A stretch of DNA of 50,703 nt, taken from a candidate division WWE3 bacterium. Its GTDB lineage: Bacteria > Patescibacteriota > WWE3 > UBA101185 > UBA10185. The translations under genes and the position numbers were made by a program. Shown here piece by piece: positions 1 through 50,703 of this stretch. The stretch spans positions 1-50,703 of the forward strand of contig JAAZNV010000005.1 in the NCBI GenBank assembly GCA_012798115.1. The letters run 5' to 3'. Position 1 is the stretch's first letter. Every line of letters begins with the position of its first letter. The notes beneath the pieces are model-generated. The model searched no databases and was not told the DNA's origin. It was given only the letters and a program-made list of their open reading frames with translations.

Positions 1-91
1 GGGATTGATCTAACTATTTGAATTATTCTATCTTTAAACTTTGACATGCAGGGTTATTATATGAATGTTAAAATAGCAATGCAAAACCTTT

Positions 92-182
92 GGAGGGGTA
101 TCGAAGTGGTCATAACGAGCTGGTCTCGAAAACCAAGCGTTACGCAAGTAGCACGTGGGTTCAAATCCCACCCCCTCCGCCA
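92..182 (+). tRNA. tRNA-Ser (CGA)
   Basis: The acceptor arms GGAGGGG and CCCCTCC pair, followed by discriminator G and an encoded CCA. The anticodon loop reads CTCGAAA, giving anticodon CGA. A long variable arm lies between the anticodon and T arms, as expected for class II serine tRNAs. The gene ends 7 nt before the start of the HD-domain gene. Confidence 0.95.
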
Positions 183-189
183 ATAAATT

Positions 190-741
190 ATGCAAAGTTT
201 TAATAATCTTAAGAAGGAAATACTAAGTGTCTTAAAGAACTCACCTCTTGCTTTTGAAGTTAAGCACGCTCAGCTCGTTCATAAATGGGTACTTGAGCTA
301 AAGCCTGATGCAGACGAGCCATTACAAATAGCTGCATTAGCCCACGATATTGATAGAGCAGTTACAGGGATTACAGAAAAAGATTTGAAAGACTTTTCAA
401 AATTAAATGGGTTTAAGAAAGAGCATGCACAAAGATCAGCTAAACTTATATCAGACATTTTAAAGAAACATGATTACCCAGATACTATTGTTGATAAAGT
501 AAAATTCTTAGTAGCTAATCACGAAGAAGGTGGTGATAACGAATCAGATGTTCTAAGGGATGCAGATAGTTTAGCCTTCTTTGAATATAACATCCCTTCG
601 TATATGGAACGTAACAGTCTAGATCGAACAAAAGAGAAAATGAAATTCATGTTTAATAGAATGTCTTCTAAAGCAAAGAAGAAAATTAAAAACATTGATT
701 ATAAAAATATAGAGATTAGAAAGTTGGTAGATAGGCTATAA
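190..741 (+). CDS. HD-domain phosphohydrolase-like protein
   Basis: A 183-residue cytoplasmic protein with the metal-binding pattern of the HD superfamily: a His near residue 26, the doublet H52-D53 in ALAHDID, H111 in VANHEEGG, and D124 in VLRDADS. Members of this family hydrolyse nucleotide or other phosphate esters; the substrate cannot be read from the sequence. It starts 7 nt after a tRNA-Ser, so it is probably read through from the tRNA promoter. Its stop overlaps the stop of the convergent manC by 6 nt, showing tight packing. It has no signal peptide or membrane segment. Confidence 0.8.
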   Translation: MQSFNNLKKEILSVLKNSPLAFEVKHAQLVHKWVLELKPDADEPLQIAALAHDIDRAVTGITEKDLKDFSKLNGFKKEHAQRSAKLISDILKKHDYPDTIVDKVKFLVANHEEGGDNESDVLRDADSLAFFEYNIPSYMERNSLDRTKEKMKFMFNRMSSKAKKKIKNIDYKNIEIRKLVDRL

Positions 742-1812
742 GTGCCTCTTATTCTTTTTGTCTAACTCTATTTCTTTAATCAAATCAGATACTTCTCTTA
801 CCTTGTCCTTTGGAACAACTAAAAGTACATCTTTTGTATTAACAACAATAAATCCATCTAATCCCACTGTAGCAAGAAGTTTTGATTTTTCATCATTTAT
901 TAAAAGAGAATCTTTTGTTTCTAGAGAAGATACATTCCCTTTAACTAAATTGTCTTCTTTCTTTTTAATTAAAGCTTCTTTTAATGCATATAACGTTCCT
1001 GGATCTGACCACTCTCCAAGATCTGCTTTAACCACCACGGCCTGCTCGCTTGATACCCTTTCTGCAATAGCATTATCAAAATGTATTTTTTCTAACGTTG
1101 GATATATACTCCTAAGTGTGCTTAGTTCTTTCTTTGTTCCAATGCTTCTTTCTATACTTACTAAATCCTTATGCATTTTTGGTTGATATTTCTCGTAAAG
1201 AGATAAAGCAAAATCTAAGTCCATAATAAAATAACCAGAATTCCATAACCATTCTCCAGATTCAAACATCTTAGTACATACATCTAATTGAGGTTTATAC
1301 ATCCATTCAATAAACTTATATGCTCCTGGTTCGATTATCTTTCCTGTATGTATCCACCCAAGATTATTATTTGCAAATCTTGGTTTAACACCTACAAAAA
1401 CTATTCTATTTGGGTTTTCCTTTACTAGTCTTTCTCCTGTCTTTAGCACCTTGACAAAGTTTTCTTCGTTCTTAATCAAGTGGTCAGCCCAAAGTATGGC
1501 AACAGGCCCTTTATATCCTTGTTTTCTAAGTCTTACTAAGTTATATCCAATGGCAGGAGCTACATTTCTTAAACATGGTTCACCAATAATGTTTTTTCTT
1601 GAAAGTTTAGGGAAGTATTTCTTAACCATAGGAACGTAAGTATTAAGTGTGCTTATATATATGTTGTTTAGTCCAAATGTTTTTACTCTTCTTACAGCCA
1701 GTTCAATAGTTGACTTGCCATTAAACATTTTAATAAATTGTTTTGGAAATGATTTACGAGATAAAGGCCAAAGTCTAGTTCCTACTCCACCTGCAAATAT
1801 TATAATTTTCAT
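736..1812 (-). CDS. manC: Mannose-1-phosphate guanylyltransferase
   Basis: A 358-residue nucleotidyltransferase that makes GDP-mannose from GTP and mannose-1-phosphate for cell-surface glycans. It opens with the signature AGGVGTRLWPLSRKSFPKQF, and carries EPCLRNVAPAIG (family consensus EP..RNTAPAI) and a WADH segment at the metal site. It is the short form: the C-terminal mannose-6-phosphate isomerase domain of bifunctional ManC/AlgA is absent. A TAAAAT -10 box on the minus strand (1818-1823) lies only 5 nt before the ATG and no Shine-Dalgarno is visible, so a leaderless mRNA is likely. The glycan genes further along the window are plausible consumers. Confidence 0.92.
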   Translation of the reverse strand: MKIIIFAGGVGTRLWPLSRKSFPKQFIKMFNGKSTIELAVRRVKTFGLNNIYISTLNTYVPMVKKYFPKLSRKNIIGEPCLRNVAPAIGYNLVRLRKQGYKGPVAILWADHLIKNEENFVKVLKTGERLVKENPNRIVFVGVKPRFANNNLGWIHTGKIIEPGAYKFIEWMYKPQLDVCTKMFESGEWLWNSGYFIMDLDFALSLYEKYQPKMHKDLVSIERSIGTKKELSTLRSIYPTLEKIHFDNAIAERVSSEQAVVVKADLGEWSDPGTLYALKEALIKKKEDNLVKGNVSSLETKDSLLINDEKSKLLATVGLDGFIVVNTKDVLLVVPKDKVREVSDLIKEIELDKKNKRHL

Positions 1813-1863
1813 ATCTCATTTTATCATTTTTGATGTATTCACATGGTAAAATCTATGTATCTT

Positions 1864-1953
1864 GGAGGGATCGCATAGTGGTCTAGTGCGCAGTCCTGGA
1901 AAGACTGTATAGAAGTAATTCTATCGGGGGTTCAAATCCCCCTCCCTCCGCCA
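1864..1953 (+). tRNA. tRNA-Ser (GGA)
   Basis: Acceptor GGAGGGA pairs with TCCCTCC, followed by G73 and an encoded CCA. The anticodon loop CTGGAAA gives GGA, and a long variable arm is present. This is a second serine isoacceptor 1.7 kb from the CGA one, lying between divergent manC and convergent rio1. Confidence 0.95.
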
Positions 1954-2021
1954 TATAGAGATTTGTTGTTATGAAGGGCTATTTCAAATTCCAAGGTATA
2001 TTTAATGTGTAGTGTGTTAAA

Positions 2022-2759
2022 TTAATTAAAGTTTGGGTTTCTACCATAAATCACAAAGTCGTCTAGTATGTGTTTTAAAGATTCATACACTTCCGTTTCG
2101 TTTATCTCAATGTACTTTGAAAAATATTTGCACACATTATTAACATCTCTCAGGAGTAGGCTCTCAGCATTGGTGTTTTCTTTTACATCTATGCTTTGGG
2201 GGAAATCTATTATATATGGTTTTTCTTTCCACCAAAGAATATTAAACTCCGATAAATCTGCATGAACAACACCTACATCAAGAAACTTTTTCATGTTTTC
2301 AACAATTAGCTCAAAGGTCGTTTGTGCTTGTGAAGCATTTAGTATTGCATCTTTTAACTTTGGCGCGGTTTTAGCTTCATTTCCAATAAACTCCATTAAA
2401 ATAGCAGTTTTTACTGAAGCTATTGGTTTTGGGATACTACACCCTTTTGAAAACAATCTATTCAACATTACGTATTCCCTCTTTACCCAACCCTCATGAA
2501 TAAAATCTTTACCAACTTTTGTTTTTTTCATTGTGGCTTTTCTTAAACTAGGTTTCTTGATGTATTTACCTGCAATATAACCTTTGTTGTCGGTAAATGC
2601 TCTAGTGTTGTAATCCTTATAAACCTTTAGCGCTGTAAGTTCATTATTTAAATAAGCTTTGTAAACAATAGCCTCTTTACCTGTCTTAACAATATCCCCA
2701 ACAGTTATAGTTATTTCCTTTTCACCAAAACTAGCAATTATTTCTTGAAGATCTTCCAT
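2022..2759 (-). CDS. RIO-type atypical serine/threonine protein kinase
   Basis: A 245-residue kinase-fold protein of the RIO family. Visible are the flexible ATP-binding loop KTGKEAIVYKAY (family STGKEANVY), the lysine in ALKVYK, the catalytic loop HADLSEFNIL and the metal-binding segment IIDFPQSID. RIO kinases act in ribosome maturation in archaea and eukaryotes; bacterial copies are scattered and their role is unknown. The start has a GGGGAG Shine-Dalgarno about 5 nt upstream. A CCTTGTAGTG block (minus strand, near 2773-2782) precedes a TAAAAT and is the same block found upstream of the accessory cassette genes. Confidence 0.88.
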   Translation of the reverse strand: MEDLQEIIASFGEKEITITVGDIVKTGKEAIVYKAYLNNELTALKVYKDYNTRAFTDNKGYIAGKYIKKPSLRKATMKKTKVGKDFIHEGWVKREYVMLNRLFSKGCSIPKPIASVKTAILMEFIGNEAKTAPKLKDAILNASQAQTTFELIVENMKKFLDVGVVHADLSEFNILWWKEKPYIIDFPQSIDVKENTNAESLLLRDVNNVCKYFSKYIEINETEVYESLKHILDDFVIYGRNPNFN

Positions 2760-3130
2760 GCTCCCCTTAATTTTACACTACAAGGCTTCATAACAAGTAA
2801 TATACAGACGTTTTGGCGAAAGAGGTTCTAGTTATCGTCCCATCCCTTCGTCACAGATTAGCTTTGGAACCGTATTTAAATCTAATTATTTATCCTTTGT
2901 GAACAGAGCTTCTTTCTGGGTCTTCTCTTTCAGAAACTAAGTTATGAGAGATGAGGAAGAAATGTAGTTATTAACGTAAAAAGTGTATAGATGAGCACTG
3001 CTGTGATAGTTTCACTATCCAAGATCAAGCACGGAAGTTCATAGAAGGTTAAAGCCAGACGTTCGTCTTGGTGGATGGTTTTGCTTGTTTATTTCTCCCA
3101 AAAGCTAAATAAGCTAAGTGCTTAAGTTGC
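2760..3130. other. Unassigned intergenic stretch with hairpins
   Basis: About 370 bp without a recognisable gene. It holds a perfect hairpin at 3005-3019 (GATAGT, TTC loop, ACTATC) and a near-perfect one at 3055-3071 (CCAGACG with CGTCTTGG). Between them CACGGAAGTT resembles the loop C region of 5S rRNA, but the helix I partner and the second half of 5S are missing. On the minus strand a 48-codon open frame without a start codon crosses 2940-3085. An unrecognised structured RNA or gene remnant is possible; I cannot assign it. Confidence 0.3.
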
Positions 3131-3136
3131 TATAAT
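3131..3136 (+). promoter_or_regulatory. -10 box of a probable leaderless methyltransferase mRNA
   Basis: A consensus TATAAT ends 6 nt before the GTG start at 3143, so the predicted transcript starts at or next to the start codon. Confidence 0.6.
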
Positions 3137-3142
3137 GTTAAA

Positions 3143-3685
3143 GTGCTTACAGCTTTTCTATACCTCATATCAATAGTTCTTTGTTTTATTCCCATTGTGT
3201 TTATACTTGATGTTATGTTATCTGGAAAATCTCCATTAGTAACTACCCCTACTCATGCTCGTCAATATTTAAAAGATAACCTTAACTTAAATGAAAATAG
3301 TATCTTTTATGACTTGGGATGTGGAACAAGCTCTCTTTTGATCAAACTTTCTTCTTCTTTTCCTAGGTCAAAAATCGTTGGAGTTGATAATTCTCCTTTC
3401 TCCTATTTAATTTCAAAAATTAGAATACTACTAAATAGATCTAGAAACATTTCTATTGAATATAAAGATTTTTTTAATGTCAATCTTTCACAAGCTACGC
3501 ATATTTATCTTTGGATATATGTAAAAGATATGGACAAGCTCCTAGATAAATTCAAAAGTGAACTTAATACTGGCACTTTAGTTTATTCGTTAGATTTCCC
3601 TTTTTCTTACAAAGAGCCTGTTGAAAGAATTAACCTTGGAGAAACACATAAGTTTGGGCATACCCTCTATATTTATAAGTTTTAG
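3143..3685 (+). CDS. Membrane-anchored class I SAM-dependent methyltransferase
   Basis: A 180-residue protein with one hydrophobic segment at residues 4-25 followed by a Rossmann methyltransferase domain. Motif I is FYDLGCGTS (residues 55-63) and the acidic residue of motif II lies in VGVDNS (79-84). Substrate is not evident; similar short proteins with an N-terminal anchor are common in reduced bacterial genomes. The start is GTG at 3143, chosen because TATAAT sits 6 nt before it and no in-frame ATG precedes the methyltransferase core. It is followed by dnaG in the same direction after 59 nt. Confidence 0.78.
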   Translation: MLTAFLYLISIVLCFIPIVFILDVMLSGKSPLVTTPTHARQYLKDNLNLNENSIFYDLGCGTSSLLIKLSSSFPRSKIVGVDNSPFSYLISKIRILLNRSRNISIEYKDFFNVNLSQATHIYLWIYVKDMDKLLDKFKSELNTGTLVYSLDFPFSYKEPVERINLGETHKFGHTLYIYKF

Positions 3686-3744
3686 TACTAAAATTGATTA
3701 GCTTAGTTTTGTAAATACACTGAAACTGTGCTATATAATGCTCA

Positions 3745-5511
3745 ATGGATCAAGTAGCAGAAATAAAACAAAAACTTGATATTGTAGATGTAATAAATAG
3801 TTATGTGACACTTAAAAAGTCTGGCAGAAATTACAAAGCTGTATGCCCTTTTCATAATGAAAAAACCCCTTCTTTTATGGTTTCTCAAGAGCTTCAAATA
3901 TATAAATGCTTTGGGTGTGGAGTTGCTGGAGATGTCTTTAACTTTGTTGAGTCTATTGAAGGTGTAGATTTTCCAAGAGCTTTAGAAATATTAGCAGGTA
4001 GAGCTGGAGTCAAGCTAATAAGATCAGAAAACATAGATACCCAATCTTTAATTAAAAAGACCATTTATTCTATAAATGAGTTGTCGACCCAGTTTTATCA
4101 ATACGTGCTTCTTAAGCAAAAAACAGGAGAAAAAGCCTTAGCTTATTTAACAAAAGAGAGAAAGCTCAAAGAAGAAACAATAAAGGAATTTAGAATTGGT
4201 TATGCTCCTGATTCATGGGATACATTGTATAAGTTCTTAATAAGTAAAAAGATAAAGGTAGAAGATATGATTAATGCAGGAGTAGTAGTTAAGAAGTTAA
4301 GTAGTGATGGTTATGTTGATAAGTTTAGAGGAAGGGTAATGTTTCCTTTGGTGGGAGTTGATGAAAGAATAGTTGGTTTTACAGGTAGAACCTTATTCAA
4401 TAGAGATCCAAAGTACTTGAATACTGGAGACAGCCCTGTTTTTCATAAATCATTCTTTTTATATGGACTAAATAAAAGCAGGATTTCTATAAAAAAAGAA
4501 GGAGCATTGTTTGTTGAAGGACAGATGGATTTGATTTCTGCCTACCAAAATGGGATTAAGAATACTGTTTGTGTTTCTGGAACAGCCTTAACAGATAATC
4601 AACTAGTAATCCTATCTAGATATACTCAAGACGTTAATTTTTGTTTTGATTCTGACTTTGCTGGTGTTGAAGCTTCTTACAGGGCAATAGAAATGGCAGA
4701 AAGAAGGAACTTTAATGTGAAAGTTGTAGTTCTACCTGACAAGTATAAAGACATTGATGAGTTCTTAAAGGTAGATAAAGAAGGAGCTCAGAAACTTATA
4801 AAAAATGCAGTTCCTGTATATGATTACTTCTTAGCTACCACTCTAAGGAGACATAATAAAACTACAGCATTAGGAAAGAAAGCTATAGCAGAAGAACTAA
4901 TCCCTTTGTTTTCTAAAATATCTAATCAAGTGCTTCTTGATCATTATGCTAAAAAGTTAGCATTGGAACTAGATCTTTCTGAAGATACTATATTTTCAAT
5001 GATTAAGAAAAGGAGTATTAAAGACTATGATTACGAAGAAATAGAAGAAGCTGATCAGAAATTACCTGTTGAAAAGCAACAAACAGAAGGCTACTTAATA
5101 TCTTTGGTTTTAAAGTCTCCATTAGACTTAGCCAAACAATATGTTAAAAGGCTAAAGAAAACTGATTTCTTGAATGAGGAGCTAGGTGAGATATTTGAAG
5201 AAATTTGTGATTGTCTTGAAGATAGAAAGACTGACATAAAGATAAAAACATTAGTAAATAGGTTTGATGAAAGGAAAGGAAACATAATTACAGAGCTTTA
5301 TATGTGGGATCTGGAAGGAAAGGATGGGTTTGAAGAAGGAGATCTCGAGAAAGAGCTGAATGTACTAACCGATAGGGTCAAAAAGGCATCTACTAGAAGG
5401 CAGTTGAAAAACTTGACTAGTGAGATTAAAATAGCCGAAACTAAGAAGGATGAGGAGGAGGTAGAAAGGCTTTCTAAAAAGTTTGAAAAGTTGTCAAAGA
5501 GTCTTTTGTAG
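3745..5511 (+). CDS. dnaG: DNA primase
   Basis: A 588-residue primase that makes RNA primers at the replication fork. The N-terminal zinc ribbon is visible (C34, H37, C55, C58, in CPFH and CFGC). A catalytic TOPRIM region follows ([10 protein letters not shown] near residue 255, FDSDFAG near 300-306), then a helical C-terminal domain that would contact the DnaB helicase. TATAAT at 3734-3739 ends 5 nt before the ATG and there is no Shine-Dalgarno, consistent with leaderless initiation. It precedes rpoD by 41 nt, matching the classical dnaG-rpoD macromolecular synthesis pairing, but without rpsU. Confidence 0.97.
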
Positions 5512-5552
5512 AGTATAAATTTTTTGTATATTTAATTCCCTTTTTAATTATT

Positions 5553-6914
5553 ATGCCAAAGAAAAAGAAAAATATTTCTAAAAGAGAATCTTCCAAGAAG
5601 AAGGTTAAAAAAGTTATAAAAAAGGTTAAGAAACAAGAAGAAAAGAAAAAGAAGAAAACAACTAAGAAGGTTGTTAAGAAAGTTGCAAGGAAAGAAGAAA
5701 AGAAGAAAAAAGTAAAAGCTAAAGCTTTAAAGAAAGAAAAAGTACCAAGAATAGGAAATAAACCTGCTGTTGAGAAGGTAGTAAATATATTTGAAGATGA
5801 GATTGGTGAATCACCAAAAGAAAAGAAAGAAAAAAGATTAAAAATAGATACTAGAGAACTTGGTATTAAGAAACTTGTCAAAAAAGGTAAGAAGCAAGGT
5901 TACTTAACGCTTGATGACATTTTGGTTTTGTTTCCTAATGCGGAAGATGATTTAGAAACCTTAGACTTCCTTTATGAAAAGCTTCTTGAAGCTGGGATAG
6001 ATGTATTTGATATGGAGTCTGAAAAAGAAGCTGAGAAGCTTGCTAAGCTTGAAGAAATAGATTTAACAAAGATTAAACTTGATAAGACAACTACATCAGA
6101 TCCAGTAAGGATGTATTTAAAAGAGATAGGTAGCTATAACTTATTAACAAAAGAAGAAGAAGTTGAACTTGCAAAAAGAGTTGAGAAGAATGATGAAGAA
6201 GCTAAAACAAAGCTTGCTAGAGCTAATCTTAGACTTGTTGTTTCTATTGCTAAGAAATACATGGGGAGAGGCCTTCAGTTTTTGGATTTAATTCAAGAAG
6301 GAAATATTGGTTTGATGAGAGCTGTTGATAAGTTTGACTGGAAAAGAGGTTTTAAGTTTTCAACTTATGCTACTTGGTGGATAAGACAAGCAATAACAAG
6401 AGCAATTGCAGATCAAGCTAAAACTATTAGAATTCCAGTTCATATGGTTGAAACAATAAACAAATACAAGAAGATTGAAAGACAACTTGAACAAAAATTA
6501 GAAAGGACCCCAACTCCAGAGGAAGTTGCAAAAATTATGGGCATAGAACCTGAAAAAGCTCATGAAATTGTTAAAATATCCCAGAATACTACGTCATTAG
6601 AAACTCCTGTAGGTAAGGAAGAAGATACAAGATTAAAAGAGTTTATTGAGGATGAAGCAACTTTATCTCCATTTGAATCTGCAAGTAGAGAGTTGTTGAA
6701 AGATCATATTGGAGATGTTCTTCACACTTTAAATGCTAGGGAAAAAAGAGTGTTGGAATTAAGATTTGGCTTAAAAGATGGAAGAACAAGAACTCTTGAA
6801 GAAGTAGGTAAGGAATTTGGAGTTACTAGGGAAAGAATTAGACAAATAGAAGCTAAAGCTCTAAGAAAATTAAGACATCCATCAAGAAGCAAAAGACTAA
6901 GAGATTATCTTTGA
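5553..6914 (+). CDS. rpoD: RNA polymerase sigma-70 factor RpoD
   Basis: A 453-residue primary sigma factor. Residues 1 to about 75 are an extreme lysine-rich tail, followed by a short region 1.1-like segment ([20 protein letters not shown]). Region 1.2 ([13 protein letters not shown]), region 2 with the -10 recognition helix ([17 protein letters not shown]), region 3 and region 4.2 ([19 protein letters not shown]) are intact. This predicts recognition of standard TTGACA/TATAAT promoters, which are indeed seen in the window. It lies 41 nt after dnaG, and mpg begins 10 nt after its stop, so the three are likely one operon. Confidence 0.97.
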
Positions 6915-6924
6915 AGAATTAACC

Positions 6925-7482
6925 GTGAGACTAAAAAGAGATTATTACATGCAAAGTGCTTTAAAGATAGCACCAAGCCTTTTAGGGAAGGTACTGGTCA
7001 GAAAATATCCTGATGGAAGAATTATTAGATATACCATTACCGAGACTGAAGCTTATTGTGGGGAAAAAGATAAAGCTTGTCATTCTTTTAAAGGCAAAAC
7101 CCCAAGAACAAGAATAATGTATGAGGATGGTGGTTTGGTTTATGCCTTTTTTATATATGGTATGTACTGGATGTTGGCGATTGAAGTGAACTCAAAAGAT
7201 AAGCCAGAAGCTGTGTTTATTAGGTCTTTGGAGGGGATTAGTGGTCCTGGTAGGGTGGGAAAAATACTTGAGATTGACAAGAGTTTCTACGGAGAAGATT
7301 TAACGACCAGCCAAAAGATTTGGATAGAAGATTTTCCTAGAAAAGAAGGAAAAATAGTAAGAGGCAAACGAGTTGGAGTTGATTATGCTGGTGAGTATGC
7401 TGAAAAGCTATGGAGGTTTGTACTTTTGACTAAGCCTAAAGTACCAAACAAAATTGGTAAAAAACCTCTGAAAACGCTATAA
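6925..7482 (+). CDS. mpg: DNA-3-methyladenine glycosylase (AAG/Mpg family)
   Basis: A 185-residue base-excision repair glycosylase that removes alkylated purines. It shows the active-site ITETEAY (catalytic Glu), the HSFKGKTPRTRIMY segment (family HA..G.TPRN..M), the intercalating YAFFIYGMYW strand (family Y.YF.YGMH) and SGPGRVGKIL. The GTG start at 6925 is preferred because the family N-terminus (KRDYYMQSALKIAPSLLGK) begins at once; the next ATG at residue 9 would remove it. It follows rpoD by 10 nt, a coupling to an essential gene rather than to other repair genes. The promoter of the next gene lies inside its last codons. Confidence 0.93.
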   Translation: MRLKRDYYMQSALKIAPSLLGKVLVRKYPDGRIIRYTITETEAYCGEKDKACHSFKGKTPRTRIMYEDGGLVYAFFIYGMYWMLAIEVNSKDKPEAVFIRSLEGISGPGRVGKILEIDKSFYGEDLTTSQKIWIEDFPRKEGKIVRGKRVGVDYAGEYAEKLWRFVLLTKPKVPNKIGKKPLKTL

Positions 7483-7483
7483 T
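7478..7483 (+). promoter_or_regulatory. -10 box for the 625-residue membrane protein gene
   Basis: Consensus TATAAT overlaps the last codons of mpg (which ends at 7482) and ends 9 nt before the ATG at 7493, with no Shine-Dalgarno between. Confidence 0.5.
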
Positions 7484-7492
7484 CCATATGAT

Positions 7493-9370
7493 ATGGAAGG
7501 CAATATAATTTTAGGTAAAGGTGAAAATACCTTGTCAGAACAAGAAGAAGACAAAATAAGTATGGAAGAAGAATCAAAGCCAGAAGAATACCTGGATGTT
7601 GTAGATATGGGAAAAGTGGATGTTGGAGACAAAAAGGAAGAAACTTCTGCTAAGGAAGTTGTTGAGATTAAGAAAGGTTTTGAAGAGACTAGAGAACTTA
7701 AAATCTCTGGAAAGAATTTATCCAAACCATTTGATGATTATATTAAGAGATTTAAAGAAGCAGTGGTTGAAGAAAATAAGTATGCTTCAAATCCTGTATA
7801 TGTAGACGAAATAGCATCAAAGGTTGCTGTAGTTTATGAAAAAGTTAGAAAAGTTATTGATTGGAAGGAAGAACATCTGCTTAAAAGATCTGCAGTAGAA
7901 AGGATTCTAAAGAGAAGGTTAGTTTCAAAGATTTATGGGATAAATATACTTCCAGATATTAATCCAGAAGAAATAGCAGAACCTTTTGTTCAGGAACTAA
8001 TTAGAAGCGGTTATTTTCCAAATGGAAAGATAGGAAGGGAGAAGATAGTAGATATTCAAAGACTCTTGGAAAAGTACTTGTACATATTGAAAAGTGAACC
8101 AGTAAAAGCAGAGGATGTTTCAAGTGGAAAGTCTAAGAAAGAAATAAAAGCTGGAGCAAAAAAGAAGATAAATTTTTATGATTGGATTATAGGGATAGCT
8201 TCATGTGAGGTGGAAGAAATATTAGACCCCCCTTTGAGAGAAGACGCTCTAATAGATTTTATGACAGAGTGTTTATGTGACAGAATAAAGATTGTCCCAG
8301 ATGGAAAGATATCTAATGAAGAAAAATATATTCAAACATATGTTGCTGTTCATAGAACTTTATATAGTTTGGATGAGCCTATTATTAACTTTCATTTACT
8401 TAGATATAAGTATCCTCAGTTTTTTAAATCGAATAACTATACACAAGAGTTTACAGAGAACGCTCTGAAAATATGGGAAGAAATAAATGGATATTTAAAT
8501 CATCCTAAAGCTTCTGAGTTTTATGCTGTAGCAGAGAAGTATGATGCTGCTTATCTTATGGTTGGTGATTCAATGAATAAGTTGGAAAAATCCCTTGATA
8601 CTGTAGATGAGAAGGTTTCAGAGCCGCATATATTTTTATCTCTTGTTGAAAAATCCTATAAGGAAAGGTTAACAACTTTAAAGAGAAGGTTGTTAAATTT
8701 GGCTATATTTTCAACACTTTCTATATTCGTTGCTGGGGGAGCAAGCTTAATTATATTTGAGCTACCTATTGCCAAGCTTGTCCATGGTAGGTTTTATCCG
8801 TGGGCAATTGTTGCAGATATGGGCATTCCAACTGCCTTAATGTTTATTCTTGTTTGGATGATAAAGCCTCCGTCTGATGATAATTTGGATGTAGTAAAAG
8901 ATGAGGTGGATAAGGTTTCATATGTGAAAGAAGAACTTGATGTTTATGAAATTAGATTAAATAAAAAAATGAAGAAGTACCTAAATTTTATGTTTGCGTT
9001 TATTTATTTAACTGGTGGTATGGCTTCTCTTTATTTTATATATTGGGTATTTAAGATTGCTGGTGTTCCGTGGACTTCCTTGTATGTTGATACAGTAAAT
9101 GTTGCTATGGTAGTTTTTGCAGCCATGGTTATAAGACAAAGAGCTAAAGAACTAACCATAAAAGAGAAAGCAAATATTGTTGAATTTATATTAGATTTCT
9201 TTTCTATTCCTTTAGCTAAGATAGGTGCATGGTTTTCACAAAAATGGAAGGAATATAACGTTGTAAGTGCTTTCTTTACTGCTTTAATTGATTACCCTTT
9301 TTCAAGTTTCGTTGCAACAATAGAAGGTTGGAGGAATTTTATTAAGGAAAAAAAGTCAGAGATTCATTAA
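7493..9370 (+). CDS. Large membrane protein of unknown function
   Basis: A 625-residue protein I do not recognise. Residues 1-70 are very acidic and probably disordered; residues 75-390 are a soluble helical region; then come membrane segments at about 400-425, 436-458, 496-524 and 532-548, and an amphipathic segment near 563-582. No catalytic motif is visible. The large cytoplasmic N-terminal part followed by paired helices suggests a scaffold, sensor or envelope-associated factor, but that is only inference. It sits directly after dnaG-rpoD-mpg and has its own -10 box. Codon use (AGA for Arg) matches the core genes, so it looks native rather than imported. Confidence 0.7.
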   Translation: MEGNIILGKGENTLSEQEEDKISMEEESKPEEYLDVVDMGKVDVGDKKEETSAKEVVEIKKGFEETRELKISGKNLSKPFDDYIKRFKEAVVEENKYASNPVYVDEIASKVAVVYEKVRKVIDWKEEHLLKRSAVERILKRRLVSKIYGINILPDINPEEIAEPFVQELIRSGYFPNGKIGREKIVDIQRLLEKYLYILKSEPVKAEDVSSGKSKKEIKAGAKKKINFYDWIIGIASCEVEEILDPPLREDALIDFMTECLCDRIKIVPDGKISNEEKYIQTYVAVHRTLYSLDEPIINFHLLRYKYPQFFKSNNYTQEFTENALKIWEEINGYLNHPKASEFYAVAEKYDAAYLMVGDSMNKLEKSLDTVDEKVSEPHIFLSLVEKSYKERLTTLKRRLLNLAIFSTLSIFVAGGASLIIFELPIAKLVHGRFYPWAIVADMGIPTALMFILVWMIKPPSDDNLDVVKDEVDKVSYVKEELDVYEIRLNKKMKKYLNFMFAFIYLTGGMASLYFIYWVFKIAGVPWTSLYVDTVNVAMVVFAAMVIRQRAKELTIKEKANIVEFILDFFSIPLAKIGAWFSQKWKEYNVVSAFFTALIDYPFSSFVATIEGWRNFIKEKKSEIH

Positions 9371-9403
9371 GTGCCTATCTTGATGTTTTTAGTGATAGGG
9401 TGA

Positions 9404-9562
9404 TTAGTTGCTTGGTGCTGACTTAGAAGGATTACCATGTTTCACCCATTGATTGTCATTTTTTATCCATGTATCCTCGTCCCCTCCAAGTACAAATCTT
9501 ATAACAAAAATTACAAGTAAAAAGATGATTGTTATTAGCAAAAAGAGTGTTTTTTTCTTCAT
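9404..9562 (-). CDS. Small membrane protein with W-x6-WVKHGNPS motif
   Basis: A 52-residue protein. It begins MKKKTLFLLI and has a single transmembrane segment at about residues 5-25, then a short outward tail containing GGDEDTWIKNDNQWVKHGNP. Its ATG overlaps the TAA of the upstream tspO by 1 nt (TAATG), so it is translationally coupled to it. I recall the motif W..(C).(N/D).(Q).WVKHGNPS as recurring in small archaeal and CPR proteins of unknown role, which supports a real gene. The usual cysteine after TWI is Lys here. Function unknown. Confidence 0.75.
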   Translation of the reverse strand: MKKKTLFLLITIIFLLVIFVIRFVLGGDEDTWIKNDNQWVKHGNPSKSAPSN

Positions 9563-10035
9563 TAATTTAGTAAAACTATGTATAAGTTAAGAATTGCTGC
9601 AAATGTTACCCATAAAATATAAGGGATAAGAAGAATTGCGGAAGGAGTATATATTTTGTGAAATGCTTTTATTGTATAAACAATTGCGCACCATAAAAAT
9701 ATTACGTCTATAAAAGCAAGAAGTGGGGATCTCAATCCAAAGAAAAGAATAGACCACAGCAAGTTAAGAAAAAGTTGAGCGTCATATATCCTTATTGCTC
9801 TATCTGAAGTTTCTTTATCCTGTGCCCTTTTGTTTACTAGGTATGCTGATATCGCCATCAAAATGAATAATATTGTCCAAGCTAAGGAAAATGCCCAATC
9901 CGGTGGGTTAAACATTGGTTTGTTTAAGGTGTTGTACCAACTTCTTACTGCTGGTGCAGTAACAGCTCCTCCTATTAAGGATACAAGCAAAACTTTAACC
10001 AAGTTAGAAATTATATGCTTTAGGTTTTTAAGCAT
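9562..10035 (-). CDS. tspO: TspO/MBR family membrane protein
   Basis: A 157-residue, five-helix membrane protein of the TspO (translocator protein / peripheral benzodiazepine receptor) family, which binds tetrapyrroles and related ligands. Diagnostic segments are WYNTLNKPMFNPPDWAF (family W...L.KP.W.PP...F), WTILFILMAISAYLV and QLFLNLLWSILFFG. CATAAT on the minus strand, 4 nt before the ATG, with TTTACT 17 nt further upstream predicts a leaderless mRNA. It is the first gene of a pair with the 52-residue membrane protein. A reduced genome is unlikely to make haem, so its ligand is an open question. Confidence 0.92.
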   Translation of the reverse strand: MLKNLKHIISNLVKVLLVSLIGGAVTAPAVRSWYNTLNKPMFNPPDWAFSLAWTILFILMAISAYLVNKRAQDKETSDRAIRIYDAQLFLNLLWSILFFGLRSPLLAFIDVIFLWCAIVYTIKAFHKIYTPSAILLIPYILWVTFAAILNLYIVLLN

Positions 10036-10162
10036 TCATTCTCATTATGCCATTGCAACTGATGCTAGTAAATGTTGCATAGGATCTATGTTGTTAGTCT
10101 GTTCATTAGACAACTAACTAATGCTTACTTAGAAAGTTTTCAAGTATTCTAATTTATAGGTT

Positions 10163-10606
10163 TTATTTATAGTATTCTCTGACTTGAAATAGTAAGTACA
10201 AAGAAAGTACTGTGCTTATTATTCCTCCAATTATATCAAAGTTAACAAGCGAGTAAATTGCACTTAGAAGGATAGAATAAAATAATAAATCCCATCCTTT
10301 TGTTGACTTAGCAAACAAGCCTGATATTGATAAACCTCTTAGCACTAAGTTTGCAATGAGGAATATTGTTAATATGAAATACCTTACGCCTACATGTGCA
10401 AACATGTAGTTCCTCATCTCGTAAACCTCAATATAAGAACCAAATCCAAGAACAGAAAGTATTGTTGGTATTGCTGCTACGACAGAAATAATTACTCCCC
10501 ATGGTGCAAGCTGTACAAGCAGATCCTTAATATTTTTAGGTAGTGCAGGAGCCTTTTTAACATACTCATCTATAGTTTTTATTAATTTTTTAATATGTTT
10601 ATCCAT
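10163..10606 (-). CDS. Four-helix membrane protein, unknown
   Basis: A 147-residue protein with about four membrane segments after a 30-residue amphipathic start (residues about 32-55, 70-90, 100-118, 122-140). No motif links it to a named transporter. An AAGGAGG Shine-Dalgarno stands 4 nt before the ATG, stronger than at most core genes in the window. A promoter with perfect TTGACA lies at 10655-10684. I recall proteins of this look in other CPR genomes but cannot name the family. Confidence 0.65.
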   Translation of the reverse strand: MDKHIKKLIKTIDEYVKKAPALPKNIKDLLVQLAPWGVIISVVAAIPTILSVLGFGSYIEVYEMRNYMFAHVGVRYFILTIFLIANLVLRGLSISGLFAKSTKGWDLLFYSILLSAIYSLVNFDIIGGIISTVLSLYLLFQVREYYK

Positions 10607-10654
10607 AATTCCTCCTTAGTTAAGTAAGCTTTGCAAATAAATGCTTCTTATTAA

Positions 10655-10684
10655 ATTAAACCTTTACGATGATGTTCATGTCAA
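10655..10684 (-). promoter_or_regulatory. Promoter of the four-helix membrane protein gene
   Basis: On the minus strand TTGACA (10679-10684) is followed after 18 nt by TTTAAT (10655-10660). The predicted leader of about 40 nt carries AAGGAGG. Confidence 0.55.
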
Positions 10685-10733
10685 GCAAGGAGATTGCCTT
10701 ATTCTTTGATTAGTATTTATGAATGTAGAGCTA

Positions 10734-11423
10734 TCAAACATTTAGGTCGAGTATCATTGGAAGGTGATCGGATACATTTAAATTTGGAACTGAAAATTTA
10801 TTTATATTTAAATCTGGTTTTATAAATACATAGTCTGCAAATAATTGTTTGTTGTTTGGGTATTTATTCCACGCGAGGTTGTTTCTTGTTGTTGGTATTT
10901 TGTATTTCTTTATTAAGTTTACATAACCATTCTTTTCAAACATTTCTATAGATTCAGTATGTGGGTCTAGATTAAAGTCTCCTCCTATTATTTTTATTTC
11001 ATCAAGGCCTTGGAAGAAGCTTAAAATTTCTTGTGATTGTTTTATTCTTTCTTTGGTATCGTCCTTGTGTTTTGGACGCGGTGTTCCATGAACATTACAT
11101 ATATTTATTAATTCGTTGTTGTACTTTATTTTTGTGTTTAGTGCTGTCCCAACATTTAACATCTCTTTTAATAAGTAATCGTTAGATACAATTTCCATAT
11201 CGTTTTTTATGTAGGTAGCTTCATGAAAATCATCATCTCCTTTCATATCTTTAAAGTTAAATATTTCATTGTAGTTACTGAAAATATTCTTATACATTTC
11301 TCTTGCTGCTTTACCTACTTCTTGCAGACAAAATACATTTGTATCTTTTGATTGTTCTTTTAAGAATGTTTTAATGTTGTTTATTTCGTGGTAACTCCAA
11401 GTGTTTAGGAATAATATCTTCAT
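10734..11423 (-). CDS. Endonuclease/exonuclease/phosphatase-family protein
   Basis: A 229-residue protein of the EEP metal-dependent phosphoesterase superfamily. Family landmarks in order are LFLNTW (start), CLQEV with the metal-binding Glu, NVHGTP, GGDFNLDP (D and N of the active site), ADYVF and the terminal SDHLPMILDL with the catalytic Asp-His pair. Members cleave DNA, phosphoinositides or other phosphodiesters; the substrate is not predictable. TATAAT on the minus strand (11430-11435) ends 6 nt before the ATG, with no Shine-Dalgarno. No signal peptide. Confidence 0.88.
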   Translation of the reverse strand: MKILFLNTWSYHEINNIKTFLKEQSKDTNVFCLQEVGKAAREMYKNIFSNYNEIFNFKDMKGDDDFHEATYIKNDMEIVSNDYLLKEMLNVGTALNTKIKYNNELINICNVHGTPRPKHKDDTKERIKQSQEILSFFQGLDEIKIIGGDFNLDPHTESIEMFEKNGYVNLIKKYKIPTTRNNLAWNKYPNNKQLFADYVFIKPDLNINKFSVPNLNVSDHLPMILDLNV

Positions 11424-11462
11424 TAGAAAATTATAACTTTAATATTTCTTGTGTTTCTATAT

Positions 11463-11498
11463 GGAAAATAAACCAGCGTTTTGAATAGGTAACGCTGG
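11463..11498 (-). terminator. Terminator of the small lipoprotein gene
   Basis: On the minus strand CCAGCGTT pairs with AACGCTGG (11491-11498 with 11473-11480) and is followed by TTATTTT. Confidence 0.7.
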
Positions 11499-11524
11499 AG
11501 ACCTTTGTAAAGATTGGGTACTTT

Positions 11525-11821
11525 CTAGTCCCTACGTGAGGATGAACTCCCACTCCCACCAAGAATAATACCTGCTCCAAGGACAAAACCAAAGTCATAC
11601 CAGTTCCCATTGTTGTGTACATCGTAAACACTTACATCATCTGTAAACAAAGAAATAAAGAACGTTATTGGAGAAATTATTCCGTGCCACAAGCCTGACC
11701 AAAATCCAGCAACTTTGCCGTTTTCATCAGCAGTTTTGACGTAAGGATTAGGCCCTGGAACGCAGGAAACCAGAAGAAACATTAGTCCAATAAGAATAAT
11801 GAACAAAAACTTTTTATTCAT
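11525..11821 (-). CDS. Small lipoprotein
   Basis: A 98-residue protein with a lipoprotein signal: basic MNKK start, hydrophobic stretch and the lipobox LVSC, giving a predicted lipidated Cys20. The mature part has GFWSGLWHGIISPITFFISL, a membrane-associating amphipathic segment, a YDVHNNGNWYDFGFVLG patch and a Gly/Ser-rich tail. Function unknown; I recall similar sequences in unrelated bacteria as uncharacterised lipoproteins. It has its own promoter (11856-11883) and terminator, so it is monocistronic. Confidence 0.75.
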   Translation of the reverse strand: MNKKFLFIILIGLMFLLVSCVPGPNPYVKTADENGKVAGFWSGLWHGIISPITFFISLFTDDVSVYDVHNNGNWYDFGFVLGAGIILGGSGSSSSRRD

Positions 11822-11855
11822 TTTGACTCACCTTTCTTGTTCTTTTGTTGAGTGG

Positions 11856-11883
11856 ATTATATTATGAAATAACTACGGCGCAA
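11856..11883 (-). promoter_or_regulatory. Promoter of the lipoprotein gene
   Basis: On the minus strand TTGCGC (11878-11883) is followed after 16 nt by TATAAT (11856-11861). A GTAGTT block lies inside the spacer at 11871-11876. The leader carries AAAGGTGAG before the ATG. Confidence 0.5.
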
Positions 11884-11940
11884 CCAACTAAGCGGAATAA
11901 AAATTAAGTTTCTTGTTGAGTAAATAATGGTCGGAGAAGT

Positions 11941-11975
11941 AAAAAGAGGTTTAATCAAAGGGTTAAACCTCTTTT
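11941..11975 (-). terminator. Terminator of the 199-residue cassette gene
   Basis: AAAAGAGGTTTAA and TTAAACCTCTTTT form a 13-bp stem with T residues on the minus-strand side. Confidence 0.8.
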
Positions 11976-11991
11976 GAGGAGTTGCTTAATA

Positions 11992-12591
11992 TCAGATAAA
12001 CTTGGGATACATAGTCTTGATGGCAACACTCAATAGCAACGCTTGAGCATCGTCGAAATTTGCCCTGAACTCTTTCCCCACTAAATCTTTAGGTCTTTCC
12101 ACCTCAAAGTATTTCATTACAAGAGTAAAAGCTTCTTCCTTTAAGAAAGCTGTGCTTATTGTCAACGGTGTCATATACCCTTTTGGATGGCTTTCTACCC
12201 TTATCGCCCAATAGTTTTCTTCCCGATCAAGCAAAAGATGTCTTACGTTTGGCTTAATGCGTATAATCTTCCATACATAAGGATTATACTTTTTCTCCCT
12301 TTCTCGGTAAGTGGATATTTTTAAGCCTCTTTCTTTTGGATAGTGGGATCGAAGGAAGTTTTCCAAAACTTTTTTTACATCAAATTCGAAGTAGTCTACA
12401 TCAAAAGTATGGTTTCCTTTAAAATCCCGTAGATTCTTTACCCCAAGACTTTTCATCAAAAGTTCCAAGGTTCTAGGATTTATGAGTAATGAGCCACCAG
12501 AACCAGCTCCATCTCCACTAATATGCAACCAAACTACGTAGTTTGGTTTCATTCGCTTTACAAAGTGGATCTTAGCTTTCACATTTTCCAT
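11992..12591 (-). CDS. Cassette gene: unknown protein with internal duplication
   Basis: A 199-residue soluble protein I do not recognise. It consists of two similar halves: residues about 17-86 and 127-197 share the pattern NY...(14)...L.I...(L/F)..L.MK...V....D..G..F, and both end in YPK. It has a full set of private signals: TTGATC/TAGAAT promoter with a CTTGTAGTG block, a GGAGAGG Shine-Dalgarno and a strong terminator. Its promoter faces that of the 341-residue gene across a 234-nt gap. Function cannot be inferred; the duplicated module suggests a two-lobed binding protein. Confidence 0.7.
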   Translation of the reverse strand: MENVKAKIHFVKRMKPNYVVWLHISGDGAGSGGSLLINPRTLELLMKSLGVKNLRDFKGNHTFDVDYFEFDVKKVLENFLRSHYPKERGLKISTYREREKKYNPYVWKIIRIKPNVRHLLLDREENYWAIRVESHPKGYMTPLTISTAFLKEEAFTLVMKYFEVERPKDLVGKEFRANFDDAQALLLSVAIKTMYPKFI

Positions 12592-12621
12592 ATTTACCTC
12601 TCCTTTATTTGACTTTGGAGG

Positions 12622-12660
12622 ATTCTACCATACAAAACTTGTACGATCAAACACTACAAG
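12622..12660 (-). promoter_or_regulatory. Promoter with CTTGTAGTG block
   Basis: On the minus strand CTTGTAGTG (12652-12660) leads directly into TTGATC (12645-12650), then 17 nt, then TAGAAT (12622-12627). The GAACTTCATATGAA dyad at 12679-12692 is 18 nt further upstream. Confidence 0.65.
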
Positions 12661-12678
12661 TTATGAGCCCATTATATA

Positions 12679-12693
12679 GAACTTCATATGAAG
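12679..12693. promoter_or_regulatory. Palindromic operator candidate between divergent genes
   Basis: ACTTCATATGAAGT is a perfect 14-bp palindrome (12681-12694 region), embedded in GAACTTCATATGAA. It lies 18 nt from the CTTGTAGTG block of the left gene and about 17 nt from CTGGTAGAAG-TTGACT of the right gene, so one site may serve both promoters. Confidence 0.5.
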
Positions 12694-12710
12694 TATTGTG
12701 GGAGCCAATA

Positions 12711-12825
12711 CTGGTAGAAGTTGACTAAAATATGTATGTATAATACACTACAGGGTGTAAGTAACAGCTACTTACAAACTAGCAAAATGCTGGTTTATTG
12801 ACAATTACAGAACGTAGGAGGAGAA
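12711..12825 (+). promoter_or_regulatory. Promoter and structured leader of the 341-residue gene
   Basis: CTGGTAGAAG is followed by TTGACT (12721-12726). TATAAT stands at 12739-12744, only 12 nt away; TACACT at 12744-12749 has the canonical 17-nt spacing. An inverted CACTACAGG block (12746-12754) overlaps the predicted start of transcription. The leader then folds into two adjacent hairpins, TGTAAGTA/TACTTACA (12755-12776) and AAACTAGCA/TGCTGGTTT (12776-12797), before a GGAGGAG Shine-Dalgarno. This arrangement suggests control at the RNA or operator level. Confidence 0.5.
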
Positions 12826-13851
12826 ATGGGAACGGATTCGTTGTATAACCAAAAGCTTATAAAAGCATACCCTTTTGTATCTGATATCTTATCAGAGCAG
12901 ATGGAGCCGTATAATGGGCAGGATGACGGTCGTCTAGATAACCTCTTAATCATCCGTGTGCAGAAAGCAGATGCAGACCTTATGTTTAAGCGGGCTCATA
13001 ATTTAGGACTTGGAAATAGTGATTCGTGTGCTTTTTCTACTATTCGCCAACACGAAATGCATATTGGGAAACGTGGGGAATACATGTTTGCTATTGATAA
13101 TTCGGAAAAAATTATTAACCGTGTTGACTGGCCAAGAGATCGTGAGGAACAAAGGAAGGCAGACCAGCTTTGTGTCTATGCCAGCGATATTTTCTGGTCC
13201 CAAAGGCATGAGCGTATTTACTCAGGCTCAATTATTGAGAAGGTAAAATACCTCGTTTGGGTAACTGTTGAAGCTTGGTATACAGATAATAAGTATACGG
13301 ATGACAAGTATACAGGCAACGAGAGGGGTTATAGGAGCAGATTTGGAGAGTTACTTAGTACCTCAATCCGCATCACAATTTATCAAGAGCCTGAGCAAGG
13401 GTTTGAAAAACTACTAAAGGAGTCAAATTTGTATGAAAGCCTTGTACTTGATACTCGGTTACTCCAGCGTGGCTTAATGATGAGGGATGTTGATATTATT
13501 ACAATGAGAGGCATGTTGGGAGAAATGTGTATTACATTTCAAGATGAGGTGTACTTCAATGGGATGAAGGAGATGCGTGAGAAAGTTGAGTTTCGTAGTG
13601 CATCGGGGAAGTTCGGTGCCGTCCGAGTTCTTTGTGCCGAAATGTGTGGGTGTGACTTTGTCACGTTGAGGGACGTTGATAGCCAAATTACCTTTCGAGT
13701 CTACTCAGATTTCACGCACATGCATGTAGTTGGGCAGACGGGGACACTCCCTCAAATCCGTAATCTTGTTAAAACAGTTGTACGGATGTGGAATCAAAAC
13801 ACTGAAGCAAGAAATGCGTTCAAAACAAATGAGGATCTCTATGTTGTGTAA
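12826..13851 (+). CDS. Cassette gene: unknown 341-residue protein
   Basis: A 341-residue soluble protein with no family I can name. It contains many Arg, Met and charged residues, a three-times repeated YTD-x-K segment near residues 152-166 (15-nt DNA repeats at 13279-13320) and several Cys (C-A-E-M-C-G-C near 270-276). Codon use differs from the core genes: arginine is often CGT, CGC or CGG, where dnaG, rpoD and ftsH use AGA or AGG almost only. It has a private promoter, a hairpin-bearing leader, an AGGAGGAG Shine-Dalgarno 3 nt before the ATG, and its own terminator. It may be imported or selected for high expression. Confidence 0.7.
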   Translation: MGTDSLYNQKLIKAYPFVSDILSEQMEPYNGQDDGRLDNLLIIRVQKADADLMFKRAHNLGLGNSDSCAFSTIRQHEMHIGKRGEYMFAIDNSEKIINRVDWPRDREEQRKADQLCVYASDIFWSQRHERIYSGSIIEKVKYLVWVTVEAWYTDNKYTDDKYTGNERGYRSRFGELLSTSIRITIYQEPEQGFEKLLKESNLYESLVLDTRLLQRGLMMRDVDIITMRGMLGEMCITFQDEVYFNGMKEMREKVEFRSASGKFGAVRVLCAEMCGCDFVTLRDVDSQITFRVYSDFTHMHVVGQTGTLPQIRNLVKTVVRMWNQNTEARNAFKTNEDLYVV

Positions 13852-13872
13852 ATAAATAGACACTCAACCTAA

Positions 13873-13911
13873 AAGGTGTGCGTGAAGCAATTCATTCACA
13901 CCTTATTTTTG
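13873..13911 (+). terminator. Terminator of the 341-residue gene
   Basis: AAGGTGTG (13873-13880) pairs with CACACCTT (13897-13904), followed by ATTTTTG. Confidence 0.8.
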
Positions 13912-13992
13912 TATTTAAAAGCAAAGGAAGGAGACTGTATTATGAGGATATGTTAAATTAGTACCCTTTAGCTAGTTGTCTATTTAGCATAG

Positions 13993-14011
13993 AACCTTTA
14001 TACGAAAGGTT
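13993..14011. promoter_or_regulatory. Isolated dyad resembling the cassette upstream element
   Basis: AACCTTT and AAAGGTT form perfect 7-bp arms around ATACG; read with flanks it is GAACCTTTATACGAA, close to the elements at 12679, 15876 and 17720. No cassette gene follows it at present, so it may mark a lost or degraded unit. Confidence 0.35.
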
Positions 14012-14037
14012 GTAGATGTGACTAATAAAAGAGTGTT

Positions 14038-14910
14038 TTATCCCAACTTAATCATTAAGGTTCCTAAAGACATTACTATTGCTGCAATCCAGCTGTATCT
14101 TGTTGGTTTGTCCCTGAGGAATAAGTAGCTAAAAATTAAAACAAAGAATATTTGCAATCTTTTTATTCCCAAAACTAGTGCAATAGGCCCACCTGTAAAA
14201 GCAGAGAAAACAAGTAGAGTGGATATGCCATAGGTAAGACCATTTGCAAGTAAAATAACAAAGTTATCTTTGAATTCTTTAAACCACTTTTTATGTTCTT
14301 TTTTAAATAAGTATGCAGTTAAGATGACAATCATAATCATATCTTCAACTAACAGGGTAAATGCTGCGTTTATTGGTTGGGTATTGTTTATTCCTATCTT
14401 ATCGAAAATTGCAGTAAGGGCATTTAGCATTATGGCAAAAAGGAAAAGAAGATAAGATTTGTTGGTAAATAAGAGCTTAAGGGGTTTTAAGAGATCTTCC
14501 TTGGCTTGATCTGCATTTAAGATATAAGAACCTATGATTGTGAGGAATAAACCAATTACAGGGACAAGTCTCAAAGACTCTGACAAAAATAGTAGACCGA
14601 AGATATAAGTAAAAAATCCGTTAAAAGCTGCTAATGGGAAAACTTTAGATACCGAATTGTTCTTTATGGTTTCGTTAGATATGGTTTTTGAAAAAATAAA
14701 TGTTAACGAAGAAGCAACTACTCCAAGGAAAAACATTTGGTTTAAAGAAGGCAATCCATTTTTTATTGCAAAGTAAGCAATCAAAGGAAGAGATAAAGTA
14801 AAAAGCGACCAGGTTAGCACAGTTGCACTTACTTTATTTAAAACCTTTTTATTTAAAGTTATCTCTACTGCGCCTGTAATAGCTGAACAAAATGCTAACC
14901 AAAACCACAT
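14038..14910 (-). CDS. EamA/DMT-superfamily transporter
   Basis: A 290-residue membrane protein with ten predicted helices in two five-helix halves, the layout of the drug/metabolite transporter superfamily. The second half shows the typical RLQIFFVLIFSYLFLRDKP and the end SLGTLMIKLG. The substrate is unknown; relatives export metabolites or amino acids. TTACAC, 16 nt, TATAAT on the minus strand (14917-14944) with only 6 nt to the ATG predicts a leaderless mRNA. It stands alone between accessory genes but uses core-like codons. Confidence 0.88.
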   Translation of the reverse strand: MWFWLAFCSAITGAVEITLNKKVLNKVSATVLTWSLFTLSLPLIAYFAIKNGLPSLNQMFFLGVVASSLTFIFSKTISNETIKNNSVSKVFPLAAFNGFFTYIFGLLFLSESLRLVPVIGLFLTIIGSYILNADQAKEDLLKPLKLLFTNKSYLLFLFAIMLNALTAIFDKIGINNTQPINAAFTLLVEDMIMIVILTAYLFKKEHKKWFKEFKDNFVILLANGLTYGISTLLVFSAFTGGPIALVLGIKRLQIFFVLIFSYLFLRDKPTRYSWIAAIVMSLGTLMIKLG

Positions 14911-14916
14911 GGGGTA

Positions 14917-14944
14917 ATTATAACAAGAGAGCTTCTTTGTGTAA
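14917..14944 (-). promoter_or_regulatory. Leaderless promoter of the DMT transporter gene
   Basis: TTACAC (14939-14944), 16 nt, TATAAT (14917-14922), then 6 nt to the ATG at 14910. Confidence 0.6.
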
Positions 14945-15040
14945 TAAAGGTAGTTTTATTGAATGATTAAGTGGCTGTTTTCTCTATTACTTTATGTTTA
15001 AAAGTTATATTGTTCTAACCAATTTAGGAATAAAGTTTTG

Positions 15041-15339
15041 TCATCTTAAGTTGTAACTCTTAAAACGCAGCCCTCTACCATCAAAGAGTGTCCTATATAC
15101 CTAGTAGTGTCTGCAATCTGCTAAATATTCTTCATTCTTGCTTGGGTTGAAATCCATTAGTGGAATGTGTTCAGTCTTTCCTTTGTTTAATCAACTTTAG
15201 AGAGGAATCCTATTTGGTATAGTTCTGGAATCTCTCTTTCTAGCTTTTCAATAAAGTCTCTTCTAAGAATATCATCTCTATAAAACCAATAGGGATTTCT
15301 CCCACTCTCAATATGTTGTAATGATTTATATTGATATGG
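15041..15339 (-). pseudogene. Decayed gene of unknown family
   Basis: In the 604-nt gap between two genes, the minus strand retains protein-like sequence in two frames. The upstream part (15187-15339) reads SGRNPYWFYRDDILRRDFIE and ends SKVD-stop, with no start codon. A frameshift then leads to EHIPLMDFNPSKNEEYLADC (15109-15192), an in-frame TAG, and a tail ending GLRFKSYNLR-stop at 15041. Composition and spacing are those of a real protein broken by a frameshift and a nonsense mutation. The rest of the gap (14945-15040, 15340-15400) shows nothing I can assign. Confidence 0.55.
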
Positions 15340-15400
15340 CTAAAAGTTGATTTTGTTATTCGTTTATTGGAGGTAAGTGTGCTGTTCTCATGAGGAGGTT

Positions 15401-15478
15401 ATGCATTACCTTTATTTGTGTTCAAGATTTGCCTCATTAGGAACTTTATACGAGGAATTAGTGGCGTTTGGAAAATAA
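15401..15478 (+). CDS. Possible small ORF (25 residues)
   Basis: ATG at 15401 is preceded by GAGGAGG with only 2 nt spacing, and the frame reads MHYLYLCSRF...LYEELVAFGK before TAA. It ends against the hairpin at 15475-15508, which has T residues on both sides and could end this transcript too. A near-palindrome GGTTATGCATTACC covers the start. It could be a real peptide or the remnant of a larger gene; evidence is thin. Confidence 0.3.
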   Translation: MHYLYLCSRFASLGTLYEELVAFGK

Positions 15479-15508
15479 AAAACCAGGCTTTTTGTAGAGT
15501 CTGGTTTT
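15475..15508 (-). terminator. Terminator of the 88-residue gene
   Basis: AAAACCAG and CTGGTTTT form the stem (15479-15486, 15501-15508), with a T-run on the minus-strand side. It may also work on the plus strand. Confidence 0.75.
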
Positions 15509-15514
15509 GTTTGT

Positions 15515-15781
15515 TCATTTATAAAGCTTATCTGTATCTGTAGCTTCTTTTACTGCGAAATTAGCATCTTCCCCTAATTCTTTGAGTAATTCCAACAATC
15601 TGAGTGTTCTCCTTGCATTTTCACGTAGAAGATTCTCACGTGTGTCCACGTCTGTTATAGTTGATGTTGTTAAGAGTGCTTGGCCATATCTTATGGTTTT
15701 TGCTAATTCTGTTTTCAGGTTTTTTACCCTAAAATTTCTCTTAATTTCTTTAAACGAGTTTTTAATTGTTTTCCGACACAT
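15515..15781 (-). CDS. Cassette gene: small helical protein, unknown
   Basis: An 88-residue, basic N-terminal, predicted all-helical protein. The second half is rich in Arg, Leu and Glu (ENARRTLRLLELLKELGED), which fits a helical bundle or a nucleic-acid-associated protein. It has the cassette signals: a TTGCTG/TATAAT promoter with CCTGTAGTG, an AAGGAGAG Shine-Dalgarno 2 nt before the ATG and its own terminator. It diverges from the 170-residue gene; a GAACTTTATGCGAA element lies between them. Confidence 0.55.
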   Translation of the reverse strand: MCRKTIKNSFKEIKRNFRVKNLKTELAKTIRYGQALLTTSTITDVDTRENLLRENARRTLRLLELLKELGEDANFAVKEATDTDKLYK

Positions 15782-15819
15782 AGCTCTCCTTGTCTTTTGT
15801 ATCTTGAATATTAACTTGG

Positions 15820-15858
15820 ATTATATATTAAAATACTTTAACCAGCAACCACTACAGG
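15820..15858 (-). promoter_or_regulatory. Promoter with CCTGTAGTG block
   Basis: On the minus strand CCTGTAGTG (15850-15858), then TTGCTG (15843-15848), 17 nt, TATAAT (15820-15825). Confidence 0.65.
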
Positions 15859-15875
15859 GTATTAACTCTCGATGT

Positions 15876-15889
15876 GAACTTTATGCGAA
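15876..15889 (-). promoter_or_regulatory. Upstream element GAACTTTATGCGAA
   Basis: Lies 17 nt upstream of the CCTGTAGTG block at 15850-15858, the same spacing (17-18 nt) as at 12679 and 17720. It sits between two divergent genes. Confidence 0.5.
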
Positions 15890-15948
15890 CTGCAGTATAT
15901 GTTTTCTTGGTATACTTTAAAAGTAATTGTTTCTATTAAGGAGGTTTT

Positions 15949-16461
15949 ATGGATAAACTAGAAAAAGATAATTTATCACTCAAAGAAAAATTAGAATCTA
16001 GCATGACACAAGAGCAGGTAGAAATTTTCCATCAAAAAATAGAAAAGTTGGGAGGAGAACTCCATGATATTTGGAGAGAATCTAGAAAAAAAGAAGATGG
16101 TACTTTTGAACCTCGTGTAAAAGCTACAAAAGATAATGAGTGGATTAATTCTCATGGAACTAACCAGGTTGACATTGCAAATACTAGCTTTGAGAGTTTG
16201 CCAAACGACTGGCAAGTAGAAAACAGGGCATCAGCCGAAGTTGCAGTCTCTTTGATATATGAGGCGAAGATTAATAAGAAAGCAATAGATAGTGCTTTTG
16301 TTGAAGAAGCTAGTTCTGTTGTACATGATAAGTGGCTTGAGAGAAACTCTAGTTGGGCACCTGCTGAGCAAAAAGTAAGTTATTCAGAACTGCCGGAAGC
16401 CGAAAAGGAAAAAGATAGGGCTATTATTAGAAAAGGGGTAGATGTAGTTAAGCAAGATTGA
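15949..16461 (+). CDS. Cassette gene: RyR-domain-like protein
   Basis: A 170-residue cytoplasmic protein. Residues 1-45 form a charged helix. The middle reads EPRVKATKDNEWI and VDIANTSFESLPNDWQVEN. The C-terminal part (VHDKWLERN...YSELPEAEKEKDR) resembles the RyR repeat, whose consensus is HE.W...(10-15)...Y..LPE..K.KDR; in other proteins RyR repeats occur in ligand-binding or defence-related contexts. The assignment rests on this pattern only. AAGGAGG stands 5 nt before the ATG and TATACT about 35 nt before it. A weak hairpin (AAGACA/TGTCTT at 16481-16496) follows. Confidence 0.6.
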   Translation: MDKLEKDNLSLKEKLESSMTQEQVEIFHQKIEKLGGELHDIWRESRKKEDGTFEPRVKATKDNEWINSHGTNQVDIANTSFESLPNDWQVENRASAEVAVSLIYEAKINKKAIDSAFVEEASSVVHDKWLERNSSWAPAEQKVSYSELPEAEKEKDRAIIRKGVDVVKQD

Positions 16462-16524
16462 TTCTTGTTAATGACACAAAAAGACATTATTGTCTTCTCA
16501 TACAAAGGGAAGGTAATGAAGGGA

Positions 16525-16573
16525 TAAAAAACACCGTAAGGTAGATAATCACTTTTCTACATAATACGGTGTT
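16525..16573 (-). terminator. Terminator of the 197-residue gene
   Basis: ACACCGTA (16531-16538) pairs with TACGGTGT (16565-16572), with an inner GTAGA/TCTAC pairing and a six-T run on the minus strand. Confidence 0.8.
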
Positions 16574-16588
16574 TGTGAAAGCTTAGCA

Positions 16589-17182
16589 CTATGTTAACTG
16601 ATTGCCGTATTTCCAAAATTTTTTTAGAAATGCTACTGCCAAGAGATTTGTGAAACCAGATAGTCCTATGTAATCCAACTCTTGTTCTAACTTATCTTGG
16701 ATATCAGCAGGTTTGCTACCTTTACGTATTTCTTGCTGCATGGCAACTGCCCAGCCTTGAATGAATTTAATAATCTCTTTTGATAGGTTGTCCTTTCGTT
16801 GGGCCCAACATGTTCTTAGATACGGAATGAGTTTATACCAAGGAACTTCCATCTTTTCTGTAGAAAGAAGTTGGTAAACCCGTTGTTTTTTAGCTTTGCA
16901 TTCCGCATGGTATTTTGCACACTCCTGTTTCCACAATGCTTTTCGAAAAGGGGTGCAACTTTGTTTAAGAGCATATTTCCACTGACGTAAAGCCTCTTTC
17001 TTGGTCATTTCTGGAGAAACAATAATTTGAATACCATTGAATAAACAAGTTATTCTTGTTCCCGATAACTTAGAACGATTAACCATCTCACTCAAGACAC
17101 AATCAATATGTTCACCTGCATGAGGTCGGTAGCATACAAAACTATTTACACGCTTTTTCCAGTTGTTTGACAAACTATACAT
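16589..17182 (-). CDS. Cassette gene: unknown Lys/Trp-rich protein
   Basis: A 197-residue soluble, basic protein that I do not recognise. The middle (residues about 75-135) is rich in Lys, Cys and Trp; the C-terminal 60 residues look helical with a short hydrophobic patch (GLSGFTNLLAVAFLKKF). It has cassette signals: TTGACG, 17 nt, TATAAT preceded by CCTGTAGTG, a GGAGAGGAG Shine-Dalgarno and a strong private terminator. Arginine and cysteine codons (CGT, TGC) depart from core use. Confidence 0.65.
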   Translation of the reverse strand: MYSLSNNWKKRVNSFVCYRPHAGEHIDCVLSEMVNRSKLSGTRITCLFNGIQIIVSPEMTKKEALRQWKYALKQSCTPFRKALWKQECAKYHAECKAKKQRVYQLLSTEKMEVPWYKLIPYLRTCWAQRKDNLSKEIIKFIQGWAVAMQQEIRKGSKPADIQDKLEQELDYIGLSGFTNLLAVAFLKKFWKYGNQLT

Positions 17183-17227
17183 TAATATTCTCCTCTCCTT
17201 TTATTGTTTTATTTAGGTTAGTTTAAG

Positions 17228-17266
17228 ATTATACCTTGAATACATTCTTGCGTCAAACACTACAGG
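17228..17266 (-). promoter_or_regulatory. Promoter with CCTGTAGTG block
   Basis: On the minus strand CCTGTAGTG (17258-17266), one nt, TTGACG (17251-17256), 17 nt, TATAAT (17228-17233). Confidence 0.7.
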
Positions 17267-17295
17267 GTTTGCAAGGTTAGTGAGTGTTTAAGGGA

Positions 17296-17331
17296 ATAAA
17301 AAAGAACCTCTTGAAATTATCTTTGAGGTTC
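17296..17331 (-). terminator. Terminator of the 102-residue gene
   Basis: GAACCTC (17304-17310) pairs with GAGGTTC (17325-17331), with seven T on the minus strand. The stem includes the last codons of the gene. Confidence 0.75.
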
Positions 17332-17625
17332 AGTTAGTTCCACTGCAGTGATATCTAATAACCTGTTAATAATCGTTAGGAAATCACGCCAACGGCAATT
17401 CCAATTGTAAGGACTAGATATAATAAATTGTGAAGCTAGCCCACCTGCTTTAGTTGTCTCCTCGTTTGGGTATGTTCCACAATCATTTAACTCAGCCATC
17501 TTGGCCCGTACTTTATCAGCAACCTCATTTCTTACGTTTAGTATCATTTCAAACTTTAGGTGGCTGATTTCAATTTTAGCCACAGTAACGTTTGCCTTTT
17601 TCCATTCAAACGTTTGATTTGCCAC
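17317..17625 (-). CDS. Cassette gene: unknown 102-residue protein
   Basis: A small soluble protein of unknown family with mixed beta/alpha character. The N-terminal part alternates hydrophobic and charged residues (WKKANVTVAKIEISHLKFEM), followed by a helical RNEVADKVRAKMAELND. It has a TTGATT/TATTCT promoter preceded by CCTATAGC, an AAGGAGGGG Shine-Dalgarno about 3 nt before the start region, and a terminator overlapping its end. It is in line with the 197-residue gene but separated from it by a terminator, so the two are independent transcripts. Confidence 0.6.
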   Translation of the reverse strand: MANQTFEWKKANVTVAKIEISHLKFEMILNVRNEVADKVRAKMAELNDCGTYPNEETTKAGGLASQFIISSPYNWNCRWRDFLTIINRLLDITAVELTEPQR

Positions 17626-17664
17626 AACCCCTCCTTATTTGGATTTTCTAGAATTCTAACACTT

Positions 17665-17701
17665 AGAATATCATAAGTGCCCTAATCAATCAAGCTATAG
17701 G
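17665..17701 (-). promoter_or_regulatory. Promoter with CCTATAGC block
   Basis: On the minus strand CCTATAGC (17694-17701) directly precedes TTGATT (17688-17693), then 17 nt and TATTCT (17665-17670). Confidence 0.55.
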
Positions 17702-17719
17702 ATATTGTCTCTCATTGCA

Positions 17720-17733
17720 GAATTTCATGCGAA
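17720..17733 (-). promoter_or_regulatory. Upstream element GAATTTCATGCGAA
   Basis: Lies 18 nt upstream of the CCTATAGC block. It matches the elements at 12679 and 15876 in sequence and spacing. Confidence 0.45.
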
Positions 17734-17751
17734 GCGTGGCAGGGAATTGTT

Positions 17752-18810
17752 TTATTTCAGAAAGTAGTTGTCGTTCGAGAATTTTACCTGCTCAATAAAG
17801 ATTTTACTGAAGGCCACAGCACTTAGCTGTTCATAAAATAGAATAGTTGCTTTTTTGAACTGATCTATATCTACGTTTCTGTATGATAGTGGTAGTAAGT
17901 CATTTGCAAGAAGTATGGCGTTGCATAGCATTCTGGCAGTTCTCTTGTTTCCATCAGAATAAGGTTGGACATATGGAAACATAACGCTGGCAATAAATGC
18001 CTTAAGATATGGATCCGTTACCTTATTTACCATTTCAACAGTTTTTTCTAAAGCCTCCTTAAGTTGATGCTCGTTGCCTAAGGGTCTGTAGATGGTTCCT
18101 GTTATTCCAACCTCGTGTCTCCTAATTCCAGTTGATATCTCAAGTCCTTTGACCAAGGTGTTATGAAGTTGGTTTATAACTGATATAGAAATCGTTTTGA
18201 AATTTCTTTTGTTTGCTAGAATATTATCAAAGGCATGTTTATGATTTAAGATCATTAGGGTTTCTGCTTTACTTTTACCACTTGCCTCTTTTTGTTCCTT
18301 GATTAAAGACTCTGTTTCTAACAAGGTATATGTATTTCCTTCTATTTTTGATGATTTCCAAGATAGCTCTATGGTAAATCTTTCCAGTTCCCTTCTGATT
18401 AAATCTGGGGAAATACCCTTTGTTTTATCTGAGAAACTTACCGTTGCGTTCTTTAATGGCATTAATATATCCGCTAGTTGAGGATCTGTTAAATATTCAA
18501 AGATTTTACTGTCAAATGTTTTTTTGGCTCCCACTCGTTGATCAGGGTCGTATGAAAAGTAATTTTCTATATCAAAAACTCTCAAAAGAGGATTATGGGA
18601 AATTGGGTAGTACATCGTTGCCTTGGCTTTGCCTTCGGATCTGATTAACTTTAATTTTATTAGTAAGTTAAGATCTCTTATCAGTGTGGGTTTAGAGACG
18701 CTGTATGTTGGGAATAGCTTTTCAGCTATCTTTTCTCTTAAAATTCCGCCTGATTGATTGATGATGTTTGAAATGTAACGTTGGCGTGGTGTAAGAATCG
18801 TATCATTCAT
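17752..18810 (-). CDS. Fic-family protein with N-terminal winged helix
   Basis: A 352-residue protein: an N-terminal winged-helix domain, then a Fic domain. The class II autoinhibitory motif SSKIEGN is at residues 153-159. The active-site loop reads VQPYSDGNKRTAR, with Gln282 in place of the catalytic His of HPFx(D/E)GN(G/K)R. Fic enzymes transfer AMP or other groups to proteins; the His-to-Gln change argues against standard AMPylation. I chose the ATG at 18810, since the possible upstream starts overlap the -35 box (TTGACA 18841-18846). Repeats of ATGATACGATT span the promoter and start, a likely binding site for its own winged helix. Confidence 0.88.
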   Translation of the reverse strand: MNDTILTPRQRYISNIINQSGGILREKIAEKLFPTYSVSKPTLIRDLNLLIKLKLIRSEGKAKATMYYPISHNPLLRVFDIENYFSYDPDQRVGAKKTFDSKIFEYLTDPQLADILMPLKNATVSFSDKTKGISPDLIRRELERFTIELSWKSSKIEGNTYTLLETESLIKEQKEASGKSKAETLMILNHKHAFDNILANKRNFKTISISVINQLHNTLVKGLEISTGIRRHEVGITGTIYRPLGNEHQLKEALEKTVEMVNKVTDPYLKAFIASVMFPYVQPYSDGNKRTARMLCNAILLANDLLPLSYRNVDIDQFKKATILFYEQLSAVAFSKIFIEQVKFSNDNYFLK

Positions 18811-18846
18811 ATATATAAATCGTATCATTTTGAGACGATTTGTCAA
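18805..18846 (-). promoter_or_regulatory. Fic promoter with direct and inverted repeats
   Basis: TTGACA (18841-18846) with TACGAT 16 nt downstream. ATGATACGATT occurs twice in direct orientation across the -10 region and the start codon, and AATCGT/ACGATT forms an inverted pair in the spacer. Autoregulation by the Fic protein winged helix is inferred. Confidence 0.5.
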
Positions 18847-18868
18847 TCCCTACATATGTGGGAGGCAA

Positions 18869-19065
18869 TTATATTTTTATGACCTGGGCATAAGAAACAC
18901 TATTGTAGATGACTTCAGTGAGTTGGAGCTTAGAACTGATCTCGGATGTGTTTGGAGAATTTTTTAATTGTTGAGAGATTAAAGTATAGGGAAAATTCCG
19001 ACATCTTTGCTAACCAATACTTTTGGAGGACCTATGATAAAGGAGAGATTGATTTGGTGGAATAA
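18869..19065 (+). pseudogene. Remnant of a DUF4143-type AAA ATPase
   Basis: The plus strand reads LYFYDLGIRNTIVDDFSELE, then LRTDLGCVW, matching the C-terminal DUF4143 region of the ATPases whose hallmark is (I/L)YFxDxGLRN. After VW the frame is broken by loss of one base (about 18956) and continues as FLIVERLKYRENSDIFANQY and FWRTYDKGEIDLVE-stop, the typical end of these proteins. No start or ATPase domain remains. A cassette-gene terminator lies directly at its end. Confidence 0.75.
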
Positions 19066-19093
19066 AAAGAGTTGAAAATTAATTCAACTCTTT
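19063..19093 (-). terminator. Terminator of the 93-residue gene
   Basis: AAAGAGTTGAA and TTCAACTCTTT form an 11-bp stem with T residues on the minus-strand side. Confidence 0.75.
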
Positions 19094-19111
19094 ATTAAAA
19101 AGTAGTAATAA

Positions 19112-19393
19112 CTAAAGATCATGTTCTTCCTTTGGTACGTGTAGATTTTCGTCCAAAAACTTAATGAGATTCTGAAGAACTACAGTAAAAAAGATTTCCA
19201 GTTTGTAGAAGTAAAAATCAGTGTGCTCGCTATTCTTCTCAATGTAAGGTCCTTGTATAGGAATCTCTTTTAATATTTTTCTTATTTCTTGTTGAACATC
19301 TCCCGAGATTCTATCAGTGACTCTTAGAATCATCATGTCTTTTGTTGGCAGGGACTCAAGACGAGCCTTGGTAGGCCATATATACAGTATCAT
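19112..19393 (-). CDS. Cassette gene: unknown 93-residue protein
   Basis: A small soluble protein beginning MILYIWPTKARLE. The start at 19393 is chosen because it has an AAGGAG Shine-Dalgarno and lies downstream of a perfect promoter; the longer frame to 19450 would run into that promoter. No known domain. The central EIRKILKEIPIQGPYIE and the C-terminal hydrophobic LEIFFTVVLQNLIKFLDENL suggest an alpha/beta fold. Its promoter begins 4 nt after the 3' end of tRNA-Asn. Confidence 0.55.
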   Translation of the reverse strand: MILYIWPTKARLESLPTKDMMILRVTDRISGDVQQEIRKILKEIPIQGPYIEKNSEHTDFYFYKLEIFFTVVLQNLIKFLDENLHVPKEEHDL

Positions 19394-19421
19394 TTCTATC
19401 TCCTTAACTTTGTTTGTTGGA

Positions 19422-19460
19422 ATTATATAGAAACAACAAACTTGTGTCAACTACTACAGG
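19422..19460 (-). promoter_or_regulatory. Consensus promoter with CCTGTAGTA block
   Basis: On the minus strand CCTGTAGTA (19452-19460), TTGACA (19445-19450), 17 nt, TATAAT (19422-19427). Both hexamers match consensus exactly. Confidence 0.8.
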
Positions 19461-19464
19461 ATGT

Positions 19465-19539
19465 TGGCTCCCCCGAGTGGATTCGAACCACTAACCTTGT
19501 CCTTAACAGGGACCTGCTCTACCGTTGAGCTACAGGGGA
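19465..19539 (-). tRNA. tRNA-Asn (GTT)
   Basis: Acceptor TCCCCTG pairs with CGGGGGA; G73 and CCA are encoded. The anticodon loop is CTGTTAA, anticodon GTT. The first pair of the anticodon stem is a G-A mismatch; all other stems are sound. Confidence 0.95.
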
Positions 19540-19565
19540 ATACTTAGCGTACAGATACTATCACA

Positions 19566-20429
19566 CTAATTTTTAGGGTTCAATGCTCCTTCTTTTTCCT
19601 TAAACATCTTATCTAAAACAATAAAAGAAAGAAAAGTATTTAGCACAAAAAACCAAGGATAAGCAGAAACATCTAAACTAAATAAGCTAAATAACGTTTC
19701 AACAATAATTGGTAATGTCATTGTGTGTATTCCTATTCTACATGCAGATAAGAAATTAATTTTCTTTTTCTTTAACAAGGATAAAAGATAAACTGCCAAA
19801 CCTATCCATAAAATGTACATAAGTTTGTAACCAAAGAAATCAAACAGAATCTGCCCAACAAACAACACTAAAGGCAGCAAAAAAGGAACATACTTAATGT
19901 ATTTATAAACATTATTTATTCCTTCAATAGCCTTTGACTTATCAATGTCTGCATTAGGCAAATCCTTTACAGGGTAAGCCTTAATACCAGAAGCATTGTC
20001 ATTAGTTAAAATATTACTTTCATTAACCAAAGCAAATGTCTTGAAGCTACTAAAATCATTAATAGTTCCTTGTTTATAAAAAACAACAGCATTATCAACA
20101 TTAGCACTATACTTTTCTTTAATAGATTGAGGCATTGGAATGATATAGGGTTCTGGCTTGTTTATACTCCATTTTCCATCCTTAATGCTTATAACTAGAT
20201 CATCTGGGTAAATATTCTTAACTTCTTCAACCCCAGTCTTTAACCATGCTTTAGTTTCAGGCACCATTTTTATACTAACAAAGGAAGTAAAAATTAAAGA
20301 TACTAAAACAGCTAACATTAAGTAATACTTAAAAGTAAAGGAAAACTTAGTTTCCAAAAGCTCTTTGTAGTACTCTGGTGAAGATATACTCTTCTTAAAG
20401 ACATAAAAAAATGTTTTTAATTTATTCAT
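19566..20429 (-). CDS. DUF1189-family membrane protein
   Basis: A 287-residue membrane protein of the DUF1189 family. It has one N-terminal membrane segment (about 32-52), an extracytoplasmic domain with the family motif YPDDLVISIKDGKWSINKPE and PYIIPMP, and four C-terminal membrane segments (about 180-280). Function in the family is not established; in Firmicutes relatives belong to envelope-associated regulons. TAGAAT on the minus strand (20436-20441) ends 6 nt before the ATG with no Shine-Dalgarno. Confidence 0.82.
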   Translation of the reverse strand: MNKLKTFFYVFKKSISSPEYYKELLETKFSFTFKYYLMLAVLVSLIFTSFVSIKMVPETKAWLKTGVEEVKNIYPDDLVISIKDGKWSINKPEPYIIPMPQSIKEKYSANVDNAVVFYKQGTINDFSSFKTFALVNESNILTNDNASGIKAYPVKDLPNADIDKSKAIEGINNVYKYIKYVPFLLPLVLFVGQILFDFFGYKLMYILWIGLAVYLLSLLKKKKINFLSACRIGIHTMTLPIIVETLFSLFSLDVSAYPWFFVLNTFLSFIVLDKMFKEKEGALNPKN

Positions 20430-20492
20430 AGCAATATTCTAGCAAATAAATTAATAAGAAACAGATGTAACCTGGAATGATAAAATAATATT

Positions 20493-20843
20493 ATGAATTA
20501 TCAAATATCATCAGACAATATAGAACTAACTCCAAGCATGGAAGTATTAACAAAGGAGAAATTTGAAAGAATAGAGTCAAGAACTAAAAACCTTCCTAAA
20601 GATTCTTGCTTTGCAAGAATTGTACTAAACTCTGCCCCTGAAAATAGATTTAATGTGAAAGTAAATTTAAGTTTAAGTAGTAAGGAATACTTTTCTGATG
20701 AAGAAGACTACTCCCTTGAAGGAGCTTTGATTAAAGTAGTGGAAGAATTGTTGGAAATGATGGAAAAAGATAGTATAGTCCAAAGAAGAAAAGACCTAAA
20801 GGAAGAAGAAAGAATAGAAAAAGCACTAACAGAAGAGGTATGA
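20493..20843 (+). CDS. hpf: Ribosome hibernation factor, HPF/RaiA family (short form)
   Basis: A 116-residue member of the S30AE family, which binds the decoding centre of the 30S subunit and inactivates ribosomes under stress. Features are the start MNYQISSDNIELTPSMEVL, a beta strand with basic residues (FARIVLNSAPENRFNVKVNL) and the helix EEDYSLEGALIKVVEELLEM. It lacks the C-terminal dimerisation domain of long HPF, so it would form 70S-inactive rather than self-dimerised 100S complexes unless a partner exists. TAAAAT (20481-20486) ends 6 nt before the ATG: probable leaderless mRNA. The tRNA-Ile starts 4 nt after its stop. Confidence 0.9.
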   Translation: MNYQISSDNIELTPSMEVLTKEKFERIESRTKNLPKDSCFARIVLNSAPENRFNVKVNLSLSSKEYFSDEEDYSLEGALIKVVEELLEMMEKDSIVQRRKDLKEEERIEKALTEEV

Positions 20844-20847
20844 GTTT

Positions 20848-20923
20848 GGGTGATTAGCTCAATTGGCAGAGCAAGCGTCTTATACACGCTCGGTTCCAGG
20901 TTCGAGTCCTGGATCACCCACCA
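20848..20923 (+). tRNA. tRNA-Ile (TAT)
   Basis: Stem AGCGT/ACGCT encloses loop CTTATAC, giving anticodon TAT, which reads AUA. A73 and CCA are encoded. The body (acceptor GGGTGAT/ATCACCC, GCTCAATTGGCAGAGC) resembles bacterial tRNA-Val; a single change at position 36 (C to T) separates it from a Val anticodon TAC. Ile is assigned from the anticodon. Confidence 0.85.
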
Positions 20924-20951
20924 TAATAAACTATTTTCCTGGTTCATTTAA

Positions 20952-21287
20952 ATGATATTAATACTTAAGGATAAAGCCACGAAAGAACAAATTAAAAATA
21001 TTACTGAAGTGTATCCTGGGTACACAAAGGTGGTTGTTGATATAGAATGTGGTTTGTTGTCGGCAGGGGGTGAATATCATATAGATTGTGAGCAAACATT
21101 GCTTGAAAATGGAAGTATTCAAGAGAATTTATGGGGAGGAGGTTATAGGTTTGAAAACAAAGAAGTTGATTTTATAGGATTAACAAACTACAAAGCAGGT
21201 ATTAAACACTTCTCTTACGAAGTATCAATTCCAGAAATCAGGGAAAGGATGGAAGTAATTATTAGGGGAATCTTTGATAATGAATAA
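20952..21287 (+). CDS. DUF5674-family protein
   Basis: A 111-residue soluble protein. It shows the family layout VVVDIECGLLSAGGEYHIDC, ...LLENGS.QENLWG and a C-terminal amphipathic helix (IPEIRERMEVIIRGI). The family is widespread in CPR bacteria, archaea and cyanobacteria and has no established function. It starts 29 nt after a tRNA and overlaps the next gene by 8 nt, so the two form a small operon behind hpf and tRNA-Ile. Confidence 0.8.
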   Translation: MILILKDKATKEQIKNITEVYPGYTKVVVDIECGLLSAGGEYHIDCEQTLLENGSIQENLWGGGYRFENKEVDFIGLTNYKAGIKHFSYEVSIPEIRERMEVIIRGIFDNE

Positions 21288-21552
21288 GTCTAAGTTGAAT
21301 ATAAGAATGGATCTCATGCGTGTTGCAAAAATAGCATTAGAATTGGATAAGCCTTTTGAAGAAAATATTGCAAACGTTTTTATTAACAAAGCTAGGTCAG
21401 AATTTGAAGAGAACCTGAAAGATGAAAATAAACTTAAAGATGAGCTTATTTCTTACCAGAAGGAGATTCCAATCATAGCTCTTGATACTAAGAAGAGAAA
21501 ACAGTGGGGAGAAAAGATAATGACTATTGCTTCAAGATTAGGAACTTTCTAG
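21280..21552 (+). CDS. Unknown helical protein
   Basis: A 90-residue, charged, predicted all-helical protein (residues KARSEFEENLKDENKLKDEL form one long helix). I do not recognise it. The ATG at 21280 is chosen over a TTG 6 nt earlier. It overlaps the DUF5674 gene end, implying coupled translation, and is followed by a strong terminator. Confidence 0.6.
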   Translation: MNKSKLNIRMDLMRVAKIALELDKPFEENIANVFINKARSEFEENLKDENKLKDELISYQKEIPIIALDTKKRKQWGEKIMTIASRLGTF

Positions 21553-21583
21553 CGTTTGCTTATACATGTGCTAAATATACAAA

Positions 21584-21612
21584 AAACGACCTTGCATAGG
21601 TCGTTTCTTGAT
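21584..21612. terminator. Bidirectional terminator
   Basis: AAACGACC (21584-21591) pairs with GGTCGTTT (21599-21606) between convergent genes; T residues follow on the plus side (CTTGATTTT) and a six-T run on the minus side. Confidence 0.85.
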
Positions 21613-21630
21613 TTTAATTTTAATTATTAA

Positions 21631-22506
21631 TTACAAGATAGAAAGTTCTGTCTTATCCATCTTTTCTGGTTTTTCAACGTAATCAAGATATTTCTCAGTT
21701 GTTGAAATTCTCTTGTGTCCTGCTACCTTAGCAAGATAAGTAATGTTAACACCATTTCTAATATGATTAGCAACAAAGGTATGTCTTAAATCATTTACCT
21801 TAGCGTTTTCTACACCTGCTAATCTAAAAAATCTGTCAATTGTAGATCTAATGTTTCTAATAAGAAGGGGTCTACCTGATTTTGTAATAAATACGTTAGT
21901 AGATTTATCTGATTTTACTCTAGTGTTATTAATATATTTACTTAATGCCTCAACAGCTGCTTTATTAAGAGGAACTATTCTTTCTTCCCTGTTGTTTTTT
22001 CTAGCAATAAACAATGAACCTGTTTCTCCTTTAATATCTAAATCTTCCAGCTTCATTCCTGCAAGCTCTGAAATAGTAATTCCTGCTTGGAGGAGAACTT
22101 CAATCATTGCGTATGATCTATTATCGTCCTTTGCAGCATCTCTTAATGCTCTATATTCAAGCTTAGTTAAAATTCTTGGAGCTTTTGTTTCAAACTTAGG
22201 GTGCTTTAATTGGTCTGAGATATCTTCTTTTAATATACCTTCTTTGTTTAAATACTTAATAAAAGTTCTAGCAGCATTTGTCTTTCTTGAAATAGACTTT
22301 GGAGTGTAATTTTCATTAGCTAAACTCTTCATAAATGATTCAAGATGTTCTATCTTCATACCTTCAACATCATCTACACCTTCTTTTGCTAAGAAAGTTA
22401 CTATTTGTTCAATATCTTTATTGTAAGCAACAAGAGTTGCTTCTGACTTCCCATCAGCTTTTAATTTTTCTATAAACTTTTTATGAACTGTTTGTAATTT
22501 AGTCAT
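21631..22506 (-). CDS. XerC/XerD-like tyrosine recombinase
   Basis: A 291-residue protein with an N-terminal SAM-like core-binding domain (1-105) and a C-terminal catalytic domain. Tyr273 (TTEKYLDY), His264 (AGHKRIST), Lys170 and Arg241 (LRHTF) are present. Two of the conserved residues differ: the first Arg of TGLRISEL is Thr144 (AGITISEL), and the His of HxLRH is Asn238 (NDLRHTF). It could still be the dif/Xer enzyme of this genome with relaxed chemistry, or a DNA-binding relative. An AAGGGA Shine-Dalgarno precedes the ATG. It is not flanked by att-like repeats, so a chromosomal rather than phage role is likely. Confidence 0.85.
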   Translation of the reverse strand: MTKLQTVHKKFIEKLKADGKSEATLVAYNKDIEQIVTFLAKEGVDDVEGMKIEHLESFMKSLANENYTPKSISRKTNAARTFIKYLNKEGILKEDISDQLKHPKFETKAPRILTKLEYRALRDAAKDDNRSYAMIEVLLQAGITISELAGMKLEDLDIKGETGSLFIARKNNREERIVPLNKAAVEALSKYINNTRVKSDKSTNVFITKSGRPLLIRNIRSTIDRFFRLAGVENAKVNDLRHTFVANHIRNGVNITYLAKVAGHKRISTTEKYLDYVEKPEKMDKTELSIL

Positions 22507-22607
22507 AGTTTCCCTTCAGACAGGAATAATAAATAACCTTTAGTTGTTGCCTATTATAACAAATAGGAGAGCAGAAGTAAATTCTATGGGGTAGAGTATC
22601 AAATGTA

Positions 22608-22636
22608 TTGAAAACTGTCAATATATTGCCTATTAT
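22608..22636 (+). promoter_or_regulatory. Leaderless promoter of the divisome gene
   Basis: TTGAAA (22608-22613), 17 nt, TATTAT (22631-22636), then 7 nt to ATG 22644. The TTG that looks like an upstream start is the -35 box. Confidence 0.65.
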
Positions 22637-22643
22637 GGGGATA

Positions 22644-23021
22644 ATGTCCAAGGTAACTAAATTTAAGTATATGCTAGGAACACTTATCTTGTTTATTGTA
22701 TCCATAAGTTTGATTAAGTCTTCGTTTCAAGTGTTTAAAAGTAAGAATAGACTGGATGTTATAAAAAGAGAGGTAGCTGAGCTTGAAATGGAAAAAGAGC
22801 AGTTAGAACAAGATATAAAGTACAAGCAAACAGAAGAATATATAGAAGAAAAAGCTAGGAATAACTTAAATCTAGTAAAACCAGGAGAGAAGGTTTATGT
22901 AGTTGTTGGTGAAGATGTAAAAAGCAGCTCGTCAAGTAATGTTCTTTCTGGGTCAGATGAAAGAGAAGAAAAAAATAAAAAGGATGAAAACTGGTACTCA
23001 TGGTACAAATTATTCTTTTAA
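22644..23021 (+). CDS. Septum formation initiator (FtsB/DivIC-like)
   Basis: A 125-residue bitopic membrane protein: a short basic N-terminus, one membrane helix (LGTLILFIVSISLIKSSF), a coiled coil (KREVAELEMEKEQLEQDI) and the family end YIEEKARNNLNLVKPGEKVY, where the xxARxxLxxxxPGE pattern is diagnostic. FtsB/DivIC links FtsL and FtsQ in the divisome outside the membrane. A 35-residue Ser/Glu/Lys tail is extra. The start at 22644 is chosen because the longer frame covers the promoter. Confidence 0.88.
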   Translation: MSKVTKFKYMLGTLILFIVSISLIKSSFQVFKSKNRLDVIKREVAELEMEKEQLEQDIKYKQTEEYIEEKARNNLNLVKPGEKVYVVVGEDVKSSSSSNVLSGSDEREEKNKKDENWYSWYKLFF

Positions 23022-23072
23022 ACCTTCTTTTTGACTTTAGCATACTTATTTGTTAGATTTAGTACGAAATAA

Positions 23073-23146
23073 CGCGGGATGGAGGAATGGCACCTCACCG
23101 GGCTCATAATCCGGGGGTCCTGGTTCAAATCCAGGTCCCGCAACCA
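23073..23146 (+). tRNA. Initiator tRNA-fMet (CAT)
   Basis: The C1-A72 mismatch (CGCGGGA/TCCCGCA) marks an initiator. The anticodon loop CTCATAA gives CAT. The GGG part of the anticodon stem is kept, but its partner is TCC, so the last pair is G-T instead of G-C. CCA is encoded. Confidence 0.95.
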
Positions 23147-23228
23147 AACGTTCTTATTCTTATCCTTGTGTTGCACATCAACTTTTCTTGTCCTTGTATC
23201 CTGATTTGTTATAATCATCTTGTATTTT

Positions 23229-23303
23229 GCCAACGTAGCTCAGCGGTAGAGCGGGCGTTTCATAAGCGCTAGGTCGGTGGTCCAACTCCACCCGTTGGCA
23301 CCA
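23229..23303 (+). tRNA. Elongator tRNA-Met (CAT), unusual T loop
   Basis: Acceptor GCCAACG/CGTTGGC, A73 and encoded CCA; loop TTCATAA gives CAT. The T loop is TCCAACT, with C at position 55 in place of the near-universal T. Ile2 (lysidine) identity cannot be ruled out from the gene, but a separate tRNA-Ile(TAT) makes Met more likely. Confidence 0.88.
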
Positions 23304-23348
23304 AGTTAAAATGAAGTTTTCAATCATTTGATGTATACTCTTTAAGCT

Positions 23349-25223
23349 ATGGCTCAACAAAAATCTAAAAGCAATAAAAAACAAGAAATAAAGTTTGAAC
23401 TGCCTAAAAAACTACCAAAGAAGGTGATAATTCAAGTAAAAAAGCAAAGTTTCTTTGGTAGTACTCCATTTTTGTTATTGCTGGGGTTATTAATATACTT
23501 AACTAGCTCACTTGGTAGCTCTTCTTTTCAACAAGAGATTCCTATTGGTGATCTAGTAAAGAAAATAAACGAAGAAAAAATTCAAGATGTTGTTGTAAAT
23601 GGGGACAGAGTAGATGTTCTTCAGAAAGATGGAACAAAAGTGTATGCAAAGAAAGAAAGTGGTATTAGCTTTGATCAAATATTAAGTAACAACAACATAG
23701 ATAGATCAAAAATATCTGGAAAATTAGAAGTAGTGCATAAAGTAAATTTCCTTGATGTATTATCTCCTCTTTTAATGTTTGTACTACCAGTTGTTATCCT
23801 TTTCTTCTTTCTTAAACAAATGAAAGGACAAAGTGGAGAGATAATGTCTTTTGGAAAGTCTAGAGCAAAGGTATTTACTAAAGGGCAACAAAAGGTAACT
23901 TTTAAAGATGTTGCAGGATGTGAAGAAGCCAAAAGAGAAATGATGGAGATTGTGGATTTTCTTAAGTATCCTGCAAAGTATAGAAAACTAGGAGCAAGAA
24001 TTCCAAAAGGAGTTCTATTAGTTGGCCCATCTGGAGTTGGAAAAACTCTTCTTGCTAGAGCAATTGCAGGAGAAGCTGGAGTTCCTTTCTTCAGTGTTGC
24101 AGGAAGTGAGTTTATGGAAATGTTAGTTGGGGTTGGGTCTTCAAGAGTAAGAGATCTATTTAATATGGCAAGAGAAAGACAACCGAGCTTAATATTTATT
24201 GATGAAGTAGATGCTATTGGGAGACAAAGAGGAATGGGGATAGGAGGGGGACATGATGAAAGAGAACAAACGTTAAATCAAATATTGATAGAAATGGATG
24301 GCTTTGATGTTAGAACAAATGTTATTGTTCTTGCTGCTACCAACAGACCAGATATGCTTGACCCAGCTCTTATTAGACCTGGAAGGTTTGATAGAACTAT
24401 TACCATTCCATTACCGGATTTGCAAGATAGAGAAGAGATAATAAAAATACATATGAATGGAAAACCTATTGATGAAAAGGTAAGTGTCGAGAAATTAGCA
24501 AGAAAAACAGTTGGATTTAGTGGTGCAGACTTAGAGAACATGCTAAATGAGGCAGCTATTCTTACTGCAAGAGAAAATAGAGATAAGATCATAGAAAAAG
24601 ATCTAGAAGAAGCTTCGTTGAAGGTAACAATTGGATCAGAAAGAAGAACACTTCAAACAGATGAAGAAAAGAAAATGACTGCTTACCATGAGTCAGGGCA
24701 TGCTCTTGTTGCTGCAAGTGTCAAAGAATCAGATCCGGTCCAGAGAGTTTCTATCGTTGCAAGAGGGCAAACACTTGGACACACAGATGTCCCTCCAGAG
24801 AGAGATAGGTATCAACTCACTCAAACAAGGATTACATCTTTAATAACCACTATGTTGGGTGGAAGGGCTGCTGAAGAAATAGTATTTAATGAGTTCACAG
24901 CTGGAGCGTCAAATGATATCAAAAGAGCTACAGAGTTAGCTAGAAAAATGGTTACCGAATATGGTATGAGTTCCTTGGGTCCAATTAATTATGAAGCAAA
25001 AAGTGATTTTTCATGGCTTGCCAAAGAATTTGGAGAATCTTCACAAATTAGTGATGAGATGTCATCTAAAATAGATTCTGAAATAGAAAAGATAATAGGC
25101 TCTTGCTACAAAGAAGCTAAAGTGATTTTAACTGAAAAAAGAAGTACTTTAGACAAGGTTTCTACTAAACTCTTGGAAAAGGAAACACTTGACGGGGACG
25201 AATTCAAGGAGTTAATTAACTAA
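23349..25223 (+). CDS. ftsH: ATP-dependent zinc metalloprotease FtsH
   Basis: A 624-residue membrane AAA+ protease for quality control of membrane and regulatory proteins. Two membrane segments (about 38-56 and 136-156) flank a short external domain. Walker A is GPSGVGKT (about 226-233; usually GPPGTGKT), Walker B LIFIDEVDAIG, the second region of homology RPDMLDPALIRPGRFD, and the zinc site HESGH (HExxH) with the later metal ligand in the C-terminal domain. TATACT (23334-23339) is 9 nt before the ATG. Arginine codons are AGA/AGG almost throughout. It follows two Met tRNAs. Confidence 0.97.
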   Translation: MAQQKSKSNKKQEIKFELPKKLPKKVIIQVKKQSFFGSTPFLLLLGLLIYLTSSLGSSSFQQEIPIGDLVKKINEEKIQDVVVNGDRVDVLQKDGTKVYAKKESGISFDQILSNNNIDRSKISGKLEVVHKVNFLDVLSPLLMFVLPVVILFFFLKQMKGQSGEIMSFGKSRAKVFTKGQQKVTFKDVAGCEEAKREMMEIVDFLKYPAKYRKLGARIPKGVLLVGPSGVGKTLLARAIAGEAGVPFFSVAGSEFMEMLVGVGSSRVRDLFNMARERQPSLIFIDEVDAIGRQRGMGIGGGHDEREQTLNQILIEMDGFDVRTNVIVLAATNRPDMLDPALIRPGRFDRTITIPLPDLQDREEIIKIHMNGKPIDEKVSVEKLARKTVGFSGADLENMLNEAAILTARENRDKIIEKDLEEASLKVTIGSERRTLQTDEEKKMTAYHESGHALVAASVKESDPVQRVSIVARGQTLGHTDVPPERDRYQLTQTRITSLITTMLGGRAAEEIVFNEFTAGASNDIKRATELARKMVTEYGMSSLGPINYEAKSDFSWLAKEFGESSQISDEMSSKIDSEIEKIIGSCYKEAKVILTEKRSTLDKVSTKLLEKETLDGDEFKELIN

Positions 25224-25245
25224 AACACTAAGAAGGAGAGAAAAG

Positions 25246-25503
25246 ATGAATACAGGTATAAGTGTGGGATCTTATGTTGGAAAGATTAATCTCAAGCATG
25301 TTCATATTGGCGATAGGTTGATTTTTAATGATGGTAAGGTCATTGCTTTGGTTGAAGTTTTAGCAATAGAACAATTTGGAAATGTGAGATATCAGGTAAT
25401 TGAGTGTTTGGGTGGTGATAAGGATAGCCTTAGTTTTGACACTACTTTAAATTGGACTGATCCTTGTTTCCTTTACTTCTTACCAGGGGACCCTTCTTCT
25501 TAA
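25246..25503 (+). CDS. Unknown 85-residue protein
   Basis: A small soluble, beta-rich protein (hydrophobic/Gly alternation such as IGDRLIFNDGKVIALVEVLA) of unknown family. An AAGGAGAG Shine-Dalgarno stands 5 nt before the ATG, like the accessory cassette genes, but no promoter of its own is evident, so it may be read from ftsH. The stop codon is inside a terminator hairpin. Confidence 0.6.
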   Translation: MNTGISVGSYVGKINLKHVHIGDRLIFNDGKVIALVEVLAIEQFGNVRYQVIECLGGDKDSLSFDTTLNWTDPCFLYFLPGDPSS

Positions 25504-25520
25504 AGAAGGGTTCTTCTCTT
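25490..25520 (+). terminator. Terminator overlapping a stop codon
   Basis: ACCCTTCTT (25490-25498) pairs with AAGAAGGGT (25503-25511) and is followed by TCTTCTCTTC. The TAA at 25501-25503 is in the loop. Confidence 0.6.
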
Positions 25521-25534
25521 CTCTTCTCCCATAT

Positions 25535-25571
25535 CTTATAGTTTGACATATAAATTAATATTTACTATAAT
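25535..25571 (+). promoter_or_regulatory. Consensus promoter with CTTATAGT block
   Basis: CTTATAGT directly precedes TTGACA (25543-25548); 17 nt later comes TATAAT (25566-25571). Both hexamers are perfect, and the block matches the accessory-cassette signature. Confidence 0.8.
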
Positions 25572-25601
25572 CCTAGTTAATACTTAAAAAGGAGAGTAAT
25601 C

Positions 25602-25937
25602 ATGCATGTAAATGTATTGACTGTTTCTTCCAAGGGTAAAACACGGGTCAGAAAAATTTGGAAGGATGATAAAACAAAAAAGTTCTCATTTGGTAGAATT
25701 TTTACTGACCCAAAAGGTTTGTGCTTGGAAGTCAAAAAACCTTTCCTTCAGCAGTTTTTTTGTTTTTTCAGAAAGATCCTCGGCCTTGGATGTATTCGTA
25801 TTGAAATGAATCGTAAAGCTGTAAAGCCAGGGAAGAAAGTAATTCTGGAGCCAGGCGAAAACCGCTTGGTGTATAAAATCGTCAAATCAGGAAATACTAT
25901 TGTTAAAGAAAGAAATGTTATTAACGTTACGTTTTGA
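25602..25937 (+). CDS. Cassette gene: unknown basic protein
   Basis: A 111-residue, lysine-rich, predicted beta-strand protein (RIEMNRKAVKPGKKVILEPG, ENRLVYKIVKSGNTIVKE). A central FLQQFFCFFRKILG patch could associate with membrane. No known domain. It is a complete transcription unit: consensus promoter, AAAGGAGAG Shine-Dalgarno, own terminator. Separate from its neighbours ftsH and tatD. Confidence 0.65.
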   Translation: MHVNVLTVSSKGKTRVRKIWKDDKTKKFSFGRIFTDPKGLCLEVKKPFLQQFFCFFRKILGLGCIRIEMNRKAVKPGKKVILEPGENRLVYKIVKSGNTIVKERNVINVTF

Positions 25938-25946
25938 TCTATTTTT

Positions 25947-25985
25947 AAGACCCTTGGATATATAACCCTAGGGTCTTTCTTTTTA
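25947..25985 (+). terminator. Terminator of the 111-residue gene
   Basis: AAGACCCT (25947-25954) pairs with AGGGTCTT (25970-25977), followed by TCTTTTT. Confidence 0.85.
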
Positions 25986-26014
25986 TCTTCTTTTCTAAGA
26001 TAATTCTTATCACC

Positions 26015-26794
26015 ATGCTCATTGATTCTCATTGTCATTTAGTTCATAAAAATTATGAAATTCCTTTAGAACAAATTCTTTCTGAAGCAAGAGAAAATGA
26101 TGTAAATAAATTTATTACCATTGGGACATCAATTAAAGAAAACGTAATTGCAATGCAAACAGCAGAAAAGATAAGAGATGTTTATTGTTCTATTGGAATA
26201 TATCCTCATGAAGATAAAAAGATAACAATAAAAGAATTAAGAAACTCTCTTAAGGAAAACTTAAAAAGATCAAGTAAGATTGTAGCTATTGGTGAATGTG
26301 GAATAGATATATCAAACTGGGAAAATGGAAGAAAGATAGAAGATCAGATAGAACTTTTTGAAATGCAGATAGACCTTGCCAAAGAGAATAATCTTCCAAT
26401 TATTATCCATAATAGAAATGGTGATAAAGAGGTTTTAAAGCTTTTAGAAAAACATTCCAGCTTTGATTTAAGAGGGGTAATACATTGTTTTGACTCAACT
26501 TGGGAATTCGCACAAAAAGTATTAAACCTTGGTTTCTATGTTTCCTTTAGTAACTTAATCACTTATCCAAGGAAGGATGACGTTCTTGAGGTGGTAAAAA
26601 ACATTCCAATGAATAGATTTCTAGTAGAGACAGATGCTCCTTACCTTCCTCCTCAAAGCTTAAGAGGTAAGAAAAATTATCCAAAATATGTTAGAATTGT
26701 TACTGAAAAAGTCGCACAGGTAAAACAAAAAACCTTTGAGGAAGTATCTAAAGCTTCATATGAAAACACCTGTAAGCTTTTTAGCATATTATGA
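26015..26794 (+). CDS. tatD: TatD-family metal-dependent DNase
   Basis: A 259-residue TIM-barrel hydrolase of the TatD family (3'-5' DNase, DNA repair). Metal ligands are seen in order: HCH near the start (IDSHCHL), the Glu of AIGECGID, His of IIHNRNGDKEVL, His of VIHCFDST and Asp of LVETDAPYLPP. Its stop overlaps the start of the next gene (ATGA), so it is co-translated with a glycosyltransferase. No Shine-Dalgarno. Confidence 0.95.
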   Translation: MLIDSHCHLVHKNYEIPLEQILSEARENDVNKFITIGTSIKENVIAMQTAEKIRDVYCSIGIYPHEDKKITIKELRNSLKENLKRSSKIVAIGECGIDISNWENGRKIEDQIELFEMQIDLAKENNLPIIIHNRNGDKEVLKLLEKHSSFDLRGVIHCFDSTWEFAQKVLNLGFYVSFSNLITYPRKDDVLEVVKNIPMNRFLVETDAPYLPPQSLRGKKNYPKYVRIVTEKVAQVKQKTFEEVSKASYENTCKLFSIL

Positions 26795-28332
26795 GTTCAT
26801 TTGTAGAAAAAAATGATAGGTTTGTACATAGATCCCTTGAGGTGCTGCTTGGTGTGTTGACTTGGAGTTTCCTTACATCTCCAGTGTGGTTAGGTCTTCT
26901 TTACCCTCCAGCTATAGTATATCTTTTGACATTTTTAACTGTATATTGGTCGTATCTTGCGTTAAGGCATACTATTGGATTGTTTAAAGGGTATAGATTA
27001 TATGAGGAAGAAATGGCACAAGATTGGTATCTTGAATGTAGAAAACTAGATTTTTCTAAACTTCCAGATAAGGAAACATTGCCCTCAAATTTATCTGACA
27101 TTAAGCATATGATAATGATCCCAGTTGTTAACGAGCCAGATCAAGTTCTTGGAGATTGTATAAATAGTATCTTTAATCAAACGTTTTCCTTAAAACAAAT
27201 AATTATTGTATTTACTGTAGAAGAGAAATATTCAACTGAAGTGATTGAAAGAATTAAAAAAATAATTGGAGAAAAAGAAAAGGACTTTTATAAAATAATG
27301 TTTTTTGTACACCCTGCTGGTATACCAGGAGAAGCAATTGGTGATGGTGGTGCCAATAGAGCTTGGGGATCTTCTCATGCTGTAGAAGAACTAAGAAATC
27401 TTGGAGAAAATCTTAGGAATTATACTTTTAGTAATCTTGACTCAGATCATGTGTTAAATAGGCAGTACATTGCCAGGTTTACTTATGCGTACTTAACAAC
27501 GGATAAAAGAGATAATCACTTTTACTCATCAGCAGTTCCTCTTTTTGATAACAACTTGTGGAGAGTTCCTTTAATGATGAGATTAGAGGCAAACGGTGTA
27601 ACATTAGGAGTTTTATCTGACTGGGCAATATCGAAAGGAAAGGTTAGAAAGACTTTTTCTGCATTTTCCACGTCACTTCAAACATTAATTGATGCTGGAT
27701 ATTTTGATGTAGCCTTAGGAGCAGACGATACAATCTTTTATTGGAGAGCTTTCTTTGCAAGAAACGGTGAATTTGATGGAGTTCCATATTTTATTCCATA
27801 TTCTGCTGATGCTGTAGAAGGAAAGAATTATCTTGATTCTCATAAAAGTTTATACAAACAGCTTTTAAGATGGGGGTGGGGGGTAGTAGACTTTCCTCTT
27901 TCTGTAAAAGGGTTTATGAAGAATAAGGATATAAAAGTTTCAAAGAAAGTTGGATGGGTAGTTAGGCATTTAAAGGAAAGAGTTCTTCTTGTGAACACGG
28001 TATTTTTAATAACGTTTGGTTTTGGGATTGTTACTTTGGTAAATCCCTTTGTTAAACAATCAAACTTTGCATACAGTCTGCCAGATATTATGAGCACTAT
28101 ACTTACCTTGACTCTTGTGTTTTTAATTCCAGGAACATTTTTTAGAAGAAAGTTTGCAGTGCCTCCTCCAAAAGAATGGTCAAAAGTTAGGAGATTTCTT
28201 ACATACTTTGAAGGTCCTCTAATAATGTTGAATATGTTAACGTATTCCTTTTTGCCTTGGGTTCAAGCTCAAACAATGATGCTTTTTGGGAAGAAGTTTA
28301 AGAATTTATATCACACTGAAAAGATAAGATAG
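26791..28332 (+). CDS. Membrane family 2 glycosyltransferase
   Basis: A 513-residue protein with two N-terminal membrane segments (about 15-60), a GT-A domain (about 105-370) and three or four C-terminal membrane segments. The domain shows MIPVVNEPDQVLGDCINSIF, the metal-binding NLDSDH, the acceptor-site GADDT and a QLLRWGWG motif like the Q(Q/R)xRW of processive enzymes. It probably polymerises or transfers sugar at the inner face of the membrane. The start overlaps the tatD stop by 4 nt. It opens a run of envelope glycan genes up to 34.4 kb. Confidence 0.85.
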   Translation: MSSFVEKNDRFVHRSLEVLLGVLTWSFLTSPVWLGLLYPPAIVYLLTFLTVYWSYLALRHTIGLFKGYRLYEEEMAQDWYLECRKLDFSKLPDKETLPSNLSDIKHMIMIPVVNEPDQVLGDCINSIFNQTFSLKQIIIVFTVEEKYSTEVIERIKKIIGEKEKDFYKIMFFVHPAGIPGEAIGDGGANRAWGSSHAVEELRNLGENLRNYTFSNLDSDHVLNRQYIARFTYAYLTTDKRDNHFYSSAVPLFDNNLWRVPLMMRLEANGVTLGVLSDWAISKGKVRKTFSAFSTSLQTLIDAGYFDVALGADDTIFYWRAFFARNGEFDGVPYFIPYSADAVEGKNYLDSHKSLYKQLLRWGWGVVDFPLSVKGFMKNKDIKVSKKVGWVVRHLKERVLLVNTVFLITFGFGIVTLVNPFVKQSNFAYSLPDIMSTILTLTLVFLIPGTFFRRKFAVPPPKEWSKVRRFLTYFEGPLIMLNMLTYSFLPWVQAQTMMLFGKKFKNLYHTEKIR

Positions 28333-28346
28333 AAAGAACAAAGCAA

Positions 28347-29858
28347 ATGAGATTAGATAAAAGGATATTAAAGACAACAGAAAGTATGTTAATAAAGCTA
28401 AGGGATAAGACTTTATCAAGGTTTGTCCTAACGTCTTTAATGCCTCTTGCAACTTTCTTGTACACTCTCTTAAGATACAAATTTATAAGTGATGAAGTAC
28501 CTTTTTGGTATACAAGAATTTGGGGAGATGCTCAACTTGCACCTAAACACACACTTTTTTTAATTCCGCTGATATCCCTTGCAATTAGCTTATTTGGATT
28601 ATTGTTGATCATGATGAATAAATATTATATTAGATTCTACGAAGATGCAGTTTGGACGTGTGTTTCTTTTTGTAATACTTTTTTATTTGCTTCTGTATTT
28701 AGCATTATAAACAAAGCTTCTGCTCCTTTTACTTCAATAATTAATCCATTGTATATAAGTCTTCTTCCATCTTTTACTATTTCATTCTTATTACTTCACT
28801 TTATCATGCCATCTTTTATTGATCTAGCCCAAAGGAAAAGGTTAGTTACTAATCCTCAGGTTCACATTCACCCTGGAATGATTTTAAAGTCCCCATCTGC
28901 AAGAGGAGGGGGTTTTGTTTATGCAATTGTCTTTTTACTTACAGCCTTCTTATTTGTAGGATTTTCTAAAAACTTCTTAGGTTTTTATTTATCAATAATA
29001 ATGACTGCATTCTTGGGTATATTAGATGATTATCAGAATACTCATCCTTCTTCAAGTTATAGATTAATGGAAAACCCTGTTCTTAGGTTATTTCTTTTGT
29101 TTACTTCTGTACTTCCGGTTATTTTGTCTGGAGTAATGATTTATTCAGTTACCAATCCATTTGGTGGTGTTATAAACTTAAATATACTTGAAATTCAAAC
29201 TAACAATGGTGTCTTACCCATTGTTCCTATAATTGTTACTTCCGTTTGGGTTGTTTGGTTAATGAATGTTTTATCATGGTCAAATGGTGTAGATGGTCAA
29301 TTTCCAGGAATTGTAGGAATAGCTTCTATTATAATAGCTTTGCTAGCCTTAAGATTTAAAGACATTGAACCTAGTCATATTCAAATAGCTACTCTTGCAG
29401 CTATTAGTGCAGGTGCTGCTTTTGGATCAGTCAAATATAACTGGTATCCATCAAAAATAATGTGGGGGTTTGGGGCTATGTCTGCTGGGTTTGTAATTGC
29501 AGTTTTAGCAATACTTGCCCAAGCAAAGATTACAGTATCTGTTCTTATCGTCTTAATCCCTTTCTTAGATGCATCTTATACTGTAATAAGACGATTGGTT
29601 AAAGGAAAAAGTCCTTTTAGAGGTGATAAAGGTCATTTGCATCACATTCTTCTTGACAGAGGATGGAGTGTTAGCAAGGTAGCAATATTTTATTGGTTAG
29701 CTACCATGTTTTTTGGAGTAATTGGTCTTCTTTCCCCAGAGAGGCTAGTGTTTAAAATAGCTCTTATTATATCTGGTGTCGTGGAGTTTGTGTTAATAAT
29801 TTTAAACATTAGTTTAACAGGAAGAGATAAAGTAAGATCAGATACACAATCCTCTTAA
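28347..29858 (+). CDS. WecA/MraY-like polyprenyl-phosphate sugar-1-P transferase
   Basis: A 503-residue polytopic membrane protein (glycosyltransferase family 4, about 13 helices). It would load a sugar-1-phosphate on a lipid carrier to start glycan assembly. Family signatures are LDDYQN (DD site), the loop WSNGVDGQFPG (NxxDG), and RRLVKGKSPFRGDKGHLHHI near the C-terminal end, where the HLHH segment is typical of the WecA group. A 100-residue N-terminal extension with three membrane segments is unusual. It is 14 nt downstream of the glycosyltransferase and is likely its operon partner. Confidence 0.9.
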   Translation: MRLDKRILKTTESMLIKLRDKTLSRFVLTSLMPLATFLYTLLRYKFISDEVPFWYTRIWGDAQLAPKHTLFLIPLISLAISLFGLLLIMMNKYYIRFYEDAVWTCVSFCNTFLFASVFSIINKASAPFTSIINPLYISLLPSFTISFLLLHFIMPSFIDLAQRKRLVTNPQVHIHPGMILKSPSARGGGFVYAIVFLLTAFLFVGFSKNFLGFYLSIIMTAFLGILDDYQNTHPSSSYRLMENPVLRLFLLFTSVLPVILSGVMIYSVTNPFGGVINLNILEIQTNNGVLPIVPIIVTSVWVVWLMNVLSWSNGVDGQFPGIVGIASIIIALLALRFKDIEPSHIQIATLAAISAGAAFGSVKYNWYPSKIMWGFGAMSAGFVIAVLAILAQAKITVSVLIVLIPFLDASYTVIRRLVKGKSPFRGDKGHLHHILLDRGWSVSKVAIFYWLATMFFGVIGLLSPERLVFKIALIISGVVEFVLIILNISLTGRDKVRSDTQSS

Positions 29859-29934
29859 CCATAATTTGTTTGTAATTTAATCTTCCTTTAATATTTATAC
29901 GTAGAATAGTGTATAACAAAAAATTTAGGTTAAG

Positions 29935-30603
29935 ATGAGACTCCTGATAATTAAAGATGATAAAGAATTGCTTAAAGATGTAATTAATGAAGTCGAGAAA
30001 AATTACATAGTTGATGTTGCTTCTAACGGATCTGATGGAGCATATTTATCTCAAGTTAACGACTATGATGTGATGGTGATAGATTCAGATCTTCCTGACA
30101 TTGATAGTGTTGAGGTGTGTAAAATGACCAGAGATGCAGATATAAAGACCCCAATCTTACTCTTATCTGGAAACAATGAGCCATCATGTAAGGCTAAAAG
30201 TTTAGATGCTGGAGCAGATGTTACTTTTTCAAAGCCAGTAGATGTAGATGAGTTTATGGCCCAATTAAGAGCTTTAGCAAGAAGAAATGGGATGTTGTGT
30301 AATGGAAGTATGATAAAAATTGGAAGAATGGAAATAGATTTGAAAAAGAAACAGCTTTATGTTGGTGATAAGCCCTTGCCTTTAAGGAGAAAGGAATTTG
30401 ATCTTCTTGAGTATCTTTTGTTAAACAAAGGAAGAGTAGTATCTAGAGAAGAAATATTAGAACATGTTTGGGATCAAGGGATTTATGTGTTTAGCAATAC
30501 CGTTGAAGTTCATGTAAGGAGCTTGAGAAACAGATTAAATAGATACGTTGGAAAGAAGTTTATTAAAACAATAAGAGGATTTGGTTATAAGATCGATGCT
30601 TGA
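29935..30603 (+). CDS. OmpR-family response regulator
   Basis: A 222-residue two-domain regulator. The receiver has the acidic pair in IKDDKE (D8, D9), the phospho-acceptor D50 in VIDSDLPD and the lysine in FSKPVD. The winged-helix effector domain follows (LRRKEFDLLEYLLLNKGRVV, VEVHVRSLRNRL, IKTIRGFGYKID). No histidine kinase gene is next to it. It overlaps the start of the prenyltransferase gene, so it may control the envelope genes in which it is embedded. Confidence 0.93.
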   Translation: MRLLIIKDDKELLKDVINEVEKNYIVDVASNGSDGAYLSQVNDYDVMVIDSDLPDIDSVEVCKMTRDADIKTPILLLSGNNEPSCKAKSLDAGADVTFSKPVDVDEFMAQLRALARRNGMLCNGSMIKIGRMEIDLKKKQLYVGDKPLPLRRKEFDLLEYLLLNKGRVVSREEILEHVWDQGIYVFSNTVEVHVRSLRNRLNRYVGKKFIKTIRGFGYKIDA

Positions 30604-31583
30604 GAAAACTTCTTAAAACCACTATTATCAGTATAGTGCTTCAAAAAATATATCAAATAATTAGAACAGCAAGGCCTAGACAGTGGTTGAAGAATGCAAG
30701 TATATTTGCAGCTCCTATCCTTGCAGGAAGGCTCTTTATTGGCGATACTTTTATGCTTTCCTTTAAGGCATTTATTGCGTTTTGTGCCATTTCTTCTGGA
30801 GCGTACTTCCTGAATGATATTGTAGATGCACCAAGAGATAGGCTTCATCCGATTAAGAAGAATAGACCTATTGCATCAGGGAAGCTTTCTGTTCCTCTAG
30901 CAGCCTTAGTCTCGTTACTTCTCATATCTGGATCTATAATTTATTCCTTCTTAAATCTTGATGATTATTTTTCAATGCTTCTTGTTTTTTATATCCTTCT
31001 TCAGCTTGCTTATTCCTTTTACTTTAGAAATGTAATCATCTTAGATTCATTAATTGTTGCATCTGGATTTGTAATAAGAGTGTTTGCTGGAGGGTTTGCA
31101 TCTAGAACTTCTGTTTCATCATGGCTTGTATTAACAACAATTGGAATCTCAATGCTTTTAGCCTTTGGAAAAAGAAGATCAGAAAAAACCATTCTTGCCA
31201 AGGTCTTGGGAAGTACAGAGGATGTAGAAACGAGAAAAACATTAAGACATTATCCAGATACCCTTCTTGATAGTATGATTTCCATGTCTGCGTCTTACAC
31301 TATTCTTACATACTCCCTCTTTACATTTATGACTTCTCCTTCAGGAGTGAGTTCTAGGATATCTACATTCTTACCATCGGTTTTAAAAAGCCCTAAGCTT
31401 ATGATGTTAACTATTCCTATTGTTATATATGGTGTTGCAAGATACTTATATGTAATCTATGAAAAAGAAGAAGGAGAATCTCCAGAAAGGGCTTTATTGT
31501 CTGATAAGCCTTTATTGTTGGCTGTTACCCTTTGGGGGCTATTAATAATGACAATAATATTCCTTCTTCCTGAAATTGGTTAA
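30600..31583 (+). CDS. UbiA-family prenyltransferase (DPPR-synthase-like)
   Basis: A 327-residue membrane protein of the UbiA superfamily. RPRQWLKN at the start and NDIVDAPRDRLHPIKKNRPI (NDxxDxxxDRxHPxKxxRP) fit the decaprenyl-phosphate phosphoribosyltransferase branch, which makes the lipid precursor of arabinofuranose donors, rather than the quinone or haem branches. The second Asp-rich motif of this group would lie near LRHYPDTLLDSM. The start is a TTG overlapping the TGA of the response regulator. The gene context is envelope glycan synthesis. Confidence 0.82.
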   Translation: MRKLLKTTIISIVLQKIYQIIRTARPRQWLKNASIFAAPILAGRLFIGDTFMLSFKAFIAFCAISSGAYFLNDIVDAPRDRLHPIKKNRPIASGKLSVPLAALVSLLLISGSIIYSFLNLDDYFSMLLVFYILLQLAYSFYFRNVIILDSLIVASGFVIRVFAGGFASRTSVSSWLVLTTIGISMLLAFGKRRSEKTILAKVLGSTEDVETRKTLRHYPDTLLDSMISMSASYTILTYSLFTFMTSPSGVSSRISTFLPSVLKSPKLMMLTIPIVIYGVARYLYVIYEKEEGESPERALLSDKPLLLAVTLWGLLIMTIIFLLPEIG

Positions 31584-31605
31584 TTTAATTGTTTGCTGTA
31601 TACTT

Positions 31606-31872
31606 TTAGTCTTCAATACCACTTGATTCAGTTGATTGGTAGTATTCTCTTTCCATATTCATTATTGCTTCTTCTACTTCATCAGGAATGTTTTCATTAG
31701 TAATTTCTATTTCTTCAACTTGTTCTCCTTGTCTTTCATCCTCAGCTGATAAAACTGTAGATTTATCTTCATATTTTATTATTCCCATTGATAGGATTGG
31801 AAAGATCAACATTCCAAGAAGTATTATAAAAAGCCCAGAATTAGCAAGTGTTTTAATAAATTTCTTTAACAT
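31606..31872 (-). CDS. Small single-pass membrane protein, unknown
   Basis: An 88-residue protein with one membrane segment (about 12-32) and an acidic exposed tail (EQVEEIEITNENIPDEVEEA). It starts next to the stop of the 186-residue membrane protein, so the two are one transcript. No family recognised. Confidence 0.65.
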   Translation of the reverse strand: MLKKFIKTLANSGLFIILLGMLIFPILSMGIIKYEDKSTVLSAEDERQGEQVEEIEITNENIPDEVEEAIMNMEREYYQSTESSGIED

Positions 31873-32433
31873 TTATTCCTTTTCTTGTAAATATCTATCA
31901 TCTTTATCATAATACTCAACATTCTCTTTCCCTATCTTTATTTCTTCTTCTATGTCAAAGATAAATAAAACTGTAGTAACAACAGTAATTGCAAGAGTGA
32001 TAAGAAACACCCATTTATACATAAGTCCTGATAGTGTCATAACTCCATTAACAAGTAAAAGCAGATAGGAATAAGAAAGCCATATAGCCCCTTGAGTATA
32101 CAAATCAAAGGAACTTTGAATTAGTGATGATATTTTTAGCGAAAATAATCTAGATGTAACACTAGGTTTGATATGTGACTCATGGAAAACAAGAGATTTA
32201 ATAAGAATAAAAAGCAAACCAAGAATGAGTATTATTATCATGACAAGAGCAGAGTAAGAGTTAACTTTTACGTAATCTTCTATACTTCCAAATACAAAGC
32301 CCTTTGTTGAGACCTCAAACTCTAGTTTGAGGCATTTAGAAACAAGGACTATAGAAATTATCCTTGTAGCTAGAAGAAGAATAGCAGGTAATATTGCTTT
32401 ATCTATTAGTCTTGTTAAAACCTTTGAAACCAT
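31873..32433 (-). CDS. Membrane protein, unknown (four helices)
   Basis: A 186-residue protein with membrane segments at about 13-32, 60-82, 110-135 and 140-162, and a charged C-terminal tail. No catalytic motif. I recall similar proteins in CPR glycan loci next to O-antigen-ligase-like genes, as here, but cannot name a function. It diverges from the O-antigen ligase gene. Confidence 0.65.
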   Translation of the reverse strand: MVSKVLTRLIDKAILPAILLLATRIISIVLVSKCLKLEFEVSTKGFVFGSIEDYVKVNSYSALVMIIILILGLLFILIKSLVFHESHIKPSVTSRLFSLKISSLIQSSFDLYTQGAIWLSYSYLLLLVNGVMTLSGLMYKWVFLITLAITVVTTVLFIFDIEEEIKIGKENVEYYDKDDRYLQEKE

Positions 32434-32500
32434 ACAACTTGCCTGCTTTACTTAAAGTACTAAGGCAAACCAAGAGCAGGACTGATATGATATTACTACC

Positions 32501-33832
32501 ATGAGATTTGTTGAGTCAATGACGCAAATATTTAAAAAACCATATCTTTTGTTTTTTTCCATTCTCTTGTTTTTTACACCACTGATATTTGTAACTAACA
32601 CAAACGAACTCTTTGAGTTCCCAAAAATGTTCTTTATTTACTTCTTTGGTCTTTTTATAATTTTCTTTTTTATTTCTGATTTAATAATTAATTCTTCAAA
32701 AAAAACAAAACTAATCAAACCTTCTATTGTTGTTTTTTTATTTGTCTTTTTTACCTTTTTATCTACTGTATTCTCTTCACATATTTTAACGTCCTTGTCT
32801 GGTTACTATTCAAGATTTAATGATGGACTTTTTTCTTACTTGGTATTTTTTGGTTTGTACTTTGTAGCAATCAATAGGCTAAATGGAAAAGATCTCTTTA
32901 AGCTATTAAAAATATCTCTTCTTCCGATAATTCCTATTAGTATTTATGGGCTGGCTCAACATCTTGGCGGTCCTAATATACTTTGGAGTTTACCTGCAGT
33001 TGAGAGAGCTTATTCAACAATAGGACAACCAAATTGGCTTGCTCAGTACATGTCTATTCTTCTTCCTATCTGTTTATTATTTGCACTAACGGACGACTTC
33101 AATAATTTTAAATACTGGCTTTTTATTTATTCCTTAGGATTTTTTTGTCTTTGGGTTACATATTCTATGTCTGGCTTAGTTGGCTTCATTTTTGGAGTTG
33201 TAGTTTTATCCTTGTTGTTAGCTCATAAAAGAAGCACACAACACTTATTGTTTGTATCTGTACCAAAAGATATCTTCATTAGGATTGTCTTTCTTTTTGC
33301 TATATCCTTCTCTATAAGTATTACAAATATAGGTTTATTCAGAGGAAAAGTTAACGATGCAGTTATTGATACTAAAAAAACGATAAGTATAGTTAAGAAA
33401 GTTTATGCTTTAAGCAATGATTATGAGATATCTGATCCAGGATTTATTAGAATAGAGTTGTGGAAGAGCACATTTAATCTCATTAAATCTTCCCCTAAGG
33501 TATTTTTAATTGGAACAGGACCTGAGACTTTTCCTTATACCTTTCAACCTTTTAGAAATACAAAACTTAATTATTCTTCTGAATGGGACTATGTGTTTAA
33601 CAAGCCACATAACTATTATTTGGAACTATGGTCTGAGTCTGGGATAGTAACTTTATTGACATACTTTGTACTTTTGTGTTTTTTGTTTAAAAAACTTCCT
33701 TTGTTCTTATACCCTTCCCTTGTTGCGTTTGTAACGACAAATATATTTGGATGGCCTACGGTTTCCACTACTATTTTCTTTTGGTTTTTAATTTCTTGGG
33801 CTGATATATGGAACAAAGAACCAATAAGATAA
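32501..33832 (+). CDS. O-antigen ligase / Wzy-like polymerase
   Basis: A 443-residue membrane protein with about 11 helices. The long external loop near the C-terminal end carries the Wzy_C hallmark GTGPETFPYTFQPFRN and NKPHNYYLELWSESGI, where the HN.YLE.(W/L).E.G pattern is diagnostic of O-antigen ligase-like enzymes. It would join or polymerise lipid-linked glycan on the outer face of the membrane. TATGAT is 9 nt before the ATG. Its end overlaps the TPR gene by 25 nt. Confidence 0.88.
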   Translation: MRFVESMTQIFKKPYLLFFSILLFFTPLIFVTNTNELFEFPKMFFIYFFGLFIIFFFISDLIINSSKKTKLIKPSIVVFLFVFFTFLSTVFSSHILTSLSGYYSRFNDGLFSYLVFFGLYFVAINRLNGKDLFKLLKISLLPIIPISIYGLAQHLGGPNILWSLPAVERAYSTIGQPNWLAQYMSILLPICLLFALTDDFNNFKYWLFIYSLGFFCLWVTYSMSGLVGFIFGVVVLSLLLAHKRSTQHLLFVSVPKDIFIRIVFLFAISFSISITNIGLFRGKVNDAVIDTKKTISIVKKVYALSNDYEISDPGFIRIELWKSTFNLIKSSPKVFLIGTGPETFPYTFQPFRNTKLNYSSEWDYVFNKPHNYYLELWSESGIVTLLTYFVLLCFLFKKLPLFLYPSLVAFVTTNIFGWPTVSTTIFFWFLISWADIWNKEPIR

Positions 33833-34437
33833 ATGAAAAAAAGAGTAAAAAAGGAAGACAAGTTATACTTCTTGGATTATTGTGGTTATTTTATCTTGCT
33901 GTGCTTTTCTTTTTATCTAAAATTTATCTTGCAGATATTTACTTTAAAAAGTCCCAAGCACTCCTTAATATAGGAGACGAAAAGAATGCTTTTTCTTATG
34001 TCAATAAAGCCATTAGCCTTAATCCTTATGAACCTAACTATTACAGAGGGAGAGCTAAGGTTAATACAATTAGGTTGGTTGCAGTTGCTAGTGAAGAAGA
34101 TGTGAAAAAGGATATTTTATTTGATCTTCAAAAAGCTTACAGTTTAAATCCTACTAATTTAGTTACTATTAGAAACTCTATACCTCTTTATTATTTTATT
34201 GCAGTGAGAGATTTAAGTGTCGGCCCAGGCGCAAGCAATGTTGATGAAAAGTATATTGATTACACCAAGGAGTTTTTTAGAGCTGCAAAAAGAAATTATT
34301 GGAATGATGTTGGTGTGATATCTTCACTTGCTAAGTATGAGAAGAAGTTAGGATTAAAGATTGAATATGAAGAAAGCCTAGAAAGGATAGAATTTTTAAG
34401 ACCGGATCTTCTCAAGTGGAATGAATCTTTTAGATAG
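33808..34437 (+). CDS. Membrane-anchored TPR protein
   Basis: A 209-residue protein with one N-terminal membrane segment (about 15-35) followed by TPR-like repeats (ADIYFKKSQALLNIGDEKNA, VNKAISLNPYEPNYYRGRAK, LQKAYSLNPTN). Such proteins commonly follow O-antigen-ligase-like genes and probably act as partners on the outside. It overlaps the ligase gene by 25 nt in another frame. Confidence 0.78.
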   Translation: MEQRTNKINEKKSKKGRQVILLGLLWLFYLAVLFFLSKIYLADIYFKKSQALLNIGDEKNAFSYVNKAISLNPYEPNYYRGRAKVNTIRLVAVASEEDVKKDILFDLQKAYSLNPTNLVTIRNSIPLYYFIAVRDLSVGPGASNVDEKYIDYTKEFFRAAKRNYWNDVGVISSLAKYEKKLGLKIEYEESLERIEFLRPDLLKWNESFR

Positions 34438-34442
34438 TATAC

Positions 34443-34475
34443 GTTTAGGTCTTAAGGTTATTAAACTACCTAAAC
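34443..34475. terminator. Hairpin between convergent genes
   Basis: GTTTAGGT (34443-34450) pairs perfectly with ACCTAAAC (34468-34475). It has no long T-run. It abuts the stop of the PEGA protein gene. Confidence 0.5.
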
Positions 34476-35654
34476 TTATTGTGACAAGGACACATAAGTT
34501 GAAGACACCCATCCTTCTATGGCATCTGATATCTTTATCTTTATCCAGTCAGTCTTTTCTTCAATCACATTGTATGAATTACCTGATGTTACTCTAGATA
34601 TTTCTGTGCCGTTCAAGCTTGGTTCACTTCTAACTCTTAACCACCCTGTTGGGGTGTCTAGTATCTTTGCTGTTTTGGAAGAAATACCCAGAGCAGATAG
34701 TGTGTTTAATGCATCTTTTGCTTCTTTTGTAAGTCCTGTACCATCTGATATTCTTCCAAGGTATGCTCCTTTTTTAAGATCTTTCAGTGCATTAAACTCT
34801 TCTTTTGTTTGTACTATATTTCCTTCTGAGTCATAGATATTTCCATTAAAATCTATGAAGTAGTCAAATACGTTTTCCTTATTTAGTCCTGTATCATCTA
34901 TGTTTATTCCTCTTGTTTTATTCCAATACAAGATACCTTTTACCCAGGATGACGTATCAGATGTTAACAGTGTATTGTCTGAGGATAAATCGTAAAGTCC
35001 TGCAGATCCCTCAAATGCTTTTACACCAGATAAAACTGGATAAGGAAAAAGTTTAATAGAACCGTTTAGTGTATATCCTTTTTGGATATTTATTCTTGCA
35101 GTTTGAGTTTCATATCCAGAAAGAGAAATCTTTAGTTCATAATCTCCTGTTGTTATTGATGACGAAGAAAACGGAGTTTTTCCAACTTCTGATCCGTCAA
35201 TAGATACTGTAGCACCAGATGGATCAGACACAATTCTTAAAGTATCATTTGGATTATCTTTATCAAACCAAAATTCCTGTCCTGAAGAAAACACATCAGA
35301 AACTCCAAGATCTCTGACTAACCCAACTGCAAATGTTTCCCCTTTTTTAGAAGGTAAAAATTTTATTGTGGTTTGATATTGTTGAGAATCACTTTTTATC
35401 GTTACGGTATTTGTTCCAGACTTAATATCTTTTGATTCAAATGGAGTTTTACCAACCTCCTTATTGTTTACAAGAACTGTGGCTTCTCCGTTCACAACTT
35501 CAACCGTCAATCCTGCTTTTCCGCCAAATCCTCCAAGATACTTAAGCACTTCACCTCCAAAGAATACCACAAGAGCAACACCTAGTATTCCTAGGAAATA
35601 TATGAGGACAGTTGAAAATGACTTATTATCGTTTCTTATAGTAGATACTGCCAT
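34476..35654 (-). CDS. PEGA and SH3-domain surface protein
   Basis: A 392-residue protein: an N-terminal membrane anchor (about 16-40), a first PEGA-type domain (EVVNGEATVLVNNKEVGKTP), a second, canonical one (SDPSGATVSIDGSEVGKTPF, about 145-205), an unassigned middle region, and a C-terminal bacterial SH3 domain (WLRVRSEPSLNGTEISRV ... GWVSSTYVSL, about 330-392). PEGA and SH3 domains bind cell-wall or surface glycans, so an envelope attachment role is likely. It is convergent to the TPR gene and divergent from tRNA-Cys. Confidence 0.88.
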   Translation of the reverse strand: MAVSTIRNDNKSFSTVLIYFLGILGVALVVFFGGEVLKYLGGFGGKAGLTVEVVNGEATVLVNNKEVGKTPFESKDIKSGTNTVTIKSDSQQYQTTIKFLPSKKGETFAVGLVRDLGVSDVFSSGQEFWFDKDNPNDTLRIVSDPSGATVSIDGSEVGKTPFSSSSITTGDYELKISLSGYETQTARINIQKGYTLNGSIKLFPYPVLSGVKAFEGSAGLYDLSSDNTLLTSDTSSWVKGILYWNKTRGINIDDTGLNKENVFDYFIDFNGNIYDSEGNIVQTKEEFNALKDLKKGAYLGRISDGTGLTKEAKDALNTLSALGISSKTAKILDTPTGWLRVRSEPSLNGTEISRVTSGNSYNVIEEKTDWIKIKISDAIEGWVSSTYVSLSQ

Positions 35655-35725
35655 GTCTTAATACCTAAATTATCACGATGATGGTAAAATAGCAATATCA
35701 ATTAGTTGGCTTTGTAGCTTGATTT

Positions 35726-35800
35726 GGCCTGGTAGCCAAGTGGTAAGGCGAGGGTCTGCAAAACCCTTACACGCGGGTTCGATTCCCGCCCAGGCCTCCA
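35726..35800 (+). tRNA. tRNA-Cys (GCA)
   Basis: Acceptor GGCCTGG/CCAGGCC, discriminator T (as in cysteine tRNAs) and encoded CCA. The anticodon loop CTGCAAA gives GCA. alaS starts 16 nt downstream. Confidence 0.96.
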
Positions 35801-35816
35801 TATTGTGAGATTTGGA

Positions 35817-37634
35817 ATGACAACAAAAGAATTAAAAGAAAAATATATTAAATTCTTTCAAAGCAAGGGGCATGCTGTAATACCCTCTGCTTCTCTTATT
35901 CCAGAAAATGATCCTACTGTTCTATTTACTACAGCAGGAATGCAACCTCTTGTTCCATATCTTTTAGGTGAAAAACACCCTTCAGGAAGTAGACTTGTTG
36001 ATGTTCAAAAATGTATGAGAACAGGAGATATTGAAGAAGTTGGAGATAATGTTCACTTAACATTCTTTGAAATGCTAGGCAACTGGTCCCTTGGAGATTA
36101 CTGGAAAAAAGAATCAATTACATGGAGTTTTGAGTTTTTAACAAAGGAATTAAGAATTCCTATAGGTAAGCTAGCTGTGTCTTGTTTTGCAGGAGATGAG
36201 AATGCTTCAAAAGATGTAGAAACTGCAGAAGTTTGGAAATCATTAGGAATACCAGAAGGTAGAATTTACTTTCTCTCAAGAAAAGATAATTGGTGGGGTC
36301 CAGTGGGAAACATTGGTCCTTGTGGGCCTGATACAGAAGTATTTTATTGGACTGGTGAAGACAAACCTTCTGATTTAACAACATCAGACAATAAAGAAGG
36401 ATGGGTTGAAATATGGAATAACGTATTTATGCAGTATGAAAAAACAAGTAGTGGCAAGTATGCTCCTTTGAAACAAAAAAATGTAGATACAGGAATGGGG
36501 GTAGAGAGAACTACAGCAATATTAAATGGAAAAGATAATGTGTTTAATGTTAATGAACTTAATTTAATTACAGATGAAGTTAAGAAGGTATCTACGAAAG
36601 AAGACGAAAGATCTTTAAGAATAGTCGTTGATCATTTAAGGGCGTCTACTTTTATTCTTGGAGATCAAAGATGTATTGCTCCTTCAAACGTGGACCAAGG
36701 ATATGTATTAAGAAGATTAATTAGAAGAGCAATAAGACATGGAAAAATGTTAGGAATAACAAAGCCATTTCTTGTTGGATTATCAAGGATTGTTGTAGAT
36801 GAATATTCCAGTGATTACCCAGAATTAAAAGAAAACCAGAACTTTATAGAAAAATACCTTGGTCTTGAAGAAGAAAAATTTACTAAAACTTTAAATGAAG
36901 GACAAAAAGAATCTTTTAAAAAGATAAAGATGTTACTAGATTTAAATGAAAAGGTAAAAGTATCTGGATTTGATGTGTTAAAGGCAGCAAAAATATCTTT
37001 TGATCTTTATCAATCTAGTGGTTATCCGTTAGAAATGTTTCTAGAAGATTTAAAGGATAAAAAAGGATTAGATAAGGAAACTTCAGATAAGATTTGCAAA
37101 GATGTTGGAAGGTTAATTTCTTCTCATCAAAGTATTTCAAGAGCTGGATCAGAAAAAAGATTTAAAGGAGGTTTATCTGATCAAAGTGATACAAACATTA
37201 AGTATCATACTGCTACTCACTTATTAAATATGGCTTTGAGGAAAGTACTTGGAGATCATGTTAGGCAAATTGGTAGTAATATAACTAAGGAAAGGTTAAG
37301 GTTTGATTTTCCAAATCCAGTAAAGTTAACAGAAGATCAGGTAAAAGAAGTGGAAAAAATTGTTAATGATATTGTAGACAGAAAGATTCCTGTTGGTTGT
37401 ATCATTCTTCCCAAAGAGGAAGCAATCAAGAAGGGTGTTACTTACTTGCAGGGTGAGCAGTACCCAGATCAAGTTAAGGTTTACTTTGTAGGAAATGATT
37501 TAGATTCTGCAGAAAGTAAGGAGCTGTGTGGGGGGCCGCATGTGTCAAATACAAGGGATTTGGATCATATTGAAGTGTTTAAACAAGATAAGATTGGGGA
37601 AGGAAAAATGAGAGTTTATGCTAGATTTAAATAA
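35817..37634 (+). CDS. alaS: Alanyl-tRNA synthetase, short form without C-Ala
   Basis: A 605-residue enzyme charging tRNA-Ala. Motif regions are present (SASLIPENDPTVLFTTAGMQ, MLGNWSLGDYWKKE, GPCGPDTEVFYW, DTGMGVERTT). The editing domain follows, with HTATH and CGGPH zinc ligands. The protein stops there: the C-terminal C-Ala/DHHA1 region of ordinary 850-880-residue bacterial enzymes is missing. The ATG at 35817 is chosen over a GTG 12 nt upstream, as it gives the usual start TTKELKEKYIKFF. Probably co-transcribed with tRNA-Cys. Confidence 0.95.
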   Translation: MTTKELKEKYIKFFQSKGHAVIPSASLIPENDPTVLFTTAGMQPLVPYLLGEKHPSGSRLVDVQKCMRTGDIEEVGDNVHLTFFEMLGNWSLGDYWKKESITWSFEFLTKELRIPIGKLAVSCFAGDENASKDVETAEVWKSLGIPEGRIYFLSRKDNWWGPVGNIGPCGPDTEVFYWTGEDKPSDLTTSDNKEGWVEIWNNVFMQYEKTSSGKYAPLKQKNVDTGMGVERTTAILNGKDNVFNVNELNLITDEVKKVSTKEDERSLRIVVDHLRASTFILGDQRCIAPSNVDQGYVLRRLIRRAIRHGKMLGITKPFLVGLSRIVVDEYSSDYPELKENQNFIEKYLGLEEEKFTKTLNEGQKESFKKIKMLLDLNEKVKVSGFDVLKAAKISFDLYQSSGYPLEMFLEDLKDKKGLDKETSDKICKDVGRLISSHQSISRAGSEKRFKGGLSDQSDTNIKYHTATHLLNMALRKVLGDHVRQIGSNITKERLRFDFPNPVKLTEDQVKEVEKIVNDIVDRKIPVGCIILPKEEAIKKGVTYLQGEQYPDQVKVYFVGNDLDSAESKELCGGPHVSNTRDLDHIEVFKQDKIGEGKMRVYARFK

Positions 37635-37671
37635 GTTTGATAAAAGTTTCTAGATACTAGTATTACACCTC

Positions 37672-37701
37672 TTGACAATCCACCTATTAGACTGCTAATC
37701 T
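37672..37701 (+). promoter_or_regulatory. groESL promoter
   Basis: TTGACA (37672-37677), 18 nt, extended -10 TGCTAATCT (TAATCT 37696-37701). No CIRCE inverted repeat (TTAGCACTC-N9-GAGTGCTAA) is present, so HrcA control is not supported. Confidence 0.6.
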
Positions 37702-37766
37702 TTTTAGTTAGCTAGGCATATGTAATGTGCCATGTTGTTACTAATTCAATTGGAGGTTAAATTGCT

Positions 37767-38069
37767 ATGATTGCAATAAATAAAATAAAACCATTGTCTG
37801 ATTATTTATTAATTGAACCAACTGAAGGTGAGACAAAGCTACCTTCAGGTATTGTGATTCCAGATACGGCTAAAGAAAAGCCACAAGAAGGTAGAGTTAT
37901 TGCTCATGGTCCAGGGAAGAGAGATGATAGTGGAAATGTTGTTCCAATGGGTGTGAGGGTTGGGGATATTGTAATGTATAAAAAATGGGGGGGAACTGAA
38001 GTTAAAGTAGAAGGTAAAGATTTTCTTTTGGTTAAAGAAGAAGATCTTTTAGCTATTATTGAAGGTTAA
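37767..38069 (+). CDS. groES: Co-chaperonin GroES
   Basis: A 100-residue protein capping the GroEL cage. Typical segments are IKPLSDYLLIEPTEGETKLP (mobile loop and flanks), GRVIAHGPGKRDDSGN, VGDIVMYKKWGGTEVK and the end LLVKEEDLLAIIEG. Unlike many core genes here it has a clear GGAGGT Shine-Dalgarno and a long leader. groEL follows after 24 nt. Confidence 0.97.
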   Translation: MIAINKIKPLSDYLLIEPTEGETKLPSGIVIPDTAKEKPQEGRVIAHGPGKRDDSGNVVPMGVRVGDIVMYKKWGGTEVKVEGKDFLLVKEEDLLAIIEG

Positions 38070-38093
38070 TCAAGTTAATTAGGAGGAAATAAA

Positions 38094-39722
<1,629 letters not shown>

Positions 39723-39742
39723 CCAAGGAATAGAATAAAAGA

Positions 39743-39780
39743 AGCCAATACGTATGTAAGAAGGTATTGGCTGTCTTTTT
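39743..39780 (+). terminator. groESL terminator (possibly bidirectional)
   Basis: AGCCAATAC (39743-39751) pairs with GTATTGGCT (39764-39772), followed by GTCTTTTT. On the minus strand it is followed by TCTTTTATT and may also end the convergent gene. Confidence 0.85.
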
Positions 39781-39785
39781 GACCC

Positions 39786-40238
39786 TTATTGTTTAGAGAG
39801 TCTTTCTACTGCCTTGTTAAAGGCATTTGTTGGAAGAAGTGTAACTGGGACATATTGATCAGGGCTTACCCCCGCGTAGCAAGGAACACAAGGAGTATAC
39901 TTTTCATTCCAAATTGAACCTCGATCAACTAGTATGTTCCCGTTGCTCTTTGCTATTCGCATTTGAGTAGTACCCCCACGTCTTTTCTCCGCTGGATAGC
40001 TTTCAACAATCATGAGGCGCTCATTCATATCTGCGAACATTGCCCAAGGAAGTGTAAAAGCTACTTGACCTACAGCTAAATCACTTATTGTGGATTCTTT
40101 CATAGAACTTGGAAGAAAAGAGGTTCCTTCTTCATCTGCCTCTTCGTTCGAAGGCTCACAGTTCTTGCAGAAAAGGGAATTGCGTTCCAAGGGCATTCCT
40201 CCTCCGCAATTAAGGCATGTTCTTCTTTTAGAGCACAT
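39786..40238 (-). CDS. Cassette gene: zinc-ribbon protein, unknown
   Basis: A 150-residue protein with an N-terminal four-Cys zinc ribbon (C8, C11, C24, C27 in CLNCGG and FCKNC) and an unassigned C-terminal domain with VAFTLPWAMFADMNERLMIV and YTPCVPCYAG, where two further Cys could bind metal. It has an AAAGGAGAG Shine-Dalgarno, a TATAAT promoter with a CCTTGTAGT block, and is isolated between groEL and a nucleotidyltransferase. Same expression design as the 11-19 kb genes. Confidence 0.7.
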   Translation of the reverse strand: MCSKRRTCLNCGGGMPLERNSLFCKNCEPSNEEADEEGTSFLPSSMKESTISDLAVGQVAFTLPWAMFADMNERLMIVESYPAEKRRGGTTQMRIAKSNGNILVDRGSIWNEKYTPCVPCYAGVSPDQYVPVTLLPTNAFNKAVERLSKQ

Positions 40239-40279
40239 CTTTCTCTCCTTTAATTTGTTTTCTAGTTTATTACGTCGCT

Positions 40280-40312
40280 ATTATAACATAAGTGCATTTA
40301 GATACTACAAGG
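40280..40312 (-). promoter_or_regulatory. Promoter with CCTTGTAGTATC block
   Basis: On the minus strand CCTTGTAGTATC (40301-40312) lies in the -35 region (TTGTAG, 19 nt) of TATAAT (40280-40285). No separate TTGACA is present, so the block itself may replace it. Confidence 0.5.
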
Positions 40313-40329
40313 TATAAAAATGTAAGTTA

Positions 40330-41196
40330 TTAAAAGTTGCTTTTAAGCAATTTCTTATAGCTTTTCAGTATCCACCTGCTATTATCATTCTTATTAAAAT
40401 GAATAAGTCTATTTGTTATTGTTTCTGTTGTCATTCTTTTCTTCATATAGAAAAGTTGTGAAATCATAGCCATATTTTCTATTAGCTTCATAAATGCACT
40501 TCTCGATGAAGATGATTTGGTAGAAACACCTGAGTAATTTACTTTAAAACTGGGATAATAGTTTCTAATCCATCTATTTTCATAAATGAACTTAAAATAT
40601 GTATCTTCTTTTTCAAAAATGGGTTGCATGGAAATAATGTTTTGAGCTACATACAAGTTTCTTCTTTTCTTAGCCCAAGGTAAATTTGACTCATCAATAA
40701 AAATGTTTGGACATATCTCTCTGTTTTCATGTTCCTTAGGAAGTTTATTTAATAAAGAAAGAGTTAAAAAAACAAACCCTCTTGAAAGCCAAACTCTATC
40801 TTTACTTGTAATAAAAAGAAGATCTATATCTGCCTTTTCTTCTGCATTATAGTTTGCTACAGATCCAGTTACTGCAATCATCTTAATCCACGGAATCCTT
40901 GCAATATATTCCAGTACTTTTTTATTCCTTTTCAATATATTTTCAGCATTTTCTTTTCTTTTAATCCAGTCTATTGGTTCTATTCCATGCAAAATGTATT
41001 TATCATCAACTTTATCTATCAAATCTACTTTGGTTTGTTTCTTTAGTTCCCTTTTGATTTGCTTAACATTTAAACTATCTCTTGATATTAGCATTGATAC
41101 CAACTGGTAATAAGTTAATGGGTACCTGAACACCCCACTGTATGAAAGGGTTTTCTTTATGGCCAATTTACATGGAGTTGTTTTCACTTTACTCAT
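40330..41196 (-). CDS. Nucleotidyltransferase-fold protein
   Basis: A 288-residue protein. Residues about 110-135 read TGSVANYNAEEKADIDLLFI, the GSx(n)DxD core of the pol-beta-like nucleotidyltransferases. The N-terminal 90 residues may form a winged helix (SYSGVFRYPLTYYQLVSML). The C-terminal half is helical. I recall such proteins near glycan and lipid genes in CPR; the substrate is unknown. No Shine-Dalgarno. Confidence 0.75.
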   Translation of the reverse strand: MSKVKTTPCKLAIKKTLSYSGVFRYPLTYYQLVSMLISRDSLNVKQIKRELKKQTKVDLIDKVDDKYILHGIEPIDWIKRKENAENILKRNKKVLEYIARIPWIKMIAVTGSVANYNAEEKADIDLLFITSKDRVWLSRGFVFLTLSLLNKLPKEHENREICPNIFIDESNLPWAKKRRNLYVAQNIISMQPIFEKEDTYFKFIYENRWIRNYYPSFKVNYSGVSTKSSSSRSAFMKLIENMAMISQLFYMKKRMTTETITNRLIHFNKNDNSRWILKSYKKLLKSNF

Positions 41197-41256
41197 TTCT
41201 AAATTTCCCTAAATTTTCTTTAAATTTAATTTCCTTAAACTGATAGTTAAGTAAAA

Positions 41257-41655
41257 CTAAATAGAATCAAGTACCTCATTTACTACTTTGTCAGCAAGGT
41301 AATTTTTTGATCTTGGAATGTGATGATATAAAACTTCTTTGAAACTCTTTTCTAGTTCCTTTACCTCACTCCAGAATACTTTTATCTTCTCATCTTTAAC
41401 TTTAAAAATACCGTTTAACTGATTCACTACAAGAAGGCTATCTAAAAAACACTCTAGTTCTTTTGCTCCTTTTTCTTTGCATTCCTTTAATCCTTCAATA
41501 ATTGCTCTGTATTCAGCTTCATTATTTGTTGATCTACCAATAAATTTTCCTATCTCTTTTATCACTTTCCCTTCATGGTTTTTAATTATTACTCCAATAG
41601 CTCCTGGTCCAGGATTACCTCTAGCACCCCCATCTGTATACAGAATAAGTTTCAT
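41257..41655 (-). CDS. rnhA: Ribonuclease HI
   Basis: A 132-residue RNase H that cuts RNA in RNA-DNA hybrids. The catalytic acids are D8 (YTDGGARGNPGPGAIG), E48 (TNNEAEYRA), D72 (CFLDSLLVVNQ) and D122 (NYLADK). It is the compact archaeal/Sto-RNase-HI-like type without the basic protrusion of the E. coli enzyme. It starts 10 nt after the stop of the Wzz-like gene and is probably transcribed with it. Confidence 0.94.
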   Translation of the reverse strand: MKLILYTDGGARGNPGPGAIGVIIKNHEGKVIKEIGKFIGRSTNNEAEYRAIIEGLKECKEKGAKELECFLDSLLVVNQLNGIFKVKDEKIKVFWSEVKELEKSFKEVLYHHIPRSKNYLADKVVNEVLDSI

Positions 41656-41665
41656 AATATTGGCT

Positions 41666-42271
41666 TTAGTCTTTTAGATACTCTTTTATGCAAACAAAAA
41701 GTAAGTAAAGAGTTGATGAAATTAATAATCCACAAAATCCGAACAATAACATAGATCTGTAGCTTTGTTTTATAACAGGTTTGCCGGATACTTTTACAAC
41801 CATGAGGTTTGAGTCCCCACCTTTATTTATTTCATATGTTGTGTCAAGAAGAGTTTCAGATAGCTTATTCCACATGTCTTCAGCCATGTTTATGCTATTT
41901 GCCTTTACGGTAATGGATATAACTTGAGGTCCTGTTTTTCTAACCTTTATCATTTTAGATATTCTTCTTAAACTTTCTTCATCTACTTCCATCCCTAACT
42001 TCTCAATAACAACTTTTTTTAAATCTATACTTTCAGCAAGAGCCATTACAGAATTAGTATAAGACAAGGCAGTTTGTTGCCCGTAGTATCCTTCATAGGT
42101 AAAAAAACTTCTTTCACTGCTTATACTTCTTTTAACATAGAAAGATCCAGAAGAAATGTATTTTGGAGGTAGAAAGCATATCCCCAACCCTAATGCACCT
42201 CCTAAAATGGAAAAGATTATGAACTGAATTTTGTATTTCTTCAATTTTTTAATAATTTCTTTTGCTTCCAT
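41666..42271 (-). CDS. Wzz-like polysaccharide chain-length regulator
   Basis: A 201-residue protein with membrane segments near both ends (about 15-36 and 172-194) and an external helical domain between. The pattern KYKIQFIIFSILGGALGLGI, then FLPPKYISSGSFYV (P..Y.S...) and the closing membrane helix fit the Wzz/polysaccharide co-polymerase group. It lacks the cytoplasmic tyrosine kinase domain. TATAAT lies 12 nt before the ATG. It is divergent from the DUF4012 fusion gene. Confidence 0.8.
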   Translation of the reverse strand: MEAKEIIKKLKKYKIQFIIFSILGGALGLGICFLPPKYISSGSFYVKRSISSERSFFTYEGYYGQQTALSYTNSVMALAESIDLKKVVIEKLGMEVDEESLRRISKMIKVRKTGPQVISITVKANSINMAEDMWNKLSETLLDTTYEINKGGDSNLMVVKVSGKPVIKQSYRSMLLFGFCGLLISSTLYLLFVCIKEYLKD

Positions 42272-42386
42272 ACTAACAATCTAATTATACCAGTAAATTA
42301 TTGTATTTTAGTACATGTCTTCTATATAATTTAGTTGAAATAATAGCGAATTTATATACTGTATATAAATTAAATTTGCTGCCCAA

Positions 42387-45300
42387 ATGCCAAAGAAACA
42401 AGTAATAACAAAATCTGCTCTAATACCAACAGTGTTAATTTCTGGTGGAGCTGGGTTTGTTGGATCTCATCTTGCTGAATCTTTATTAGAAAACAAGGCA
42501 AGGGTGGTTGTTCTTGATAACTTTAAAACAGGGAAGGAAATACATGTAAAGCATTTATTAAAAGACCCAAACTTTGCACTTTATGATGTTGACATAAACG
42601 AAGGAATCCCATCTGATATTGAGAGTGTTGATTATATATTTCATCTTGCAGGACTGGAAGAATACTTGTATAGCAAAGAGTTTATTAATCTTGAAGCTTT
42701 ATTTACCAATTCATTAGGGACTAAAAATCTGCTTGATTTAGCAAGAAGATCAAATGGCAGGTTTCTTTTAGCATCTACAATTGATGTGTATCAAGGGAGA
42801 ATGTCTCAACTTGATCTTAGTGAGTACTTTGGATCAACTAAAAAAGAAGAAAACAAGTTTAGCCTCATTGAAGCAAAAAGATTTGCTGAAGCAGTAGTAT
42901 GGGAATATTTTAAAAAGTATGATTTGGATGTGAGAATAGTAAGACTTTCAGAAGTGTACGGTCCAAGAATGGATTTATCATCCAGTGGGTTTTTAGGCAG
43001 CTTTCTTAAAAACATTATTAATGGGTCTTCAATTGAAATATATGGAGAAGGAACTGATGAAGAGTATTACTTGTATATTTCTGATGTAATCTCAGGATTA
43101 ATAAAAGCCCAATTTAATCCAAAAACAAAAGGTAATATTTATTCCCTTGCACCCAATGACCCAATATCTGCCCTTGAGACTGCTTATTTAGTAAAAAGTA
43201 TGGCTGATGCAACACTTTCTGTTCAATTCAAGCAAAGTTTATCTACCTTTAAGAATAAAGTTTCATCTCCTGATATGTTTAACATTAAGGATTTAAATTG
43301 GAAGCCTAAAGTTGGATTAAAGGAAGGGATTTCTAAAACACTTGATTCATTTGGATACAAAATAAACACAAATACATTTAAACCTAATAAGTTAGTTGAA
43401 GAAAAGATCAACGATCAAAGGGCACCAGTAGAAAAGTTAATATCTCTTAAAGGATTAAAACCTGAAGTTGAATTTTCTTTTACTGATAAATCTAAAGTTG
43501 AAGTTACTAAGAAGAAGGAAAGGAAGGAAGGAGAAAAACAAAAGAGAATTGAGAAACCTTTGTATATTTTTAAGAAAGCTAAAGGTACTGCTTCAAAATT
43601 TGAAGGTGCTTTGTCAAGCATGAAAGGGAGTGTTAGAGATTTTAAATACCGGGTAAAATCAGATGTTAGTGCAAGTACCAGTATACTTGCAGTGATCTTA
43701 GCTGCTTTGTTAGTTTTTATTGGACTTCCTGTCGTTGGAACGTATGTAAGTGCAACAAAAGGGGTTTCTCTTTTATCTAAGGTTCAAGATTCAGTGCTTA
43801 GCTTGGATGCTAACAACTTAAATAAAGATACACTTAAGGCCTATAACAGCTTCAAAAGTGCAAGGTCTTCTCTTAGAAGAACTAGATGGTTGTTTAAGTT
43901 AGTTGGAAAGGGAGAAGAATATATATCTTATGATAAACTTCTCGGGTCGTTAGTTTATTTTTCCAAAGCTAGCAATTATGCTTCAAATGCGTTTTCGCCA
44001 CTGGGGTTAGTGTTTGAAACATTAAAACCTCAAAGTACCGGAAACCTTGATGTGGAATCATTTAGTCAAGCTAAGCTTAGTCTATCAAATGCTGAAGAGT
44101 TCTTAAGATTAGCTGAAGCAGAAACATCTGGTGTTAATGAAAGCCTTCTCCCTGAAGGCATAAGAGAAAAAACATTGGAATATGAAAACAAACTTTCCAA
44201 GGTACAAAAGTATATGAATTACATGTCTATAGTTGTATCTGATCTCCCGTCTATTCTTGGTTCAAACGGTGAAAGGAAGTATATATTTTGGTTTCAAAAC
44301 AATAATGAAATTAGACCCACTGGTGGTTTCATTGGTTCTTATGGTGTTTTAACTTTAGATAAGGGAAAAGTAAAAGATCTTGCAATTGATGACATTTACA
44401 ACCCTGATGGCCAAATAGATACTAGAAATATAGAAGTAGTTCCACCAGAACAAATCACTAAGTTTTTGAATGAAGATAAGTTGTATTTAAGAAATTCAAA
44501 CTGGAATCCCGACTTTTCTAAATCAGTAAAAGCATTTGATGATCTTTATTTTAAGGTGACGGGGGATACCATTAGTGGATATGTTGCTCTAGATCTAGAG
44601 TTTGTTAAAGGTTTGTTGAAGGTAACTGGTCCAATATATCTTGCTCAATATAATGAAAATATAGGTGCAGATAACCTTGCTGAAAGGGCTCAATATTACA
44701 GTGGTTTTGATTATCAAGAAGGTTCTACAGATAAGAGATCATTCTTAACTGTACTTGGGAGCAAACTTCTAGAAAGAATATTTTCTTTAGAAAAGAAAGA
44801 TCTTCCTAGGGTACTTAGTGAAGTGCAAAAGTCGTTCAACCAAAGACATATTTCTATGTTTTTTTCAAACAGTCAAGTTAACTCAATTCTAAAAGAAAAA
44901 AAGTATGATGGTGGTTTAGTTGATACTGATCAAGATTACTTGTATATAGTTAACTCAAATTTGGGGGGAACAAAAGCTAACTATTATGTTAAGAATAAGA
45001 TGACTTATGAAATAAACTCAATGACAAGGGATGGGCTTCTTAGAGCTAATCTTTATCTTGATTATGACAATACTGCAGATAGTAATGCATGGCCTGGAGG
45101 TCCTTATACAAATTATGTTAGGGTTTTGAGTCAAGCTGGATCAAAGTTAACGGGAGCAAAGATCCTTTTAAATGGAAGTGAAGAAACAGACATATTTAAA
45201 GATGTTGTGATAGCAAAAGAAGGAAAGTATGAGTCATTTGAAACAAGCTTTAAGATAAATCCCAAAGAAACAGTAAGAATAGTTTTTAGCTATGATCTTC

Positions 45301-45515
45301 CTGTAGGTCTTTCTATTACTAAAGAACAAAAGAAGTATAGTCTTTTGTGGCAGAAACAACCAGGAACAGTTGAAGACGAGTTTTTCTTCATGTTCAACCC
45401 TCCTTTTGGTACCACAATTGAAGCAAAAAGCGATATTTTAACTCTTGTGGGAGAATCCGTGAAGGTAAATGGGATAATGGAAAAGGATTTGAACCTTTAT
45501 TTATTACTAAAATAA
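42387..45515 (+). CDS. Pseudo-epimerase fused to DUF4012 membrane protein
   Basis: A 1042-residue two-part protein. Residues 12-325 are an extended-SDR NAD-dependent epimerase fold: GGAGFVGSHLAE binds the cofactor, ASTIDVYQG is the Ser region, but the catalytic Tyr of YxxxK is Leu160 (LIEAK, K164 kept). A charged linker (330-425) leads to one membrane helix (432-455). The outer part (about 480-1042) is DUF4012, with QNNNEIRPTGGFIGSYGVLT as its hallmark. DUF4012 function is unknown; glycan-related and LytR-like roles have been suggested by context. The loss of Tyr suggests the first domain binds nucleotide sugar or NAD without turnover. Confidence 0.85.
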   Translation: MPKKQVITKSALIPTVLISGGAGFVGSHLAESLLENKARVVVLDNFKTGKEIHVKHLLKDPNFALYDVDINEGIPSDIESVDYIFHLAGLEEYLYSKEFINLEALFTNSLGTKNLLDLARRSNGRFLLASTIDVYQGRMSQLDLSEYFGSTKKEENKFSLIEAKRFAEAVVWEYFKKYDLDVRIVRLSEVYGPRMDLSSSGFLGSFLKNIINGSSIEIYGEGTDEEYYLYISDVISGLIKAQFNPKTKGNIYSLAPNDPISALETAYLVKSMADATLSVQFKQSLSTFKNKVSSPDMFNIKDLNWKPKVGLKEGISKTLDSFGYKINTNTFKPNKLVEEKINDQRAPVEKLISLKGLKPEVEFSFTDKSKVEVTKKKERKEGEKQKRIEKPLYIFKKAKGTASKFEGALSSMKGSVRDFKYRVKSDVSASTSILAVILAALLVFIGLPVVGTYVSATKGVSLLSKVQDSVLSLDANNLNKDTLKAYNSFKSARSSLRRTRWLFKLVGKGEEYISYDKLLGSLVYFSKASNYASNAFSPLGLVFETLKPQSTGNLDVESFSQAKLSLSNAEEFLRLAEAETSGVNESLLPEGIREKTLEYENKLSKVQKYMNYMSIVVSDLPSILGSNGERKYIFWFQNNNEIRPTGGFIGSYGVLTLDKGKVKDLAIDDIYNPDGQIDTRNIEVVPPEQITKFLNEDKLYLRNSNWNPDFSKSVKAFDDLYFKVTGDTISGYVALDLEFVKGLLKVTGPIYLAQYNENIGADNLAERAQYYSGFDYQEGSTDKRSFLTVLGSKLLERIFSLEKKDLPRVLSEVQKSFNQRHISMFFSNSQVNSILKEKKYDGGLVDTDQDYLYIVNSNLGGTKANYYVKNKMTYEINSMTRDGLLRANLYLDYDNTADSNAWPGGPYTNYVRVLSQAGSKLTGAKILLNGSEETDIFKDVVIAKEGKYESFETSFKINPKETVRIVFSYDLPVGLSITKEQKKYSLLWQKQPGTVEDEFFFMFNPPFGTTIEAKSDILTLVGESVKVNGIMEKDLNLYLLLK

Positions 45516-45554
45516 CATAAGTGTTTATTTTAATAATCTAATCTTTGTTTTATC

Positions 45555-45583
45555 TTGCCGAATTAAGCTTTCAGCCATATAAT
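45555..45583 (+). promoter_or_regulatory. Leaderless promoter of the PrgI-VirB4 operon
   Basis: TTGCCG (45555-45560), 17 nt, TATAAT (45578-45583), then 7 nt to the ATG at 45591. Confidence 0.65.
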
Positions 45584-45590
45584 CTAAATA

Positions 45591-47234
45591 ATGCCCTTAG
45601 CTGATTTACCTCAGACAAATAGACAACATCCTGTTCCACAGAACATCATGGATGTGGAGTTTAAGCTTATTGGTGACTTAACAATGAGACAATTTGCGTA
45701 TCTCTTGGTTTTTGGATTATCTGCTTATATTTCTTACCTTGTTATAATAGGGATCTTTAAGTGGCCTATTGTTATTACCCTAGCACTTTTAGGAATTGGT
45801 CTTGCTTTTGTTCCTATTGAAGAGAGAGGCTTAGATGAATGGATTGTTAACTTTGTTAAAGCAATAAACTCTCCAACTCAAAGAGTATGGAAAAAAGAAC
45901 CTCAAATACCTTCTGCGTTTCTTTACGACAATATTGCAGTAGTTAAACAAGAAATGATAACTCTTGCTCCAACTTCAAGTAGAAGGAAGCTTGAAGAGTA
46001 TTTAAAGTATCAAAAGGATATGGATAAGGAAGATGTCTTGGATATTCCGGAAAAAGAATATGTTTTAAAAGTTAGAAAAGCTTATCCTTCTTTTTCTTTA
46101 TCTCAGTCTGATTTAACACCTCTTACTTCAGTTATTGAATCAAACATGTCTAGTGTTGGAGTTGTTGTAGATGAGCCACTAGTTGAATCTCCAGAAGTTA
46201 AGGAAGATTTTAACCAACCAAAAGTTGAAAAAGAAGAAGAAAAAATCTCTAAGGAATCTGAATCAGAAATGCAAAAAGGTAAAAGTATATTTGCTAAGCC
46301 TATGTCTGCACTTGTTTCTGAAAGCAAGGGAAGTGGGAGGATTTCTAGTACTTTGAATGTTAAAAGAAGTATTCAAAGGGCTAAGCAATTTGTTATGCCT
46401 GACGCTATTAGTGCCAAGGAAGAGGATTTAAGTTATAAACCAATCACGCCTGACATGCATTCAGGGAGAAAGTTTGTAAATTTAGTCCCATCTGAAGTTG
46501 AATTAATTCTTCCTATTAGAGGAGAAAGGGTAATAAAAACATCCGAAGAAATTGAAAATGAGGAAGATTTAAGAGAAAAAACTGCTCAACTTAAGGATTT
46601 GCTTTCAAAGATAAGAGAAGAAGAAGGGTTGTCTAATATTGCATCTGTAGAAATATCTGAAGCTGGGGTTAAAAGTCAAGCTAGTGGTGTTGTTGAGAAA
46701 TTAAAACAACAAAATGAAGAATTAAGCAAGGAGATGGAAAGACTTCAAAATCAAATAAATAGAAGTAAGTCTATGTCTCTTGAGACTGAGGCTCAAGAAC
46801 AATTGCTAGAAAAGCTTGAATCTCAAAAGGAAAAGATAGCAGCAAGTTACACTGAACTTAGGAAACAAGTTCAAGATCTTCAGAAGAAGCTTGAAGAAAA
46901 AACAAATGTATCCACTGGACCTGAATATTTAGCTAAGATGCAAGGACAAGTTCCTGTCATGACTGATAAACCAAACGTAGTTACAGGAGTGGTAAAAGGT
47001 CCAGACGGAAAGTTTTTAGGGGATATTTTATTAATAGTTAAAAATTCTAGGGGTGAAGCAGTAAGAGCCTTTAAAACAAACTCTCTTGGTCAGTTTATTG
47101 TTACAACGCCACTACAAAATGGTACGTACACCGTTGAAGTAAGTTCAGCTAATAAAACAACGTTTACCTTTGATATAATTCCTATAGAAGTTAAGGGGGA
47201 AATAATTCCACCATTGGAAATTTCTGGAAGGTAG
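45591..47234 (+). CDS. PrgI-family protein with coiled coil and Ig-like tail
   Basis: A 547-residue protein. Residues 1-80 are PrgI (VPQNIMDVEFKLIGDLTMRQ then two membrane segments, about 33-52 and 57-74), the VirB3-like inner-membrane part of type IV secretion machines. Residues 150-320 are unstructured, 325-450 form a coiled coil (QQNEELSKEMERLQNQINRS), and 465-545 are a carboxypeptidase-regulatory-like beta sandwich (GVVKGPDGKFLGDILLIVKN). Ordinary PrgI proteins are about 100-130 residues, so the tail is an added function. It leads the operon with the next two genes. Confidence 0.85.
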   Translation: MPLADLPQTNRQHPVPQNIMDVEFKLIGDLTMRQFAYLLVFGLSAYISYLVIIGIFKWPIVITLALLGIGLAFVPIEERGLDEWIVNFVKAINSPTQRVWKKEPQIPSAFLYDNIAVVKQEMITLAPTSSRRKLEEYLKYQKDMDKEDVLDIPEKEYVLKVRKAYPSFSLSQSDLTPLTSVIESNMSSVGVVVDEPLVESPEVKEDFNQPKVEKEEEKISKESESEMQKGKSIFAKPMSALVSESKGSGRISSTLNVKRSIQRAKQFVMPDAISAKEEDLSYKPITPDMHSGRKFVNLVPSEVELILPIRGERVIKTSEEIENEEDLREKTAQLKDLLSKIREEEGLSNIASVEISEAGVKSQASGVVEKLKQQNEELSKEMERLQNQINRSKSMSLETEAQEQLLEKLESQKEKIAASYTELRKQVQDLQKKLEEKTNVSTGPEYLAKMQGQVPVMTDKPNVVTGVVKGPDGKFLGDILLIVKNSRGEAVRAFKTNSLGQFIVTTPLQNGTYTVEVSSANKTTFTFDIIPIEVKGEIIPPLEISGR

Positions 47235-47247
47235 AGAAATAAATAAA

Positions 47248-47949
47248 ATGACTGCTCAAAATAAATCTACAACTCAAGATCATTTAGATATCTTAGATAT
47301 TAAAGATAACTTTGTAATCCTTAAAGATGGAACTGTTTGTGCAGTGATTCAAACAACTGCTGTGAATTTTGATCTTCTTTCTGAAATTGAGCAAGATGCT
47401 ATTATTGCTGCTTTTTCTATGTTATTAAATTCAATTACATTTCCTATTCAGATTGTTATTAGATCAAGAAAGCTAGATATCTCAAAGTATGTGGATAAAG
47501 TTAGGAAAATTGAAACAAAAATAACAGACCCTCTTCTTAAGCATCAAGCTGAAGCATATAGAAAGTTTGTACAAGAAGTTATTAAAGTAAATGAGGTGTT
47601 AGACAAAAAGTTTTATGTTGTTGTTTCTTCAGGTCCATCTAAGGTGGGGCAAGAAGGAGCAGGGGCTTTTGATTGGTTTATGAAATTACTAGGAGCGCAA
47701 AACAAGAGGGTTAGTGTTAATGAAGAAAAAGTGTTAAGGGATGGTATGGTAGATTTATCTCCAAAGGTTGATCATGTAATCAAGGAGTTTAATAGAATAG
47801 GAATAAAAACTAAACAACTTTCCACTCAAGAGCTAGTAGAGCTGTACTTTGATATTTATAATCCAAGCACTGCACATGGGCAAAGAATTAGAACTAATGT
47901 AGATGATTATAAAACAGCAATAGTTAACCCTGCAATTATTGAGGAATAA
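47248..47949 (+). CDS. TraC/VirB4 N-terminal-like protein
   Basis: A 233-residue soluble protein without an ATPase motif. Segments such as ILKDGTVCAVIQTTAVNFDL and FPIQIVIRSRKLDISKYVDK match the N-terminal part that precedes the motor domain in full-length TraC/VirB4 proteins, so the domain is encoded separately here. It lies 13 nt after the PrgI gene and 2 nt before virB4, which argues for a 1:1 complex with VirB4 at the membrane. Confidence 0.75.
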   Translation: MTAQNKSTTQDHLDILDIKDNFVILKDGTVCAVIQTTAVNFDLLSEIEQDAIIAAFSMLLNSITFPIQIVIRSRKLDISKYVDKVRKIETKITDPLLKHQAEAYRKFVQEVIKVNEVLDKKFYVVVSSGPSKVGQEGAGAFDWFMKLLGAQNKRVSVNEEKVLRDGMVDLSPKVDHVIKEFNRIGIKTKQLSTQELVELYFDIYNPSTAHGQRIRTNVDDYKTAIVNPAIIEE

Positions 47950-47951
47950 CC

Positions 47952-50474
47952 ATGGAACTAAATTTATTTAAAATTTTTAGCAAGAACAAAGAGAAAAAAG
48001 ACTCCTTACCTGCTGGTGAAAAAACTCCACCTCAAATACTAGCTGAAGGTATGTTGAACGTGAGAGATATTATTGCTCCTTCTGCAATTGAGGTTGATTT
48101 TAATAACTTAAAAGTTGGAAATATGTATTACAGAACGATATTCGTTTCTGGATACCCTAGGTTTGTTGGAGCAAATTGGCTTTCTCCAATAATTAACTTT
48201 GAACATACACTTTTATTATCTATGTTTTACTACCCCGTCAAATCTAAAGTTATTCTTGATGATTTGAGAAGAAAAATCACTGAACTTGAAGCAACTACAA
48301 TGACTAATCAAGAAAAAGGTAAGATTGTTGATCCTGTTGTTCAAGCAGCTCTTGAAGATGCTAATGCTTTACAAGAACAGTTAGTAAAAGGTGTAGAAAA
48401 GTATTTTCAATTTTCTTTTTATATAACTATTCCTGCGTATTCTCTTGAAGAACTTGATAATATTTCTTCAAAACTTGAATCAACTCTTGCTTCTTTGCTT
48501 TTAATATCAAAAACAGCTTCTCTTCAAATGGAAGATGCTTTTAGATCATCAATACCAGATGGAATGGACAAGCTTCTTATTACGAGAAACATGGATACAA
48601 CAAGTTTGGCTACTACTTTTCCATTCACATCTTCTGATTTAACAATGGAAGAAGGAATAATGTATGGGATAAATAAACACAACGGATCTTTGGTTATATT
48701 TGATAGATTCTCGATGGAAAATGCTAACTCAGTAGTGTTTGCAAAATCTGGAGCTGGAAAATCATACTACGTTAAGCTTGAGGCCTTAAGGCTTCTTGTG
48801 TTTGGTGCTGAGGTTATGATTATTGATCCTGAAGAAGAATATAAAGAATTATGTGATGTGGTAGGTGGAAACTATATTAGTTTTTCTGCAAACTCTACCC
48901 ATAAAATCAATCCATTTGACTTGTCTAAAATTGCAGTGGAAGGTGAAAACGAATTAGGTCAAAAGTTAATATCTCTTATTACTCTTCTTAAACTTATGTT
49001 GGGGGGCTTAAACCCAACAGAAGAAGCTATTCTTGATAGAGCATTAATTGAAACGTATAGGATAAAAGGAATAACTACAGATCCTGAAACGCAAGCAACT
49101 AAGGAACCTCCTGTAATGGAAGATTTATATAAAGTCCTTTTAGGAGCTGAAGAGCCAGAGGCAAAAAATATGGCAGAAAGACTTGAAAGGTTTATTAAGG
49201 GCTCCATGGCAGGGATATTTGATTCTCAGTCAAATATCAACCTTAACAGTAAAATGACAGTATTTTCCACAAAGAATTTAGAAGAAGCTTTAAGACCAAT
49301 TGCTTTTTACATGATTCTTGACTTTGTATGGACAACTATTAGAAGGGAATTAAAGAAAAGAATTTTAATTGTTGAGGAAGCTTGGTATTTAATGCAAAAT
49401 CCAGATAGTGCTAGGTTTATATATGGAATTGCAAAAAGAGCTAGAAAGTATTATTTAGGGTTAACTACCATTTCTCAAGATGTAGATGACTTTTTAACAT
49501 CTGAATATGGAAAAGCAGTTGTTACAAACTCTTCTATTCAAATGCTTCTTAAACAACATCCTGCTGCAATAGATAAAGTTGCAGATACATTTTATCTTTC
49601 AGAAGGGGAAAAGAGATTTCTTCTTTCAGCAGGAATTGGAGAAGGTTTGTTTTTTGCAGGAGCAAACCATGTTGCTATTAAAGTTATGGCCTCTGAAGCT
49701 GAACATAAGTTAATAACTACAAACCCAGAAGAATTATTGAAGTTAAGGAAGGAAAAGGAAGATCAAGAATCAAAACTTCAACCCCAACCAGTTGTTAGAC
49801 CTGTTTATAGACCTTATAAGCCGGAAAGCTTGGATGAGTATTCTACTTTTGACTCTAGTGGCAGGGTAAAGCCAGAATTTACCCCCCAAAAGGCAGAGAA
49901 GGTTGCTTCTGGTTTAGCTTCCTCGCCTAAACCTTCAGTAGGCCAATCTCCTTTGGAAGTCAAAAAGTTTGGACCAGAAGGGGAAGTTAAGATTGATGAT
50001 ATTAAACATGAAGAAAGTCATAAAGATCATTCTCAAATGCCTTATGAATTGAGAACCAATATTGAAGAAGATAAGTCAAAACAAAAACTTACTCAACAGA
50101 TCCAATCATATCAAGTGAATAAACCAATTAGTGTTAGTCAACCTAAACCTTTTCCTCAGAATAAAACAATAAATCTTAGAAGGCAGGTGGAAGAGGAAGA
50201 TGATTTCATAAATAGAACACCATCTGCTGAAGATATATTAGACTCTGTTGAAGAGATGAGGAAGCAAAAGCCATTTGTTAAATCGTATCCTCCTCAGAAA
50301 CCTAGCCAAAACTACCAGCATAAGCCTAATCAAGGATCTCAGAAAAATGCTTTCCAAAAACCTAATCCTTCAAATAGTTCAAACAATGGTTATATAAAAA
50401 CAGAAAGTAGTTATGATAATAAGCCATTAAAACCTACTGAAAATAAAGATAAAGGGTCGTTGGATCTAAAATAA
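47952..50474 (+). CDS. virB4: VirB4/TraC-family secretion ATPase
   Basis: An 840-residue ATPase powering type IV secretion or pilus assembly. The motor domain has Walker A AKSGAGKSYYVK (about 263-274), the segment IDPEEEYKEL, and Walker B RILIVEEAWYLM (about 470-481). The region from about 595 is a Pro/Gln/Lys-rich low-complexity tail of some 240 residues, not found in classical VirB4. It is the last gene of the PrgI operon; no VirB6, VirB8-10 or relaxase gene is in the window, as expected for the minimal machine of single-membrane cells. Confidence 0.92.
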   Translation: MELNLFKIFSKNKEKKDSLPAGEKTPPQILAEGMLNVRDIIAPSAIEVDFNNLKVGNMYYRTIFVSGYPRFVGANWLSPIINFEHTLLLSMFYYPVKSKVILDDLRRKITELEATTMTNQEKGKIVDPVVQAALEDANALQEQLVKGVEKYFQFSFYITIPAYSLEELDNISSKLESTLASLLLISKTASLQMEDAFRSSIPDGMDKLLITRNMDTTSLATTFPFTSSDLTMEEGIMYGINKHNGSLVIFDRFSMENANSVVFAKSGAGKSYYVKLEALRLLVFGAEVMIIDPEEEYKELCDVVGGNYISFSANSTHKINPFDLSKIAVEGENELGQKLISLITLLKLMLGGLNPTEEAILDRALIETYRIKGITTDPETQATKEPPVMEDLYKVLLGAEEPEAKNMAERLERFIKGSMAGIFDSQSNINLNSKMTVFSTKNLEEALRPIAFYMILDFVWTTIRRELKKRILIVEEAWYLMQNPDSARFIYGIAKRARKYYLGLTTISQDVDDFLTSEYGKAVVTNSSIQMLLKQHPAAIDKVADTFYLSEGEKRFLLSAGIGEGLFFAGANHVAIKVMASEAEHKLITTNPEELLKLRKEKEDQESKLQPQPVVRPVYRPYKPESLDEYSTFDSSGRVKPEFTPQKAEKVASGLASSPKPSVGQSPLEVKKFGPEGEVKIDDIKHEESHKDHSQMPYELRTNIEEDKSKQKLTQQIQSYQVNKPISVSQPKPFPQNKTINLRRQVEEEDDFINRTPSAEDILDSVEEMRKQKPFVKSYPPQKPSQNYQHKPNQGSQKNAFQKPNPSNSSNNGYIKTESSYDNKPLKPTENKDKGSLDLK

Positions 50475-50481
50475 CAAAAAA

Positions 50482-50524
50482 CAACGTCTTGTTTAGGTCT
50501 TGTTTAGGTACGTTGCTTTAGTTT
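50482..50524 (+). repeat. Tandem 11-bp repeat in a weak hairpin
   Basis: GTCTTGTTTAG occurs twice in tandem (50486-50496, 50497-50507), inside CAACG...CGTTG (50482-50486 with 50511-50515), followed by CTTTAGTTTT. It may act as the end of the virB4 operon; as a terminator it is weak. Confidence 0.4.
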
Positions 50525-50579
50525 TCTAGTTCAAGGGTCCAAGCATAAGGTCAAGAATATAAAACAAACCAGCTTGAGT

Positions 50580-50703
50580 TTAGATTTGCATCGGCATGAC
50601 AATATGAATGAAGTCTTTTTGATCTTCTGTAGTGAAGACACATGGAGATACATTTCCATTTGATGCAAAGTTAATTTTTTCTGATTTAATATTGTTTAAG
50701 AAA
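50580..50703 (-). CDS. dnaN: DNA polymerase III beta subunit, C-terminal part
   Basis: Only the last 40 codons are in the window. The frame reads NFASNGNVSPCVF, then DFIHIVMPMQI-stop, matching the C-terminus of the sliding clamp (SP.V......(Y/F)...(I/L)MP(V/M)(R/Q)(I/L)). The gene runs off the right edge on the minus strand and is convergent to virB4. Its presence may place the window close to the replication origin region, but dnaA is not visible. Confidence 0.85.
   Translation of the reverse strand, partial: FLNNIKSEKINFASNGNVSPCVFTTEDQKDFIHIVMPMQI

What the first reader, a model, noticed from the sequence alone, without database searches (positions are those of the whole stretch)
11463..19460. 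Family of stand-alone gene cassettes with a shared promoter signature
Genes at 11992, 12826, 15515, 16589, 17317 and 19112, plus distant ones at 25602 and 39786, are unrelated in protein sequence but built alike: own promoter, own AAGGAGAG-type Shine-Dalgarno and own terminator. Directly before the -35 box most carry a block YYTRTAGYR followed by TTGAY: CCTGTAGTG/TTGACG (17251), CCTGTAGTA/TTGACA (19445), CTTGTAGTG/TTGATC (12645), CCTGTAGTG/TTGCTG (15843), CCTATAGC/TTGATT (17688), CTTATAGT/TTGACA (25543), CCTTGTAGTA (40301). Neighbouring core genes lack the block. This suggests one regulator, or one expression context, for scattered orphan genes: a regulon or a mobile cassette system not described to my knowledge.
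Basis: partly seen in the sequence, partly recalled or inferred. Interest (0 to 1): 0.75.

Follow-up and report, generated by a model that had tools for sequence, protein, structure and literature searches.

The report
Undescribed promoter box on lineage-specific genes
In the uncultured bacterial group WWE3 (Katanobacteria) and its relatives, a short DNA word of about nine letters sits just in front of one class of strong promoters and marks mostly lineage-specific small genes plus a shared cell-surface gene, which points to an undescribed control circuit in a group whose gene regulation is almost unstudied.

Summary
The block is real and family-wide. The window is one contig of a ~761 kb WWE3/Katanobacteria genome. 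Refined motif: R-N-C-Y-Y-R-T-A-G, 1-3 nt before a TTGAC -35 box, N17, TATAAT. In three genomes 27 promoters carry it at that distance; shuffling predicts about 0.1. Across 27 family genomes there are 65 hits against 2 for the reversed pattern. A purine two bases before the CC, never specified in the search, is present in 108/109 CPR sites and 11/19 chance hits. The association with lineage-specific genes holds: 1/14 block genes has a homologue in the sampled part of a same-genus genome, against 66/159 matched genes (p=0.01). Two reader claims fail: core genes also carry the block (a Xer recombinase in the window; the LPXTG surface-protein/sortase operon in 22/26 WWE3 genomes), and no mobile-element signature was found. 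The own genome has one sigma70 protein (the window's RpoD), so an alternative sigma is unlikely. Most likely it is the site of an unidentified activator. Unexpectedly, block promoters share chromosomal slots between species while the genes behind them are usually unrelated (p=2e-4). No prior description was found. All evidence is computational; there are no expression data.

The parts
12622..12662 (-). Block promoter AACTTGTAG-TGT-TTGATC-N17-TAGAAT of gene 11992-12591 (199 aa, no family match)
   Evidence: no Pfam family
15820..15860 (-). Block promoter ACCCTGTAG-TGG-TTGCTG-N17-TATAAT of gene 15515-15781 (88 aa); weak -35
17228..17268 (-). Block promoter ACCCTGTAG-TGT-TTGACG-N17-TATAAT of gene 16589-17182 (197 aa, C-terminal Tad4-like domain)
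17665..17703 (-). Block promoter ATCCTATAG-C-TTGATT-N17-TATTCT of gene 17317-17625 (102 aa)
   Evidence: sequence read directly
19422..19462 (-). Block promoter ATCCTGTAG-TAG-TTGACA-N17-TATAAT of gene 19112-19393 (93 aa), directly behind tRNA-Asn
25533..25571 (+). Block promoter ATCTTATAG-T-TTGACA-N17-TATAAT of gene 25602-25937 (111 aa); the same slot in G003 holds an unrelated 134-aa gene with its own block
22553..22592 (-). Block promoter ACCCCATAG-AA-TTTACT-N17-TATAAT of a core gene, Xer-family recombinase 21631-22506; block conserved in G003
12746..12754 (-). Isolated CCTGTAGTG, inverted relative to gene 12826, not placed at a -35; role unknown
5553..6914 (+). RpoD, the only protein with Sigma70 region 4 found in the genome
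19465..19539 (-). tRNA-Asn at the right edge of the variable island

Best explanation
The block RNCYYRTAG, lying about -47 to -38 and abutting the -35 box of otherwise ordinary sigma70 promoters, is the binding site of one DNA-binding regulator, most likely an activator that sits next to sigma region 4 and RNA polymerase (class II geometry). It defines a regulon in WWE3/Katanobacteria and related candidate phyla (Microgenomates groups, Dojkabacteria). The regulon contains a conserved part (LPXTG surface protein plus sortase, a glucosaminidase-like protein, a Xer recombinase) and a larger, fast-turning part of small lineage-specific genes and lipoproteins. Shown computationally: the element, its spacing, its phylogenetic spread, its conservation upstream of orthologues, its association with lineage-specific genes and the single sigma70 protein. 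Inferred: that a protein other than RNA polymerase reads it, that it activates rather than represses, and that the genes are co-expressed.
For: Bimodal block scores in own promoters and enrichment over shuffles in three genomes; 65 against 2 reversed-control hits in the family and 52 against 2 for the CCC form; an unselected purine at -2 in 108/109 CPR sites against 11/19 chance hits; TAG-to-TTGAC distance only 1-3 nt; block conserved upstream of surface-protein orthologues in 22/26 WWE3 genomes and in two other families of the class; lineage-specific genes: 1/14 with a G003 homologue against 66/159 matched (p=0.01); one sigma70 protein; no block found upstream of 16S rRNA in 19 genomes, as expected if the box is not a general strength element.
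Against: No regulator identified. No expression data. The association with lineage-specific genes is not significant against RAAC2 after length matching. In most of the 19 genomes no consensus promoter of any kind was found upstream of 16S, so that test is weak. The conserved 49-aa RHH protein near the surface locus is missing from block-rich genomes.
Confidence: 0.55

Rival explanations
1. A lineage-specific extension of the -35 region read by RNA polymerase itself (alpha C-terminal domain or sigma region 4), which simply makes promoters strong; genes that came in alone carry stand-alone strong promoters and so show it more.
For: The position equals the proximal UP-element site; -35 and -10 boxes at block promoters are near consensus; the alpha C-terminal domain is present in 40 of 43 relatives; infA carries the block in one relative (L308).
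Against: The word is GC-bearing and all-or-none, not a graded A-tract; the alpha C-terminal domain keeps the usual DNA-contact residues (R, N, G, K, S; read against E. coli numbering from memory), so ordinary A-tract binding is expected; own core promoters with good boxes (infA, hrcA, rpmF, serS, pheS) lack it; not seen at 16S.
Confidence: 0.25
2. The block is a repressor operator abutting -35: a regulator shuts off strong promoters of accessory and surface genes until a signal arrives.
For: Near-consensus promoters beside the block need no activator; an RHH (CopG/Arc-like) gene, a class that often represses, sits directly ahead of a block promoter in several genomes; CTATAG is a palindromic core.
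Against: The RHH protein is missing from block-rich genomes (for example G020, G021); the strict position upstream of -35 with only 1-3 nt freedom is not required for a repressor; block promoters with poor -35 boxes exist (TTGCTG, TTGATT, TTTACT).
Confidence: 0.12
3. A mobile gene-cassette system: the block is part of a moving unit or of its target site.
For: In slots between conserved neighbours every counted G003 block slot (4 of 4) also has a block in the own genome; two of these pairs plus the 25602 slot hold genes with no detectable similarity, one pair in opposite orientation; two own blocks lie directly behind a tRNA gene; the tRNA-Asn island differs between species.
Against: No shared repeat or inverted repeat around the genes; no conservation beyond the promoter; the block is also fixed on core genes with unbroken synteny; only 4 hits in 2.9 million viral contigs.
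Confidence: 0.06
4. Chance resemblance picked out by eye.
Against: All control comparisons.
Confidence: 0.01

Closest known systems
Class II activator-dependent sigma70 promoters (general bacterial promoter anatomy, own knowledge)
   Same: A discrete site directly upstream of and abutting -35, with normal -35/-10 boxes
   Different: No regulator known; non-palindromic single word of 9 nt; found at a large share of lineage-specific genes in several candidate phyla
UP element bound by the RNA polymerase alpha C-terminal domain (own knowledge)
   Same: Same position, about -47 to -38
   Different: Not an A-tract, all-or-none, not seen upstream of 16S rRNA
Alternative-sigma regulons
   Same: A promoter class shared by scattered genes
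   Different: Only one sigma70 protein found in the own genome; -35 and -10 are the housekeeping ones
Integron gene cassettes and other gene-cassette islands
   Same: Small orphan genes in variable slots, some next to a tRNA
   Different: Each gene has its own promoter; no attC-like inverted repeats or flanking repeats found

Membership tests
Sigma70 (group 1) promoters | TTGACA-like -35, 17 nt spacer, TATAAT-like -10 | tested here: met
Activator-type regulon (class II geometry) | Discrete site at a fixed place abutting -35 | tested here: met
Activator-type regulon (class II geometry) | Site conserved upstream of orthologues across species | tested here: met
   surface protein, glucosaminidase-like and Xer genes
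Activator-type regulon (class II geometry) | A regulator that binds the site | tested here: inconclusive
   RHH candidate tested and not universal; none other identified
Activator-type regulon (class II geometry) | Members respond together in expression | not testable with these tools
   no transcriptome available
Alternative sigma factor regulon | A second sigma factor gene | tested here: not met
   one Sigma70_r4 protein in the own genome; sigma54 not tested
UP element | A-tract sequence upstream of -35 | tested here: not met
   logo is RNCYYRTAG
UP element | Present at strong constitutive promoters such as rRNA | tested here: inconclusive
   no block in 19 16S upstream regions, but few consensus promoters were found there at all
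Integron or cassette system | attC-like inverted repeats or shared flanking repeats | tested here: not met
   logo flanks
Integron or cassette system | Different genes at the same slots in related genomes | tested here: met
   two counted slots plus the 25602 slot; in the 214057 slot a shared leader RNA suggests diverged rather than swapped genes

The most novel reading that the evidence does not exclude
Fixed expression slots: a conserved, specifically marked promoter stays at the same chromosomal place over species time while the small gene behind it is replaced or diverges beyond recognition, so that a single regulator always finds a fresh set of orphan genes under its control. The regulon would be defined by the promoter slot, not by the genes.
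Probability: 0.2. Interest if true: 0.78.

Novelty: new variant of a known kind. Interest (0 to 1): 0.62.

Why it matters
Almost nothing is known about transcription control in the candidate phyla radiation. This gives a precise, testable promoter element shared by several candidate phyla, links an LPXTG surface-protein/sortase operon to many lineage-specific genes, and offers a handle to predict which unknown genes act together. It also raises the question of how newly arising or acquired genes come under an existing regulator.

Tried and rejected
Alternative sigma factor: only RpoD found. Loss of the alpha C-terminal domain: it is present and typical. rRNA promoters as carriers of the block: none seen. 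Conserved RHH protein as universal reader: too patchy. Recombination or cassette repeats: none. Viral carriage of the element: 4 hits in viral contigs. Secretion as the common theme: N-terminal hydrophobic segments are only mildly more common than background (43 of 95 CPR block genes against 264 of 797 RAAC2 genes), and not enriched in the own genome. Literature searches for a promoter motif or regulon in WWE3, Microgenomates or the CPR gave nothing relevant; one query failed on syntax. A Rfam call was over the size limit and was repeated smaller.

Full report
Setting. The window is contig C12 of a genome held as G000, 760,854 bases in 14 contigs. The window holds rpoD (5553-6914), ftsH (23349-25223) and, between the rpoD/TspO side and tRNA-Asn (19465-19539), an island of genes without counterparts in the sampled sister genomes.

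Observation. Gene 12826 has only an isolated inverted copy of the word, and 39786 has no usable -35. With genes called on 440 kb of the own genome, 36 intergenic promoters with at most one mismatch per box split into two clean groups: 11 with the block, 25 without, and nothing in between; none of 24 genic look-alikes has it. Across the family, CYTRTAGTR-N(0-1)-TTGAC occurs 65 times against 2 for the pattern read backwards; elsewhere in the class 10 against 1; elsewhere in the phylum sample 18 against 15 (sums mine).

Refinement. Orthologous promoters of a WWE3 surface protein showed a CCCATAG form, which is also strongly enriched (52 against 2). The distance from TAG to TTGAC is 1, 2 or 3 nt. 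A purine two bases before the CC, never part of the first searches, is present in 108 of 109 CPR sites but only 11 of 19 hits in unrelated bacteria. This is independent support that the CPR sites are functional and that the others are chance. In a scan of 84,980 genomes, 58 of the 80 hits with titles are WWE3, Microgenomates groups (Woese-, Gottesman-, Levy-, Ames-, Pace-, Curtiss-, Woyke-, Roizmanbacteria), Dojkabacteria or 'Patescibacteria group' (count mine).

Which genes. Conserved targets: an LPKTG-anchored DUF11-type surface protein found in 26 of 27 WWE3 genomes, with the block in 22 of the 26, followed in the own genome by a sortase; a glucosaminidase-like protein; a Xer recombinase inside the window. 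The rest are small proteins without family matches, lipoproteins and membrane proteins. In the own genome 1 of 14 block genes has a homologue in about 515 kb of the same-genus genome G003, against 356 of 568 other genes (p=3e-5), 140 of 278 genes with at least 60 nt of upstream intergenic sequence (p=0.0016), and 66 of 159 such genes of similar length (p=0.010). Against RAAC2 the same contrast is 2 of 13 against 141 of 283 (p=0.02) and is not significant after length matching. The two C6 genes were left out of the G003 test because the matching G003 contig was not fetched; the surface protein there does have a G003 homologue.

Slots. Of 283 intervals between neighbouring conserved genes shared by the own genome and G003, 4 have a block in both, 6 in the own genome only and none in G003 only (p=8e-7; p=2e-4 when restricted to the 74 intervals that contain extra genes). 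One of the four is the glucosaminidase gene. One keeps a leader RNA word (GCCTGCGRTTTCCATTGGCGGATGGA) in both species although the proteins do not align. The other two, and the 25602 slot seen by eye, hold proteins with no more similarity than shuffled sequences. At C13:7259 the block lies within about 2 nt of the same distance from a shared upstream word, so the promoter itself looks orthologous (my count).

Mechanism. The genome has one Sigma70 region-4 protein, RpoD, and a typical alpha C-terminal domain. A discrete word of fixed position, with 1-3 nt of freedom, directly against -35 and absent from most other promoters is what a class II activator site looks like. I put the activator reading at 0.55, an element read by RNA polymerase at 0.25, a repressor operator at 0.12 and a mobile cassette at 0.06. 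The regulator is unknown. A conserved RHH protein beside the surface locus was tested and is missing from block-rich genomes.

Limits. Gene calls come from a simple script; the numbers of genes are small; G003 and the own genome were sampled in stretches; there are no expression data; the absence of a prior description rests on open-access full-text searches only.

Noticed in passing
16589-17182 (-): The C-terminal third of this block gene matches Tad4, a type I Thoeris inhibitor (PF25186, E=1e-10), and phrog_9822; a possible anti-defence or phage-derived gene in a WWE3 genome.
   Followed up: partly
11525-11821 (-): Small protein with a strong match to a phage family of unknown function (phrog_30702, E=9e-24).
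   Followed up: no
17752-18810 (-): Fic/DOC family protein in the variable island.
   Followed up: no
12746-12754 (-): Isolated CCTGTAGTG just upstream of gene 12826, inverted and not at a -35; unexplained.
   Followed up: partly
G000:C13:214057-214330 (L010/L215) and G003:C3:226000-226250 (L396): Block promoter followed by a leader of about 200 nt with a 26-nt word conserved in both species, ahead of unrelated-looking 191-194 aa proteins; may be a small RNA or a leader RNA. No Rfam match for the own copy.
   Followed up: partly
L362:469-618 (G000:C6): 49-aa ribbon-helix-helix-like protein, found with strong scores in 16 of 27 WWE3 genomes, in several of them directly ahead of a block promoter near the surface-protein/sortase locus.
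   Followed up: yes
L362:7693-9064 (G000:C6): WWE3-wide LPKTG surface protein (DUF11-like) followed by a sortase: a sortase-anchored surface protein in a candidate-phyla bacterium.
   Followed up: partly
G012:C1:93559-96564, G030:C41:1588-4016, G031:C8:35130-37482: 16S rRNA matches spanning 2.4-3.0 kb instead of 1.5 kb, suggesting large insertions (introns) in 16S.
   Followed up: no
L068, L085, L086, L091, L092 just after the -10 box: Several family block promoters are followed at once by a short 5' hairpin in the transcript (for example AAAGGTTTAGTAACCTTT), perhaps stabilising the mRNA.
   Followed up: no
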